From Symbiodinium sp. CCMP2592 (Eukaryota; Sar; Dinophyceae; Suessiales; Symbiodiniaceae): DNA of 64,000 nt. Positions 1 to 64,000 of this stretch are shown piece after piece (positions within the stretch are counted from its first letter, which is position 1; each line of letters begins with the position of its first letter). Location: the NCBI GenBank assembly GCA_905221615.1, contig CAJNDT010002002.1:558001-622000 (forward strand). Reading direction: 5' to 3'. The notes under the pieces were generated by a model that was not told where the DNA came from, did no database searches, and saw only the letters and a program-made list of their open reading frames with translations. The translations under genes and the position numbers were made by a program.

Positions 1-114
1 CGGTAGTTTAGGGTTCAGAGGTGTAAGGGGTTCTTGTAAGGGATGTAGTAGTTATATTCATGCACCAAGCATTGGAAGATCTATCACTCTGCAAAACCCC
101 TAAACCCTACAGTA

Positions 115-212
115 AACCCCATGAAGTTGAAAACCGGCGCAGGGTTTCCCTTTACATTTCTTCTAAGGATCGAGGCTATTGGGTTTCCAAAAATTGGGGC
201 TTCCAGCCCTGA
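115..212. mobile_element. MITE family H (G-related) copy
   Basis: Carries the H marker AGGATCGAGGCTATTGGG and weak inverted ends. Also seen at 29424-29534 and 51738-51983. Confidence 0.6.
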
Positions 213-277
213 GCTACCAGGTTTTGGGATTTGGGAAGGGGCGATCTCTGAGCTGTGAAGACTCTCTTCACCTTCAG

Positions 278-453
278 CCCAGAGGCTCCACTATCCCTTA
301 AATTAAGGAATCCTTAAATCATCACAGGGATCCCACTATAATTTAGGGTATATTCCTGAATTGAGGAATCCGAAAACCATACCAGGGATCCTACATGATC
401 CTACTATAATTGAGGGTATATTCCTTTAATTAAGGGATATTGGAGTCTCTGGG
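278..453. mobile_element. Family J element, duplicated interior
   Basis: CCCAGAGGCTCC on the left and GGAGTCTCTGGG on the right, with two copies of the central AGGGTATATTCCT unit. Confidence 0.8.
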
Positions 454-890
454 CACCTTCAACCCCGCATCTTTGACCTCAGCCCTAAACCTTTAAACCC
501 CTAACACCCTGAACCAAAGAACCCGGTCCCCCAAACCCCAAACCCAATTATTCTTGTCGCCTGCAAGAGCTGAACCCGAAGCCCTGAATGCGGATTCCTC
601 AACAAGCCTTATCACCCAGGTGACGAAGGCGAATCATGAACATCATGGCAGTAACAGCAATGGTTGGTACTAGTGTATGCGTAATCCAGCATATGTCATT
701 TGCATACATCTCGATCAGAAGCCCTCCATGTTTTTTTAGGGATTTAGGGCTTTGGGATTGGGGTAGCCTCAAAGCGAAGACCCACAAGCCGGGACCCCCT
801 CGGCTGTCGGTTATGTTTAAGAGGGTCCACATAGGTGGTCATCAAAATCCTTATTATAATACGGCACCTTTTGTTTAGGGTGCCCAAAAA

Positions 891-1002
891 CTAGGACCCA
901 GAGTAGGCCCTTATTCCCTTTTTGTAGGGTTCAGGTTCCCTTATAAGCCCCTTTAGACCAAAAAGGGCACCCTTTTTATTCCTAGGTTACTCTTGGGTCT
1001 AG
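891..1002. mobile_element. MITE family A copy 1
   Basis: Inverted ends CTAGGACCCAGAGTA/CTAGACCCAAGAGTA, flanked by the 4-bp duplication AAAA. Confidence 0.9.
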
Positions 1003-1472
1003 AAAAGTTGCTTCTTCAACCCCTTGTCTGAGATACAACTCAGTGCAAAGCTGCCTCGCAGGTTTCGGCCCGCGCATGTCAAGGGCCGTCACTGCTTCTG
1101 TTGTGTGCGGAGCTCGAGTGTCGGGTTCCGGGCTATGGGGGGTTTAGATTACGGGGTTCAAGGGTTTAGGGGTTCAGAGGTTTGGGGGTTAAGGGTTTTG
1201 TGATGTTTCGGGTTCGCGGGTTTAAGGGTTCTGCGGTTTCACCCAACCCTCCACCCCAATTCAGAAGCGTCGTCTTACGTGGAGCTCGCCGAGGTTTGCA
1301 GAGGTTGAGAACCCTAAACCCTAAACCCCACACCCTAAGGGTCCAAGTACCCAATAATCATGTACTCTCCAAAATCCTAGCCTACATAACTACTAATTAA
1401 CCTAACTACTATCATAACCCTAAACCCTAAACCCTAAACCGTGGGTACCTGATTATTGTGTCCTTTGGACCC

Positions 1473-1531
1473 GTAGGGAGAGGCTTTGAAGGAGCGCAAT
1501 GCCCACGCAATCCAGCTCATGGTCTCCTGGG
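1473..1531 (+). CDS. Possible short exon
   Basis: EALKERNAHAIQLMVSW follows GGGAG and precedes GTTTCA, just before a family-K MITE. Helical composition, unknown family. Confidence 0.35.
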
Positions 1532-1573
1532 TTTCAAGCCCCGGGTTCAGTGGAAACTTAGTTCAAGGGTATA

Positions 1574-1684
1574 GTAGAGGGGTCTTAATACTTACCTATT
1601 CTACTACTATTTTTGTGGCTCCTTACTATAATGATAGTATAATGGCCTCGGAAACCCTATTCTAATGATTAAGGCCCCTATATT
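1574..1684. mobile_element. MITE family K copy
   Basis: Left TAGAGGGGTCTTAATACTTA, right ATGATTAAGGCCCCTATATT. Confidence 0.85.
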
Positions 1685-1960
1685 AGGGTTTGGTTCAGGG
1701 TTCAGGGTTCGGGGTCTGGGGAGTTCCATATTCAAGGGTTGTAGGTTTTGGGTCCTTAGGGTTTGGGTGTATATGTAATCTTGGGGCCGCAATCCTTGAC
1801 TCACTGATGTTGCCGGGTCGTCCCTAGATAACCCTAGTAGAACAATATGCCACAAAGCTCTATTCAAATTATGAAGGCTTTACATCTGAGGCTTGGAAGC
1901 TTAGGGCTTGCCTGAACCCTAAACAACCTACCTTTTTTAGACTTACATAACCTGGGTTTG

Positions 1961-2062
1961 GAGGGCCATACTTGAGTACTTTTTTTGGTACCTGTTACTT
2001 AAAGGAACCATTATGAAATAAAAGTCTATACTTTTTCTCCTTCGTTACTTCAAAATCCAGAT
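1961..2062. mobile_element. Family L element
   Basis: CCATACTTGAGTACTTTTTT through GTTACTTCAAAATCCAG. Compare 16819-16915 and 59432-59543. Confidence 0.75.
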
Positions 2063-2442
2063 AAGGAGTGCATAATCAGGAACCCTAACGGTATGTTATG
2101 AGGCTTCAGGTATCCTTTAACGCTGAAGGGGGTCAGCTTGAGGGCTCAATCCTATGCTTCAGGGTCTGTATGCAGGGGCCTGCATGCTTAGAACGGGGCT
2201 CCTTTAAAGGGTTCCTTAGACGGGATCCATAGAAGGTTTCTGTAGTAAAGGCTAAGGGGCCTTACTTCATAATTAGAGTTGGGTGTGGTGCTATCTCATA
2301 CTGTTATCGCAAAAGAAACCCTAAACCCTACTGTTATCGTAAAAGAAACCGCAGGCGTGACATTAGTAGTTACGCAGGTCTTTTTTATTAGGGAGGTAGG
2401 GCTCAGGGCTTAGAGTTTAGGGAAAGCTTAGGGTGTAGGGTT

Positions 2443-2636
2443 TGCAAGAACTCTCGAAGTTCTTAGTGCTTCAAGCCGTGAAGTGTCAGGCATTCGCAGC
2501 CTTGAGTGATCAAAAGAAGGGCGCCCGCTGCAGTCTCCTAACCCTCGTTCGCCAGGGCCATTCGACTGAGCGTTGCCATAGTCTGCTGTCATTCTGTCGC
2601 TTGATCGGGGAAGCACCAGCAAGCCGGGGGCTTGCA
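2443..2636 (+). repeat. 5' LTR of the copia element
   Basis: This 194-bp LTR has short inverted ends TGCAAG/CTTGCA instead of the usual TG..CA alone. It is identical to 10878-11071. It should hold the promoter and transcription start, but I recognise no TATA box. Confidence 0.95.
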
Positions 2637-2650
2637 TGGTAGCGGAGCCC
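2637..2650 (+). other. Primer-binding site (initiator tRNA-Met type)
   Basis: TGGTAGCGGAGC starts directly after the 5' LTR. It resembles the plant copia site TGGTATCAGAGC, which pairs with the 3' end of initiator tRNA-Met. Confidence 0.8.
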
Positions 2651-2712
2651 TGAGGGGCTCGTGATTCCAGGGACCTATTCTGCTCGACGGTCCGCTACCC
2701 TCGAGCAGCACG

Positions 2713-4578
2713 ATGAGCACCGGTGATGCTGGTGCCCCGAAGGCAAAGATACCCACCTGGGATGGCGCGTCGGAAACCTTCCAGACTTATCAAGAGTCAG
2801 CGAGACTCTTCGAGCAGACGGTGGAGTACAAGAAACGATACCTCTGCGGACCTCAGCTTCAAGGAGCTTTGGAAGGAGCGGCGAAGCGCTTTGTGGTTGG
2901 GAAGCCACCCGACTGGCTTTCTTTTCCAGGTGGAGTGGAGAGTTTGCTGGAGCATTTGCGACAATGCCTTGGCAAGCCCCAGATGCCGGAGTTGACAGAG
3001 CTGCTAGGGAAATACTTCCGTGGATCGAAGCGCCGATCTGGAGAAACGATGAATGAATATATTTCCCGCAAGTGCGAAGTGTATGTTCGCGCTCAGCAAG
3101 CTATGGGACGTGTGAGGCCATACCATGACAACTTCCCTCGCGGCGGTCACTACCTGGGCCCAAGTCCTTGGGAGCGACAAGGTCGCCGCCTGAGCACTGG
3201 CTCCTGGGTGAGCAATACGGCCGAGACGCAGGATGATGAGGATGGAGATGTGCCACCCGTCCAGGCAGCAGCACCTACAGCATCAGATGCGAGCACTACC
3301 GAGGACCGCCGTTCTGATTGGGACGGCTCCAGCTGGTGGTCCAGAAATCAGTGGAACTGGTATGGATCCTCGTGGTCCAGCTACTCGGACTATGGCTCGC
3401 AGTGGAATGCTTGGCAACCAGCCCGACAACAGTCCAACTCCAGTCTGCCTGACCTCGTGCCAGAGTTCATTCAAGCATGGCTTCTCTTGAATGATGCCAA
3501 TCTGGAGGCAGGGGAAAGGAACATGATCCTGACAGCAGTCCAGGGCGATTTGACTCTCCAAAGGATCGCCCAAGAACTGCGCAACCAGTTTCCAGAGAAT
3601 GAGCTTCGTCGGAAGGAGCCTCGGAAACAACAAGGGTACTGGGGTGAAGATCAAGACCTCACCGACGAGGACGAGAAGCCCAACACCGAGGTCAACTTCG
3701 AGGCAGCGGAAGAGCTCAACGAGGAGGGCTACGCCGTGTGGAGCGAGGCCGAAGGCGAGGTACAGAGTGCCCTCGCTGCTATGTTTCAGGCAAAGCGCAC
3801 TTTGCGCAGTGCTCGTGAAAAACAGAAGCAAGTCCGCTTGAACAGACAGTACTACCAGGGTAATGGAGGTCGCGGCTCCCAGTCTTCCCGGAATGATGAT
3901 CACATCACCTGCCTACGCTGTGGCGAGGTAGGTCACCGGGCCGCCACTTGTCCAGCGGCCAAACCACGGGCGGATCCACCAGCGGGGAAGCAGATGGCTC
4001 CCTTCGTGTGCTATGCGGAAGACTACTACGCCGAAGAAGCCCTCCATGCGGAAGCCGATCCACTACCAAAGGCCACCACCGCGGAAGCGGTAGAGCAAGG
4101 CAAGGCTGTGGTAGACTGCGGTGCCACTCGCAGTCTTGGTTCCGTCTACGCCTTGGAAAAGGTGATGCAGCTGAGCAAGGTGCCCGGAAGCCGAGTGGAC
4201 ACCGAGAACCAGCCAGTGTTTGGGTTTGGCAACTCCACCGAGGATCGATGTGTCAGCACGTTGCATCTGCAGCTCACTGCCGGAGGACGACCTGGCACTT
4301 TGCAGATACATGCACTTGATCGTGGAGCGGCTCCAATCCTTCTGAGCGTCGCCACATTGAAGGCTCTCAAGGCCGTCCTTGATTTTTCAGACGGCACGAT
4401 GGTCCTGAGGGGCCTGGATGCAAGTCAAGTTTTGCAGCTGGAAGAATCTAGCACGGGACATCTCCTTCTGTCCCTGACTGAGGATTTGCTTTCTAAGGCA
4501 ATGCCTACGCATTCGCCCGTTCCAGGGTTGAGGGATTATGTGAAGACGGCAAAGCAGGCCAACCCTCCACCTGAGTAG
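2713..4578 (+). CDS. Gag and aspartic protease polyprotein (ORF1)
   Basis: This 621-residue ORF is the structural protein of the retrotransposon plus its maturation protease. It starts at the first ATG, 76 bases past the LTR. A capsid-like helical N-terminal half is followed by a Trp/Ser/Tyr-rich stretch (about residues 205-240), an acidic segment, one CCHC zinc knuckle with C400, C403, H408 and C413, and a retropepsin-like site DCGAT at 468-472 (usual form DSGAT/DTGA). A hydrophobic stretch near residues 535-555 fits the second half of the protease fold. It ends at a TAG at 4576-4578. The downstream pol frame is in the same phase and has no other stop, so the TAG may be read through. The ILLS segment that follows supports a real protease domain. 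Confidence 0.9.
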   Translation: MSTGDAGAPKAKIPTWDGASETFQTYQESARLFEQTVEYKKRYLCGPQLQGALEGAAKRFVVGKPPDWLSFPGGVESLLEHLRQCLGKPQMPELTELLGKYFRGSKRRSGETMNEYISRKCEVYVRAQQAMGRVRPYHDNFPRGGHYLGPSPWERQGRRLSTGSWVSNTAETQDDEDGDVPPVQAAAPTASDASTTEDRRSDWDGSSWWSRNQWNWYGSSWSSYSDYGSQWNAWQPARQQSNSSLPDLVPEFIQAWLLLNDANLEAGERNMILTAVQGDLTLQRIAQELRNQFPENELRRKEPRKQQGYWGEDQDLTDEDEKPNTEVNFEAAEELNEEGYAVWSEAEGEVQSALAAMFQAKRTLRSAREKQKQVRLNRQYYQGNGGRGSQSSRNDDHITCLRCGEVGHRAATCPAAKPRADPPAGKQMAPFVCYAEDYYAEEALHAEADPLPKATTAEAVEQGKAVVDCGATRSLGSVYALEKVMQLSKVPGSRVDTENQPVFGFGNSTEDRCVSTLHLQLTAGGRPGTLQIHALDRGAAPILLSVATLKALKAVLDFSDGTMVLRGLDASQVLQLEESSTGHLLLSLTEDLLSKAMPTHSPVPGLRDYVKTAKQANPPPE

Positions 4579-4752
4579 GGACAACTCCTTTCCCCATCGC
4601 GTCCTGACGAGAAGGGAAAGGGCCAATGTAGAGTTTCAGGACAGGGTTTAGCCACAACTGAATCGAGTTGTGTTGTTGATGCTAATGGTTTTTCGGCTCC
4701 CGGAAGTCATTGTACTAACTGTCGTAATGATGATGAAGATGATGGAGCGTGG

Positions 4753-7700
4753 ATGTTAGTGACTCCTGATGCACCGCACCTTGCAGTGTCAGATCAATCG
4801 AATCAGTCGCATGCACAACAGCCGGCAGTGAAGTCCGTCCACACCTCAGCCGTTGTCAACCCGAGTTGTGCTTCAGCGCCTTCCATATCCTCCTTGCCAT
4901 CGCCTTTGGTGACTCAACATGTCGGACCTCAAGCGCGCTCAGCTCTTGGAGGCCCTACGAGAGGCCGGGGAGGAACCGCCCAAGGCCTGGACGAATGTGG
5001 AACTTCGGGTGAGGTTGTCCGAAGTCCTTGGAGAAGATCTGAGCAAGACCAGCCGTCAGTTGAAACTGACCACCAGCGACATATCCGAGTACCACGAGCT
5101 CATGAAGGAGATGAAGCAGGCTGCCAACAAGCGGAAGGCCGACCTCCTCAACTTCGTGACGCAGCGCCTGGGGCTGACCAATGTGGACAGCTTCACCGTG
5201 GAACGCCTGAAGATGGCATCGGTGCAGAAGATTCTCGAGGTGACCACACCTCATGCCACCGATCCGGTGGGCTTTGGCAAGCACGCGGCCAAGACCTACC
5301 AAGAGACCTTGAAGATCGACTACCAGTACTGCACTTGGGTACAGGAAACCGCCAAGACCGAGGAGTGCAACATGAGGTTGATCCGCTTCGCCAAGTGGCT
5401 CGACGTCCAGGACAAGACCGAGATGATCCCGGTCCACCAGGAGGAGACGAAGAAACCCTTGAAGGTGGCCTCGTGGACGAGGGGCTACCGCAAGGACAAG
5501 CCCGAGCCTCCGGGCAGTGCGTCACCGAAGACTACACCTCGCGAGTCCACCGCCAGCAGTTCGTCCGGTTTGGAGAGCAAAATGGAAGCGATGATGAACA
5601 TGATGCAGAAGCTTCAGGCCGAAGTGGCGGACATCAAGGACGAGAAGCTTCCCCGCAAGAAGGTGGGCACGAAGGCACGCGACTACCACGAAGAGGCCGA
5701 AGCAGTCAACCCGAGTGTGAACGGCCATGTCGACACGGAGCTGTAGACACGGACAGCGCAGCTTCTGAGGCAGAAGACAGTATGAGTCCCAGCCCAAGCA
5801 ATCAACGAGGTCCAAAGCTCAGTGCTTCACAGCAGCTCAGTGCTAAGTTGTCCATAGGAAAGGCCCGACACTTAGAGGACACGGCCTGGTCTGTTGTGCC
5901 CGACCTGTTTGAGGGTTTAGTGAAGCATAGACGAACGGACCTCATGGAGATTGCCAGTGGCCCGGACAGCTTGTTGTCGCAACAGATCCAGGAGCTTGCG
6001 GGATCTACGGAAGCGGCCACTCAATGCTCTGTGTATAATGGTTGCGAACTCACGAATGATAGTGGGGTGCGATTGATACTACAGCGCCTGGAGCTGGAGC
6101 GACCAGCTCATGTGTGGATTAGGCCTCCCTCAGGACCCTACTCTCCCCTTCAGCATAACAACGCCCAAAGCCCTGAACAGAAACAGGAGTTGCAGGTGAA
6201 GCGGGAACAAGCTATGCGAGCCTACGTAGGAGCGTGTATTGTGTTTCGAGCATGTTTGAACCAGGGAGTGCACGTGAGTTTGGAACTGGCCGAGCGCTGT
6301 CAAGCTTGGCGACTTCCCATTCTGAATCAACTTCGGGACCAGTGTTCTCTGTATCAAGCGGTGTGCAAGGGTTGTAGAGTGAATCTTCGTGATCGTAAGG
6401 GAGTGTTGATGCAGAAAGGATGGAAAATCCTCACGACCCACCGTAGACTGGCGGAAATCCTGAACCTTCCCTGTAGGTGCCCCCAAAGCTTCAAACACGG
6501 CCAGTGTACGGGCAGTGACGCTGCCAAAAGCGAGCTTTACACCAAGGAGTTCGTGCAGAAGGTTGCAAAAGGAATCCTTCAGGAATTCGATCATGTGAAT
6601 CTGCTTCAGGAAGCCAAGGGCCCGGGAAGTCCCGGGTTGCCTCAGGACTTCGGTTTGGGTTGTAGGTGTCAGTGTAAAGAGGTTTCTCTTCCCCAAAGGC
6701 CCCGTAAATGCGCGACGTGTTTGATGGAGGTTCCAGACAGCTCGAGCGAGGGTTTTTGGCTAAGGCAGGTGGAAGAACAGGACTTGAGACTGGATTCTGA
6801 CAGGGAAGCGGGTTTTGCGGTTGATTGTTGCGAGGTTGAGGGCTTTGCGGATCAGGCCATTCAGAAACAGGACTTCTCCCATGACACGTGTGAACAACTT
6901 CTTGACCTGTTACCATGTAGATTGCACGAAGGCCACCGAGGTATGTTGGATGCGCAGTCCCAACAGTATCTGATCTTTGGCGCCTACTCCCATGGTAACC
7001 ACTATGGTCTGACTAAGAGGTCCCAAAAATACCCCAAAATGATTAAGTACCTTCTGTCGTACATGCGTCACTGGAGTCCCGAACCACTGCAAGCTACGTC
7101 CTTGGTTGTGAACTTCAACGGTAAGTGTCCTTTGCACAAAGACCAACATAATGATGCGTCGTACCCGAATGCGGTGGTAGGGCTAGGAACGTACCAGGGA
7201 GGTGAGCTCTGGGTAGCCCGTGAAAGCCCAACAGAAGGGGAAAGGGGCGCCTTGACAAAGGCGCTACCCAACGGCCAGCAAGCGGCTGGCGATCTCTACG
7301 ACATCTACCGAACCGTCCAGCGATTCTCTCCCAAGGTGTGGCATGGGCCGCAAGCGTGGACAGGGCGTAGAATAGTTGTGGGTACGTACGTGACTAGAGG
7401 CCACCGTCAGTTGTCAGAGGCCCAGCGTAAGGAGTTGCAAGGTTTGGGTTTTCAGATTCCGAGAGATTCGGGAAGCGATGAGCATCAGGCCTACGCCGTT
7501 CAGGGTTTGCGACTAGGTCCCCATAGTCCCCCAATGAGCCCAGAACAAATCAAGAAACAGCTGTACAAACTTCACGCCGCAACGGGGCATGGAAGTACTC
7601 GAAGTCTTGTGAACATGCTTAGGAAGCGGAATGTGAGTGCGGAGGTTCTTAAGCTGGCGGAGGAGTTTCAGTGTTCTGCTTGTGCCGAACGACGTAGGAT

Positions 7701-10700
7701 ACAGCCTCGCCACTTAGCTTCGTTGGAGGCCCTGCCCCCCAAACTTCATACCATCTCCACGGATATAGGCCATTGGACTCATCCTCAGACTGGAGAAATC
7801 GTGCAGTTCATGCTGATTATCGATGAAGGCAGTAGGTTCCGAACTGCTCGCATCCTCTCCCGCGGTTCGAAGAAACAGCCCAACGCCAGTTCGTGCATTC
7901 ACTATCTTCGAGAGGGTTGGGCCCAGTACTTTGGAATGCCAAGGGCTCTGAGATTGGATGCTGCCGGTGCATTTGTGAGTCAACAACTAGTGGAATTCTG
8001 CGATCAAGAGGGAATCTTCTTGGACAACATACCTGCTGATGGACATTGGCAGATTGGGGTTTGCGAACAGGCGATTCAGGGAGTGAAGGAAGTCATGGAT
8101 AAAATCTGTAGCACGCAGGACCAAGTGACATCCGAAACGGCCTTGGCCCACGCCATCACAACCTTTAATGCTCGAGAACAGGTGCGAGGTTTCTCTCCCA
8201 TTCAGCATGTGTTTGGTCGCAGCCCAGACATCACTGGTAGGCTCCTGCAGACTGCTGGAAGCATTCCTGATGAATTGGTGATAGAGAGCGCGACTGAAGA
8301 ACTGGAAGCCTCCGCTAGGTTACGGGCTGAGGCAGAGAAGGCTCATGCAGAATGGCACGCAGCACAACGGATTTCAAGAGCAAAGAACTCTCGAGCCCGT
8401 CCACGGGCCAGTTACCAAGCTGGCGATTTGATCTACTTCTGGCGTACCCAGGAGTCTGGACAGGGAAGAAGGTCCCCAGGGACCAAACATGGCCGGTTCC
8501 TAGGCCCTGCCAGGGTTCTGGCCGTGGAATCCAAACGAGATGAAGACGGCAGCCATCGCGCCGGCAGCACGGTGTGGTGTGTACGCGGCCGTAATCTGAT
8601 CAAATGTTGCGTGGAGCAGCTACGGCATGCATCGGAGCGAGAGCAATTGTTGGAATCTTTGGCAGCGCCACATGGGCATGACCCCACTCCTTGGACGTTC
8701 ACGCGAGTTGCTGAAGAGATAGGAGGCAACCAATTTCAAGATGTGTCTCAGGAAGTACCGTCGGCAATGGAGTGGGAACGAGCTCAGGATGTGTTGCAAG
8801 AAGCGCCTCCTCCTCGGTTCCGGTTTCGAGGAAAGAGGGCTCAACCAGAGCCAGCTGAGGTTCTCACTGACGCAGACCCTCCCGAGCCCGCCAGTGGTTC
8901 GCGAGGACCTGTGGCCCGAACTTCCACGCCGCCCATGGCCACTTGGACGGATGCTGTTGAGGAGAGATGGTATCAGAAGGTGCCAGAGACGTCATGGTAT
9001 GCCCAAGACAGTGCGTTTTGGACAGATCAAACTGCCGCCGTGGAGGTAAGCATTGACATGCCAACCAGCAAGCAAGGATGGACGAAGGCAAACCGATGCC
9101 TCAAATCCTACTTTGTTGGTGCCTTAAAGCGACGCGCCGCGGAAGTGTCAGAACGCCACTTGAACCCGGAGGAGCTACAGCGATTCAGGGATGCCAAACA
9201 AGTGGAAGTGAACAACTTCATCGCCTCCAACGCCTTCGAGAGCTTGCCGGAACATCTGGCCCCGAGCAAGGAACAGGCAGTCAACATGCGCTGGCTGCTG
9301 ACGTGGAAAGTTAAAGAAGACGGTAGCAGGAAACCCAAAGCCCGGGCGGTGCTTTTGGGGTACCAAGACCCCTCGTACGCTCACAGAAGCACAACAGCTC
9401 CGGTGATGACCAGGACTTCACGCCAGTTATTTCTGCAAGCAGCCGCCAATCACTCATGGCGAGTCTTCAAGGGCGACGTCACGGGAGCTTTTCTGCAAGG
9501 ACGAGAGTACCCAGACAACCTCTTCTGCATTCCTTGTCCAGAGATTTGTGAAGCGATGCAAATTCCAGTTGGATCCATTACCAAGCTCCGAAGAGCTTGT
9601 TACGGCTTGGTGGACGCGCCTTTGGAATGGTATCGTACCATTTCCGAATACTTCGCCGAGCTGGGCTTAGTGCGCCTTTGGTCAGACGCTTGCATGTGGG
9701 CCTGGCGCGTGAATGGACAGCTTCGAGGCCTCATAACGGGCCACGTGGATGATTTCCTGTTCGCTGGAGCAGACGACGATCCTGAGTGGCAAGCCATCCT
9801 TCAGAAAATCAAGGAACGGTTCAAATGGGGCGATTGGGAACAAGACGACTTCATTCAATGCGGTGTTCGTATACAGCAGACCAGCCAAGGTTTCCAGTTG
9901 TCACAGGCCCGCTACGTGGAGGACATTCCCGAAATACCGTTGAATCATTCCCGTAGGAAAGACCGCAACCAGCCAACCACTGCTTGGGAGAAAACAAAAC
10001 TTCGTGCATTGCTCGGTGCAGTCTCTTGGCACGCGCAACAAGTTGCGCCCCACTTTGCCGCTGAGGTGAGCTTGTTGCTGTCAGATGTAAATGAGAGCAC
10101 AGTGGCCACTCTACTACAGGCAAACCAGCTGTTGCAGAGTGCTAAGGCGAGGAAGGGGCATCAGATGCTCATTCATGCTTTTAATCCTGAGGTTGAGCTT
10201 GGGTGTTACGCTTGGGTGGATGCCGCAAACGAGAACCGCCGCGATGGCGGAAGCACTCAGGGAATCTTCATCGGACTGGCACCGGCCAGTCTACTGAAAG
10301 GCGAAGTGGGGCAAGTTTCGCCCATCTCCTGGCAGTCCCATAAGATTGACCGGGTGTGTAGAAGCCCCGGTGCTGCTGAAGTGCAGGCGGCTGTGAATGG
10401 CGAGGACCAGCTGTACTACGTGCGCTTCCAATGGAGCGAAATGCTTCATGGATGCGTACACACTAAGGACCCAGACAGCGCAGTGACTAAGGTGTTGGGA
10501 TGCGTCATAACCGATTCGCGGAACGTGTATGACAAGCTACAAACAGAAGTCCTCTCGATCAAAGGAGCGGAGAAGAAGGCCAATATCGAGTTGCTCAGCA
10601 TTAAGGAGGCCCAGGCCAAGACGCAGGTGATCATTCGATGGGTACATTCCGAAGCCCAACTAGGCAATTCGCTTACCAAGCATAATGCCAACAAAGAGCT

Positions 10701-10836
10701 GGAGTTATTCTACAGAATGCATCACTGCTGGAGGATTGTCGAAGACTCCCAGATGCGCTCGGCACGCAAGAGGCGGACTGAAGGTCTGGATACACTGCAG
10801 GGTGATGGTGCTGATGAAGTCTTCTTGTTGATGTAA
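4753..10836 (+). CDS. Pol: MTase-like, TET/JBP-like, integrase, RT, RNase H
   Basis: The frame is open for 2,027 codons from this ATG, and open back to 4579 after the gag TAG. Residues 1-330 overlap ORF2 and look non-coding. Residues 397-406 (LMEIASGPDS) and 453-464 (WIRPPSGPYS) resemble motifs I and IV of cytosine-C5 methyltransferases, but the PPC cysteine is Ser460. Residues about 780-890 look like a 2OG-Fe(II) dioxygenase: H795, D797, H799-N800, GGELWV at 816-821, WHG at 863-865 and R872/R873. Integrase follows, with zinc ligands H941, H946, C974 and C977 and the DD35E triad D1004, D1069 and E1105. RT has D1575 in KGDVTGAF and HVDD with D1666-D1667. RNase H begins near D1823. Integrase before RT is the copia order. 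The protein is presumably made as a Gag-Pol fusion. Confidence 0.9.
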   Translation: MLVTPDAPHLAVSDQSNQSHAQQPAVKSVHTSAVVNPSCASAPSISSLPSPLVTQHVGPQARSALGGPTRGRGGTAQGLDECGTSGEVVRSPWRRSEQDQPSVETDHQRHIRVPRAHEGDEAGCQQAEGRPPQLRDAAPGADQCGQLHRGTPEDGIGAEDSRGDHTSCHRSGGLWQARGQDLPRDLEDRLPVLHLGTGNRQDRGVQHEVDPLRQVARRPGQDRDDPGPPGGDEETLEGGLVDEGLPQGQARASGQCVTEDYTSRVHRQQFVRFGEQNGSDDEHDAEASGRSGGHQGREASPQEGGHEGTRLPRRGRSSQPECERPCRHGAVDTDSAASEAEDSMSPSPSNQRGPKLSASQQLSAKLSIGKARHLEDTAWSVVPDLFEGLVKHRRTDLMEIASGPDSLLSQQIQELAGSTEAATQCSVYNGCELTNDSGVRLILQRLELERPAHVWIRPPSGPYSPLQHNNAQSPEQKQELQVKREQAMRAYVGACIVFRACLNQGVHVSLELAERCQAWRLPILNQLRDQCSLYQAVCKGCRVNLRDRKGVLMQKGWKILTTHRRLAEILNLPCRCPQSFKHGQCTGSDAAKSELYTKEFVQKVAKGILQEFDHVNLLQEAKGPGSPGLPQDFGLGCRCQCKEVSLPQRPRKCATCLMEVPDSSSEGFWLRQVEEQDLRLDSDREAGFAVDCCEVEGFADQAIQKQDFSHDTCEQLLDLLPCRLHEGHRGMLDAQSQQYLIFGAYSHGNHYGLTKRSQKYPKMIKYLLSYMRHWSPEPLQATSLVVNFNGKCPLHKDQHNDASYPNAVVGLGTYQGGELWVARESPTEGERGALTKALPNGQQAAGDLYDIYRTVQRFSPKVWHGPQAWTGRRIVVGTYVTRGHRQLSEAQRKELQGLGFQIPRDSGSDEHQAYAVQGLRLGPHSPPMSPEQIKKQLYKLHAATGHGSTRSLVNMLRKRNVSAEVLKLAEEFQCSACAERRRIQPRHLASLEALPPKLHTISTDIGHWTHPQTGEIVQFMLIIDEGSRFRTARILSRGSKKQPNASSCIHYLREGWAQYFGMPRALRLDAAGAFVSQQLVEFCDQEGIFLDNIPADGHWQIGVCEQAIQGVKEVMDKICSTQDQVTSETALAHAITTFNAREQVRGFSPIQHVFGRSPDITGRLLQTAGSIPDELVIESATEELEASARLRAEAEKAHAEWHAAQRISRAKNSRARPRASYQAGDLIYFWRTQESGQGRRSPGTKHGRFLGPARVLAVESKRDEDGSHRAGSTVWCVRGRNLIKCCVEQLRHASEREQLLESLAAPHGHDPTPWTFTRVAEEIGGNQFQDVSQEVPSAMEWERAQDVLQEAPPPRFRFRGKRAQPEPAEVLTDADPPEPASGSRGPVARTSTPPMATWTDAVEERWYQKVPETSWYAQDSAFWTDQTAAVEVSIDMPTSKQGWTKANRCLKSYFVGALKRRAAEVSERHLNPEELQRFRDAKQVEVNNFIASNAFESLPEHLAPSKEQAVNMRWLLTWKVKEDGSRKPKARAVLLGYQDPSYAHRSTTAPVMTRTSRQLFLQAAANHSWRVFKGDVTGAFLQGREYPDNLFCIPCPEICEAMQIPVGSITKLRRACYGLVDAPLEWYRTISEYFAELGLVRLWSDACMWAWRVNGQLRGLITGHVDDFLFAGADDDPEWQAILQKIKERFKWGDWEQDDFIQCGVRIQQTSQGFQLSQARYVEDIPEIPLNHSRRKDRNQPTTAWEKTKLRALLGAVSWHAQQVAPHFAAEVSLLLSDVNESTVATLLQANQLLQSAKARKGHQMLIHAFNPEVELGCYAWVDAANENRRDGGSTQGIFIGLAPASLLKGEVGQVSPISWQSHKIDRVCRSPGAAEVQAAVNGEDQLYYVRFQWSEMLHGCVHTKDPDSAVTKVLGCVITDSRNVYDKLQTEVLSIKGAEKKANIELLSIKEAQAKTQVIIRWVHSEAQLGNSLTKHNANKELELFYRMHHCWRIVEDSQMRSARKRRTEGLDTLQGDGADEVFLLM
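4919..5746 (+). CDS. Overlapping ORF2, SAP-like N-terminus and coiled coil
   Basis: This 275-residue ORF lies in the +1 frame relative to gag and pol and sits wholly inside the open pol frame. Its start is fixed by an in-frame TGA three codons upstream of the ATG, so it cannot come from frameshifting out of an upstream reading in the same frame. Codons are strongly GC-ending and the product is Lys/Glu-rich with normal composition, whereas the pol frame over this stretch reads as Gly/Arg/Gln-rich shadow. Residues 1-40 (SDLKRAQLLEALREAG onward) resemble a SAP-type DNA-binding helix pair. A Met/Lys-rich helical segment near 220-240 could form a coiled coil, and the C-terminus is basic. I infer a second Gag-like or nucleic-acid-binding protein. 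How its translation starts is unclear. Confidence 0.7.
   Translation: MSDLKRAQLLEALREAGEEPPKAWTNVELRVRLSEVLGEDLSKTSRQLKLTTSDISEYHELMKEMKQAANKRKADLLNFVTQRLGLTNVDSFTVERLKMASVQKILEVTTPHATDPVGFGKHAAKTYQETLKIDYQYCTWVQETAKTEECNMRLIRFAKWLDVQDKTEMIPVHQEETKKPLKVASWTRGYRKDKPEPPGSASPKTTPRESTASSSSGLESKMEAMMNMMQKLQAEVADIKDEKLPRKKVGTKARDYHEEAEAVNPSVNGHVDTEL
5935..6560 (+). other. Cytosine methyltransferase-like region of Pol
   Basis: Pol residues about 395-600. A motif I-like loop (397-406), a PPSGPYS motif IV-like loop (458-464) and VSLELAERCQAW (508-519, in the place of motif VI) occur in the order and spacing of Dcm-type C5-methyltransferases. The catalytic Cys of motif IV is Ser. Cys-rich segments (HGQC, CRCQC, CATC) follow. 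The region may be catalytically dead, may bind AdoMet or DNA only, or may be a different Rossmann-like fold. Confidence 0.4.
7075..7415 (+). other. TET/JBP-like 2OG-Fe(II) dioxygenase region of Pol
   Basis: Within pol residues about 775-887 the order is CPLHKDQHND (H795-x-D797), an aromatic/Gly strand, GGELWV, and WHG..W.GRR..V..Y. That matches the iron ligands His-x-Asp...His and the 2-oxoglutarate-binding Arg of the double-stranded beta-helix fold. H-x-D-x-H-N and GG-x-L recall TET/JBP enzymes that oxidise 5-methylcytosine or thymine. Dinoflagellate DNA is rich in 5-hydroxymethyluracil, which makes this family biologically plausible. The assignment rests on motif reading, not on a profile search. 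Confidence 0.6.
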
Positions 10837-10858
10837 GACAGTTTACACAATTACTTCC

Positions 10859-10877
10859 GGGCGGGGAGCCGGGGGTA
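10859..10877 (+). other. Polypurine tract of the copia element
   Basis: A G-rich purine run interrupted by a few pyrimidines lies immediately upstream of the 3' LTR, the expected plus-strand priming site. Confidence 0.6.
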
Positions 10878-11071
10878 TGCAAGAACTCTCGAAGTTCTTA
10901 GTGCTTCAAGCCGTGAAGTGTCAGGCATTCGCAGCCTTGAGTGATCAAAAGAAGGGCGCCCGCTGCAGTCTCCTAACCCTCGTTCGCCAGGGCCATTCGA
11001 CTGAGCGTTGCCATAGTCTGCTGTCATTCTGTCGCTTGATCGGGGAAGCACCAGCAAGCCGGGGGCTTGCA
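10878..11071 (+). repeat. 3' LTR of the copia element
   Basis: This is the 194-bp direct repeat of the 5' LTR, followed by the target duplication GGGTT and telomere-like sequence. It should supply polyadenylation. Confidence 0.95.
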
Positions 11072-11114
11072 GGGTTTAGGGTTTAGGGTCGTCATTTCAG
11101 GATTTACTGCGAAT

Positions 11115-11224
11115 CTAGGACCCAGAGTAGGCCCTTATTCCCTTTTTGAAGTTTAGGTTCCCTTATAAACCCCTTTAAACCAAAAAGGGCACCCTTTTTC
11201 TTCCTAGGTTACTCTTAGGTCTAG
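11115..11224. mobile_element. MITE family A copy 2
   Basis: Intact ends and a 4-bp duplication GAAT on both sides. It lies in the segment duplicated at 61.3 kb. Confidence 0.9.
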
Positions 11225-11383
11225 GAATTGTATGGGGCAGGCCTTTGGACTTGAAGTTGGTTCAGTTTCAGGGGGCTTGGGGTTTACAGTGTTCAAGAGT
11301 TCGGGGTCAGGGTTTAGGGTTTAAAGGTTTAGGGTTTAGGGTTTAGGGTTTACAGTGTTCAAGAGTTCGGGGTCAGGGTTTAG

Positions 11384-11431
11384 TGAAGGTGCAGCTTCCA
11401 CAACAGATTATGCTATCCGTGGGACAGTGAG
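11384..11431 (+). CDS. Possible short exon
   Basis: KVQLPQQIMLSVG lies between an AG and a consensus-like GTGAGT donor. Too short to assign. Confidence 0.25.
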
Positions 11432-11748
11432 TTTCAGGTATAGCGCTTTCGTACCCCGGTACTTGGATTAGTTTCCACACTGGTATCTGTCATGTTCTTC
11501 TACAGTGCTTACGTGGTGAATAGGGCGCAGTGTTCGTGGTTGAATGTTGTTTGGGTGACGTGCTTAGGCCTGGGCTGCTATAAGAGCGTATCCAAAAGGT
11601 TTACGGTTTAGGATAAGTTTAGGTTTAGGTTCATCTGGAAGTGTAAAGGTTTAGTGGGTTTAGGGCTTTGGGCTTTTTGAGGGTGCTGGGTTCCCCCCTT
11701 CCAGGCGTCCAAGCCTTCAAAGGTAAACCCTAAACCCTAAAGCTTGAA

Positions 11749-11853
11749 TAATGTAGGAACCTGATTAAGAAGCCCTGGTCCCACAAGCCGCAAAATCGTA
11801 GGATTCATATAAGGAAGGAAAGGCCCTAGGTTTCCTAATCAGGTACCTACATT
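11749..11853. mobile_element. MITE family P copy 1
   Basis: AATGTAGGAACCTGATTAAG pairs with CTAATCAGGTACCTACATT. Confidence 0.9.
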
Positions 11854-12429
11854 ACTCCTTTAACCTTGCACTCCTAAGCCGTCGAACTCCACCGAAACCA
11901 CCAACCCCAAAGCAATAGACGGTACCATGAAGACTGGCACTACGGTGGATGGCAAAATCCTGGACTACCCTAAGCACAGTATCAGATTTCCCAGAGTTTA
12001 GGGTCTATGGGGCCATGCAGGATTTTGTCCATCCGCTGGGGATCATGGTTTGGGGCTGAGTACAGGATACAGGTTTCTGGGTTTGGGGATTAGGGTTTCG
12101 GGTTTCGTGATGATGGACTTTGGCTTTAATTTCTTACAGGGCTTGCGAGTCGTCTAGGATTCATCCCCTCATGGGATTTGCGGCCCAGTAGCTGGATCTA
12201 TCCTAAAGCTGAAACGCCACACCGTCACAATGCAGGGCCGATGTGCATGCTGTAAAATATTTGTTCCTAGGATTCTTCATTTTGGTACTGTTATTCTGAT
12301 TAGGAAAGCAGTGTTGTTGCTGTGCTCTTACTGGTGTTGTTACGACCGCCGTTTGAATAAAGCCTATCGCCCCAAGACGACAACCCCGAAACTCCAAAAC
12401 CAAGAGCCTGTAGCTCCCTAGCTCTGACG

Positions 12430-12557
12430 ATAACCTGACCGCTACAGCCCAGCAAGAACACTTGCCTTTCTATTCTCCCAGGCCTCACGCCCCTTTCCAC
12501 ACAACGCTCCAGGCCGTGCAGGGGTTCATCCAGGGCGGGTCTGGCACCGAAGTTCAT
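12430..12557 (-). CDS. Possible minus-strand exon
   Basis: MNFGARPALDEPLHGLERCV is open on the minus strand through 12430. It sits just upstream of the CobW gene on the opposite strand. No family was recognised. Confidence 0.25.
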
Positions 12558-12935
12558 CTGAGGTCTGAATTACAACTCTATGAGCCAGAGGGTTCCTCCT
12601 AAACCCTTTACCCAGTACACCCTCTAAGCCCTAAACCTCAAATCTTATAAAGGTTCCTGCAGCTAAACCCTGAACCCTATACCCAGCACACCCTGTAAGC
12701 CCTAAACCTTAAATCTTATAAGCCCTTCAGCCCTAAATCTGCATCAAGCCCTCTAAACTCCTCGAGGACCAACGGCATAAAGACGTCTGATTCGGTCACA
12801 GATTGTCGCGTCGCGTCGCACATTCGGATTGCTTTCAGCTCCTGAGGTACGGCTTTGGGCCTTGAGGGTTGAAAGGGTTTAAGGGTTTACCGGGTTTCTG
12901 GTTTAGGGTGCACAACACAGGTGACCCAGGACGCC

Positions 12936-16940
<4,005 letters not shown>

Positions 16941-16951
<11 letters not shown>

Positions 16952-17367
16952 GGACAAGGGCCGAGAGGCAACGTTCACCATCGGAGTTGTAAAGACGGAG
17001 GGTGATCGCCTCGGGGTGAGCATTGATGCTTAGTAGCTGAGTGGATACACTTTACACTTTTTGGGAAAATATGACCCGCTAGAAAACTGAAAGTATACAC
17101 ATTTTGGGCCTTATGAGCTCAGCAACTAAGGATGAAACAGAGGGGATGCGGGTCACCTACATCAGGCCGGGGGGGTTGATTTACAGATGGAACATGGAGC
17201 ACTTCAGAAAGAATCCCGAGATGGTCATCCGTGCTGGCTACAACATCGTGGCCATCAACGGCGTCACAGGCCTGAGAGAGAAGAAGCAGATGGTCAGCGC
17301 ATACAGACACTTGAAAATGACGATCTCGCGCCGTCGCCCACATGCGCAAGACCGACGCTTTCCTTGA
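16941..17367 (+). CDS. Small PDZ-like domain protein, one intron
   Basis: Exons 16941-17024 and 17131-17367 (intron 17025-17130; a GC donor at 17028 is the alternative). About 106 residues: FTIGVVKTEGDRLGVSID, then MRVTYIRPGGLIYRWN and GYNIVAINGV..LREKKQMV, ending MTISRR. This follows PDZ strands: a carboxylate-loop-like LGVSI, the GGLI turn, a central GD-like GYNIVAINGV, and a final helix and strand. Short PDZ-like proteins of this pattern are, from memory, common in dinoflagellates. The ATG lies 25 bases past a CCCAG site that could accept a spliced leader, or could join this exon to the CobW mRNA in a different frame. The intron is a family-M repeat. Confidence 0.7.
17025..17130. mobile_element. 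Family M element that equals the PDZ-gene intron
   Basis: TAGTAGCTGAGTGGATACAC through AGCTCAGCAACTAAG fills the intron and matches 34474-34568. Confidence 0.82.
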
Positions 17368-17412
17368 AGCTTTAAGCCGGCAGTCGAAGGAGCAGTCCTG
17401 GGAAATCTCGAG

Positions 17413-17513
17413 TATTAGGGCTCCAGTTACCTACAGAGTGGTTCTTGTGCCGCATATAAGATGGTTTGTTACAAGTACCTACGAAGTCTATTCGGGTAAC
17501 TGGAGCCCCGAAA
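17413..17513. mobile_element. Palindromic element after the PDZ-like gene
   Basis: AGGGCTCCAGTTACC pairs with GGTAACTGGAGCCC. Single copy seen. Confidence 0.7.
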
Positions 17514-17514
17514 A

Positions 17515-17640
17515 GTGTTTAAGCAGTTTGCCGTGCAGGCCAATTTTGTCAATGTCCCTGTGGCTGATCCCTGCTTCTGTTCAGTGGGAGAGGCGCCACC
17601 TGCAATAGTTTCGTTGGTGTCGCAGCGACATGGTGCATGA
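17515..17640 (+). CDS. Possible terminal exon after the PDZ-like gene
   Basis: Open for 41 codons (VFKQFAVQANFVNVPVADPC...) to a TGA, right after a palindromic element (17415-17515). Composition is protein-like and distinct from the AT-rich repeats, but no family was recognised. Confidence 0.35.
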   Translation: MFKQFAVQANFVNVPVADPCFCSVGEAPPAIVSLVSQRHGA

Positions 17641-17661
17641 TGCTGGTGGCTTAAGCCCACC

Positions 17662-17772
17662 ACCCAGAGACTCAAATGTCCCTTAATTAAGGAATATACC
17701 TTAAATCATAATAGGATCCCGAATATGCTTAAGGGTATATTCATTAATTAGGAGATCTTGGAGTCTCTGGGC
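17662..17772. mobile_element. MITE family J copy
   Basis: CCCAGAGACTC pairs with GGAGTCTCTGGG. The central TTAATTAAGGAATATACC is typical. Confidence 0.9.
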
Positions 17773-17865
17773 AGCATGCTGAGGGTGGTTTCAATCTTCT
17801 TGGCTTTGCCGGAGCCATGGCTTCTTCAGTGTCGGCGAGAAAACGATTCCAGGTTATTCTGTCAT

Positions 17866-17966
17866 GCGGTTGATGATATAAATCCTTCAATACCTTAAGG
17901 ACCCTAAACTACGGGAATTATGGTATATTCCTTACAATCGGTAATGCAGGGTTTATATCATCCACA
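17866..17966. mobile_element. MITE family C copy 1
   Basis: Left end CGGTTGATGATATAAATCC with a decayed right end. Confidence 0.8.
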
Positions 17967-18212
17967 GTATTGTTCTTGTATTTGTTGCAATCCTGCAACT
18001 ATTACTATCCTAACTTAGTTCTAACCTGAACCGCAAGCCCCTACAACCGATGCTCCAAGGACCCAAGGTATCGTGACCTCTTCTTCTGTAGGGTTTTGGG
18101 AGCTACAGGTCAAAACCAAAGTTGTAGTCATGTAACACGCCCACCTCGAAAACAATCTAGACTTAAGATCCCTTTGGGGTTTCTTTTTCAATCCTCAGGT
18201 TTAATCATTTGT

Positions 18213-18321
18213 AATGCAGGAACCTGATTAAGAAACCTTGGGCCTCTATGAGGCTTCCCTGTTTGAATCCTACTATTTTAGGGTTATAGGCCCAGGGTTT
18301 CTTAATCAGGTTCCCACAGTT
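18213..18321. mobile_element. MITE family P copy 2
   Basis: AATGCAGGAACCTGATTAAG pairs with CTTAATCAGGTTCCCACAGT. Confidence 0.9.
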
Positions 18322-18956
18322 GGGTTTTTCGGTCCGGCTCTTGGCTGTCGTCAAAGCTCCTTTCTTTTGGGGCTGGCAGCTATGCGCCTTTCAATACAGA
18401 AGCCTGAATGACTACCAAGAGTGTTCCTTCGAGTTCCTCATTCTAAACATACATGAATCAGAATATACCTCCAGACCCCTGCTGTAGTCATAAAGGCCCC
18501 ATATACTACAGAACTCCGAATGTCGATCCCTGATTAAGCCCTTTAGCAGGGGCCATTAGAAGTAAACCCTAGAATACTCCACAAAACCCTATTTTCTAGT
18601 CATTCAAATCCCAAAGCCCTCAGCACTGTTCTAATCATTAAGGTCCTTACGGTTTAGGGTTTAGAATTAAGGTCATTGTACTGTGTCTCTTGTACACCTT
18701 CAAAGGCGAGGGGAAGCATGGGAGCTTTATAGGCACCAAACCAAAATTGGGTTTGCGGGTTTAGGATGTTTGGGTTTGGGGCTTGGGCGTTTAAAGGTTT
18801 TAGGGGCTAAGGGTTTTGGGATTTTGGGGTTTGGGGGTTTAGGGTTTGGTGCAGAGGTGAGGGTGGGGGGGGGGGTAGATTTTAAGCTTTGATGCGTCAG
18901 GACACTAAGTGTTTTCAAACTAGGATCCTGAATACAAGCCCGTTTCAAGCAACATC

Positions 18957-19211
18957 GTGCAATGCTCATTGGCGTTCATATGCCAAGCAATCGTAGGGTG
19001 CAAGGGTTCTGGGGGGGTGGGTTCAGCAATCAGGGCATTCAGAGGACTCACTGTCCCTCAATTGATTGAGGACTTTGCGAGTTTACAAAATATTGATTTC
19101 TGTCGCTTTATGGAGCTTGTTCAGGTGGATCTCAGAAGTATTGAAATCTTCTGCTTTGAAATTCAGGTGGGAGAAGGGATATTGGACTGTCCACTTCCCA
19201 AACGGTCCTAG
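18957..19211 (+). CDS. Possible degenerate coding stretch
   Basis: An 84-codon open frame with GLTVPQLIEDFASLQNIDFC and a plausible composition, but no recognised family and no clear splice sites. Confidence 0.2.
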   Translation: MQCSLAFICQAIVGCKGSGGVGSAIRAFRGLTVPQLIEDFASLQNIDFCRFMELVQVDLRSIEIFCFEIQVGEGILDCPLPKRS

Positions 19212-19667
19212 GTAGCAAGGTGCCTGTATTAGGAATCATGATTATGATTTCGAAAAGTAATCGCCATATCAGTAGTAACTAGGACCCTCTGGGGTTTTTA
19301 AGTTTGAAGAACCAGGCTGGCATATGAAATGGGTCCAATCAGATCCAAGCACCCGACTTTGCAGCACGTGGAATCCATTCTGACACCGGGCCCTAGACCC
19401 TAACAGAACCACAAGCTAAGAGTTCGCAGATTGTGAAGAATTTCCCAAACGCGGAACCTTGAACAACCAGGATGTTTGTTATAGTGTGGTCTCCCTAGGA
19501 TTCCTTTTACCTTATTCTTGGTATTGTGGTGTCCAATCATCCCAAAGCCGTAGTCAAAGGCCCTACGCCGCTGCAGTAGAACGGTTTTGAGTCGGGAGTA
19601 TGAGGGCTTCCGGGCTAAAATCAACTACTCGCATTTCCGCCCCCCCCCCCCTCCGCCCTCTCCCTCC

Positions 19668-19795
19668 TAAACCTTAAACCCTAAACTCCCAAACCCTAAA
19701 CCCTAAACCCTAAAACCAAAACCTTAAACCCTAAACTCGAGATCCTAAACCCTAAATCCTAAACCCTAAACCCTAAACCCGCAAACCCCCAAACC
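19668..19795. repeat. Telomere-like array
   Basis: CCCTAAA units with frequent single-base changes. Confidence 0.9.
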
Positions 19796-20048
19796 CAATC
19801 GGAGGTCCAGCGCCCCTGCGCTGCTCTACACAAGCCTGCAGCGCGGACTCCGGCCCTCCTCTAAGCTTTGAACGCCCTACTTAAAGGATCATGGGACCCG
19901 GCGAAAGTAAGACTCAGGGGCTCGTCATTCCGAGACAGTCGATGGCCAGGGGCCCAAACTTAAAGGATCATGGGACTGAGTAACTTTCAAGGGTTCCTTA
20001 AAGGGTTCTTTACAGGGATCTATAAGGGATCTATGGGGGTTTAGGGTT

Positions 20049-20154
20049 TAAGGATCATGACACTTAGTAACTAGGGTTATGATTAGGGCAACTATACTTA
20101 TAACCTCAAATATGGTACTTATAACCTTACTTACTAAGTCCCGTGATCCTCCAA
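20049..20154. mobile_element. MITE family D copy
   Basis: AAGGATCATG(A)CACTTAGTAA against TTACTAAGTCCCGTGATCCT, with internal TTATAAG repeats. Confidence 0.8.
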
Positions 20155-20274
20155 GTAGGATGCCTAGTAGTACCTTTATTCCCTTTTTGTAGTCCTAGGT
20201 TCCTTATAAAGTTACAATACCAAAAAGGGAGCCCTTTTTATTCCTAAGTTTCTGGGCATCCTAGTAGTACACCG
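20155..20274. mobile_element. MITE family B copy 1
   Basis: Ends TAGGATGCC..GGGCATCCTAG. The core CCCTTATTCCCTTTTT..CCAAAAAGGG is shared with family A. Confidence 0.85.
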
Positions 20275-20890
20275 CGTAAGTAACTTGAATTACCCACGGG
20301 CTGTGTAGTAGTTGCTTCCTTTGGGATTACCTTAATAGGATTCTAAATATGAACCCCAAAAGAGGAAGTGCTTTGGAGCCTGTGCGTATATGGCTTAAGA
20401 TTCACGCTATAATTTTTTGGGCCTCCGGATAGGGGCTTGAACATTTAATTGGTAGTAATGAACCTATAACTCCCATATATACTTATACCTTATAACTGTA
20501 CCTTTAACGACACCGAGAGCTACTCTAATTACTACGGCCCGTGTATTACCCGGCAAATCCACTAGAGGTGCAGGGTCTTTCTGGGCTCTACCAGAAGGCC
20601 CAAGTTCACAACCAGGAGGGTCCTAGGTTCCACATACCTGGCGATCCAAAAAAGCCCGCTGTGGGTCCTTATTGCAATGCGGCACCTAAGACTTGGGGTA
20701 CCCAAACAGGGACCATAGTTTTGACAACCACGCAAGTAAGCTCCCCTAAACCCCGGAAGCCCCTAAATCCTAAACCCGTGCAATGAGAACCCACGAATGT
20801 ACCAGGACCCCCCAAAGGCCCTTTAATGGAGCCCTTATGGTCCTTGATAATAGGTATTTGGGGTTTATTAGAGGGTAGTTGGGGGGTCTA

Positions 20891-20998
20891 GGTAGGAGCC
20901 TAAATGATTACCAACACCATTTTGGGGGTTCCTGAATAAAAGTATGGTAGAATGTAACCCCCAAAACCTTCTTGTAATTATTAAGGCCCCTAGATTAG
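20891..20998. mobile_element. MITE family K copy
   Basis: GTAGGAGCCTAAATGATTAC pairs with GTAATTATTAAGGCCCCTAG. Confidence 0.88.
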
Positions 20999-21138
20999 AA
21001 CCCAGGAACCCGTTCGGAACCCTTAAACCCCCAAAGCTTTCCCAAAGGGTCCAAGCAATAGTATAGTATTTACGTTTGGGGCCCAAACACCTACTAAGTA
21101 CCTACTATAATGGTACTTGGACCCTTCGGGTTTTGATG

Positions 21139-21243
21139 TGAAAAGAGAGGTCCTGTAGTCTCCATTGTAGTTCGTTTGTTAACCAAAATCTTTATTATAG
21201 GATCCTAAACCTGGTTAACCAAAAAGAACTACATTGGAGACTA
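21139..21243. mobile_element. Palindromic element
   Basis: TAGTCTCCATTGTAGTTC pairs with GAACTACATTGGAGACTA around a AACCAAAA..GGTTAACC core. Confidence 0.75.
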
Positions 21244-21399
21244 TAGGCAGGGTTCAGGGTCCAGGGGTTTTCCGCTTTCGGGGTTTAGGGGTTCAGGGGT
21301 TTAGGGTTTAGGGTTTAGGGATATCTTAGCCGTCCGTTCATGGGGTTGCCTCATGTTCGGGATTGGAGGTTTAGGAACTACATTGGAGACTATAGCCCT

Positions 21400-21502
21400 A
21401 AGGCTCCATGCACCCATATAGTATATACTTAGGCCTTAAAGTAGCTATATAGGGACTACTTTGGGGCTTAAGTATCTACTATAACGGTACATGGAGCCTT
21501 TG
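21400..21502. mobile_element. MITE family F copy
   Basis: AAGGCTCCATGCACCCATAT opens the element and ACGGTACATGGAGCCTTT closes it. Confidence 0.82.
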
Positions 21503-21554
21503 GGTATAGGGTACCTTAATTGGGGTTATAAGTATAGTTACCCTAATAATAACC

Positions 21555-21675
21555 CTAGTTACTAAGTCCCATGATCCTTTAAGTACCCTAAACCCCCATA
21601 GATCCCTTATACATCCCTTTATAGATCCCTTTAAGGAACCCTTTAAGTTACTAAGTCCCATGGTCCTCTAAGTAG
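21555..21675. mobile_element. Family D half-elements, rearranged
   Basis: Two D right ends (ACTAAGTCCCATGATCCT) lie in tandem with telomere-like filler between them. Left ends are missing. Confidence 0.6.
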
Positions 21676-21977
21676 GGTGGAAGCAACCGAGCGAGGTCGC
21701 GAAGGGCCGGCGGAGCCCTGCGCCCCCGCGACGTGGAGCGCTGCTGGGTCAGGCGTCGCTGGTAGAGGTTTAGGGTTTAGGGTTGAAGGGTTGCGGGGTT
21801 TAGGGTTGAAGGGTTTAGGGTTTAGTCGTTCAGGGTTTAGGGTTTAGGGTTGAAGGGTTTGAGGTAAGAGTGGTCCAGGGTTTGAGGGTTTAGGGCTTCG
21901 GGTTTAAGAGTATAGGGTTGAGGATTTAGGGTTTAAGGTCTCTTGGGGATCCTGCTATGGGTACTGCAACGGTTCTA

Positions 21978-22093
21978 CTTGGAGGATCATGGGACTTAGT
22001 AAGTAAGGTTATATAAGTATCCTAATTTAGGTTATAAGTATGGTTACCCTAATAGTAACCCTAGTTACTAAGTCCCATGACCCTTGAAGTATG
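21978..22093. mobile_element. MITE family D copy
   Basis: TACTTGGAGGATCATGGGAC pairs with GTCCCATGACCCTTGAAGTA. Confidence 0.88.
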
Positions 22094-22909
22094 GAGGGTC
22101 GAGGGATTAGAGACTTAGGGTTTAGTATTTACTTAAAGGATCATGGGACTTAGTAGCTCGGGTTATTATGAGGGTAACGATACTTATAACCCCAATTTGA
22201 TTTAGGGTAGGGCTGAGGGTTTCGTATTTAGAGTTGAGGGTGCAGGGTCCGAGGTATGACAGTGCCTGTGTTTAAAGGCTTGGATTGGTGGCCTGCAGGC
22301 GCTTACGATCCGGACACAAATTCCAGTAATTATGTTGACAGAATATCGCAAACACAGGCTGGGGGCCGAAACAAGTACGAATAAAACGTACATATATGTA
22401 TGTAAGTAAGTATGTGTGTATATATATATGTATAGTTAACAAATTTCTACCTCAGGGTTCCTCGAAATACATACAGGACAGAACAATGCGCGCCCAAACC
22501 CTCGTCCAATCATTGAGCCCCCTAATCATCATGATTATGCAACATGATCCTTGCAAGCCCCAAACGATAACTAAACCTAAACCCAAACTCAATCCTTCTC
22601 GAAACCTAAGTATAATGGAACAAGTAGAGAAATCCTCAAATCAGCAGTTTCGAGGCGTACGAGATAACAAAACGCAATACAGAGCTGATTGTAATCCCGA
22701 GCTGTCTAAAAACATGTAAACCCCATAAGCTATAATAAGCCTCGGTACAGGCCCCATAGAACCCCGAATGATGTACCCTTGTTTTCTGAACTTGCACACC
22801 CTCCAGGTAAACCCTAAACCCTGAACCTTAGAAATCCTAAACCAACCCTCATAGAACCCGGAAAGGAACGCAAGAGGAACCCCTAAAAGCTTAAGAGAGC
22901 TCTAATACA

Positions 22910-23105
22910 AGTGCCTTAATAATTACAAATACTATTTCGGGGGGTTCCTTATTATATTTATTTGTAGTGTATATGGGCCCCATTTAAGGCCCCTATACTA
23001 TAGAATTACGGCCCCTATACTATAGAACCTTACTATAAATCCCTTATAGAGCCCTTTAAAGGAACCCTAGCCCTACTCTAACAATTAAGGCCCCTATTAT
23101 TACGC
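22910..23105. mobile_element. Family K element with internal duplication
   Basis: Left GTGCCTTAATAATTACAAAT, right CTAACAATTAAGGCCCCTAT, with repeated GGCCCCTATACTATAGAA between. Confidence 0.7.
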
Positions 23106-23457
23106 CCAGCAGCCTTCAGGTGTGCAAGATGAAGGCACAACCTCCTGCTGAGGCGCCGTTTAGGGTTTACTTTAACCCGGAATAACCTACCCTTTTAAGG
23201 ATTTATATATAAGGAAATCATATTAAGGAACCCTAAAAAGGTAGGTTCTTCAGGGTTAGGTTTTCGGGTTTAAGGTTCAGGGTTTAGGGCTCAGGGTTTA
23301 GGGTTTCGGGTTTAGGGTTCAGGGTTTAGGGTTAAGGGTTCCGGGTTGAGGGTTTAGGGTTTCGTGTAATGTAGAAATCTGATTAAGAGCACCCTGGGCC
23401 TAAGGGTTCCTTTAAAGGGGCCTGTATGGGTTACTATAAGGGATCTATGAGGCTGCT

Positions 23458-23559
23458 TCGGTTGATGATATTAATCCTGCATGACCCATAATAAGGAATA
23501 TACCATAATTCCCATGGTTTAGGGTCCTTAAGGTAATGCAGGATTTATATCATCAACCT
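23458..23559. mobile_element. MITE family C copy 2
   Basis: Inverted ends GGTTGATGATATTAATCCTG/GGATTTATATCATCAACC. Confidence 0.88.
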
Positions 23560-23938
23560 TTGAGCCCTGAACCGCAAGAGTGCACAAGAGTAGTGCCAAA
23601 AGCAACGCGCTCTTCCCGGAGTCTGAACCAAAGGACCTCACGGCTGATAAGTAGTGATCGTGTCCTCGTATAGCTTCTGTATAACTATATTGCACAGCAT
23701 ACATCCGCAATGTGTTCTTGGTTAGGATGTTTGTTCGAAGGCTTTTCAACCCCTATGCAGTTCAACCCCGTAACCTCAATGCACGATGCTTAAGCCATAA
23801 ACCCCTTAAGCCTGAGCTCTTATGGACACCTTGAGAAAATTCTGCGCAAACTCGGAAAGCATGTAGCGACCGAGAACATCTGATGAAGAGTCTCACCAGA
23901 AGCACCACTCCAGATCTGAAGCCCTGGACCCTACCTAG

Positions 23939-24053
23939 AGGCTCATACCCTACCCCTTGTTTAGGGCGCCTACTTTTTAAGATAACAGGTCCTAACCATA
24001 AAACTAGGTATCTTAAGAAACAGGGGAGGGGTAGGGTATGAGCTTCTAGGTAA
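23939..24053. mobile_element. MITE family S copy 1
   Basis: AGGCTCATACCCTACCCCTT pairs with GAGGGGTAGGGTATGAGCTT. Confidence 0.88.
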
Positions 24054-24324
24054 GCCCTAAACAGTAACTCCACACAGCTGAGCCCTTAAGAAAACTTATG
24101 CGCACCCGCACAACTTAAGATAAATCATATCGGCCGTAAACCCTGTAGAGCCCTCCTGCAAAGGCGTTCCCCGACAACCTTTGTGTAAAGGAACCCCTAC
24201 AAGTAGTCGTATACATGCCGACAAAAAGCTTACAGCAAGCCGATACCACCCTGAACTCAAGGCCCTGCACCTTAAATTGAATCAAACCTTAACCTAGCCA
24301 CAAACCCTAAACTCTAAACCTCAG

Positions 24325-24384
24325 ATGGAGAAGTCGCCGAACTCTCACCAGCCTCGGAGGACCTGACTTTGGCTTTGTTGCAGG
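24325..24384 (+). CDS. Possible short exon
   Basis: DGEVAELSPASEDLTLALLQ is open between telomere-like tracts. Composition is protein-like, with no assignment. Confidence 0.25.
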
Positions 24385-24659
24385 GTTGCCCTAAACCCTA
24401 AACCCAAAGCTCTGTGGTGCAACGTGATCCCGTGAAGCATAAAGGTTCCTATCAGGGTTCCGCTAAGGGTGTAGGGTTTGGGGGCAAGGGTCCCGAGAAG
24501 GGTTTCCTAGTCCAGAGGTTTCGCGTTGAAAGGAGTACCGTTTTGGGGGGTTTGGTAGCTGCGCTGTGCTATTTCGGGTCGCGTGCCAATCCGACCGTCC
24601 ATTTGCTGTTTGTTGCCCCACACCCCTGTTTTCCGGCCCGAAGCCCGGAACCCGAACCC

Positions 24660-24965
24660 GTAACCTGAACCCTGAACCCTAAACCCTAAACCCTAAACCC
24701 CTAAACCCCTAAACCCTAAACCCTACACCCCTAAACCCCTAAACCCCTAAACCCTAAACCCTGAACCCTAAACCCCAAACCCCTAAACCCTAAACCCTAA
24801 ACCCTAAACCCCTAAACCCTAAACCCTAAACCCTAAACCCTAAACCCCTAAACCCCTAAACCCTAAACCCCAAACCCCTAAACCCTAAACCCTAAACCCT
24901 AAACCCCTAAACCCCTAAACCCTGAACCCTAAACCCTGAACCCTAACCTGAACCCTCAACCCCTA
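24660..24965. repeat. Telomere-like array, about 300 bp
   Basis: The longest near-regular CCCTAAA/CCCCTAAA tract in the window. Confidence 0.95.
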
Positions 24966-25624
24966 ACCTTTCGGGGTCGGGCTTTGCGGCTTGCGGAATG
25001 AAGCTTTTGCAGTTTAAGGTTGCAGGGTTTGGGCTTTTGTGGGGTTGAGGGTTTACTCGGGCCTTTAAAAATTCATTTTTTCAGGATTGATATGAGGAAA
25101 TTTTAACAGGAGTAGTGACTAAAAGGTAGATTTCCTGGTGTTTCAGGTAGAGTTTAGGGTCTCAAGTTTACTGTTGGGTCTCCAGTGAGGTCTGCGAACT
25201 ACCTTGACTGAAGATGTAAGCCACTGAAGCCTCCCCGCGGTCTTTTACATACAGAAGCCTGGACGTGCCCTGGGTTAGGGTTCAAGGCGAGTGTTGGGTA
25301 TAGGGCAAGGTTTGCTGCGAGCTTAGGACGCTGGGGATTTAGGATCGGGCTTCAAAGTGCTGAGCCTACACCCCCCGCAACTGTCCAGGCAGTAAGAATT
25401 CCGGCTAAGCCATAACCCTTTCGTCTTCTGTATTTATGGGCACCTCAGTGAAGCAATACATATGTATATATATATATATATGTATATCCATACACATATG
25501 TGTATATACACATGTATGTACATATTTAAGTATCTTGCAGAGCCCCTCAGATCCCACAGGAGGGTTGCACCCTTGTCCTCCGCGGCGCAGCCAGCTCAGA
25601 ATTGCCCGAACAGGGGATTTAGAT

Positions 25625-25730
25625 TAATGTAGGAATCTGATTAAGAAACCCTGGCATAACACCCAAATAGTAGGATTCCTATAGGGAACCATCATACGGG
25701 CCCAAGGTTTCTTAATCAGGTTCCGACATC
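25625..25730. mobile_element. MITE family P copy 3
   Basis: AATGTAGGAATCTGATTAAG pairs with CTTAATCAGGTTCCGACATC. Confidence 0.9.
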
Positions 25731-25903
25731 AGGGCCTCTGGTTTGTAAGTCTCGAGCTGCTCCTCTTGACCCTTGTTTTTTAGAGTATCCCTATTTTAAG
25801 GATGCATAATATGGACAGAGGGACCTAGAGGATTGTTTGATCCGTTTGCGGGTTTTAAGTTCAGGGCCTTTGGGGTTTCCCGATTCCGGATAGTGGGGGT
25901 TGA

Positions 25904-26023
25904 CTAGGATGCCCAGTACTACCCTTATTCCCTTTTTGTAGTCCTAGGTTTCGTATAAAGTTACCCAATACCAAAAAGGGAGCCCTTTTTTGTATTCCTA
26001 GGTTACCGGCATGGGCCCCCTAG
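25904..26023. mobile_element. MITE family B copy 2
   Basis: Same ends and core, with a somewhat diverged 3' end. Confidence 0.8.
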
Positions 26024-26301
26024 ACATTCATCTATGCTAAACCCTAAACCCCTAAACCCTAAACAGGTTTTTTAGGGTTCAGGGGGTTGCTGGATGTGGG
26101 TTATAAACCCTAAACCCTAAAAACCCTGTTTAGAAAAAAAACCCTGTTTAGGGTTTAGGGTTTAGGGGGTTGATGGATGTGGGTTATCAACATGAGCGAG
26201 GCTTCGAGAGCATGTGTGCATCGTTTCGTCTCACAGACCCTTACGCAAGGGTACCCCAGACACCCGGTTTCACTTTGAGATGCTCCACCCTAAACCCCTA
26301 C

Positions 26302-26925
26302 TGGGAGGATTATGGGACTTAGTAAGTAAGGGTATAAGTACCCCAGTTGGGGTTATAAGTAGTTATAAGTTATAAGTATGATTATGCAATAAATGGTATC
26401 CCTGGTCTCAGGTCGAGCTCCGTCCCTGAATGGCAGAGCATACGAACCCAGAGAGGCGGGGAAGCTGACGGCTCCTTTCTCTTGTCTCGGAGCATGTGTG
26501 GGCAGCAGGGCGAGAGTTTTGCAGGGTCTCGGCTCTGTTGCCAGGCCAAGCCGAGGTTGCACGTGACTTACATCTCGGGGTTGTGCTCGTGCGGCACATT
26601 GCCATGGCTTTGCACGTGCCTTTAAAAATACACGTAGGGCGCCGCCCCAGCGATCTATGTGTGGGGCTGCTGAATGGTCTGGCCAACTGGGTCAAGGCAT
26701 CGCCCATCCTGGTTTGGGGGCTTCAGCCCTTCGCGATCGGTGAGACGGCATTCAAGCGGGATCTTGGGGGTGCTCTGGGCGTCGCCCCCATCTTTCTGCA
26801 GCTGCGGGACGCCGGACGCGATGTTGCCGAAGCAGTCTTTCTGCATGTGCACTTCGTGCAGCCAGCGCTAACTCCACTTGAATGGGTCGTTACTGTTGAC
26901 TACTAAGTCCCATGTTCCTTCGAGT
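26302..26925. mobile_element. Family D element split by about 500 bp
   Basis: The left arm (26302-26360) and right arm ACTAAGTCCCATGTTCCTTC (26900-26925) enclose GC-rich DNA with long open frames on both strands. Confidence 0.6.
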
Positions 26926-26987
26926 ATAAACCCCCTCCCTACCCTAGGGGTCCAGGTATCTCTTTAGGAGGGTCTGGAATGTCCTAA

Positions 26988-27092
26988 AGTAAAAGCCAGA
27001 AAGTTGGAATATGATTATCCTAACCCTTCTATGGTAAATTATAGGGTATCCTACCCTGAAACCATATTCCAACTTTCTGGAGTTCCCTGTAG
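26988..27092. mobile_element. MITE family G copy 1
   Basis: AAAGCCAGAAAGTTGGAATA pairs with TATTCCAACTTTCTGGAGTT. Confidence 0.88.
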
Positions 27093-27299
27093 GGTAAACC
27101 CCTATAATCCCTGAATGCTCAATCCTGGTTGTGTGCTTGAAGGCATGAAGAGAACGGAAGGCTTGATCTGGAACGACTAGTCATCGTCGGAGCCTGAATT
27201 CCCAAATCCTACGACCTACGACCTCGAGGGAACACGAAAAGGAACCTGTGAAGGAACCCTAAACGTGAGCCCTCAACCCTAAACCGAACCTACAGGAAC

Positions 27300-27503
27300 C
27301 CTACTTGGAGGATCATGGGACTTAGTAAGTAAGGTTATAAGTACCCGAATCGGGGTTATAAGTTTAGTTACTCTAATAATAACCCTGGTTACTAAGTCCC
27401 ATGATCCTTTAAGTACCCCAAACCCCCATAGATCCCTTATACATCCCTTTATAGATCCCTTTAAGGAACCCTTTAAGTTACTAAGTCCCATGATCCTTCA
27501 AGT
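27300..27503. mobile_element. Family D element, duplicated right end
   Basis: Left end TACTTGGAGGATCATGGGAC and two right ends at about 27410 and 27500. Same arrangement as 34912-35117 and near 21.6 kb. Confidence 0.75.
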
Positions 27504-27571
27504 AAACCCAAAACCAGCCACAGGAACGGCACGTGCCTGGTCCCTGTGAGCCCTCGGACCTCCGAAGGCCA

Positions 27572-27674
27572 CGGTTTAGGGTTTAGGGGTTTAGGGTTTA
27601 GGGTTTAGGGTTTAGGGTTTAGGGTTTAGGGTTTAGGGTTTAGGGTTTAGGGTTTAGGGTTTAGGGTTTAGGGT
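27572..27674. repeat. Perfect TTTAGGG array
   Basis: About 14 consecutive near-perfect TTTAGGG units, in the opposite orientation to the 24.7-kb array. Confidence 0.95.
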
Positions 27675-28215
27675 TCTCTTCGTCGAATTTAAAGTTTCAG
27701 GAGGGTTTAGGGTTTAGCATCTTTAGGGTTTAGCGGTTTAGCGGTTTAGGGTTTAGGGTTTATAGCTGTTTAGGGGTTGACAGGGTTCAGGGGTTTCGAA
27801 TTTTAAAGTTTGAGGGCTCAGGGATTGGGGCTCAGGGTTCAGAGCTTTAGCCCTAAAAACCTCCCTCGGAGGCCCGCAATGAAGGAGGGTTGCCCTTACT
27901 TGGAGGTTCTTTGAAGGGCCGCATAAGGGATCTATTGGGTTCTTTCGGGGATCTATGGGGTTCTACAGGGGATCTATAGGGTCTACTTGGAGGGTCATGG
28001 GTATGTCAGAAGTGGGGTTACAAGTTCGGCTATAAGGGTTCTACAGGGTCTAGGGTTTAAGGTTTAGGGTTTAGGGTAGTTATCAGTGGGGTTATAAGCA
28101 GGATAACGTTTGTTATAGCCCACATGAGGGAACTTATAGCTCTGCTTAGAACTCCCCATGAACCTAAAGGTGCCCCTAGTTGAAGGATCAGCTTTACGTA
28201 CACGCCGACCTTCCA

Positions 28216-28425
28216 GGATCCCTTGGTTAAGGAATATACATTGAACCATATGGGAGTTTCCGAAAATTAGGGGTACCTTACTTTAGGGTCCTTATAATAA
28301 GGATCCTAATACGTAGGCTACTTTCTTAGGGTCCCCTATTTTCGGAAACTCCCATATACATTAATTAACACATATAGTGGGTCCTACTATAATTCATGGT
28401 ATATTGTCTGGTTAAAGGACATTAC
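28216..28425. mobile_element. Family J element split by family I
   Basis: AAGGAATATACATT lies left of the I element and TTCATGGTATATTG right of it. The J terminal CCCAGAG is lost. Confidence 0.65.
28248..28356. mobile_element. MITE family I inside family J
   Basis: ATATGGGAGTTTCCGAAAAT pairs with ATTTTCGGAAACTCCCATAT. The host J halves lie on both sides (28216-28425). Confidence 0.9.
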
Positions 28426-28440
28426 AAGGTTTGGGGAAAG

Positions 28441-28543
28441 GGTCATACCCCACCCATTTTGGGGGGTACCTACTTCTACTCTACAGCAGATCCGCACCAT
28501 AAGGCTAGGTACCGTACCGCAAAAAGAGGTAGGGTATGACTTT
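28441..28543. mobile_element. MITE family S copy 2
   Basis: GGTCATACCCCACCCATTTT pairs with AAAGAGGTAGGGTATGACTT. Confidence 0.8.
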
Positions 28544-28983
28544 GTATGCACCCAACAGTTAGGCACCCGGCTTAAGGAAAGTATTGGCGCGCTCAAATGT
28601 AGGAGAGGGTGGATGATTTCCGAGATGGCCCAAATGCCAAAAATATCGTACTCGGGATGGCTGTGAGCACCTAACACCCGAGTATTTGGGCACTTGCATG
28701 TTTAGGGTTGCACGTGCCCCCAATCTAAGCCCAGCTCGCAACTCTACTTGGCAAGTCCCTGAATTCAACCCCGAAGGGTCTGGGCCAAGTGAGTTGTAAA
28801 ATCAGGCTAAACCCCAGACAAAAGCGAGCCCCTCCGTAATTTTGCATAACTTTTTTTAAGACAAAAACGTCAGAAAATTTCTCGAATAGCCCTAAACCCC
28901 AAACCCCTAAACCCTAAATCCCTAAACCCCTAAACCCTAAACCCTATGAGCCTTAATCGGATGGAAGGCAACGATTCCAACCT

Positions 28984-29100
28984 CAGTACGCCAACCTTCG
29001 GAGGTCTCCGGGAAAGGGAGGGGTCGGTGCTGCGCTTGTGGAAGAGGGTTGCCAGAGACTCCAGAGACAACGATATCTTTGAATTAAGGAATATACCTTA
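28984..29100 (+). CDS. Possible short exon
   Basis: TFGGLREREGSVLRLWKRVA and following residues are open into the start of a family-J element. Two other frames are also open, so support is weak. Confidence 0.2.
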
Positions 29101-29358
29101 GCCTTAAACTCATAATAGGGTTCCTATTATGGTTTAAGGTATATCCCTTAATTCAGAAATAGTTAATTGTATACCTCACAGTAGAAGCCAGAAAGTTGGA
29201 ACATCATTAGCCTCAGAGTAAAGTATAGGGAATCCCAGCATGAATCATCCTAAATCTATGTTCCAACTTTCTGGGGTCACCATAAATCAGATCAGGGACC
29301 CTATTGTAGTTTAAGGTATTTCCTCAATTAAGGGATATGGGTGCCTCTGGGTTTCTAG
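29052..29358. mobile_element. Family J element split by family G
   Basis: CCAGAGACTCCAGAGA on the left and GGGTGCCTCTGGG on the right surround an internal duplication and the G copy. Confidence 0.78.
29181..29283. mobile_element. MITE family G inside family J
   Basis: GTAGAAGCCAGAAAGTTGGA pairs with TCCAACTTTCTGGGGTCAC. The host J spans 29052-29358. Confidence 0.88.
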
Positions 29359-29423
29359 TCGCTAGGATCACCCATTCTTAGCAAGCTGCGCCCACCCTGA
29401 AGAGAACCCTACTGGTATAGCGT

Positions 29424-29534
29424 AAGCCCCATAAAGTCGGTTTTCCGGATTAAGGTCAAATAGTGCTGGGATTCCCTATACATGACTCTTAAGGATTGAG
29501 GCTATTGGCTTTCCAACTTTTGGGCTTCTATGTA
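29424..29534. mobile_element. MITE family H copy
   Basis: AAGGATTGAGGCTATTGGCT and TTCCAACTTTTGGGCTTC form the right part. The left end is diverged. Confidence 0.6.
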
Positions 29535-30665
29535 ATATAAACCCTTAAACGGCGTTAAACGGCATTAGAGGCCTTTGGGATTGCGATGCGGGGAGTTGGG
29601 GAACCCCCCCCCAGCCTTGGGAGAAGGATCCTGATAAGTAGATAAGTGTTGGGTTGAAGATCTGAGTTGTGGACTGTAGGTTACTGTGTAAGCGTTTGGG
29701 CTTTAGGCTACTGTGTGACGCAGAGGCTTGCTTGAGGTTTGTTTTTGAGGTTTCGGGCGAATGCAGTTTGCTCATGCAGTAACCCCAGACAGAACAGATT
29801 CATCGCGTAGCCCCCATGCACTCGAATCATGATATACACCCCACTCATCGAAGCCTTTCCTCCGGCGCGAGCAAGTGAGGCTTGCACCAGCGATGTTCCT
29901 GTCAGCACCTCGAAGAAACACAATATCCAATGTCTGTAAGCCCCAGAAAGGGCAAGCAGCAGCCGTAATCATGCACACAAGGATTTCTCGCCAGAGCACA
30001 TGTACGATAATATGCTTCGCAAAATCATGGTATACAACAGCGCTGGGCCATAAGATATCACCATGGTACACTTTACATTATATCATACCATGGTATGCTA
30101 CATAATGTACGATAGAATACGACAGAATGACAGAATGCCATAATACTTTATATAAGCCGGGTGGTTTAGGCTGGATCTAGCCTCGCGGTAGCAGCTTTTC
30201 TTCCTGTCTCACTCGACACTCGGAGCAACCAATCTGCTTGAAGCCGAGGGACTGACAGTGTGTACGTACTTTGAGGGTCGTTAGGGGTTGTGGTTTAGGG
30301 TATAGGGTTGAGGGTTTAGGATAGCGTTTGGGCAAGGGGCTGGTTTACAAACCCGACACCCGAAACCCGAAAGCTTACACCCTAAACTCTATACACACCT
30401 GTAGAACTTACAGAACCCCATATATCCCGTAAGGGAACCCTCAATGGGCTAGAGCCCTGCAGCCCTAGGAACGCGAGGAGCCCGTAAAGGAACCCTCGCA
30501 GCCCCTAAGGGAGCCCTAAAGCCCTCAAGTCCCACTCACCCAAAACCCCAAACCCCTAAACCCCAAACCCCTGAACCCTCAGCCCTAAGCCCTTAAACCC
30601 TAAACCCTAAAGGAACCCTTAAGGGAGCCTTAAACCCCTAAACTGTCCCACACATTTGAAACCTC

Positions 30666-30745
30666 GACGAATTCGAAGGTCTGGCTGGCATCGAGGAGTC
30701 ACCACACCACGAGGAGATGTTGCGACTTAGGGGATTCTGAAGAGG
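30666..30745 (+). CDS. Possible short exon
   Basis: DEFEGLAGIEESPHHEEMLR is open, acidic and helical. No family was recognised. Confidence 0.25.
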
Positions 30746-30919
30746 GTGGGGGCTGGAGGTTCCTTCAAAGGCATCCACAAGGGTTCTATAAGGGATCTAT
30801 AGGGTTTAGGGTCCGGGGTTTCGGGGTGTAATGTTTAAGCTTGGGGTGTAGGATGTAAGGTGCAGGGCTTTTGCTTAGAGCTTTGACTTCATAGTGTTTG
30901 GGGCTCGTGGTTCAGGGTG

Positions 30920-31056
30920 TATCAAAGGGGAAAAGGAGGGACCCTTAATAGGGACCCCTACCCTATAATGGGCTATATAATGGGTATATCATAGCTATAT
31001 TAAGGGTATATCCCTAAGGGTCCTTATTAAGGGTCCCTGCTTTTCCCCTTGGAGTG
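30920..31056. mobile_element. MITE family Q copy 1
   Basis: TATCAAAGGGGAAAAGGAGG pairs with CCCTGCTTTTCCCCTTGGAG. Confidence 0.88.
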
Positions 31057-31098
31057 TAAGGTTTCGGGGTTAGGCCATGGAGCTTAGAGTTCGGAGCG

Positions 31099-31186
31099 AC
31101 ATTGGAGTTTCCTAATATAGTACCCTATATAATAGGATCCTTATTATAAGGACCCCAAATTAAGGTACCCCTAATGTTCGGAAACT
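31099..31186. mobile_element. MITE family I copy
   Basis: ATTGGAGTTTCC on the left and GTTCGGAAACTC on the right. Shortened ends. Confidence 0.7.
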
Positions 31187-31340
31187 CTAAACCCTAAACC
31201 CTTTATAGAACCCTTATATAGATCCCCTTAAGGAACCCTTGTAGATCCCTTTTAAGGTACCCCTAATTTTCCGGAAACTCCCTCATAGGGCTCCAGGGGT
31301 TTCAAGAGCGGCCTGGGCAGTTTTACCTGCTTCCAAGTAC

Positions 31341-31481
31341 TGTACTTGGAGGGTCGGGGGACTTACTAAGTAGTTATTTTAGAGAGTTATAAGTACCATA
31401 ACCCCAATTAGGGTCCCTTTTAGGGTACTTATAACTCTGCTTATTCCCTAATTACTAAGTCCCCCGACCCTCCAAGTACTG
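31341..31481. mobile_element. MITE family D copy
   Basis: GTACTTGGAGGGTCGGGGGA pairs with TCCCCCGACCCTCCAAGTAC as a near-perfect 20-bp inverted end. Confidence 0.88.
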
Positions 31482-31791
31482 GACTTGACTTCTTAATGTG
31501 GCTCCTCTAATTGACTCTAACTCTAAGTCCAAGAGTTTCGATGAGGGATCTGTAGGGTTCCGTAAACTCAGGGCTATCAACAACAACCCTGAGAAATGAT
31601 AACTGAAATGGTCTAAGCCCCCTATGGTAGTTGTTTCTTGAGGGAGGTTGCTGTGGCTTGCGAGTCTTGCGGGGCCTGGAAAGGGCTATAGAAGTGGTTG
31701 TGTGGTGCTTTGTATGGATAGGTGGTTGAAAGGATCGAATTGATCTTGCAGTTAGGTGCGGGGCTTCAGGTGGTCCATGTACCCATATCGT

Positions 31792-31885
31792 CGTATGGGG
31801 GTTTCAGAAAATTAGGGGTACCTTATTTTGGGGTCCTTATAATAAGGATCCTTCTATTTTAGGGTATTATATTAGGGAAACTTCG
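31792..31885. mobile_element. MITE family I copy, 3' end diverged
   Basis: TATGGGGGTTTCAGAAAATT and the GGTCCTTATAATAAGGATCC core are present. Confidence 0.7.
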
Positions 31886-32000
31886 GGGTATACTTGGAGG
31901 TTCATGGGTTCTTATAAGCAGGGCTATAAGTAAGGTCCCGTTAAGGATTGTGAGGGGTTTATAACCCCACGTATACAAGCCTAGGGTCGGAAATTAGCAA

Positions 32001-32106
32001 TACGGTTGATGATATAAATTCTGAACGACCGATAATGAAGGATTATAGCATAATTCCCATAGGTTAGGGTCCTTAAGGTAGTGCAGGATTTATATCATCA
32101 ACCGTA
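32001..32106. mobile_element. MITE family C copy 3
   Basis: Intact TACGGTTGATGAT/ATCATCAACCGTA ends. Confidence 0.9.
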
Positions 32107-32763
32107 GTACTCCCTACTTTACTTAGTCCTTGGACAATTTGACAAGAATCTCACCCGGATATTTGTTCTAAACATGACGGCCCTGTTTTCTCTGAGGACT
32201 ATAGCTATAGGATTCGTACGCTAGTGCACGAGGGTTCAGAGGCCCGGTCCCCCAAACCCTGAACTTTCCTAAACCGACGCCGGCGCTGCAGCTGCTTTGC
32301 CCTTACAGCTGCTTGGTCTTCCGAGACTGCACGAACGCAGCACCGTTTAAGTAAGGCATATACCGCTCTGGCTCTTCCACAGACACCTCAAGATAGTCAT
32401 ATAGTATATGGGTATTTAGTTCTCTAACTTAGGGTCCTTTTTGGGTGATGTACTCTTCTGGGGGCCCAAAAGGGGCCCTGATTTAGACAAAGACCCATAT
32501 GGGGAAATGAATTTGGTGATCCTAATCGTCATACCCCACACAAGGGACTACAATCCAGGGTCCAGGTAGCACAAAATGTCCATGAACGCTAAGACGCACT
32601 GAACTGTCGGATGTAGTAACCGCTGAGTCTAGACCCTACACCTCTACAGCCAACATTGAAATCATGTAAGCATGGACTGAACCACTAGAAGCCTGGCCTT
32701 TCAAGGGTTCGCACGTCTAAGAACACCTTGGGCGAACCTTTCTCAGTCCGCAGCCCGAAACCC

Positions 32764-32906
32764 TCAACTTAGGGGCCAAAAAATAGCACATAAGCATAAG
32801 CATTTTATAGGGATATCCCTACCTTAATGGGTTCGTTCTAAGGGGGTTTATATGGGATATCCCTATCCTAACTGTTGCTTATTTGCTTTTTTGGGGGCCC
32901 TATTAA
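32764..32906. mobile_element. Palindromic element
   Basis: AGGGGCCAAAAAATAGCACA pairs loosely with TTGCTTTTTTGGGGGCCCTA, with GGGATATCCCTA repeats inside. Confidence 0.7.
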
Positions 32907-33271
32907 CGACAAGGCTTCGAAGTCCAACGCGAGAGCCCTAATTACAGCCATTCAACAACTCCAGGCCCTACGCAAAAGCAACAAACATATCCAATAGCCG
33001 TCGAACCCTAAGGCAACGAACGCCGAAGAACCAACAGCAGCCCTAAACCCTAAGCAAACCCTACGCTCTAAACTTCAACCTCAAAGCAATGGACGGCGAG
33101 AGCCATGCTTCCGAAGTCGGTTCGACACATCCAGCCGGGGGCTCTCAGCATCTTCAGAAGTGTTGGGCCTGATTGACATCTAACCCTGTGGGTTCCTTTA
33201 AAGGGATCTATAGGGGTACCTTTAAGGGGCCCCCTTTAAGGGATCTATAGGGTGTTGGGGTTTGGGGTTTA

Positions 33272-33479
33272 GGTTGATGATAGAAATCTAACCCTACTTG
33301 AAGGCTCATGGGACTTAGTAAGTAAGGTTATAGGTAGGTTATAATTAGGACTAGGATAACCCCACTCTGGGGACTTATAACCCCAGTTATAACCTACTTA
33401 CTAAGTCCCATGATCCTCTAAGTAAGGGATTGTATATATTCCTTACTATGGGCCATGCAGATTTATATCATCAACCGTA
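33272..33479. mobile_element. MITE family C copy 4, split by family D
   Basis: The left arm to about 33290 and right arm from about 33427 surround a full family-D element. Confidence 0.85.
33293..33424. mobile_element. MITE family D inside family C
   Basis: Complete D with ends TACTTGAAGGCTCATGGGAC/GTCCCATGATCCTCTAAGTA. Confidence 0.88.
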
Positions 33480-33555
33480 GTGGGTATTGGGGGGGGTTAG
33501 TTTAAAGGATTCAGGCTCAGAGAGCCCCATCTAAGGGCTCCTGTCAGGGATAGAT

Positions 33556-33935
33556 TACCCTAAGGGTCCATGTACCCATATAGTTAAGGGATCCTTTAAG
33601 GGTAGCATTAGGGATCCTTTAAGGGTGCCATAAGGGATCCTTTAAGGGTGCCATAAGGGATCCTTTAAGGGATCTATAAGGGTTCGATGAGGGTTTAGGG
33701 TATCAGGGTCCATGTACCCATATAGAGATACATGGGCCCCAAAGTACCTATATAGGGACTACATTAAGGCCAATGTATATACTATATGAGTACACGGAGC
33801 CTTATACCCTAAACCCTCATCGAACCCTTATAGATCCCTTAAAGGATCCCTTATGGCACCCTTAAAGGATCCCTAATGCTACCCTTAAAGGATCCCTTAA
33901 CTATATGAGTACATGGATCCTTAGGGCCAAGGATT
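33556..33935. mobile_element. Nested family F hairpin, about 380 bp
   Basis: The outer arms (about 150 bp each) carry AAGGGATCCTTTAAGGG-type repeats and their complements. A second F-like element (33712-33813) forms the loop. Confidence 0.85.
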
Positions 33936-34473
33936 CCAGCGACATTGGGCTTTACCTGGACCTTAAGGAACCTACCTTGTTAGGGTTTGGTTTCCTTTGT
34001 ATAAGTCCTTAAAAAGCTAGGTTATTCGGGGTTAAGGTATGTTTTAGAGTTTAAGGATCTGGCTTCAGAGTTTAGGGTGTAGGTTTAGGGAGAAGGATCT
34101 TTATGTAAGTCGTCTTCAAGTGCTGCGCAAGGCTATACCACAGGGCCATAGCACAGGGCTGAATGTGGGGGCAGCCGACCCGGAAGCCCCAACATTTGGG
34201 TAGTTGTCAAAATTAGGGACCCCGTTTGGATACCCTAAAAAATTAGGTGCCTTATTATGAACCTTCGAGTCCGTCGTGAATCCTAAGGCCCAAAGCCCTG
34301 ACCCTGCAAACCCTAAAGCCTCCAGCGATTCCTGAATCTGACAACAAAAACCGCGAGAGCCTTGTCAACCCCTGAATGAAGGCTCTAATACGGTACTTGA
34401 AGGTGTAAGGGTGAGGCTAAGAGCCCAGGCTCTTAGTTAAGGGTGTCCAAAGCCCTAAGCTTGAACACAAACC

Positions 34474-34568
34474 TAGTAGCTTAGTGGATACACTTTACAC
34501 TTTTTGGGGATAACATTAACTACTATAAAACTGAAAGTGTCCACTTTTGGGGGCTGAGGAACCCAGCA
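34474..34568. mobile_element. Family M element, intergenic
   Basis: TAGTAGCTTAGTGGATACAC through GGAACCCAGCAACGAAG. No coding blocks beside it. Confidence 0.82.
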
Positions 34569-34911
34569 ACGAAGCAAAACCTTCAATGCTCCAGAAACCC
34601 TGCACCGTGCAGCACTAACTATATAACCCTTCAAAGCTGTAGGCCCTAAACTCTTCGAAGCCCGAAGCCCTGAAACCCTGAAAACGCCTTCTCTGCCCTG
34701 AGCCAGACAGGCCCCTCTAAAAACGGAGCTTACTAGTATAATATATTATCGTATAGTGGATTAGAACAGAATAGAACAGAAGAATGCAGCGTACAACATG
34801 ATATAATATGACATAGCAGAACAGAATGTAACCAACTAGAATACAATAGAACAGAAGAGCATATACTAGAGCAGAATGTCATCGTATATATCAGGACAGA
34901 CTATAATATAC

Positions 34912-35117
34912 CTGGAGGGTCATGGGACTTAGTAAGTAAATGTAAGGTTATAAGTACCCTAATTGGGGTTATAAGTATAATTACCCTAATAATAGCCCTA
35001 GTTTCTAATTCCAATGATCCTTTAAACCCCAACCCCCCCATAGATCCCTTATAGATCCCTTTAAAGAACCCTTTAAGGAGCCCTCTATAAGTTACTAAGT
35101 CCCATGATCCTGTAAGC
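34912..35117. mobile_element. Family D element, duplicated right end
   Basis: Same plan as 27300-27503: one left end and two right ends, with CCCCATAGATCCC filler. Confidence 0.75.
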
Positions 35118-35239
35118 AATATGAAAGCTGCTCTAAAGGCGCCTGGCGCGTGTCCCGATACAGCGGGTGCCTGGGTGGCACTTGAAACCGCTCGTTGAAG
35201 TTGTTTCATAAGGCGCCTTCAGGTCTCAGGCATCGGGCA

Positions 35240-35242
35240 TAA

Positions 35243-35297
<55 letters not shown>
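35240..35297. repeat. (AT)n microsatellite
   Basis: Pure AT apart from one TGTA interruption. Self-complementary. Confidence 0.95.
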
Positions 35298-35300
<3 letters not shown>

Positions 35301-35433
35301 CGGAAGGGTTCGAGATCTGTACCTAGATCCAGATCTGGTATAGATCATACGATGCATTTCTTCTCTTTGCTTCTGCATAACCGAGCTACAGGAGTCAGGA
35401 TTTTGGATTTTGGGTCTACCCTCAGGGCCCAAG

Positions 35434-35545
35434 TACCTCGAGGCTCATACCCTACCCCTTTTTTTGGGCGCCTACTTTTTAAGATAACAGATCCTCACCT
35501 TAAAGCTAGGTATCATAAAAAGGGGTAGGGTATGAGCCTTTAGGT
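35434..35545. mobile_element. MITE family S copy 3
   Basis: AGGCTCATACCCTACCCCTT pairs with AAGGGGTAGGGTATGAGCCT. Confidence 0.9.
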
Positions 35546-35834
35546 ACCCTAATAGCGGATTTCGAGGCGCGCTCAAAGCCAGCCAGACGAGAGTCAGACT
35601 GGAGCTAAACTCTAAGCCCGGTTTAGAGTTGTCTTTCTTGAGGGCTTAGGGTTTGGGGTTTAGGGTTTAGGGTTTGGGGTGTAGGGTTTAGGGGTTTAGG
35701 GCTTACGGTTTAGAGTTTAGGGTTGCAACCCAGTTGAGACCTCCACACCTGCCTCTTGGTTACTTGGACCGATGGTATAGTATCGGGAAAGGGGCCTTGA
35801 GGGTAAGGGTTCCTTTCAGGAGGGATCTATAAGG

Positions 35835-35885
35835 GTTGGTTTAGGGTTTAGGGTTTAGGGTTTAGGGTTTAGGGTTTAGGGGTTT
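35835..35885. repeat. TTTAGGG array
   Basis: Several perfect TTTAGGG units. A diverged tract lies at 35640-35725. Confidence 0.9.
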
Positions 35886-35994
35886 GGGTGTTTGGGAGTT
35901 TAGGGACTCGTAGGGAATGGCTTTCTACGGGTTTAGATGGCTACGTTCGGTTTGGAGTTTCGCACACGTCCAAGACCGGGTATGGAGTTGTTCA

Positions 35995-36106
35995 CTAGGA
36001 TGCCCAGTACTACCCTTATTTCCGTTTTGCAGTCCTAGGTTCCTTATAAAGTTACCTAATACCAAAAAGGGAGCCCTTCTTATTCCTAGGTTACTGGGCA
36101 TCCTAG
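35995..36106. mobile_element. MITE family B copy 3
   Basis: Intact ends CTAGGATGCCCAG/CTGGGCATCCTAG. Confidence 0.9.
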
Positions 36107-36602
36107 TTTAGGGCTTAGGGTTTAGGTTTTGCAACCCCCAAGGCCTGCAAAGCCCTAAACCCTAAACCCTTCGCACAATTCCAAGGCCCGGTTGCAAACC
36201 CCCGGAAGCCTGCACAGCCTCGATGACTGACCACCCAGACTGACCAATCCTTGACATAGGGAAATATGGCGTGCATCCCCTTTTCCAGCCCTCTCTAGGC
36301 GACCTTAACCTACCGAAACCTATTTCTGGTAGGATCTTAGGCCCTGTCCAAAACGAGTAGGTTTTCTGGGTTGTGCTTTCGGATAATTTTAATTTCCTTT
36401 AATTATTTCCTTATAAAGGGAACCTATTCATAAACAATTTTCAGGGTTTAAAGCACAACCCAGTTTTGGTATTGTAGGGAAGGGCATACTTATTCCAGAT
36501 GTCGTGGGCGTGCTCGGCCCAAGAATCCCTGGGCCAATCCGGCAAAGAACAAGTCCAAAAACCTACCCCAAAAGTCCAAGTAGTCCTTCTGGTACCCAAA
36601 AA

Positions 36603-37191
36603 GGACGGCGGACAAGGCGGCCAACAAGGCTCAGCTGTGCAGCTTGAAGGGCCAGATTCGGGCCAAGCTGGAGGAGGCCGAGAAAGCTGAAAGCAGCAGG
36701 CTGGCAAAAATCGTGGCCATTCAGATGCGAGACCTGCGATCAGCTCAGGCCAGAGGATGCCGCATCACTCCACCTATAAAGGAGAGAAGCAGCCGCAAGG
36801 CCAGGGCAAGAAGCGCACCGCTTTTGGCGCATACACAGGGGAGAGCGCAGGGCTTGGTTTAGGTTCGGGCTCTAGGGGAACACCAGAACCTAAGGTAGGC
36901 CCCGGTGTAGAATGCAAAAAGAAGCCCCAACCACCGAGACTTAGCGCACAACCTGTAGGATCAGGGCCTCCACAGGAACTTGAACCGAACCCGGTCAAGC
37001 TTGAAAAGAAGCCTAAGGAAGACCCTGATGACCCAGGTTGGTTGAGGGTTCCCCTAGGTGCAAGGACCAGGGATGGATTGAGAGGTAGGCCCTTACCTCC
37101 GAAGCCACTTCAACCGAAAAATCCGAAGGCTAAGAAACAAAGGAAACGTTGGGCATCATGGTCTAGCTCAGGATCAGACCCGGCTCCTTAG
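36603..37191 (+). CDS. Lys/Glu-rich then Pro/Lys-rich coding remnant
   Basis: From 36603 one frame reads KGQIRAKLEEAEKAESSRLA, a charged helix. From 36757 a second frame of 144 codons is Gly/Pro/Lys-rich and ends KKQRKRWASWSSSGS with a TAG at 37191. The two overlap in different frames, so either an intron joins them or the locus is frameshifted. The minus strand at 36480-36600 also has open frames. Possibly a retroelement Gag tail or the 5' part of the kinase locus. Function unknown. Confidence 0.4.
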
Positions 37192-37378
37192 CAGTACTTT
37201 CCGGAACCCTGACGCTTTAGAAAAGTATTCTAACCCGCTACAACCTGTTTAACTGAAGAAAAGCCCTTCAACGGAACCCTAATGCCCTAATTAAACCCCA
37301 AGCCGCGAACCACAAATCCTAAACCTTCAACCCCTATAATTCCCGAGACAAACCCCGAAAGCCCCAAGGTGACGATTC

Positions 37379-37431
37379 GGCAGCTCCAGGAACGCAGCAG
37401 CCTTGTGAGACTTGGCTGACGTCCCACATTT
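37379..37431 (+). CDS. Possible upstream exon of the BCKDK-like gene
   Basis: Open stretch VTIRQLQERSSLVRLG after CCAAG, ending at a TGA. The TIRQL pattern recalls the SLRQL segment before the first kinase helix, but phase to 38277 could not be made to fit. Confidence 0.3.
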
Positions 37432-37634
37432 TGTTTTTTTTTGTTGTGGGTGTAGGGGTTAAGGATTAAGGGTTCAGGATTTAGGGGTTTAGGGGTTGGG
37501 AGTTTAATTGGAGGGTGTAGGGTTCAGGGGTTTATGGTTTTGGGATTTAGAGTTAAGGGTTTGGGGTTTGGTGTATACGTCGGGCTTAGACAGTGTCGGA
37601 TATTGGGGCTTAAGGGCTCCAGGGTTCTCATTGG

Positions 37635-37753
37635 CTAGGATGCCCAGTAGTACCCTTATTCCCTTTTTGTAGTCCTAGGTTCCTTTTAAATTTTAAAGTT
37701 ACCCGATACCAACAAGAGAGGCCTTTTTATTCTTAGGTTACTGGGTATCCTAG
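37635..37753. mobile_element. MITE family B copy 4
   Basis: Intact 5' end. The 3' end reads GGTATCCTAG. Confidence 0.88.
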
Positions 37754-37929
37754 ATAGTAAGCGTTTCACAACAACCTGAAGCAGCAACAAAAACGGAAAA
37801 CAACCCCAGCACAGAAGCGCACAACAGCCCATTATAAAACACGCACAACATTGTGGTTTAGGGTTTTAGGGTTAAGCACTACCCTAAAGCTCCTGGACCC
37901 TTCGAGTTGTGTTTGTTTGGAGCCTCTGG

Positions 37930-38275
37930 GTAAACCCTAAACATCCCTTACCCCTTAACCCTAAGCCCCTAATTCCCCCTTAACCCTAAACCCCCAAAAC
38001 CCTAAACCCCTAACCCCCTAAACCCTAAACATCCCTAAACCCCAAACCCCTGGAACATTGACGACATGAACCCGGGGACCATGAAGCACGGAAGGGCCAA
38101 ACCCTAAACCCCAACCCCCAAACCCTAAACCCCCAGCCCTAAACCCTAAACCTTAAACCCTAAACCCTAAACCCCAAGCCCTAAACCCCCAAACCCTAAA
38201 CCCCAAGCCTTAAACCCTAAACCTCAAACCCTAAACCCCAAGCCCTAAACCCCAAGCCTTAAACCCTAAACCCTA
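37930..38275. repeat. Telomere-like array before the kinase exon
   Basis: Diverged CCCTAAAC units run directly into the acceptor CCCTAG of the exon at 38277, so the repeat sequence itself supplies the splice site. Confidence 0.9.
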
Positions 38276-38276
38276 G

Positions 38277-38345
38277 GACGGAAGGGCAGCACATCCAGCA
38301 TGCCCAGTGGATCCAAGAGGAGATGCCCGTGCGCCTGGCGCACAG
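38277..38345 (+). CDS. BCKDK: BCKDK-like exon: EEMPVRLAHR helix
   Basis: Encodes EGQHIQHAQWIQEEMPVRLA, the E-L/M-P-(I/V)-R-(L/I)-A-H-R signature of the family. Acceptor CCCTAG, donor GCACGG, phase 2. Confidence 0.85.
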
Positions 38346-40297
38346 GCACGGTGGCTTTTGAGGGTTTAGGGTTTTTAGGGTTTAGTGTTTTAGGGTTTAG
38401 GGTTTTAGGGTTTAGGATTTAGGGTGTAGCGTTTTGGGTGAAAGGAGTGATACGGTTTCGTACGTTTTAAGGGTTTGGGGGTTCTTAACCACAGCTTTAT
38501 ACCATGGTGGCGCATGTTTGTCTAGGCCTTGAGAGGTGTAGGGTTGAACACAGCTTTCAAACACTAGAATACACACCCTATGAGCCCCACAAGCTTTGGG
38601 CATGACTGGCGTTTTGGAAGGTTGTGGCGAACCCAACTCAGCAACACCTAGAGCCCCAAACCTGCATTCCTACTCTTGGCAAAACCCTCCCAGACAAAAG
38701 TCAGACACACGCACACACACACACAGAGGCTGCCACAATCCTGCTCTGGGCACTCACTTGGGAGGATTCCATCAGCCCGCCAAAAGTCTTCAGACCCACT
38801 AGAGATCACTGGGATCCAAATATAGGGGCATTAATTATTTATTACGTTTCTTATTATGAGTATAGTATAATGAGCCGCAAAACCCCATTCTAGTTGTTAA
38901 GGGGTCCCCTATACTTAATCCCCCAGACCCTAAACGTTAAGCCCCTAACGACCCTTTACCCCAAACCTCTTCACACCATAAACCCTAAAGCGCTAGAATC
39001 CCTTCAAGGATGATGTCTCCGAGGCCCAAAACCGCACTCTTTAGGGTTTAGGGTTGAGCTTAGGTGGGTCCGTACCCTAAGGGTCCAAAGGACCCAATAG
39101 GGTACTTAGTTTTCGGATAACAGTCATGTAGGTTACTATTTAGGAGGTTATATGATTATTAGGTACTTGGACCCTTATGGGCATAATGTAGAACTCCTAT
39201 GACAGATCCCCGGTCGAATCTGCAAAGGAGCCACCTTGTCCACTTGTTCAGGGCAGTTGTAGATCCCTGATAGACCCCTTGAGGGTAGCCGTTAAAGGAA
39301 CCGAACCCCCATTATAGATTTCTTCTAGACCCCTTTAAATAAAGAGACCCCGTTGCTATTGCTAAGGCCCCGATGGCCCATATGTCAGGACTAAACCCTA
39401 AACTTAAAAAACCCTAAAGGCCCCTATGTTCGGATATTCCTAAACCCTACACCTTAAACCCCAAAAGCAAGCACCCCAAAGGCAGTTTAGGGTTTAGGGT
39501 TTTAGGGTTTAGGCTTTAGAGGCCCTAAAGGACCCCATGTTCTGATAATACTAAACCCTAAACCTTAAACCCTAAAACAAGCACCCTAATAAGGCCCCTA
39601 TGTTCTGAGATCATCTCGGCAGGCTCTCAGACTTTTTCGACCTGCCCTTCGTGGTGATCTGCAATGCGCGATTCCACGAGGCACAGCTTTGCTTAGGGTT
39701 CGACCCAAAAACCCAGACCCTAAACAACTCGGATTCTAGATTAAACCCAAGACCCTATGTAGGGTTTTGAGGTTTTGGGGTTATTAGGGCTGGGGTTTAG
39801 GGTTGTATAAGGGTCCAATGAGGGATCTTTGAGGGTTCTATCAGCGTTCTGTCGGTGTTCTATGAGGGTTTGGGGTTTGGTATTTATAGAGCTTGGGGTA
39901 AGGGTGTCAGGTTTGTGGCTTAAGGGCCGTCGGGTTTTCGGTTTTGGCTTATGCGGGAGGGCTTTGGGGGTGTTGGGGTCGGTTTCAAAAGCCGTGTCGG
40001 GAGGGCACCGACTAACCAAACAGAACTAGGATGCCCAGTAGTACCCTTATTCCCTTTTTGTAGTCCTAGGTTCCTTATAAAGTTACCCAATACCAAAAAG
40101 AGAGGCCTTTTCATTCTTAGGTTACTGGGTATCCTAGAGAACCTAGCCACAACAAACGAAAGCCCCAAGTGGCAAAAACTCAATTCTATCGGCAAGTCTG
40201 CATTCGTACGAGTGGATCTCCTAAATACCCAAACCCTGCTCACCTATAGCCCTGAAGTGCTGAAGCCTACCCCCCAAGGCCCTAACCTGCATGTATG

Positions 40298-40330
<33 letters not shown>

Positions 40331-43300
40331 CATACATACGTACATACATACATACATACATAACACGGCCATCTTTCATAGGCAACGCAACAAACCCTAG
40401 CTACACCTTTTTGAAGGGTGCCGAGTTTCATGGTTAGGGTCTCTTGGCTAGAAAACCAGGTACGCTAAACCCATAAAGGTAAGCACTAAACCCCAAGCAG
40501 GTCTTTCGGCTCTTCCTCCATGCTTTCGAGACCCTCGTGGAAACACCACCTGCCACTTGGGGCAGCATTATCCGGGCTTCAACAGATAGAATCAGCAAAT
40601 TAGGGCCGTTAAGGCATAGGCTTTAGAGTGGCATTGGGACTCCTTGTCAGGGCCTCAGCAGATAGACTTTAGAGTGGTTAGGGTTTAGACCCCTCAGGGT
40701 CCAATTGCCCAAAAAGCCCGGTTTCAGAGTCCAAAAACCATTCAGAGTATGGATTTTGGGAACTTGAAACCCTACTATTTGGCTACTTCGGTTGACGATA
40801 TAAACCCTGCATGACCCATAATAAGGAATATGCAATAATTCCCATAGTTTAGGCTCCTTAAGGTAATGCAGGACTTATATCATCAACCGTTGGACCGTTT
40901 CGGAGGGCCCAATTCTGCTGGACGCATGAAGCTCCGATCTCCTCCCTGGACTGCTGCTGCGGCAGCGTGCACAGAATTCGTTGACCCTAAGGATCCTTGT
41001 GCCCAAATGGGTAGTTGTCAAAATTCTGATCCCTTTTTGGGTACCCTGAATATAAGGTGCCGTAGTATATGAAGGACCCGAAAAGGGACCATAATTTTGA
41101 CAAGTACCCAAAGATTATAGCCGAAATAAAGTATATACTATATGAGTACATGGACCCCACAGGTAGTCTCCATTGTAGGTCCTCTTTGGGTTTAGCCAGT
41201 TTTACATTTAGAACCCCATAATCGAGGGAACGCTTATCAGGAGCTCCTTGAAGATTGTAGGTTATCAAAATCCTAAGCCCTAGACCCTAAACCCTGAAAA
41301 GTCACTACACATCTAAAATTCCCTAAGCCCTAAATCCCACACCATAGGCCCTAAACCCGAGCCTGAGCGGTTGGGCTTGCCCGTCTCTTGAAGAAGTATT
41401 CCTTCATCGTCCCTAATGTAGGAACCGGATTAAGAAACCGTGGGCCTTTAACCCAAAATAGTAGGATTCATATAAGGAAACCTAATATTTGAAGGGCCCA
41501 AGGTTTCATAATCAGGTTCCGACATTACCGGCTTGCAGTGACATGCCCCAGAAACAAATTTGAACGATCCAGGCTCCTAGGCCAAACTTGAACCCAAAAT
41601 GCCAAACCCTAACCCTAATCCCCATGACCCCTATAACCTTTAGATCCTAAACCTTGATCCCTAAACCCTAATCCCTATAACCCCTATAACCCCTAAACCC
41701 TAATCCCTAAACCCAAATGCCTAAACTCCAATTTCTAAACCTTAATCCCTATAACTCCTAAACTCTAATTCCTGAACCCTGAACCCTAAACCCTATTCCC
41801 TGAATCCTAGACGCTAGACCCTCAAGACCAGGATAAATAGAATTTGTCTAGCATGCCAGCCTGGCCAAGCCCAGCACCCCCACACCGCCGACCCCGCCCC
41901 CACTCCGCAGCCCCAGCAGCGCCAATTCGTCAAAAAGCACAAAAAAGTTCGGTCTTTGCCCCGAACTGCATCTTCATGATAGTTTCGAATTGTCATTAAA
42001 CTCGTTCGAGGAGTTCCCAGCCCAACTCCAAGCCCTCACAAGTCCCCTCCCCAGCCCCCCAAGCCCAGCTCCCCGAGCCCCCAATTCGGTTGAGCCCTAG
42101 CGCGCCCAACCCAGCAGGCCAGCCCAGCCCGCCAGCCCTGTCAAACCAAAAAACTTTCGTTCAACACCCTGCAGTCCCAGCCCAGTCACAAGCGCCCAGC
42201 CTGAGCCCAGCTAGCCTAAGCCACAGCATCCCAAAATCAAAACTGAAAAGCAAAACAAAAACTAGTTGTGATCGGGAATCTTCTTCTTGTGAAGGACACC
42301 CACCCGGAATCCCTTGTCCATCTGTGTTGGCCTTCCGGAGCAAAAGCAAAAGGGAAAACTAGTTTTGCGTCTTGACACACACACACACACACATCTTCGA
42401 AGGATTCCCGACCAAACCCTCTACAGTGTCTATAAACCCTCCAATCTTAAGCCCTCAAAGCGTTCACCCTCGGAGCTGACCCCCAAAGCGTCAGCCCCCT
42501 TATATAGGGCCTGACGAATTCGAGACAGAACGCCTTTGAAGTCTTCATATACATTTACGAGATATACATATATATATACACACACATATACATCTACATA
42601 TATGATATATATATATATATATATGTACATTTTATTATCGGGTTTAGGGTTGAGGGTTTATAGCATAACTTACCCCCTTCCACCAAACGGTTCTTTCAAA
42701 TCATTAAGGTCTTTATGTCAAATCATTGGGGCCCTTATACTATTCCCAAGCCTAAGTCTCTAAGTCCTCATCGTCAGACTGACAGGAAACAAGTCGAACT
42801 ATAGCTATAACTCAAAGTACGGGGACGTATTACCGCACTGAAGGGCTTCAAAACCTGTACTACTAGGGTGTGGGGGCATAGTCCAGTCCATTTGTGTAGT
42901 GACTACAAGATTGTCTCGAGCCCTGAGCCCTGAACGAAGCCCTCCTTTCTTGCTTGGAGGTTCATGGGTAGTTATAGGTAGAGTTATAAGTCCCCTAATA
43001 TGGCTTATAGTTATAGTTTTCCTACTTATAACCCCACTTATAACTACCCACGAACCTCCAAGTAAGCCGCGAATGCGTAAACCTCAACCAACGCCCCCGA
43101 GTGCACCTCAATCCGAAAACGGCGAAGCCGGAGACCTGGGGTTTAGGGTTTAGGGTTTGGGGTTTAGAGGTTTAGGGTTTAGGGTTTAGGGTCGACCGTA
43201 AACCACCATTGGTCCTCATAGACCTAGTATATAGTAGAGTAGGCAACCTTTAACCATTTTTTTCGGTAGTATAGCCCCTATATAATCCCTATATAACCAA

Positions 43301-46300
43301 AACGGTTAACCTTTAGTTCCCCATGATACCCGACAAGTAGGTCATAGAAGTTTACTGCGACATGTCCCACAAACCATATTCCAATCGTTCAGAGCGTGAC
43401 CAACGAGCTGATATCCTAAACACCCGAAGACCCTTAAGCCAAAACACAAATCCTGCACCCAAATTCCCAACCCCCAAGCCCAACACCCTAAACCCGAAGT
43501 CCTAAAGTTTTAAACCCAAAATCCTAAACCCAACTTCTAAACCCAAAAGCTTGAACACAAAGCGCTGAATGAATGCCAAGACAGGTCCAGGACTCCAAGG
43601 ATGTGGAGAACTTCGCTAACGTGCTGAGAGAACTTGTTCGAGGCTGGCGGGCGTTTGGGTTTACCGAAAGAGTCCAAGATGTCCTTGTGTATGGTTTTGG
43701 ATACCAATAATCGTCCTGAGGTCCTATGACAGGGAGTACCGAGACCCTCTGGCTTAGAATCTAGAGTTTGGGTGTTTTTAGGGGTTTAGGGGTAAGGGCT
43801 TAGGGTTCCGGGTGTAGAGTTTGCGGGTTTGGGGGTGTTAGGGGTTTACGGTGTAGAGCGAAGCCCAGAAAGTTGGAACATGGGTTTAAGATGATTCGTG
43901 CTAGGATCCCTTATACCTTACCTTAAGAGCATTAGGATTTTGATGTTCCGACTTTCTGGCTTCTACTATAGAGTGTGATTTTTTGGTGCTTTCGGGGTTA
44001 GGGCATTTGGGTTTAGGGTTTGGGGGCTTTAGGGGTTTAGGGATTTGGAGGTTTTTGGGGTTTAGGCTTTAGGGTATGTATATATGGCATCCTAAAAGGC
44101 TTCTAGAAGGGTTTACGGGTAGAGTCGAGTTGATATCGGTGATTTGGGGCGCTATCGGGCTTTCGATCGGATCTTTACAGGATTTCAATTAGTTCTGCTT
44201 CAGGTCTAAGGATGTTGTGTGTATGTGGTCTTCGTAGGGCGATTGGTGAGAGTATATCTGGGGTCTTGCCGGCTTGCGGGTGTTTTAGAGGTATAGGGTT
44301 CAAGGTTGGGAGTTTAAGGTTGAGTTTCACGGCCTTAGTAGGGTTTTAATGGCAAGACGAGCCACACGATAAGAACTTTCTTCACGTAGCAGTGCGGGTT
44401 TCCGACACTTTTCAGGCCGTTGGGCGGAGGGTTTGGTAGTAAGTGTTTTGAATATCTACGGATCACAGTTACGGTATACTGTATCCCCAAACCTTGTTCT
44501 AATTATTCAGGCTGCGACATTAAAGAAGTTTGAATCTTTGGTCATCTCCTCCACAGCAGCCTCCATGCAGGCACCACAGCTTGGCAACCCGCGAACCCCC
44601 AGCCCCGAACAATAGCCCCGACCTGAGGGCTACGAGGTACTTGGGCCATCAAGAGTACTACGGTTGATGGTATAAATCCTGCATGACACATAATAAGGAA
44701 TATACCATAATTCCCATAGTTTAGGGTCCTTAAGGTAATGCAGGATTTATATCATCAACCGTAGGATGCCCAGTAGTAGTACCCTTATTCCCTTTTTGTA
44801 GTCCTGGGTTCCTTATAACGATACCCAATACCAAACAAAGGAGCCCTTTTTATTCCTAGGTTGCTGGGCATCCCAGAGTATCTTGCAGGCTCACAACCTG
44901 AACCTCCGCATCCCGAAGTCCTGAACCCTCGAGGTTTCGGGTTGGGTGGTATGGGTTTAGGGTGTTAGGGCTTTAGGGGTTTAGGGTTTAGGGTTTAGGG
45001 GTTTAGGGTTTAGGGGTTTAGGGTTTAGGGTTGTAGCCCTCACAGTCAAAACAACCTTGAACGGATCCAACTACCCTGCATGTCTAAATAGGCGCCCGCA
45101 CTCTCTGAAGTTCCGAAAGCGCAGGCCATGACCACACCATTCACATGCTGCAGGCTGGTACTCTAGCTGCTTAAATGACTACCTATACTATTTTGGTGGG
45201 TTCCTTAATATAACTATAGTAGAATGGGCCCCAAAATGCTAGGTATTCTAATTATTGAGACCCTAAGCCCCTAAACCCCAAACCTTAAATTAAGGCCCCT
45301 TTATTACCGTTTCTTCTGTAGCTCCTGCGAATGCAGAGTCCTACAGAACCCTGGAGACCCAAGCCCGAACTAACGAAGCCCTACACTCCACAGTTTAGGG
45401 TTTAGGGGGTTTAGGGTTTAAGGATAGGGGTGTAGGGGTTTAGGGTTTAGGGGCTACATTCTGGTGCATCTATGACAACAGTATGTAATCAGCACTAGAG
45501 CCGCAAGTGCACCTGGAACCTTGTAAACCCTAATTAAACTCCTAAACTTTGATTGACGTGTAGCACACTTGTGTGCGAAATGACAGCTCTCAGCTTCTCA
45601 TGTTCAGTCGATCGACGTCGTGGGATCTGATTCTGCATGTATTACTGCATAAACCTTCGCCATTTGGCAGACGACTTGCTTGAGAGAAACTTTCTTTCCA
45701 ACCCACCCCCACCTAATTTATTAAGGTCGGATTAAAGGGGGAAGACAGGGCTTGCAACGGCGTGTGCCAAAGGCAAGGATGCCAGCAGTACCCCGGCATC
45801 CCGCAGTCAGTCAGACCATATACAGTCAGACCAGACCATCCGCAGTGCCATGTCGCCGGCGAATGCTAGCGTTACAGGCCCCTGCAGCAGCGCTTTCAAC
45901 TATGTCTGGGCTGCGCGACGAGTATTGCAGGTTTTACTCCGTGATACCGTATCCCTGCAGCCCATTGTTGAAAATGCGGGATCAATGCAATGCATCCGCC
46001 ATGTTATCCCATCCGCCGCCACCAGGAGTCTGGGCAGAGATGGCAGGCAGTCCTCAGTCAGACCATCCTCACAAGATTCCTCAGATCACCACTCAGCTAG
46101 TTTCCTAAGAACAGGCCAGTCGTTGTCCGACAAGGAGGCAGTTCCAGCAAGGACATGGAGACGCTGGTCTTTGCATCTGGACAGAGAAGAGACACCATCA
46201 GAGACATCCGGCCCGCGCCGAGCCCCGGGGTTCGGGGGTTTTGTACACTTAGGGTTTAGGGTTTAGGAGTGTGTTTGAAATCCGTCTGACTTGTTCAGTT

Positions 46301-49300
46301 TGCAACGGAAACCAAGAAGTTGGAGCATCATGATGCTGATACGTTTGAAGTAAAGTATAGGGAGCCCCCACGCAAATCGCCCTAAACCCATGTTCCAACT
46401 TTCTGGATTCGCTACCCCCCCACCTTACGACCTAGCACCCGCCAGGACACCCTGAGACTTTGTAAAAAAGAGGCCTAGATAATCACCAATACTATTTTGG
46501 GGGCTCCTTATTATAATTGTAATATACTGGGCCCCAAATTCCTATTCTAAATATTCAGGCCCCTGTAGAAAGCCTTCAAAGTCCTCTAGCCCTCCAAACC
46601 CCTGCAAGCCGCCAGAGCCATTAACCCTTGCAACTGCTATGTTCTTCTGACGTTCAGCTAGGCATTTTCTACACGTATATTCCGTAAGAGCCATCCATCA
46701 ATAGCCTGTAGGACCCCGTTGGAGGCCCCAGCAAAGAGGCCTGAAAGGTTCGTACCACTACTGCACAAGATGCTGTCAGTAGAGTGTACCCCCAAAGCCC
46801 GATCCTCATCAGTGAGGGTCCTGCATTGGAAATCCTGTACAAACCCTAAAGTCAGAGGGCGTCCCTTTAAGCCCAAACGCCTAAGCCTCAGACCCTAATG
46901 TCCTAAAACTCTACACCCGAAAACGCAGAAACCCTGGAACCCTAAAGCCCTAAAGCCCCTATACCCTAAAAGTCTACGCCCTGAAACCCCTATAGTATAG
47001 CCCTGAAGCCCTCGACGTCCCTCAACTATATAGACCCCCTAGAACCCAAACCTCTTAACCCCCAAGCACTAGCCGCTCGACCCCAACACCCTAAAGCCCA
47101 AAGCCCACACCCCTACCTAGACCCCCCAACTACCCTCCATTATGCCCCGAAAACCCGCTATTAAGGGCCATAAGGGCTCCATTAAAGGGCCCTGGGTGGC
47201 TCTGGTACACTCCTTGAGTGTCGAATCTCCCTCTCTGGTTCTCTAGAGCCGGAAGCCTGCTAAGCTAGCGCCTGTTGGGATCCAGAGGTCTTATGTCCGG
47301 GTTCAGGGTTTGGGGTTTGGGATTTTAAGGTTCAGAGTTTAGGGTTTAAGGTCCTTTCGGGTTTTAGGGTTTAGAGTTTAGGGTTTAAGGCTCTTTCGGG
47401 TTTTAGGGCTCAGGGTTATAGGATTTAGGGATCAGGGTTGTAGAGTTCAGGGTTTTAGGCTTTAGGGCTTCAGGGTTTTAGCGTTTAAGGCTTTGTAGGG
47501 TTCTAGGTTGCTTGCAAACCACAAGGCCTCCGTAGAACCCCTCGAGCAACCCTTGTAGTATCCCGTGAAAGGAACCCTAGAGTCTGGCCCAGAGCCTCCA
47601 AAACCCCTTAATTATAAGGAATACCTAATGTAATACGGGTTCTGAAAAGGGATCTAATAGAGTTTAGGGTTTCGGGGACTCTAGTATCCTTTAATTACGG
47701 AATAGACCTCAAATCCTATCAGGTATGTTCCATGATTAAAGGGGTCTTGGAGTCTCTCGGTAGCCCAAGCCCTCGACGGTACACAGGAAGGCTACGGCGA
47801 GCTCCAGTCGCTTCTGGACGGACTTATAGAGCAGCTTAGATGGAACATGAGGATCAAAGGGGAAAAGGAGGGACCCTTAATAAGGACCCCTATATACCCT
47901 TAATATAGCTATTATATACCCATTATATAGCCCATTCTAGGGTAGGGGTCCCCATTAAGGGTCCCTCCTTTTCCCCTTTGAGAGGACCGAGTTTCTCTTG
48001 GTTCGAGGTCCAAGGCTTAGAGTCTAGGGTTTAAGGTTTAGGGTTAAGGGTTTAGGGTTTAGGGTTTAGGGTTTAAGGGTTTAGGGCTTAGGGTTTAGAG
48101 TCTAGGGTTTAGTATACTAGGATGCCCAGTAGTAATGTCGTTTCCAGATTAAGATACCCCCCCAGATTAGACGGGGCCGTCCCGGGCATTTCATGGGCTT
48201 AATGAAGAGGTCCATTAGACCCCACCCCTATAGTACCGGAGCTCATTTAAACCCCCCCCGATTAGACGGGGCCATCCCCGAAAATCCCCGAAATAAGGTA
48301 ATAATACTATACTACTGTACTGCTTCTATAGAAGCAGTACAGTAGTATAGTATTATTACAATAGTACTAGACTTCAATACTACTACTAAACTACTGTTCT
48401 ACTATTATACTACTGTAATACTACTACTGTACTACTGTACTACTGTACTACTGTACTACTGTACTACTGTACTACTGTACTACTGTACTACTACTTAATC
48501 GGGGGGGGGCCGGTAAAAACTTGAACCCATGAACAAGTTCAAGCGGGCCAACCTTGGGGGGGGGGGGGGGGGTTTGTTAATCGGTATCCAACATTACCCT
48601 GATTCCCTTTTTGTAGTCCTAGGTTCCTTGTAAAAGTTACCCAAACCAAAAAAAGGGGGCCATTTTTCTTCCTAGGTTACTGAGCATCCTAGTATAGGGT
48701 TTAGGAGTTAGGGGTTCCGTTGCGGATGTTCGTGTAAGTAATTTCAAAGATCAGACGATTTTGTGCCACCCAGAGCGGTTAATGTCTTAAATGAATGAGG
48801 ATGAGGATCCGATTGTCGAGGCGGTCTGTGGTTGCAGGGGTGTGGGTCTATAGCCGGACACCCCAGCACCCTCCTCAAACCCTTATGAAGATTCTTTGCA
48901 TCTTGCAACTCTTCTTCTGAGCCCAAGCCCTAAACTGCAGGACCACTCCCAAAAGCCGTGTAAACTTAAGGACTGCGCAGGCTGCAACCCCAGTTGGTCC
49001 TGAGTCCTGATGGACTCTTACATATATAGGCTCCAAGTAAGTCCCTTCTGTGGTTTAAAATTGTAGTCAGGAACATATAAGGCAAGATCACAAAGGGGAT
49101 GGAGCGAGTGGAGCTATAGGTAGCCACTTTCAGCAGGATCCTAGCACACCCTAAACCCATAATCCTCTAAATCCCTAAACCCTAACCTTAATAAGCAACA
49201 GTTCAAGAGGATCCTATCAAAACATCGTGCAATACTAAGCTCAGGTTGGACGACTTTCTGAACCAGACGATCTTCACACGCATTGGCCGCGCGACAGGAG

Positions 49301-52300
49301 TTTAAGGTTTAGGGGTTTAGGGCTTTATAGGGTTTCGGATTTATGTATTGGTTTCGGTGTTCAGGGCTTAAAGCTATCATGGTCGCATGGGGTAGTGGAT
49401 TAAGAGTCGACGGCATGAGATTCAGGACATACAGATGTAGAGTGCTGGACCCTAAACAAAGCCCTGTGAGCCCCTCATATCCTGAGCGAGGCAGTCGCCC
49501 TAAACCCCTAAACCCCCAAACCCCAAGCCTTAAACCCTAAACCCCTAAACCCCAAACCCTAAACCGCTAATTTCTGTTTGAGGAAATCGCGTTCTGGCGG
49601 AGCACTTCCTCGTTGTACATGAGGCCAGAAGCTCCAGTCGTGGACCCAGCATTCATTGCTATAGGCCTTAAAGTTATTACCGACACTATTTTGGGGGTTC
49701 CTTATTATAGTTATATTATAATGGGCCGCTTCAATATTATTAATAATTACCAACACTATTTTGGGGGTTCCTTAACATATATAGTTATAGCATAGTGGGC
49801 CCCAAAACCCAAGTCTAATTATTAAGGCCCCTATATTGGGTTTTTGTTCTGGCTTTAAGATTTGGGGTTTAGGATGGCGTTAAGGTTTAAGCTTGAGGGT
49901 TTTGTCTTATGGGATTAATAAACGGTTTAGGGGTCAGAGTTTAAGCTGTAGGGTTTGGTGCCAAGTTCGGGCTGCATACGCGGTTTACCCTAGGCATCCA
50001 AGGACTCATATATCAAGGCTTTTGGGCTCAAAGACCATACTATACAAGGCTTTTGGGCTATGTCGATGCCCAGGTTTCTGAGTTTAGGGTTCAGGGTCTT
50101 CGGGGTTCAGGGTCTCCCCCAGGTTTAGGCTTGGGTACTGCCCCCGCACTGAGTAACAGTTGGAGAATAATATGCATATTTTCGGCCGTCTATAGTAGCC
50201 CTATTGTAGACTGTTACTGTATGGGGGCCGTACCCAAGTTTAGGCTGTTGTTTAGCACTTTGGCTTTTCAAGCTTTTCGTGCTTTCGGGCGCTGTGAATT
50301 GGATTAGTAGGGTTTGTGGGAGTAGCAACTTATGGTTCTATGGGGACTACAGGAGGAAATCAGTTCCAAAACCTTCATAAATCCTTAAACCCTAGACCCC
50401 TAATTAAGCCCCCGGCCCTAAACCCTAAACCCTAAACCCTAAACCCTAAACCCTAAACCCTAAACCCTAAACCACTAAACCCCCTAAACCTTCTAAACCC
50501 CTGAACCGGAAGCCCCTGAACCCTAAACCCTAAACCGCCTAAACCCCTAAACCTCTGAACCCCTGAACCCCTAATCCCCGTAAACCCTCATCTAGGACCC
50601 AGAGTAGGCCCTTATTCCCTTTTTTTTAGGGTTGAGGTTCCCTTATAAACCCCTTTAAACCAAAAAGGGCACCCTTTTTCTTCCTAGATTACTCTAATCC
50701 CCGTAACCCCAGAGCCTCCAAAACCTTTAATTAAGGAATATACCTTAAAGTAGAATAGGATCCCTAATATGATTTTAAGGTATATTCCTTAATTTGAAAC
50801 GCTGCGCGTCGTCCGCCTCGGCCCGGCTGTACGCACATGCGGCGAGTGGCTACTATCTGCAGCAAGCTCTTGTAGGAAAAAAGTAACAGTTGGAATCGCA
50901 CTTATAGTAAAAGTAATGTTCATAGCAACACGAAGCAGGATGATTGTGAGTAGTATTAGTAGTGGTAGTATCAGTACGAATTTTGGTGTCGTCATTCCGA
51001 AACACTGGATACCAAGACTCTCGCAAGCGGCGGGATGCCTTAAGTATGTGCCGTTGAGGCTGTGGATTTCGTGGGCGTCTTGGATTAGGGAAGCATCACA
51101 GCCTTTTCAACCACGTTACTCCGCCTATCCCAACGAAAGGGCGTCTAAAGCAAGCCTGAGACGCACATAAAGATGCTACATTGCAGTCTCGTCGAAAACT
51201 CCGAAAGCTCGCACCTGTAGGGGAGTGGGGGGGGCGGGAGGGGGGCAGGGGGGGGAGGGGGAAGAAAATTGGGTTGGACTGCCTACAGAAAGCCAAAATC
51301 CACTGGAGAAGGCGAAAATTCACCGCCGGACCTTGGACCTCATCGACACGTTTCCATTTTTTAGGGGGGGGGGGGTGGCCACGATTTTGGGGAGGGGGAT
51401 TGAGAATAGGAGAATCCGAATAGGAACCTCTGACCGCTTCGGCCGGGGCTGAGGCAAATTAAGGCCCTCATAAAAATCCCGAAACGCCCAGGCCCAGCTC
51501 AAGAGTCTTCTGGCGTGGTTGACCCGAACGTTTGTCCTGCAGCTGCTTGGCGGTTTACAGTACGTACCTTATTTTGGGGTCCTTATAATAAGGATCCTAC
51601 TATGGGTATTACATTAGGGTCCCCTTTTGTGGGAAACTCCCATTGGCACCAAAGCCTCGTGATCTTAGGGTTTAGGGTTTAGTATTTAGGGTTTGGGGTT
51701 TAGGATTTAGGGAGTTGAAGGTTTGGGTTGTAGGGTCTACAGTAGAAGCCCAAAAGTTGGAAACCCAATAGCCTCAATCCTTAAGAGTGATGTATACTTA
51801 GAGGATCATGGGACTTAGTAAGTAGGTTATAACTGGGGTTATAAGCCCCCTAAGTGGGGTTATCCTAATTATAGCCTACTTATAACCTTACTTACTAAGT
51901 CCCATGATCCTTTAAGTAAGGAAACCCCAGCACTCTTTGGCCTTAATTAATATCCGGTTTCCAACTTTATGGGGTTTACTATAGGTCTCTAGACCCTAAA
52001 CCCCTAAACCCTAAACCTAGAGTTCCCTTTAAAGGAACCCTCATAGATCCCTTTAAGGGGTTTCCAACTTTATGGGGTTTACTTTAAGGTTTCGGGTTGA
52101 GGGTTCGCAAGTCCCAAACGCTCCCAAACCTCCTTCCCTCCCGAATTCGGCGCGCTTCGGAGTTTTCGAATCTGGGGTTATCTCGGAGGCGTCAAAAAGG
52201 GAGGGACGAAGGAACCCTTAACCCTAAACCATAAGGATCCCCGTAGCAGGACGCTTATTTGGGATTAATTGCCAAACCCACCTTCATACCACCCGTGGAG

Positions 52301-55300
52301 CCCTTTGGTTATCGTTGACTTGGAGGATCATGGGGCTTAGTAACCCTAAGGGTCCATGTACTCATCTAGTATATACATTGGCCTCAATGTAGTCCCTATA
52401 TAGGTGCTTTGGGGCCCATGTATCTCTATATGGGTACATGGACCCTTAGGGTAAGTAAGGTGATAAGTATTCTAATTGGGAATATAAGTAGTAGATATAA
52501 TTTTATAAGTATACTTACCCTACTAATAACTCGAGATACTACGTAAGTCCCATGATCCTCCAAGTGGGTTCAGGGGATGGGTTTGGATAATTGCCTGAAC
52601 AGCGGGACCTTCAGAGTCCGCCCTTATCGAGCCTTATACTAGGACCCAGAGTAGGCCCTTATTCCCTTTTTTGAGGGTTAAGGTTCCCTTATAAACCCCT
52701 TTAAACCAAAAAGGGCACCCTGTTTCTTCCTAGGTTACTCTTAGGTCTAGTATACCCTACACCCGGACCCCTAAGGGTCCAAAAAAAAACATGCGCATGT
52801 TTCTTATGGTTGTTGACACTTCAAAAGACCCGAAAGTTTCAATACTTGTACTTGAACTTTCTCGGTGATTCCCTGAAAAAGAGCTTGAGATAGCCACGCC
52901 AGTCTGCCCGCTTCCGCTAAGGCTCCATGTGCCCATATAGTATATACTTAGGCCTTAAAGTACCTTTATAGGGACCCCCTTCGGCCTTAAAGTATCTTTA
53001 TAGGGACCCCTTTAGGGCTTAAGTATCTACTTTACAGGTACCCTAAACCCCTAAACCCTAAACCCTAAACCCTACATGGAGCTTTCGGGTTCGAGATCCG
53101 AGGAGATCGTCCGCGACTTGGCGACGAGCCTGGCCGGGCTTTGCGACGAGCTCTTCGGAGAACATGTCCAGGCCGGGTTTCGACGATGGGTTTAGGGTTT
53201 AGGGTTTAGGGGTTTAGGGGTTTAGTGGTTTAGGGTTTCGGGGTTTGGGGTTTCGAAGATTCCTGAGATGCTTCTGTTAAGGGCTCTACTTGGAGGCTCC
53301 TGGGTAGTTACAAGTAGGGTTATAAAGTCGCCTAATATTGGTTGGAGTTATAGTCACGCGACTTGTATAGCCCCACGTCTAACTACCCATGAACCTCCAA
53401 GTATACGGGTTCCATGAGGGTTTAGGAGTTGAGGACTTAGGGGCTCAGGCTTTTAGTTTCGGGCCAAGGGTGCACTGTGTCGCATCAGGTTCTGTGTAAC
53501 GGTTGATGATATAAATCCTGCATGACCTGTAGTAAGGAATATACCATAATTCCCATAGTTTAGGGTCCTTGAGGGTATGCAGGATTTATATCATCAACCG
53601 TATCAAGCTGTATGGGGGCTTATTAGGATTGTCAGGGGCAGCATAGGGGAGGATCAGCATTGTATAAGTTTCGCGAGGGATTTTCTTGTTGCTGTAGGGT
53701 TTCTTGGGCTTCCGGCGTTTCAGGGTGTGTAGGGTGAAGGGCATCGCAGCAGTAGGGAGATGGAGGGTTTAGGGATTCAGGAGCTAGGACCCAGAGTAGG
53801 CCCTTATTCCCTTTTTTAGGGTTCAGGTTCCCTTATAAGCCCCTTTAAACCAAAAAGGGCACCCTTTTTATTCCTAGGATACTCTTGGGTCTAGGGAGTT
53901 AGCAAGGGATTCAGGGTGTTATGATATGTTTCCAAGGGTAAACGGAGGGACCCTTAATGAGGACCCCTAGGTATATCTCCTTAATATAGCTATTATATAC
54001 CCATTATATAGGCCAATATAGGGTAAGGGTCCCCATTAAGGGTCCCTCCTTTTCCCCTTTGAGTGGTGTACCCAGGTGCTCAGGATTTCAGGATTTGAAG
54101 CTGTATGGGGTAGGAGAATCTAGACACCTGTTCAGTAAACCCCCTCCCTTAACCTTGAGCATCCAAATACATGGGTTGTATAGGGTTTAGGTTCCAGGTT
54201 GTCCGGGTTTACGTGCGATGGCAGGGTATGGCTCAGGCATTTACGGCTTAGGATGGTTTCTTTCCATGATGACTTTTTGTCGCCTGGGCTGCAAGCATCT
54301 CTAAACCCAAAACGCTAAACCGTACCTTGTTGCAAGCATGGAGGAGAACACGGCATGTAGTGGCACCTACCAGTCAGCTCCTCCCTTGCTTGCGCTTGAC
54401 AGGTACTATGGAGGCATTAGAAAAGTTAGCACATAGTGATACTGATTGGTAGAATAACGTACGTAGGGTAGTCTATAATCCCTAAGGATCCAAGTAGTCA
54501 TTATTTATGGCTGATCCGTAATCCCTAAACCCACACCCGAAACCCTGAACCCAAAACCCCTAAACCCTAAACCGTCTTAGTTTGGGTGCGCAGTTGGACT
54601 TGGACGGCGAGCTTGGTACCACCCTGGCCTTCGTACCAGAGCATCTCCACTTCGTCCTCCAGGAGGCATGCAGCTCCTTCAGGTTTTTTTGTGGTTTCAG
54701 GTCTAATTACTTCAAACTACCAAACCCTACTTTTTGTAGGTTCTTATTATAAACCCTAATATTGAAGTTATAGGAACCCCACAAAAAAAGTAGGTTTTGG
54801 TAGGTTAAGGTAGGGGCTTAGGCGTTAAGGGCTTTTTAGGATTTAGACCTGAGGGTTACTAAACCCTAAACCCTAAACCCTAAACCGTGCTCCATCGGCG
54901 CTCCTAGGGGATCTTAAAGTCCTTAAGATTCTCAGTGTTCTTGTGCCCTAAAGTAAGAGCCAGAAAGTTGGAAGATCATTATCATAATCCCTTTTAAGAT
55001 AAAATATAGGGGATCCTGCCAGTTTCCCATATTCCAACTTTCTGGAGTTCCCTTTAAATTATAAGCTCTACCAAAAGAATCATTCGGAATGCATGTGTCG
55101 GTCGGTCACCAGGATGCCCGTCTGATAGATCTTGGAGCGGCTCGGAACTTAACATTCTCATCAGTCCAAGGCAGTGAAATTTGTCGGAAGATATAGCCAG
55201 TTTTCAGGCAGGTCGCAAAGCTGCGTCTGCAGAGGCCTCACATGTACCCAGAGCCTCCAAAACCCCTTCATTAAGGAATATACCTTAAATTATAGTAAGA

Positions 55301-58300
55301 TCCCTAATATGATTTAAGGTATAGTCCTTAATTAAGGGGTTTTGGAGGCTCTGGGTAGGTGAACCTCTCCATCGACTCTGAGCTTTAGTGTGGGAGGCTC
55401 GCAAGCCGTTGCCTCCGCCTTTTCCGCCGCCGGTGGAAGCTTTATGCTTCGGAAACCAAAAAAGTCATTTGGGATGCCTTACCCTGAAGAACTTACCTTT
55501 TTAGGGCAAGGCTCCACCAGTACTTGATCCATTCCACAAGAAGTGGACACCCAAGAGCGAGCCGCACACATGGAAGGGCACTAACCTGAGCACCTTTGAC
55601 ACGTTCAACCCTCAGGTGCAAGTGATCAGGAGTTGGAGCAGTGATGAGCTGTACGATGGATCAGGAGATGATTCCCTCGAGCAAGCACGGCCTAGGACCC
55701 AGAGTAGGCCCTTATTCCCTTTTTTTGGGGTTCAGGTTCCAAAAAAAAGCTCCTTTAAACGAAAAATGGCACCCTTTTTATTCCTAGGTTACTCTTAGGT
55801 CTAGGTCAAGGTCAAGCCAGAGCCTCTTCCCACAGTCAACAGCGTCGAGGAGGGAATGCAGCACACTATAGCCTAGGACCCAGAGTAGGCCCTCACTATC
55901 ATTTTTTTGAGGCTTAGGTAGGTCTAGTAGCGAGAGTGTTTCCCAATGGGCTGCCCATGATTGTTGTGGCCAACGTGCAAGAGTACGTGTGCGGCTACAG
56001 CACTCGCATGTCCCCGCTTACTATGACTCCTTGTATATGTCCTAAACCCTAAACCCTAAACCCTAAACCCCTTAAAAGGGTAGGTTATTCCGGGATTCCG
56101 GGTAAACCCTAAACCCGTGGAATTCTTGAGGATCTTAGCCAGGGCCTTATGGGTTCCTGGATGGTTCTTCAAATCGTGTTCTTCTACGGTTGATGATATA
56201 AATCCTGCATGACCCATAATAAGGAATATACCATAATTCCCATAGTGTAGGGTCCTTGGGGTAATGCAGGATTTATATCATCAACCGTAGGACCCAGAGT
56301 AGGCCCTTATTCCCTTTTTCAAGATTTAGGTCCCTTCTAACCCCCTGTAAACCAAAAAGGGCACCTTTTTTTTTTATTCCTAGGTGACTCTTAGGTCTAC
56401 CTTAACCCCAAGTAACCTCCCGTTTTAAAGCCTTGCATAAAGAAACATAGTAGGGAACCCCAAAAAGGTAGGTTCCTTAGGGTCCAGGTAGTCTTATAGT
56501 AGAAGCCAGAAAGTTGGAACATCAGACTCCTCACGCCCTTAAGGTAAAGTATAAGGGATCCTAGCACTAATCCTCCTAAATCCATGTTCCAACTTTCTGG
56601 GGTTTACCATAGGGTTCTGGACATCCCTGGGGTTCTCAACTGAAAGCGGCTCTTGGGGCTCTGACGATGCTCAAGGATTTCGGGATCTACGGTTGATGAT
56701 ATAAATCCTGCATGACCCATAATAAGGAATATTCCATAGTTCCCATAGTTTAGGGTCCTTAAGTTAATGCAGGATTTATATCATCGACCGTAGAACGTTG
56801 CGATTCAGGGCTGCTTCGGAGCCTCCAGTCATGAATGTATATAGGCCTTTTTGGGTTTAGGGTTAGAGAGCCCAAGTTATGCTTCCATCAACATCGGGTG
56901 TTGAAGGCTTTTCTGGCTTTGTTGATGTTTCGGAGGGTCGAAAGTTTCCTGCATTGAGGGTTCCTAACTGTGGCACATAAGCATGTTCCCCAATGAATGG
57001 GTGCTCTGTTGGAGTCACTCAAACCCCAAACCCTGAACAAGGCACACACTGCACGGGTTTAGGGTTCAGGCCTGCAATCTCCAAACCCCCAACCCCAAAA
57101 TATCCCTAAACCCTACACCCCTAAACCCTGAATCCTAAACCCCCAACCCCAAAATATTCACTAGCGCTTTATGGAGGCCTTCTAAGCACTGCAAGCCCTT
57201 CCGTGCATACGAATCCTGGGCCGCTTTACTATGAGAGCCGTCAGCACGCTGAGCCTGGACAGAGAGCCCACAACCCCGCAATGGGAGGTTCCGAACACAG
57301 GGGACCCTAATATAGTACCCCAAATAGCAGGATCCTTATTACAAGGACCCCAAATACGGTACCCCTAATTTTCGGAAACCCCCGAATCAGGGGATTAACA
57401 TGACATGCGATTTTGTACTGTAAGGTCCACTGCTCCCTGTTGGATGAGTTGAGATGCACTCTTACTCAGTGACGGGCTGTTCGTATATTAGCTCTACGTG
57501 CCGGATCGCGCCCTGGTGGTTAGGTGTTGCATATGGGGGTTTCCGAAACTAGGGGACCCTAATATAGTACCCTAAATAGTAGGATCCTTATTATAAGGAC
57601 CCCCAAATAAGGTACCCCTAATTTCGGAAACTCTCATATGGAAGATATTGTGCCGGCAAGCATGGCACCCGAGAAGGGTGCCGGGTTGGGGTTTAGGGTG
57701 ACCCCGAAAAGCCTTAAAGGGAACTCCAGAAAGTTGGAATATGGTTTCAGGGTAGGATACCTTATAATTTACCATAAAGGGTTTAGGATAAACATATTCC
57801 AACTTTCTGGCTTTTACTTTACAGCCCTAAATCCTACAAGCCCTAAACCCTAAACCTTATCAACCCTAAACCCTAAATCGAACCCTCAGAACTCGAAGCC
57901 CTGGTCCCTGGCAAACGTTACACTCCACAACCCCAACCACTTCACGTCCTAGCCCCAAGCCCCACAAAATAGAGGTCTGAATAAGTTCCGATGGACGTGC
58001 CCGCAGTATCACCCTGTACTCTCCATGGAAACTCTAACATGCCGCCAGGCACTCTCCCAATTGTTCCGGCCCCAATACTATGCCCTGAACCTTCAAAGCC
58101 TTTATTATTGAGCCCTTGTCGAGTATTTTGTGCAACCCTTTACTATAGGGGCCTGAATAATTACCTCGGATACTAGTTTGATGTTGGGTTTCCTACTTGT
58201 TTATAGTATAATGGGACCCAAAACTTAATTCCAATCATTAAGACCCCTATATTACCTCCCAGCACTGCAGATTCTGAAGAACGCCATGCGCGCAACGCTG

Positions 58301-61300
58301 GAGCGACACGTGGCCGGCAAGCAGCTGGCTCCTGCCTCTCGACAGCATAGGGTTCTTTTAAAGGGATCTATATGGGGTTCCTTTAAAGGGATCTATAGGG
58401 TTCCTTTAATGGGGTTCTTAGTAGGGTCTACTCGGAGGATCATGGGACTTAGTAAGCAACGTTACAAGTACCCTTACTGGGGTCATAAGAAGTTATGAGT
58501 ATAATTTCCTTAAAAATAAGCCTAGTTACTAAGTCCCATGATCCTTTAAGTATATACTCTCATGGTCCCAAGGACACGACCATAGCATCATGTTTAGTAT
58601 TCGCGCCTTTCATTGCTAATATTGTGGGCTTTGTTACTTACTATTTTTGCTGCTGCTATCCTTTCTCATGACCGGAAGTGGCACGATTCTTGTGTTAAGC
58701 TGTCATTCCTAGTTCTACAAGTAGAGCCGCCTTGGGGCTCTAGAGCTACAAGGGTTCCTTTAAGGGTGCCTTTAAAGGGATCCATAGGGATTCTATAAAG
58801 GCATAGGGTTTAGGGTCTATTTGGAGGTTCATGGGTAGTCATCAGTGGGGTGTTAAATAGGATAACTATCCTCACCCATATTAGGGGACTTATAACCCTA
58901 TTTATAACTACCCATGAACCTCCAAGTAAGCTGGCGGGTCCGACGAAGTCAAGCTTTAAGGGTTCCCTTGCAGGCTTATAGAACGGTTCTATGAGGGTTC
59001 CTTAAACTTAGACAGATTATATAGGAGAACTTCAATCGTTTGGGCATTCTATAGTATAACATTTAGTCTATCTTCGAAAGTTAGAGCTTTGTTTGGGGCC
59101 GGTTCGTGAAGAAAAGAAAATACTGGGGCACTTGGGTTTAGGATAGATTGCTCATTTGAATTCAGCGGTCCTTCTACGAATTCCATACCCTAAACCCTAG
59201 ACCTCTGTCGTCAGCCTCCGAAACCTGGGCAGCCAGTGCTCCTTTGCCGTGCCCACGTTGACATGCTTCAAGTGCTAGGACCTAGAGTAGGCCCTTATTC
59301 CCTTTTTTAGGGTTCAGGTCCCTTATAAGCCCCTTTAAAACCAAAAAGGGCACCCTTTTTATTCCTAGGTTACTCTTGGGTTTAGAGTGTGGATCCTAAG
59401 AACTCGGCACCCTACATTAACTGGGTTCCAGAGTACCATATTTGAAAACCTTTTTTGGGGGTTTAGGGTTTAGGGTTCCTTTCAGGAACCAATATGAAAC
59501 AAAAGTCTAGACTTTTTTTCTTGCTGGTTACTTCAAAGCCCAGTTCATATCCTCAATCTGGGGCACCCACCAGCCCTGGGGTTCAGGGTTAATGGTCAGA
59601 TTCTCATCCGAAAACCTGCAAGTCCAGAACGCGCACAAAAGCCGTAGGTTCTTGGATCCGCATGTGTGGTCAACAGCCCGAGTCCTAAGCCTGTCAGGTT
59701 ACCGTCACCGTGTTGAAAGGGACCTTCGACGTGACCCTGAAGATTTCAGATCGCGGTGGAGGCACTGTAGCCTATTGAGCTCTGAGCTGGACCTAAACTT
59801 ACCCTTTTCATATACTAGGTATCGATTTGGGATTATTTTAAGCTTCCCCTATTGTTTAATGTATAGCCCGAACTACAACCAATTCTGGGGACTCTTGAAA
59901 CCGGCACCTAGTATACAAACCCCTAAACCCTGAACCCCCCAAGCCCCTAAACCCCCCGTATAAACCACTAAACCCTAAACTCCCAAACCCTTAAACCCCT
60001 AAACCTCAAACCCGTATGAAGCCCAACGCAGAGCTTTGTCAGAGCCAGGAATGCCCCGAGAGCAACTGGGAAGCGTTTGGCGCCGCTTGCTGGCACGGGA
60101 AGTCTGCCTTTAGACAACCGCATAAGATAGGGGCCTTAGTATATAATTACCTATACTATTCGTGGGGCTCCTGATTATACTTCTAGTATAATGAACCCCA
60201 AAACCCCATTCTAACCATTATCTATATTAGGGTTGTAGAGTGCGTAGGGTATTGTAGAGTTGAGAGTATAGGCTTTCAGAGTTCAGGCTGCTTGTGGATT
60301 CAGGTTTTAGGGTTCAGGGCTTACTGGATTTAGAATGTAGGTTTAGGGTTTAGGGTTTAGGGTCAGTTTTGGGTGTTCGATTTAGGGTTTGAGGGTCTTT
60401 AAGGTTTAGGGTTTAGAGGATAGCACTAGCAAAAAAAAGGAAAACTGATGGTGTCATGTTTTCTGAAAACCGTTTATCATTATATAATTAGTTACTTGTT
60501 AAGACCCCTATATGAAAAGCCTTGTTCCAGTTACGAAGCCCTATCATGACTCTCCCAGAACAACCTGTTGAAGGCCCGTTGGAACGCCATTGCAAATCGT
60601 TCTTGTCAAGACAAAATAAGTCTGATAACATCGGTAGCACCCTCTAAGTGACTCTAACTCACTGTAACTAAGTCTAACCTGTACATAGCCTAGCCTGTAC
60701 CCTGCACCTTAAGCTTTAGCCGTAAGCCTTGGGCCGTAAACCCTGAACTCTCAAACTCATCGGCGAAGACTGGAAAGCCCCAGACGGCCCAAGGCTACGG
60801 CTACACCAGCACAAAGCAACGGTCGCCGCTGAAGCCCAGGGTGCGGTTGCCTAGCAGACCACCATGCTTCTTACAGGGTTCCGAGTCAGGGGCGAATTGG
60901 TTAATGTCGGGTGTCGAAAGAAATAAGCTACTAATAGTAACCCGTAGTAATCCCCTAGAGTGTTAATGAAGCTACGGTAGAGTCGACTCAAAAGCCTGGT
61001 TTTAATTATTCACGCCACTGTTTTGCCGTCCTTGGTGTGACTACAAGCTCGTCTACATGGTTTGTTGTATGCTGGTACGTGGTTATTTGCAGATTCGGAT
61101 AGGGTTCAGGGCCTTGGCTTCCGTGTTTGAGGGTTCAGACATTGGGCGTTGCAGGTCGTCCGTGGTTTTGATGCCTGTTCTGTCTGTTTGCCTCTTAGCC
61201 CTTAGGCTGTAGTCAGCTGGTACTGGAGGGGCTCCAGGTTCGAGGGGCTTTAGAGTTTAGGGAAAGCTTAGGGTGTAGGGTTTAGGGTTTAGGGTCGTCA

Positions 61301-62280
61301 TTTCAGGATTTACTGCGAATCTAGGACCCAGAGTAGGCCCTTATTCCCTTTTTTTAGGGTTGAGGTTCCCTTATAAACCCCTTTAAGCCAAAAAGGGCAC
61401 CCTTTTTCTTCCTAAGTTACTCTTAGGCCTAGAAAGGGTCCTAGACTTGGCGTCGTGCTTCCGCGGGAATTTCACCCAGTTGATTCAGGGTGGTAGGGGG
61501 GGATGCTTGCCAGCAGCCGTTCGAGTCCATGTAACTACGAGCTATTTGCTCCCTTCAGAACACAAGCCTACAAAAGAAACATCCTAAATGCAAAACGTCT
61601 TTCTTGGGCACCTTGGACCCGCAGGACACTCTGTGTGTGCTTTTGTGTGATGTCGGCTTTGCAAAGGTAATGGTGTTTCCTTGGGTGCTTGTGCTATAAA
61701 GCTCCTCTTGGGACATGTAGAAGCCTGAGCAATTTGTAACGATTTCGGACAGTACTATTCCGTAGCTCCATGCTATAATTGTAGCTCAATAATGTACAGC
61801 AAACCCTATCCTATGTAAACACCGCTGTTTCTTGTGTATGTCGGCTTTGGTAGATTGGGTTTCCTCCGTTAGGGATCTCTGGTTAAGGATCTCCAGCAAA
61901 CTTTTTATGCAATGTGTTGTTTGCCTTCGAAGGCTCGGGTTCAGCGGTTCGGGTCTGGGTGTGAGGGTTGAGAGTTGATGGTTTGATATTTAGGGTTGAG
62001 GTTTTACGGTCGAGGGTTGGGGGAGTGTTCATAGGAAGCCAGGGCTTGTTCAACCCATGTGTTGAAAGCGGAAGCTGCTAGATAAAGCCCGTGGCACGCC
62101 TTATCGTAGGACGACTTTAATGAAAACCCCAGAAATGCCACCAATTTCCGAACTCAAACTTTCGCTTAAATCCACTAAGCCCCTAAACCCTTCAACCCTA
62201 AACCCCTAAGCCTAAACCTAACAAGGACGACTTTGACAACCTTTGTGGCCGTGATCCAGCCTCCATGCGACGCCTCGCAG
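38277..62280 (+). CDS. BCKDK: Mitochondrial BCKDK/PDK-family protein kinase, incomplete at both ends
   Basis: Fifteen micro-exons: 38277-38345, 39623-39680, 40501-40551, 43585-43642, 45125-45157, 47764-47800, 49245-49285, 49583-49623, 53096-53171, 54594-54665, 58271-58333, 59698-59761, 60049-60081, 60794-60840, 62226-62280. Joined they give the N-terminal four-helix domain (EEMPVRLAHR, LPFVVICN, HDHTIHML, LDDFLN..FTRIG..VLAEHF), then the GHKL ATPase N-box (FVPEHLHFVLQE|ILKNAMRAT), G1 box (SDRGGG) and the VW.YGYT segment. These kinases phosphorylate and switch off branched-chain ketoacid or pyruvate dehydrogenase in mitochondria. Spacing fits BCKDK slightly better. One exon of about 38-41 nt is missing between 49623 and 53096. 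The N-terminus and the GFGLP..Y/FGG end are not in the window. Thirteen donors are GC or fit GC, the others GT. Confidence 0.85.
38818..38921. mobile_element. MITE family K copy
   Basis: AAATATAGGGGCATTAATTA on the left, GTTAAGGGGTCCCCTATACT on the right. Confidence 0.82.
39071..39181. mobile_element. Palindromic element, family V
   Basis: CCCTAAGGGTCCAAAGGACC on the left and GTACTTGGACCCTTATGGG on the right. Related copies near 1336-1475 and 62398-62500. Confidence 0.65.
39623..39680 (+). CDS. BCKDK: BCKDK-like exon: LPFVVICN segment
   Basis: Encodes LSDFFDLPFVVICNARFHE after CGGCAG. Joins the previous exon in phase to give AHRLSDFF. Donor GCACAG. Confidence 0.82.
40026..40137. mobile_element. 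MITE family B copy 5
   Basis: Flanked by the 4-bp duplication AGAA. Confidence 0.9.
40297..40361. repeat. (AT)n then (CATA)n microsatellite
   Basis: An AT run followed by ACATACAT repeats. Confidence 0.93.
40501..40551 (+). CDS. BCKDK: BCKDK-like exon: FxxAFETL helix
   Basis: Encodes VFRLFLHAFETLVETPP after AAGCAG. It corresponds to the YI.AF..L..FPP helix of the kinase. Donor GCCACT, phase 0. Confidence 0.8.
40788..40892. mobile_element. MITE family C copy 5
   Basis: Inverted ends CGGTTGACGATATAAACC/TTATATCATCAACCG. Confidence 0.88.
41415..41527. mobile_element. MITE family P copy 4
   Basis: AATGTAGGAACCGGATTAAG pairs with ATAATCAGGTTCCGACATT. Confidence 0.9.
42542..42626. repeat. AT/CA-rich microsatellite cluster
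   Basis: ATATACA and (AT)n tracts. A (CA)n tract lies nearby at 42375-42392. Confidence 0.9.
42953..43066. mobile_element. MITE family E copy 1
   Basis: CTTGGAGGTTCATGGGTAGT pairs with ACTACCCACGAACCTCCAAG. A D-related end with a different subterminal part. Confidence 0.9.
43585..43642 (+). CDS. BCKDK: BCKDK-like exon: VLRELVRG helix
   Basis: Encodes VQDSKDVENFANVLRELVR after AGACAG. Donor GCTGGC, phase 1. The frame stays open to a TAA at 43710, so a retained-intron form would end there. Confidence 0.82.
43862..43970. mobile_element. MITE family G copy 3
   Basis: AGCCCAGAAAGTTGGAACAT pairs with GTTCCGACTTTCTGGCTTCT. Confidence 0.88.
44659..44763. mobile_element. MITE family C copy 6
   Basis: Intact ends, followed at once by a family-B copy. 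Confidence 0.9.
44762..44875. mobile_element. MITE family B copy 6
   Basis: Starts directly at the end of a family-C element (44659-44763). Confidence 0.85.
44945..45032. repeat. TTTAGGG array
   Basis: Mixed TTTAGGG/TTTAGGGG units. Confidence 0.9.
45125..45157 (+). CDS. BCKDK: BCKDK-like exon: HDHTIHMLQ
   Basis: Encodes HDHTIHMLQA, the H(D/N)..V/I...(M/L)A segment. Acceptor GCGCAG. GT donor at 45158; a GC donor at 45154 is the alternative. Confidence 0.72.
45168..45304. mobile_element. MITE family K with telomere-like insert
   Basis: The K core is followed by a short CCCTAAACCCCAAACC insert before a second right end. Confidence 0.72.
45740..46240 (+). CDS. Possible Ser/Arg-rich coding remnant
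   Basis: Two overlapping frames (118 and 138 codons) are open across a GC-balanced block with no MITEs, containing a repeated CAGTCAGACCA motif. No family was recognised and the frame is uncertain. Confidence 0.2.
46304..46408. mobile_element. MITE family G copy 4
   Basis: AACCAAGAAGTTGGAGCATC pairs with ATGTTCCAACTTTCTGGATT. Confidence 0.82.
46469..46568. mobile_element. MITE family K copy
   Basis: AAGAGGCCTAGATAATCACC pairs with AAATATTCAGGCCCCTGTAG. Confidence 0.85.
47588..47762. mobile_element. Family J element ending at an exon
   Basis: CCCAGAGCCTCCAAAACCCC on the left, GTCTTGGAGTCTCTCGG on the right. The next bases TAG form the acceptor of the exon at 47764. Confidence 0.82.
47764..47800 (+). 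CDS. BCKDK: BCKDK-like exon: loop before FLD
   Basis: Encodes QALDGTQEGYG in phase between HDHTIHML and LDDFLN. The acceptor TAG is the last base pairs of a family-J MITE. The frame remains open to 47851, where a family-Q element begins, so the exon could be longer. Confidence 0.55.
47801..48035 (+). CDS. Possible alternative exon split by a family-Q element
   Basis: The frame of the exon at 47764 stays open as LQSLLDGLIEQLRWNM, stops at a GA-AG bounded family-Q element (47852-47982), and continues as GPSFSWFEV. It competes with a GC donor at 47801. Confidence 0.3.
47852..47982. mobile_element. MITE family Q copy 2, GA..AG bounded
   Basis: GATCAAAGGGGAAAAGGAGG pairs with CCCTCCTTTTCCCCTTTGAG. 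Open frames abut both ends. Confidence 0.88.
48117..48692. mobile_element. MITE family B copy 7, split by another element
   Basis: Halves 48117-48134 and 48597-48692 flank the 460-bp element N. The outer 4-bp duplication TATA is intact. Confidence 0.88.
48135..48594. mobile_element. Element N, 460 bp, inside a family-B MITE
   Basis: About 25-bp imperfect inverted ends (ATGTCGTTTCCAGATTAA against ATGTTGGATACCGATTAA) with TA on both sides. It holds C- and G-runs, a TACTG microsatellite and a perfect palindrome near 48300-48357. No coding capacity, so it is non-autonomous. Confidence 0.8.
49245..49285 (+). CDS. BCKDK: BCKDK-like exon: LDDFLNQTIFTRIG
   Basis: Matches the FLD+..(L/T)SR(I/L)G helix of the family. 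Acceptor CTCAG, GC donor, phase 1. Confidence 0.82.
49583..49623 (+). CDS. BCKDK: BCKDK-like exon: NRVLAEHFLVVHE
   Basis: Completes RIG-NRVLAEHFLVVHE (family: RIGIRML..Q/HH..LH). Acceptor TTTGAG, GC donor. A different frame of the same DNA is also open but unrelated. Confidence 0.8.
49657..49838. mobile_element. Two overlapping family K elements
   Basis: A first copy is cut at ATGGGCCGC and a second complete right half follows. It lies 3' of the kinase exon at 49583. Confidence 0.82.
50405..50590. repeat. Telomere-like array
   Basis: A perfect CCCTAAA run at 50417-50470, then diverged units. Confidence 0.92.
50592..50697. mobile_element. MITE family A copy 3
   Basis: The 5' end is intact and the 3' end is a few bases short. 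Confidence 0.85.
50708..50793. mobile_element. MITE family J, 3' truncated
   Basis: The left end and core are present. It stops after TATTCCTTAATT. Confidence 0.8.
51477..51562 (+). CDS. Possible exon, Leu-rich
   Basis: AQAQLKSLLAWLTRTFVLQL is open here and runs into a 5'-truncated family-I element. It could be part of the missing kinase exon region, but it does not match the expected FVGII segment. Confidence 0.3.
51564..51644. mobile_element. MITE family I, 5' truncated
   Basis: The core and the right end GTGGGAAACTCCCATT are present. The first about 25 bases are missing. Confidence 0.8.
51738..51983. mobile_element. Family H element split by family D
   Basis: GTAGAAGCCCAAAAGTTGGA on the left and TTTCCAACTTTATGGGGTTT on the right surround D at 51793-51919. 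Confidence 0.8.
51793..51919. mobile_element. MITE family D inside a family-H element
   Basis: TACTTAGAGGATCATGGGAC pairs with GTCCCATGATCCTTTAAGTA. The interrupted host element is at 51738-51983. Confidence 0.88.
52317..52566. mobile_element. Family D element split by family F
   Basis: Outer ends CTTGGAGGATCATGGG/CCCATGATCCTCCAAG. The F element occupies 52343-52453. Confidence 0.85.
52343..52453. mobile_element. MITE family F inside family D
   Basis: CCCTAAGGGTCCATGTACTC pairs with GGGTACATGGACCCTTAGGG. Confidence 0.9.
52639..52750. mobile_element. MITE family A copy 4
   Basis: Intact CTAG ends with 4-bp duplication TATA. Confidence 0.9.
52917..53085. mobile_element. Family F element with telomere-like insert
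   Basis: Left end TAAGGCTCCATGTGCCCATA and right end ACATGGAGC, with duplicated interior and a CCCTAAA run just before the right end. Confidence 0.65.
53096..53171 (+). CDS. BCKDK: BCKDK-like exon: SEEIV...LCDELFG
   Basis: Encodes SEEIVRDLATSLAGLCDELF and GEHVQ, equivalent to the SP..I(I/V)......A..LC...YG helix. Acceptor TTCGAG, GC donor, phase 0. Confidence 0.8.
53287..53404. mobile_element. MITE family E copy 2
   Basis: TACTTGGAGGCTCCTGGGTA pairs with TACCCATGAACCTCCAAGTA. Confidence 0.9.
53498..53602. mobile_element. MITE family C copy 7
   Basis: Intact ends ACGGTTGATGATATAAAT/ATTTATATCATCAACCGT. Confidence 0.9.
53784..53894. mobile_element. MITE family A copy 5
   Basis: Intact CTAG ends with 4-bp duplication GGAG. 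Confidence 0.9.
53929..54063. mobile_element. MITE family Q copy 3
   Basis: TTTCCAAGGGTAAACGGAGG pairs with CCCTCCTTTTCCCCTTTGAG. Confidence 0.85.
54339..54407 (+). CDS. Possible short exon with ATG
   Basis: MEENTACSGTYQSAPPLLAL and DRYYGG stay open here between palindromic elements. No family was recognised. Confidence 0.3.
54594..54665 (+). CDS. BCKDK: BCKDK-like exon: FVPEHLHFVLQE (N-box start)
   Basis: Encodes LDLDGELGTTLAFVPEHLHF and VLQE, the (F/Y)(I/V)P.HL..(M/V)L.E part of the ATP-binding domain. Acceptor GCGCAG, donor GCATGC, phase 0. Confidence 0.88.
54951..55052. mobile_element. MITE family G copy 5
   Basis: AGAGCCAGAAAGTTGGAAGA pairs with ATATTCCAACTTTCTGGAGT. Confidence 0.88.
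55247..55355. mobile_element. MITE family J copy
   Basis: CCCAGAGCCTCCAAAACCCC pairs exactly with GGGGTTTTGGAGGCTCTGGG. Confidence 0.92.
55389..56020 (+). CDS. Unknown multi-exon gene inside a BCKDK-like intron
   Basis: Blocks 55389-55438 (WEARKPLPPPFPPPVE), 55511-55684 (APPVLDPFHKKWTPK...SLEQ), 55805-55872 (VKVKPEPLPTVNSVEEG..) and 55932-56020 (RVFPNGLPMIVVANVQEYVC..) join in frame. The first junction is GC-AG. The next two are occupied by family-A MITEs, the first of which supplies its terminal CTAG as acceptor. Composition is Pro/Lys/Glu-rich and clearly protein-like. No family was recognised. It lies on the same strand as the kinase, between its exons LQE and ILKNAM. An upstream block at 55100-55180 may belong to it. 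Confidence 0.55.
55692..55804. mobile_element. MITE family A copy 6, at an exon junction
   Basis: Its last four bases CTAG serve as the apparent acceptor for the block at 55805. No clear target duplication. Confidence 0.85.
55873..55927. mobile_element. MITE family A copy 7, internal deletion
   Basis: A 55-bp derivative flanked by TAGC duplications (55869-55872, 55928-55931). Removing the element plus one duplication restores an open frame. Confidence 0.8.
56118..56188 (+). CDS. Possible exon ending at a family-C MITE
   Basis: VEFLRILARALWVPGWFFKS is open here and ends where a family-C element contributes its GT. Continuation is unknown. Confidence 0.3.
56185..56290. mobile_element. MITE family C copy 8
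   Basis: Intact ends. The terminal bases give GT at 56189 and AG at 56290. Confidence 0.9.
56287..56399. mobile_element. MITE family A copy 8
   Basis: Abuts the end of a family-C element, so the two are adjacent or inserted in each other's end. Confidence 0.85.
56498..56609. mobile_element. MITE family G copy 6
   Basis: GTAGAAGCCAGAAAGTTGGA pairs with TCCAACTTTCTGGGGTTTAC. Confidence 0.9.
56639..56832 (+). CDS. Possible two-exon fragment split exactly by a family-C MITE
   Basis: LKAALGALTMLKDFGIY is followed by a 102-nt GT-AG interval (56692-56793) that is a complete family-C element. The frame continues as ERCDSGLLRSLQS to a TGA. No family was recognised. Confidence 0.4.
56690..56793. mobile_element. 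MITE family C copy 9, coincides with a GT-AG intron
   Basis: The terminal CGGTTGAT supplies the donor and CCGTAG the acceptor of an in-frame junction. Confidence 0.88.
57300..57387. mobile_element. MITE family I, 5' shortened
   Basis: Core and right end CTAATTTTCGGAAACCCCC are present. Confidence 0.8.
57531..57640. mobile_element. MITE family I copy
   Basis: CATATGGGGGTTTCCGAAAC pairs with TTTCGGAAACTCTCATATG. Confidence 0.9.
57718..57822. mobile_element. MITE family G copy 7
   Basis: GGGAACTCCAGAAAGTTGGA pairs with TCCAACTTTCTGGCTTTTAC. Confidence 0.9.
58144..58253. mobile_element. MITE family K copy
   Basis: TATAGGGGCCTGAATAATTA pairs with CAATCATTAAGACCCCTATA. It ends 18 bases before the N-box exon. 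Confidence 0.9.
58271..58333 (+). CDS. BCKDK: BCKDK-like exon: ILKNAMRAT (N-box)
   Basis: Encodes ILKNAMRATLERHVAGKQLA and P. The Asn of LKNAMRAT coordinates Mg-ATP in this family. Acceptor CTGCAG, donor GCCTCT, phase 0. Confidence 0.92.
58429..58552. mobile_element. MITE family D copy
   Basis: TACTCGGAGGATCATGGGAC pairs with GTCCCATGATCCTTTAAGTA. Confidence 0.88.
58819..58928. mobile_element. MITE family E copy 3
   Basis: ATTTGGAGGTTCATGGGTAG pairs with CTACCCATGAACCTCCAAGT. Confidence 0.9.
59172..59580 (+). CDS. Possible nested exons in a BCKDK-like intron
   Basis: Open blocks SVVSLRNLGSQCSFAVPT, then SVDPKNSAPYINWVPEYH after a family-A MITE (59275-59385), and a third after a family-L element ending CAAAGCCCAG. 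All lie between kinase exons and are unassigned. Confidence 0.3.
59275..59385. mobile_element. MITE family A copy 9
   Basis: 4-bp duplication AGTG on both sides. It separates two open blocks. Confidence 0.9.
59432..59543. mobile_element. Family L element with telomere-like insert
   Basis: GTACCATATTTGAAAACC through GGTTACTTCAAAGCCCAG, with TTTAGGGTTTAGGG inside. Confidence 0.75.
59698..59761 (+). CDS. BCKDK: BCKDK-like exon: SDRGGG (G1 box)
   Basis: Encodes VTVTVLKGTFDVTLKISDRG and G. The DxGxG ATP-lid motif is intact. Acceptor GTCAG, donor GCACTG, phase 1. Confidence 0.92.
60049..60081 (+). CDS. BCKDK: BCKDK-like exon: MPREQLGSVW
   Basis: Completes SDRGGG and encodes MPREQLGSVW. Acceptor GAGCCAG, donor GCCGCT, phase 1. 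Only 33 nt long. Confidence 0.75.
60127..60231. mobile_element. MITE family K copy
   Basis: GATAGGGGCCTTAGTATATA opens the element. The right end has lost the GGCCCC part. Confidence 0.75.
60794..60840 (+). CDS. BCKDK: BCKDK-like exon: YGYTST
   Basis: Completes VWRYGYTST (family: W.Y.(Y/F)T/STA). Acceptor CCAAG, probable GT donor after CCCAGG. Confidence 0.7.
61246..61432 (+). repeat. Paralogous empty target site of the copia element
   Basis: About 37 bases here match the left flank of the retrotransposon (2407-2442). They run without interruption into the right flank (11077-11224), including the family-A MITE that follows. One GGGTT stands where the element has two, so this is the pre-insertion state of a duplicated segment. 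Confidence 0.9.
61321..61432. mobile_element. MITE family A copy 10
   Basis: Paralogue of the copy at 11115. The left flank GAAT is shared and the right duplication has decayed. Confidence 0.9.
62226..62280 (+). CDS. BCKDK: BCKDK-like exon: DDFDNLCGRDPASMRRLAG
   Basis: The segment just before the GFG(F/V)GLP motif, which must lie in a later exon that I did not find. Acceptor AACAAG, GT donor, phase 1. Confidence 0.65.
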
Positions 62281-62622
62281 GTAGCGACGGGCTTTGATCC
62301 CTTTGACGAGTGGTCCTTTTCAGGGGTTTCCAGGGTTTAGGGTAGGGTTTATGGGGTTTAGGTGTTAATGTTTAGGGGCTTCTTTTGTCTATCTTAACCC
62401 AAGATACTAAGGCTTCGAAGGACCCAATAATTAGGTCCTTAGGTTTCGGATAGTAGCTATGTAGGTTACCGCTTGGGAGGGTGTATGATTATTATTATTT
62501 CCTCAACCCAAGATAACCTACCTTTGTTTAGGGTTTCTTTCAAGGGATGTATAGCATGGCTTTCATAGTAATTACCTAGTAGAGTAGGTGAATTTTAAGC
62601 TTCAAACCCAGAACCCTAATGT

Positions 62623-63060
62623 TTGAATCCCCGCCCGTTCGCAGCCATGTTGCAGCAGTTCTTCCAATCTTCGCAAGCCCATCATTGCGCCTCGCGTACA
62701 AGAGCTGAACGCGGCGCCCTCGAGCGCTGCTGCCGAGGCCATGGCGTCGCCGATCTGAAGAAAGAGGTGCGCGAGCTGCACACAGCGATCGTGAAAGTCC
62801 ACCGGACCAGGATAACAAGGAGACCGCGGGACAGGTGAGTGAGCTGCGCAAAGCCACTGACCAGCAGCTCAGATCACGCAGGTTCAGACAGGGCGGTCGT
62901 GACAGCCCACCGGCAAAACAAGGAGACCGCGGGACAGGTGAGCGAGCTGCGCAAGCAAAACAAGGAGACTGCGGAACAGGTGAGCGAGACCGCGGAACAG
63001 GTGAGCGAGCTGCGCAAAGCCACGGACCAAGGGTTCAAACGGGTTCAGGGGTTTAGGGTT
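62623..63060 (+). pseudogene. Coiled-coil repeat gene fragment with frame breaks
   Basis: A Gln/Glu-rich start (MLQQFFQSSQAHH) and DLKKEVRELHTAIVKV are followed by tandem copies of NKETA(G/E)QVSELRK in two different frames. The DNA repeat unit is about 40 bases (ACAAGGAGACCGCGG). Length changes between repeats break the frame, so it is either a pseudogene or a gene with further short introns. Confidence 0.4.
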
Positions 63061-63302
63061 GTATAGGGCTGTTAGAAGTTGTTACAGGCTTTACAAGGCC
63101 TGGTAGTTAAAAGATTTAAGTTTTTCTTCAGGGTTCAGCAGGTGTTGTGAAGCAAGCTATGATGGTTGGCCCTCAACTCCTAAACGCTACATTTACATCG
63201 CAAGCCCTCAACACCTAACCCTAAACCGCAAATCCTAAATTCCCTAAATCCCAGGCCCTGAATCGAAGGAGGGGCCAGGAGAGAGGGAGGATGAGAAGAA
63301 AG

Positions 63303-63425
63303 AGTAGGGTTTAGGGTTTAGGTTTTAGGGTTGGGTTTAGGGTTACGGGTTTTAGGGTTTAGGGTTGGGTTTAGGGTTTAGGCTTTAGGGTTTAGGGTTG
63401 GGCTTAGGCTAGGGTTTAGGGTAGA
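63303..63425. repeat. TTTAGGG-like array
   Basis: Alternating TTTAGGG and TTGGGTTTAGGG units. Confidence 0.88.
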
Positions 63426-63555
63426 GTGTTTGGAGTGATGACAGCAGACAGCAACGAAGCGATAGCACTTGCGGGCTTGAGGGTTTAAGTTGCAGCAGCA
63501 ACAACGACGACGATGACAACAGGAGTAATTAGTGATGCCGTTGCACCGATTATGT

Positions 63556-63666
63556 CATATGGGAGTTTCCGAAAATTAGGGGTACCTTATTTGGGGTCCT
63601 TATAATAAGGATCCTACTATTTAGGGTGCTATATTAGGTTCCCCTATTTTCGGAAACCTCCATATG
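63556..63666. mobile_element. MITE family I copy
   Basis: CATATGGGAGTTTCCGAAAA pairs with TTTTCGGAAACCTCCATATG. Confidence 0.92.
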
Positions 63667-63813
63667 TCGTTCATATCCCAGAAACATCTGAGTACGGCAT
63701 GACTCGAAGTGGCCCAAGATCTGACGGTCTTGGAACCCTACTCGCCAGCACCGCAAACAAAACACAGCATGCAAATACACATCAACCGCAGGGTTTAGGG
63801 TTTAGGGTTTAGG

Positions 63814-63856
<43 letters not shown>
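63814..63856. repeat. (GA)n microsatellite
   Basis: About 21 GA units directly after a short TTTAGGG run. Confidence 0.95.
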
Positions 63857-63859
<3 letters not shown>

Positions 63860-64000
63860 GCCTGAGAAAGAAGCACAGTGTCAATGCTAGCACACACTGA
63901 TAATCTTGTCAGGGTGAGAACAAGTGCGGTCACACGACACAGCGAATGCTGGCGACAGAGAAGAAGGCTAACAAAAAGCGTGCACCAAAATGTAAGAACA

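Follow-up and report, generated by a model that had tools for sequence, protein, structure and literature searches.

A Putative TET-Like Oxygenase Domain within the Pol Protein of a Dinoflagellate Copia Retrotransposon

Anatomy of the Element

The window, i.e., the whole stretch of 64,000 nucleotides of Symbiodinium sp. CCMP2592 analyzed here, contains at positions 2443 to 11071 an intact-looking LTR retrotransposon of the Ty1/copia type, in which the LTRs, the target site duplication (TSD), and an integrase upstream of the reverse transcriptase RVT_2 are all present. Its features are the following.

2438–2442 and 11072–11076: TSD GGGTT (5 bp), directly outside both LTRs
2443–2636, + strand: 5′ LTR, 194 nt, TG...CA, matching the 3′ LTR at 194/194 positions
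2713–4578, + strand: Gag (ORF1), 621 aa, with Gag matches in 12/123 fetched proteins
3910–3951, + strand: CCHC knuckle in Gag, 18 bits in Pfam, below the cut-off of 20.8
4108–4143, + strand: DCGAT motif in Gag, retropepsin-like
4753–10836, + strand: Pol frame, 2027 aa, uninterrupted, residues 1–340 probably noncoding as written
4919–5746, + strand: conserved ORF, 275 aa, in a frame different from that of Pol
5848–6552, + strand: C5-methyltransferase-like domain, Pol residues 366–600, unnamed by Pfam
6124–6144, + strand: motif-IV-like PPSGPYS, where Ser replaces Cys460
6649–6720, + strand: zinc-ribbon-like cysteine cluster FGxGxxCxC...CxxC, residues 633–656, also in relatives without the dioxygenase
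7570–8025, + strand: integrase, HHCC (LHAATGH from 7570) and catalytic core (rve, residues 1000–1091, below the Pfam cut-off)
9262–9927, + strand: reverse transcriptase RVT_2, residues 1504–1725, Pfam E = 2.4e-22
10878–11071, + strand: 3′ LTR, 194 nt, same as the 5′ LTR

The initial annotation called the element young, which is confirmed by the identical LTRs and the 5-bp TSD. The DCGAT motif resembles the active site of retropepsins. The Pol frame begins just past the Gag stop (4579), in the frame shared with Gag, and its translation may involve a frameshift, read-through, or a separate mRNA. The overlapping ORF in the other frame matches 17 of the 123 fetched proteins, and the first ~340 codons of the Pol frame are therefore unlikely to be coding in the form given; against this reading, codons 1–340 themselves match one of the 123 (P0003, 30%, E = 7e-8).

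Pfam names only the integrase core and RVT_2 in the Pol frame, and ~570 residues, from residue 366 to the integrase zinc motif (940), carry no Pfam name. The first part of this region has a C5-cytosine methyltransferase-like fold. The relatives carrying organism names are from Symbiodinium, and the closest among the matches listed, P0002, has 94% identity over the aligned 75% of residues 640–2027. An assembly or gene-model artifact is rejected on account of the intact frame, the identical LTRs, and the many relatives.

The element is inserted in degenerate telomere-type TTTAGGG-like repeats (2380–2442 and 11072–11100). CCTAAAC arrays similar to these are found at 14410–14571, 24664–24962, 27573–27762, and 38099–38275. 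Elsewhere in the window, 264 copies of the trinucleotide ACT (15419–16213) make up most of a 371-aa ORF at 15178–16293.

A Conserved Putative Dioxygenase Domain between the Cysteine Cluster and the Integrase

The initial annotation pointed to a TET/JBP-like DNA-base dioxygenase inside Pol. Its motifs are indeed all found in the single uninterrupted frame: HKDQHN at residue 795 (7135), GGELWV at 816 (7198), WHG at 863 (7339), and GRR at 871 (7363). The span then proposed, 7075–7415, covers the catalytic half, whereas the whole domain is larger. The second arginine of GRR (R873) is conserved and residue 872 is variable. The positions are the following.

6835–7461 (about), + strand: TET/AlkB-like 2-oxoglutarate (2OG)-Fe(II) dioxygenase domain, Pol residues 695–903, supported by conservation, AlphaFold2 model, and PDB comparisons
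7135–7143, + strand: H795-K-D797, predicted Fe(II) ligands, H in 73/75 and D in 75/75 domains
7150–7152, + strand: N800, 74/75, corresponding by spacing to TET2 N1387 (extract of PMC11040006)
7342–7344, + strand: H864, predicted third Fe(II) ligand, 74/75
7369–7371, + strand: R873, predicted 2OG ligand at the position of CcTet R385 (same extract), 75/75
7387–7389, + strand: Y879, Tyr/Phe in 73/75, by spacing at the base-stacking position of CcTet F391 and TET2 Y1902 (same extract)

Conservation was surveyed among 124 proteins, i.e., the window copy and 123 fetched proteins, the set including 120 of 214 profile matches. A profile built up from the domain in the window matches 97 of the 124, among which 75 are full length (window included) and 22 partial matches were excluded; the sample was recruited with domain-bearing Pols as queries or profile, and such shares are not measures of prevalence. 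All four residues of the HxD...H...R set are present in 72 of the 75 full-length domains, in spite of a mean pairwise identity of 0.36 (minimum 0.19). Only 14 of the 209 columns reach at least 73/75 identity, and H795, D797, H864, and R873 are among them; N806 (72/75), W863 (74/75), and R882 (74/75) are also well conserved. The three exceptions to the set, which count against a TET-like activity, are P0003 (H795→R), P0060 (H795→Q), and P0017 (H864→R); P0003 is a fairly close relative.

Judged from the alignment, the pattern is not due to chance, since nearly all domains keep it amid 36% mean identity. The putative iron triad and distal arginine that characterize the 2OG-Fe(II) oxygenase superfamily are thus in place. 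Because the family is divergent and yet its catalytic sets are nearly always intact in the sample, the element probably benefits from keeping the enzyme.

Predicted Fold and Database Searches

The AlphaFold2 model of the domain is confident (pLDDT 89.4, pTM 0.87) and, together with the PDB comparisons, predicts a double-stranded β-helix. Since TET and AlkB structures were probably part of the training data of AlphaFold2, the fold is a prediction and does not count as independent proof. The nearest solved structures in two PDB comparisons are CcTet and NgTET1, followed by AlkB, ALKBH5, TET2, and FTO. TET comes first in both lists, but its lead over AlkB is only about 1 Z, and AlkB is on a par with CcTet. 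This small lead counts against a TET-like assignment, as do the query-normalized Foldseek TM-scores, which are modest (0.37–0.46 in the first 12 rows), and the rmsd values, which are large across the 50 Foldseek rows (4.7–15.1 Å).

The Tet_JBP profile of Pfam has no match at E ≤ 10 in sets of 8 proteins, 7 pieces, and 30 proteins, which also counts against a TET-like assignment, nor has it one at E ≤ 1 in further Pfam scans that include the Pol frame; most matches with E above 0.1 are removed by the filters of HMMER, and the presence of this model in the Pfam copy is assumed. The domain of the window has no Pfam match of its own, a further point against this assignment. The sole Pfam oxygenase match is to the generic PF13640, in 2/7 pieces below the cut-off and in 1/30 whole proteins (E = 0.0029). 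NCBIfam gives no match for the domain, a single-sequence search against PDB sequences and Pfam gives no oxygenase, and no relative turned up among contigs of viruses or prokaryotes or among phage records at the sensitivity used. Weak matches to the calcium uniporter among PDB sequences are taken as chance, as is the one PDB row obtained with a domain-only profile (A4). Another profile (A2) matched integrases, because its columns span whole Pols, and otherwise chance rows. Matches to PHROG are weak: phrog_6059, named queuine tRNA-ribosyltransferase in the database, matches the HxD stretch in one piece (E = 6.1e-5) and in another (E = 0.16).

The generic PF13640 match would fit a prolyl-4-hydroxylase-type oxygenase acting on a protein, be it Gag, integrase, or a host factor. 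PHD2 likewise has an H-to-R spacing of 9. This reading is nevertheless quite improbable: the putative base-pocket residue N800 is almost invariant, and protein hydroxylases are absent from the best 50 rows of either PDB comparison, an absence that does not exclude them.

The Active-Site Pocket

In the extract of PMC11040006, TET2 Asn1387, NgTET1 Asp234, and CMD1 Asp350 hydrogen-bond the N4 of 5mC, the equivalent in CcTet being Gly331. CcTet D337 is the counterpart of TET2 T1393, and CcTet R385 binds the 2OG analog. The base is stacked by CcTet F391 or TET2 Y1902, and its O2 is contacted by CcTet R393, TET2 H1904, or NgTET1 H297 (PMC11040006, same extract). When positions are assigned by spacing from HxD and from the 2OG arginine, and not by superposed coordinates, the window domain has N800 at D+3, N806 at D+9, R873, Y879 at R+6, and T881 at R+8. 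By this spacing, the first four agree with a TET-type pocket and T881 does not. The polar residue at D+3 and the aromatic one at R+6, both of TET/JBP type, are kept in 74/75 (N800) and 73/75 (Y 55, F 18, with L and E once each at 879) domains. In contrast, and against a TET-like activity, the His or Arg of TET at R+8 is found by spacing in none of the 75, where residue 881 is S (41), T (19), V (6), A (4), N (2), C (2), or Q (1); the adjacent R882 is kept, as indicated above.

The window domain thus has in common with CcTet and NgTET1 the HxD...H...R set and the aromatic residue at R+6, but only 12–15% identity in the alignments shown, and it lacks their R/H at R+8. At D+3 it has Asn, as TET2 does, whereas NgTET1 has Asp and CcTet has Gly.

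The main rival to a TET-like enzyme is an AlkB/ALKBH5-like oxidative demethylase of RNA or DNA, which would strip N-methyl groups from element RNA, primer tRNA, or cDNA, and so protect reverse transcription or RNA stability. AlkB domains of plant RNA viruses have been proposed to be such N-methyl-removing demethylases. AlkB, however, has an Arg at R+6 after the 2OG arginine; none of the 75 domains has it at 879, and they conserve the TET-type Asn and aromatic residue instead. Since TET structures also top both PDB comparisons and the domain is flanked by a DNA-methyltransferase-like fold and an integrase, an AlkB-like demethylase is possible and rather unlikely.

Distribution and Origin among Copia Pols

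An integrase/reverse transcriptase tree was made with 107 of the 124 proteins, dropping 14 whose sequence before the integrase was too short and 3 lacking integrase/RT, and was midpoint-rooted, with no outgroup. The domain profile matches 94 of the 107, most of which fall in one clade. Among the 13 without a match, nine form a single sister clade (P0101, P0103, P0108, P0109, P0111, P0115, P0116, P0118, and P0121), where the methyltransferase-like domain and the cysteine cluster are followed by the integrase at 92–125 residues. The corresponding distance is 339–356 residues in the three domain-bearing members that were checked. P0047, P0079, and P0083 are nested in the main clade, with low-complexity or other sequence at the site, and can be read as secondary losses. 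The last one, P0100, is a doubtful gene model. Distances between dioxygenases track those between integrase/RT regions (r = 0.82, n = 75). Given the clade pattern and this correlation, a single gain of a cassette somewhat longer than 200 residues, which was then kept, seems most likely, the root not being polarized between gain in one clade and loss in its sister.

Because elements without the domain exist, it is dispensable in some lineages, as a dead structural linker would be, but the uninterrupted frame, the profile matches in most sampled proteins (recruited, as said, with domain-bearing queries), the catalytic set intact on a divergent background, and the confident fold make a dead linker, a chance HxD/H pattern, or a gene-model artifact extremely improbable.

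A Proposed Model for a Putative Transposon-Borne Base Oxygenase

Pol residues 695–903 are fairly probably a catalytically competent 2OG/Fe(II) oxygenase of the nucleic acid base branch that works like TET, which supports the interpretation of the initial annotation. The predicted fold, the conserved ligands for iron and 2OG, the base positions of TET type, and the DNA-facing neighbors (methyltransferase fold and integrase) suggest that a base in DNA is oxidized. The domain is not filed as a TET/JBP member, since the Tet_JBP profile and the residue at R+8 do not place it there; the description as working like TET is kept. H795, D797, and H864 would bind iron and R873 would bind 2OG, while N800 and Y/F879 would grip a flipped base, whose methyl group would be oxidized. 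Candidate reactions are the conversion of 5mC into 5hmC and further products, or that of T into 5hmU. A dinoflagellate copia lineage would have gained the domain once, between the methyltransferase-like/cysteine module and the integrase, and inherited it with Pol. The enzyme could enter the nucleus together with the integration complex and oxidize bases in the cDNA of the element, at the insertion site, or in integrated copies. Oxidation of 5mC would weaken methylation-based silencing and let the new copy escape it; oxidation of T to 5hmU would make the element look like the 5hmU-rich DNA of the host.

In dinoflagellates, 5-hmU makes up 12–68% of thymine, with 12% in Symbiodinium microadriaticum, and it is enriched on certain repeats and anticorrelated with accessibility (extract of PMC11071213). 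The effect on the element may go in either direction, self-silencing or counter-silencing. Both are considered because a dinoflagellate enzyme producing 5-hmU reportedly silences transposable elements, as the title of a 2024 PNAS article by Li has it; going by that title, base oxidation is tied to transposon silencing in these organisms.

Comparison with Known Systems

A 2OG oxygenase within the polyprotein of a replicating element is found also in plant RNA viruses, and viral matches were obtained in the search. Those viral domains are of AlkB type, in RNA viruses, and come without an integrase, in which they differ from the window element.

Among fungi, TET/JBP genes are carried by Kyakuja, Zisupton, EnSpm, PHISTA, and some Helitrons, according to the extract of a 2025 work (PMC12730594). 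Like the window element, these are mobile, have a TET/JBP-type 2OG oxygenase, and are proposed to undo silencing marks. However, they are DNA transposons or Helitrons with a TET/JBP gene, whereas the window has a domain inside the Pol of an LTR retrotransposon with relatives in Symbiodinium. If TET-like, the latter would fill a gap that the fungal survey, invoking copy number, calls empty (PMC12730594, same extract).

DNA methyltransferases (DNMTs) are found in LINE and DIRS elements of Symbiodinium (SymbioLINE-Dnmt and SymbioDIRS-Dnmt3), and Symbiodinium Copia has no DNMT domain according to the extract of PMC5890265. For streptophytes and dinoflagellates pooled, the extract of PMC12344493 gives DNMT3 in DIRS and in LTR Copia elements. 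These retrotransposons, which include elements from Symbiodinium as well as Copia elements, resemble the window element in carrying a DNA-modification enzyme, but theirs are recognized DNMTs, while the window Pol combines a dioxygenase with a divergent C5-methyltransferase-like fold that Pfam does not name (comparison based on the same extracts).

Hence, writers (DNMTs) in retrotransposons and oxidizers (TET/JBP) in DNA transposons are already known. As far as the open-licence PMC literature was searched, this putative transposon-borne base oxygenase is new as to the kind of element, the architecture, and the hosts: titles and abstract starts do not mention any copia Pol with a dioxygenase, and the word "dioxygenase" is absent from PMC5890265, PMC11071213, PMC11453091, PMC6338049, and PMC12014239. 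The element could be one that rewrites its own silencing marks. It makes testable whose enzymes oxidize the bases of repeats in 5-hmU-rich hosts, and who benefits, and it offers to biochemistry a compact new oxygenase, as predicted.

The Upstream Methyltransferase-Like Domain

A wider reading is that a copia lineage with a fused cytosine-methyltransferase-like and TET-like module writes or erases modified bases (5mC/5hmC or 5hmU) in the DNA of the element itself, that part of the 5-hydroxymethyluracil or oxidized 5mC of dinoflagellate repeats is retrotransposon-made, and that base-oxidizing enzymes of the hosts may have a common origin with those of the retrotransposons; taken together, this is decidedly doubtful.

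The methyltransferase profile matches 89 of the 124 proteins, 66 of them at full length. In these, the CxC...H..C cluster at residues 574–585 is very conserved (C574, C576, and H582 in 66/66, C585 in 52/66). The catalytic Cys of motif IV (PPC/PC) is Ser460 in the window copy and Cys in 40 of the 66 sequences, window included. It is present in 28/54 sequences with a dioxygenase match versus 12/12 without (p = 0.002, Fisher test, which ignores relatedness). On a tree of 63 tips there are 12 separate losses of this Cys, all in dioxygenase-bearing lineages, with a probability of 0.03 from branch length alone. These counts are no more than suggestive of a relaxation of the catalytic Cys upon gain of the dioxygenase.
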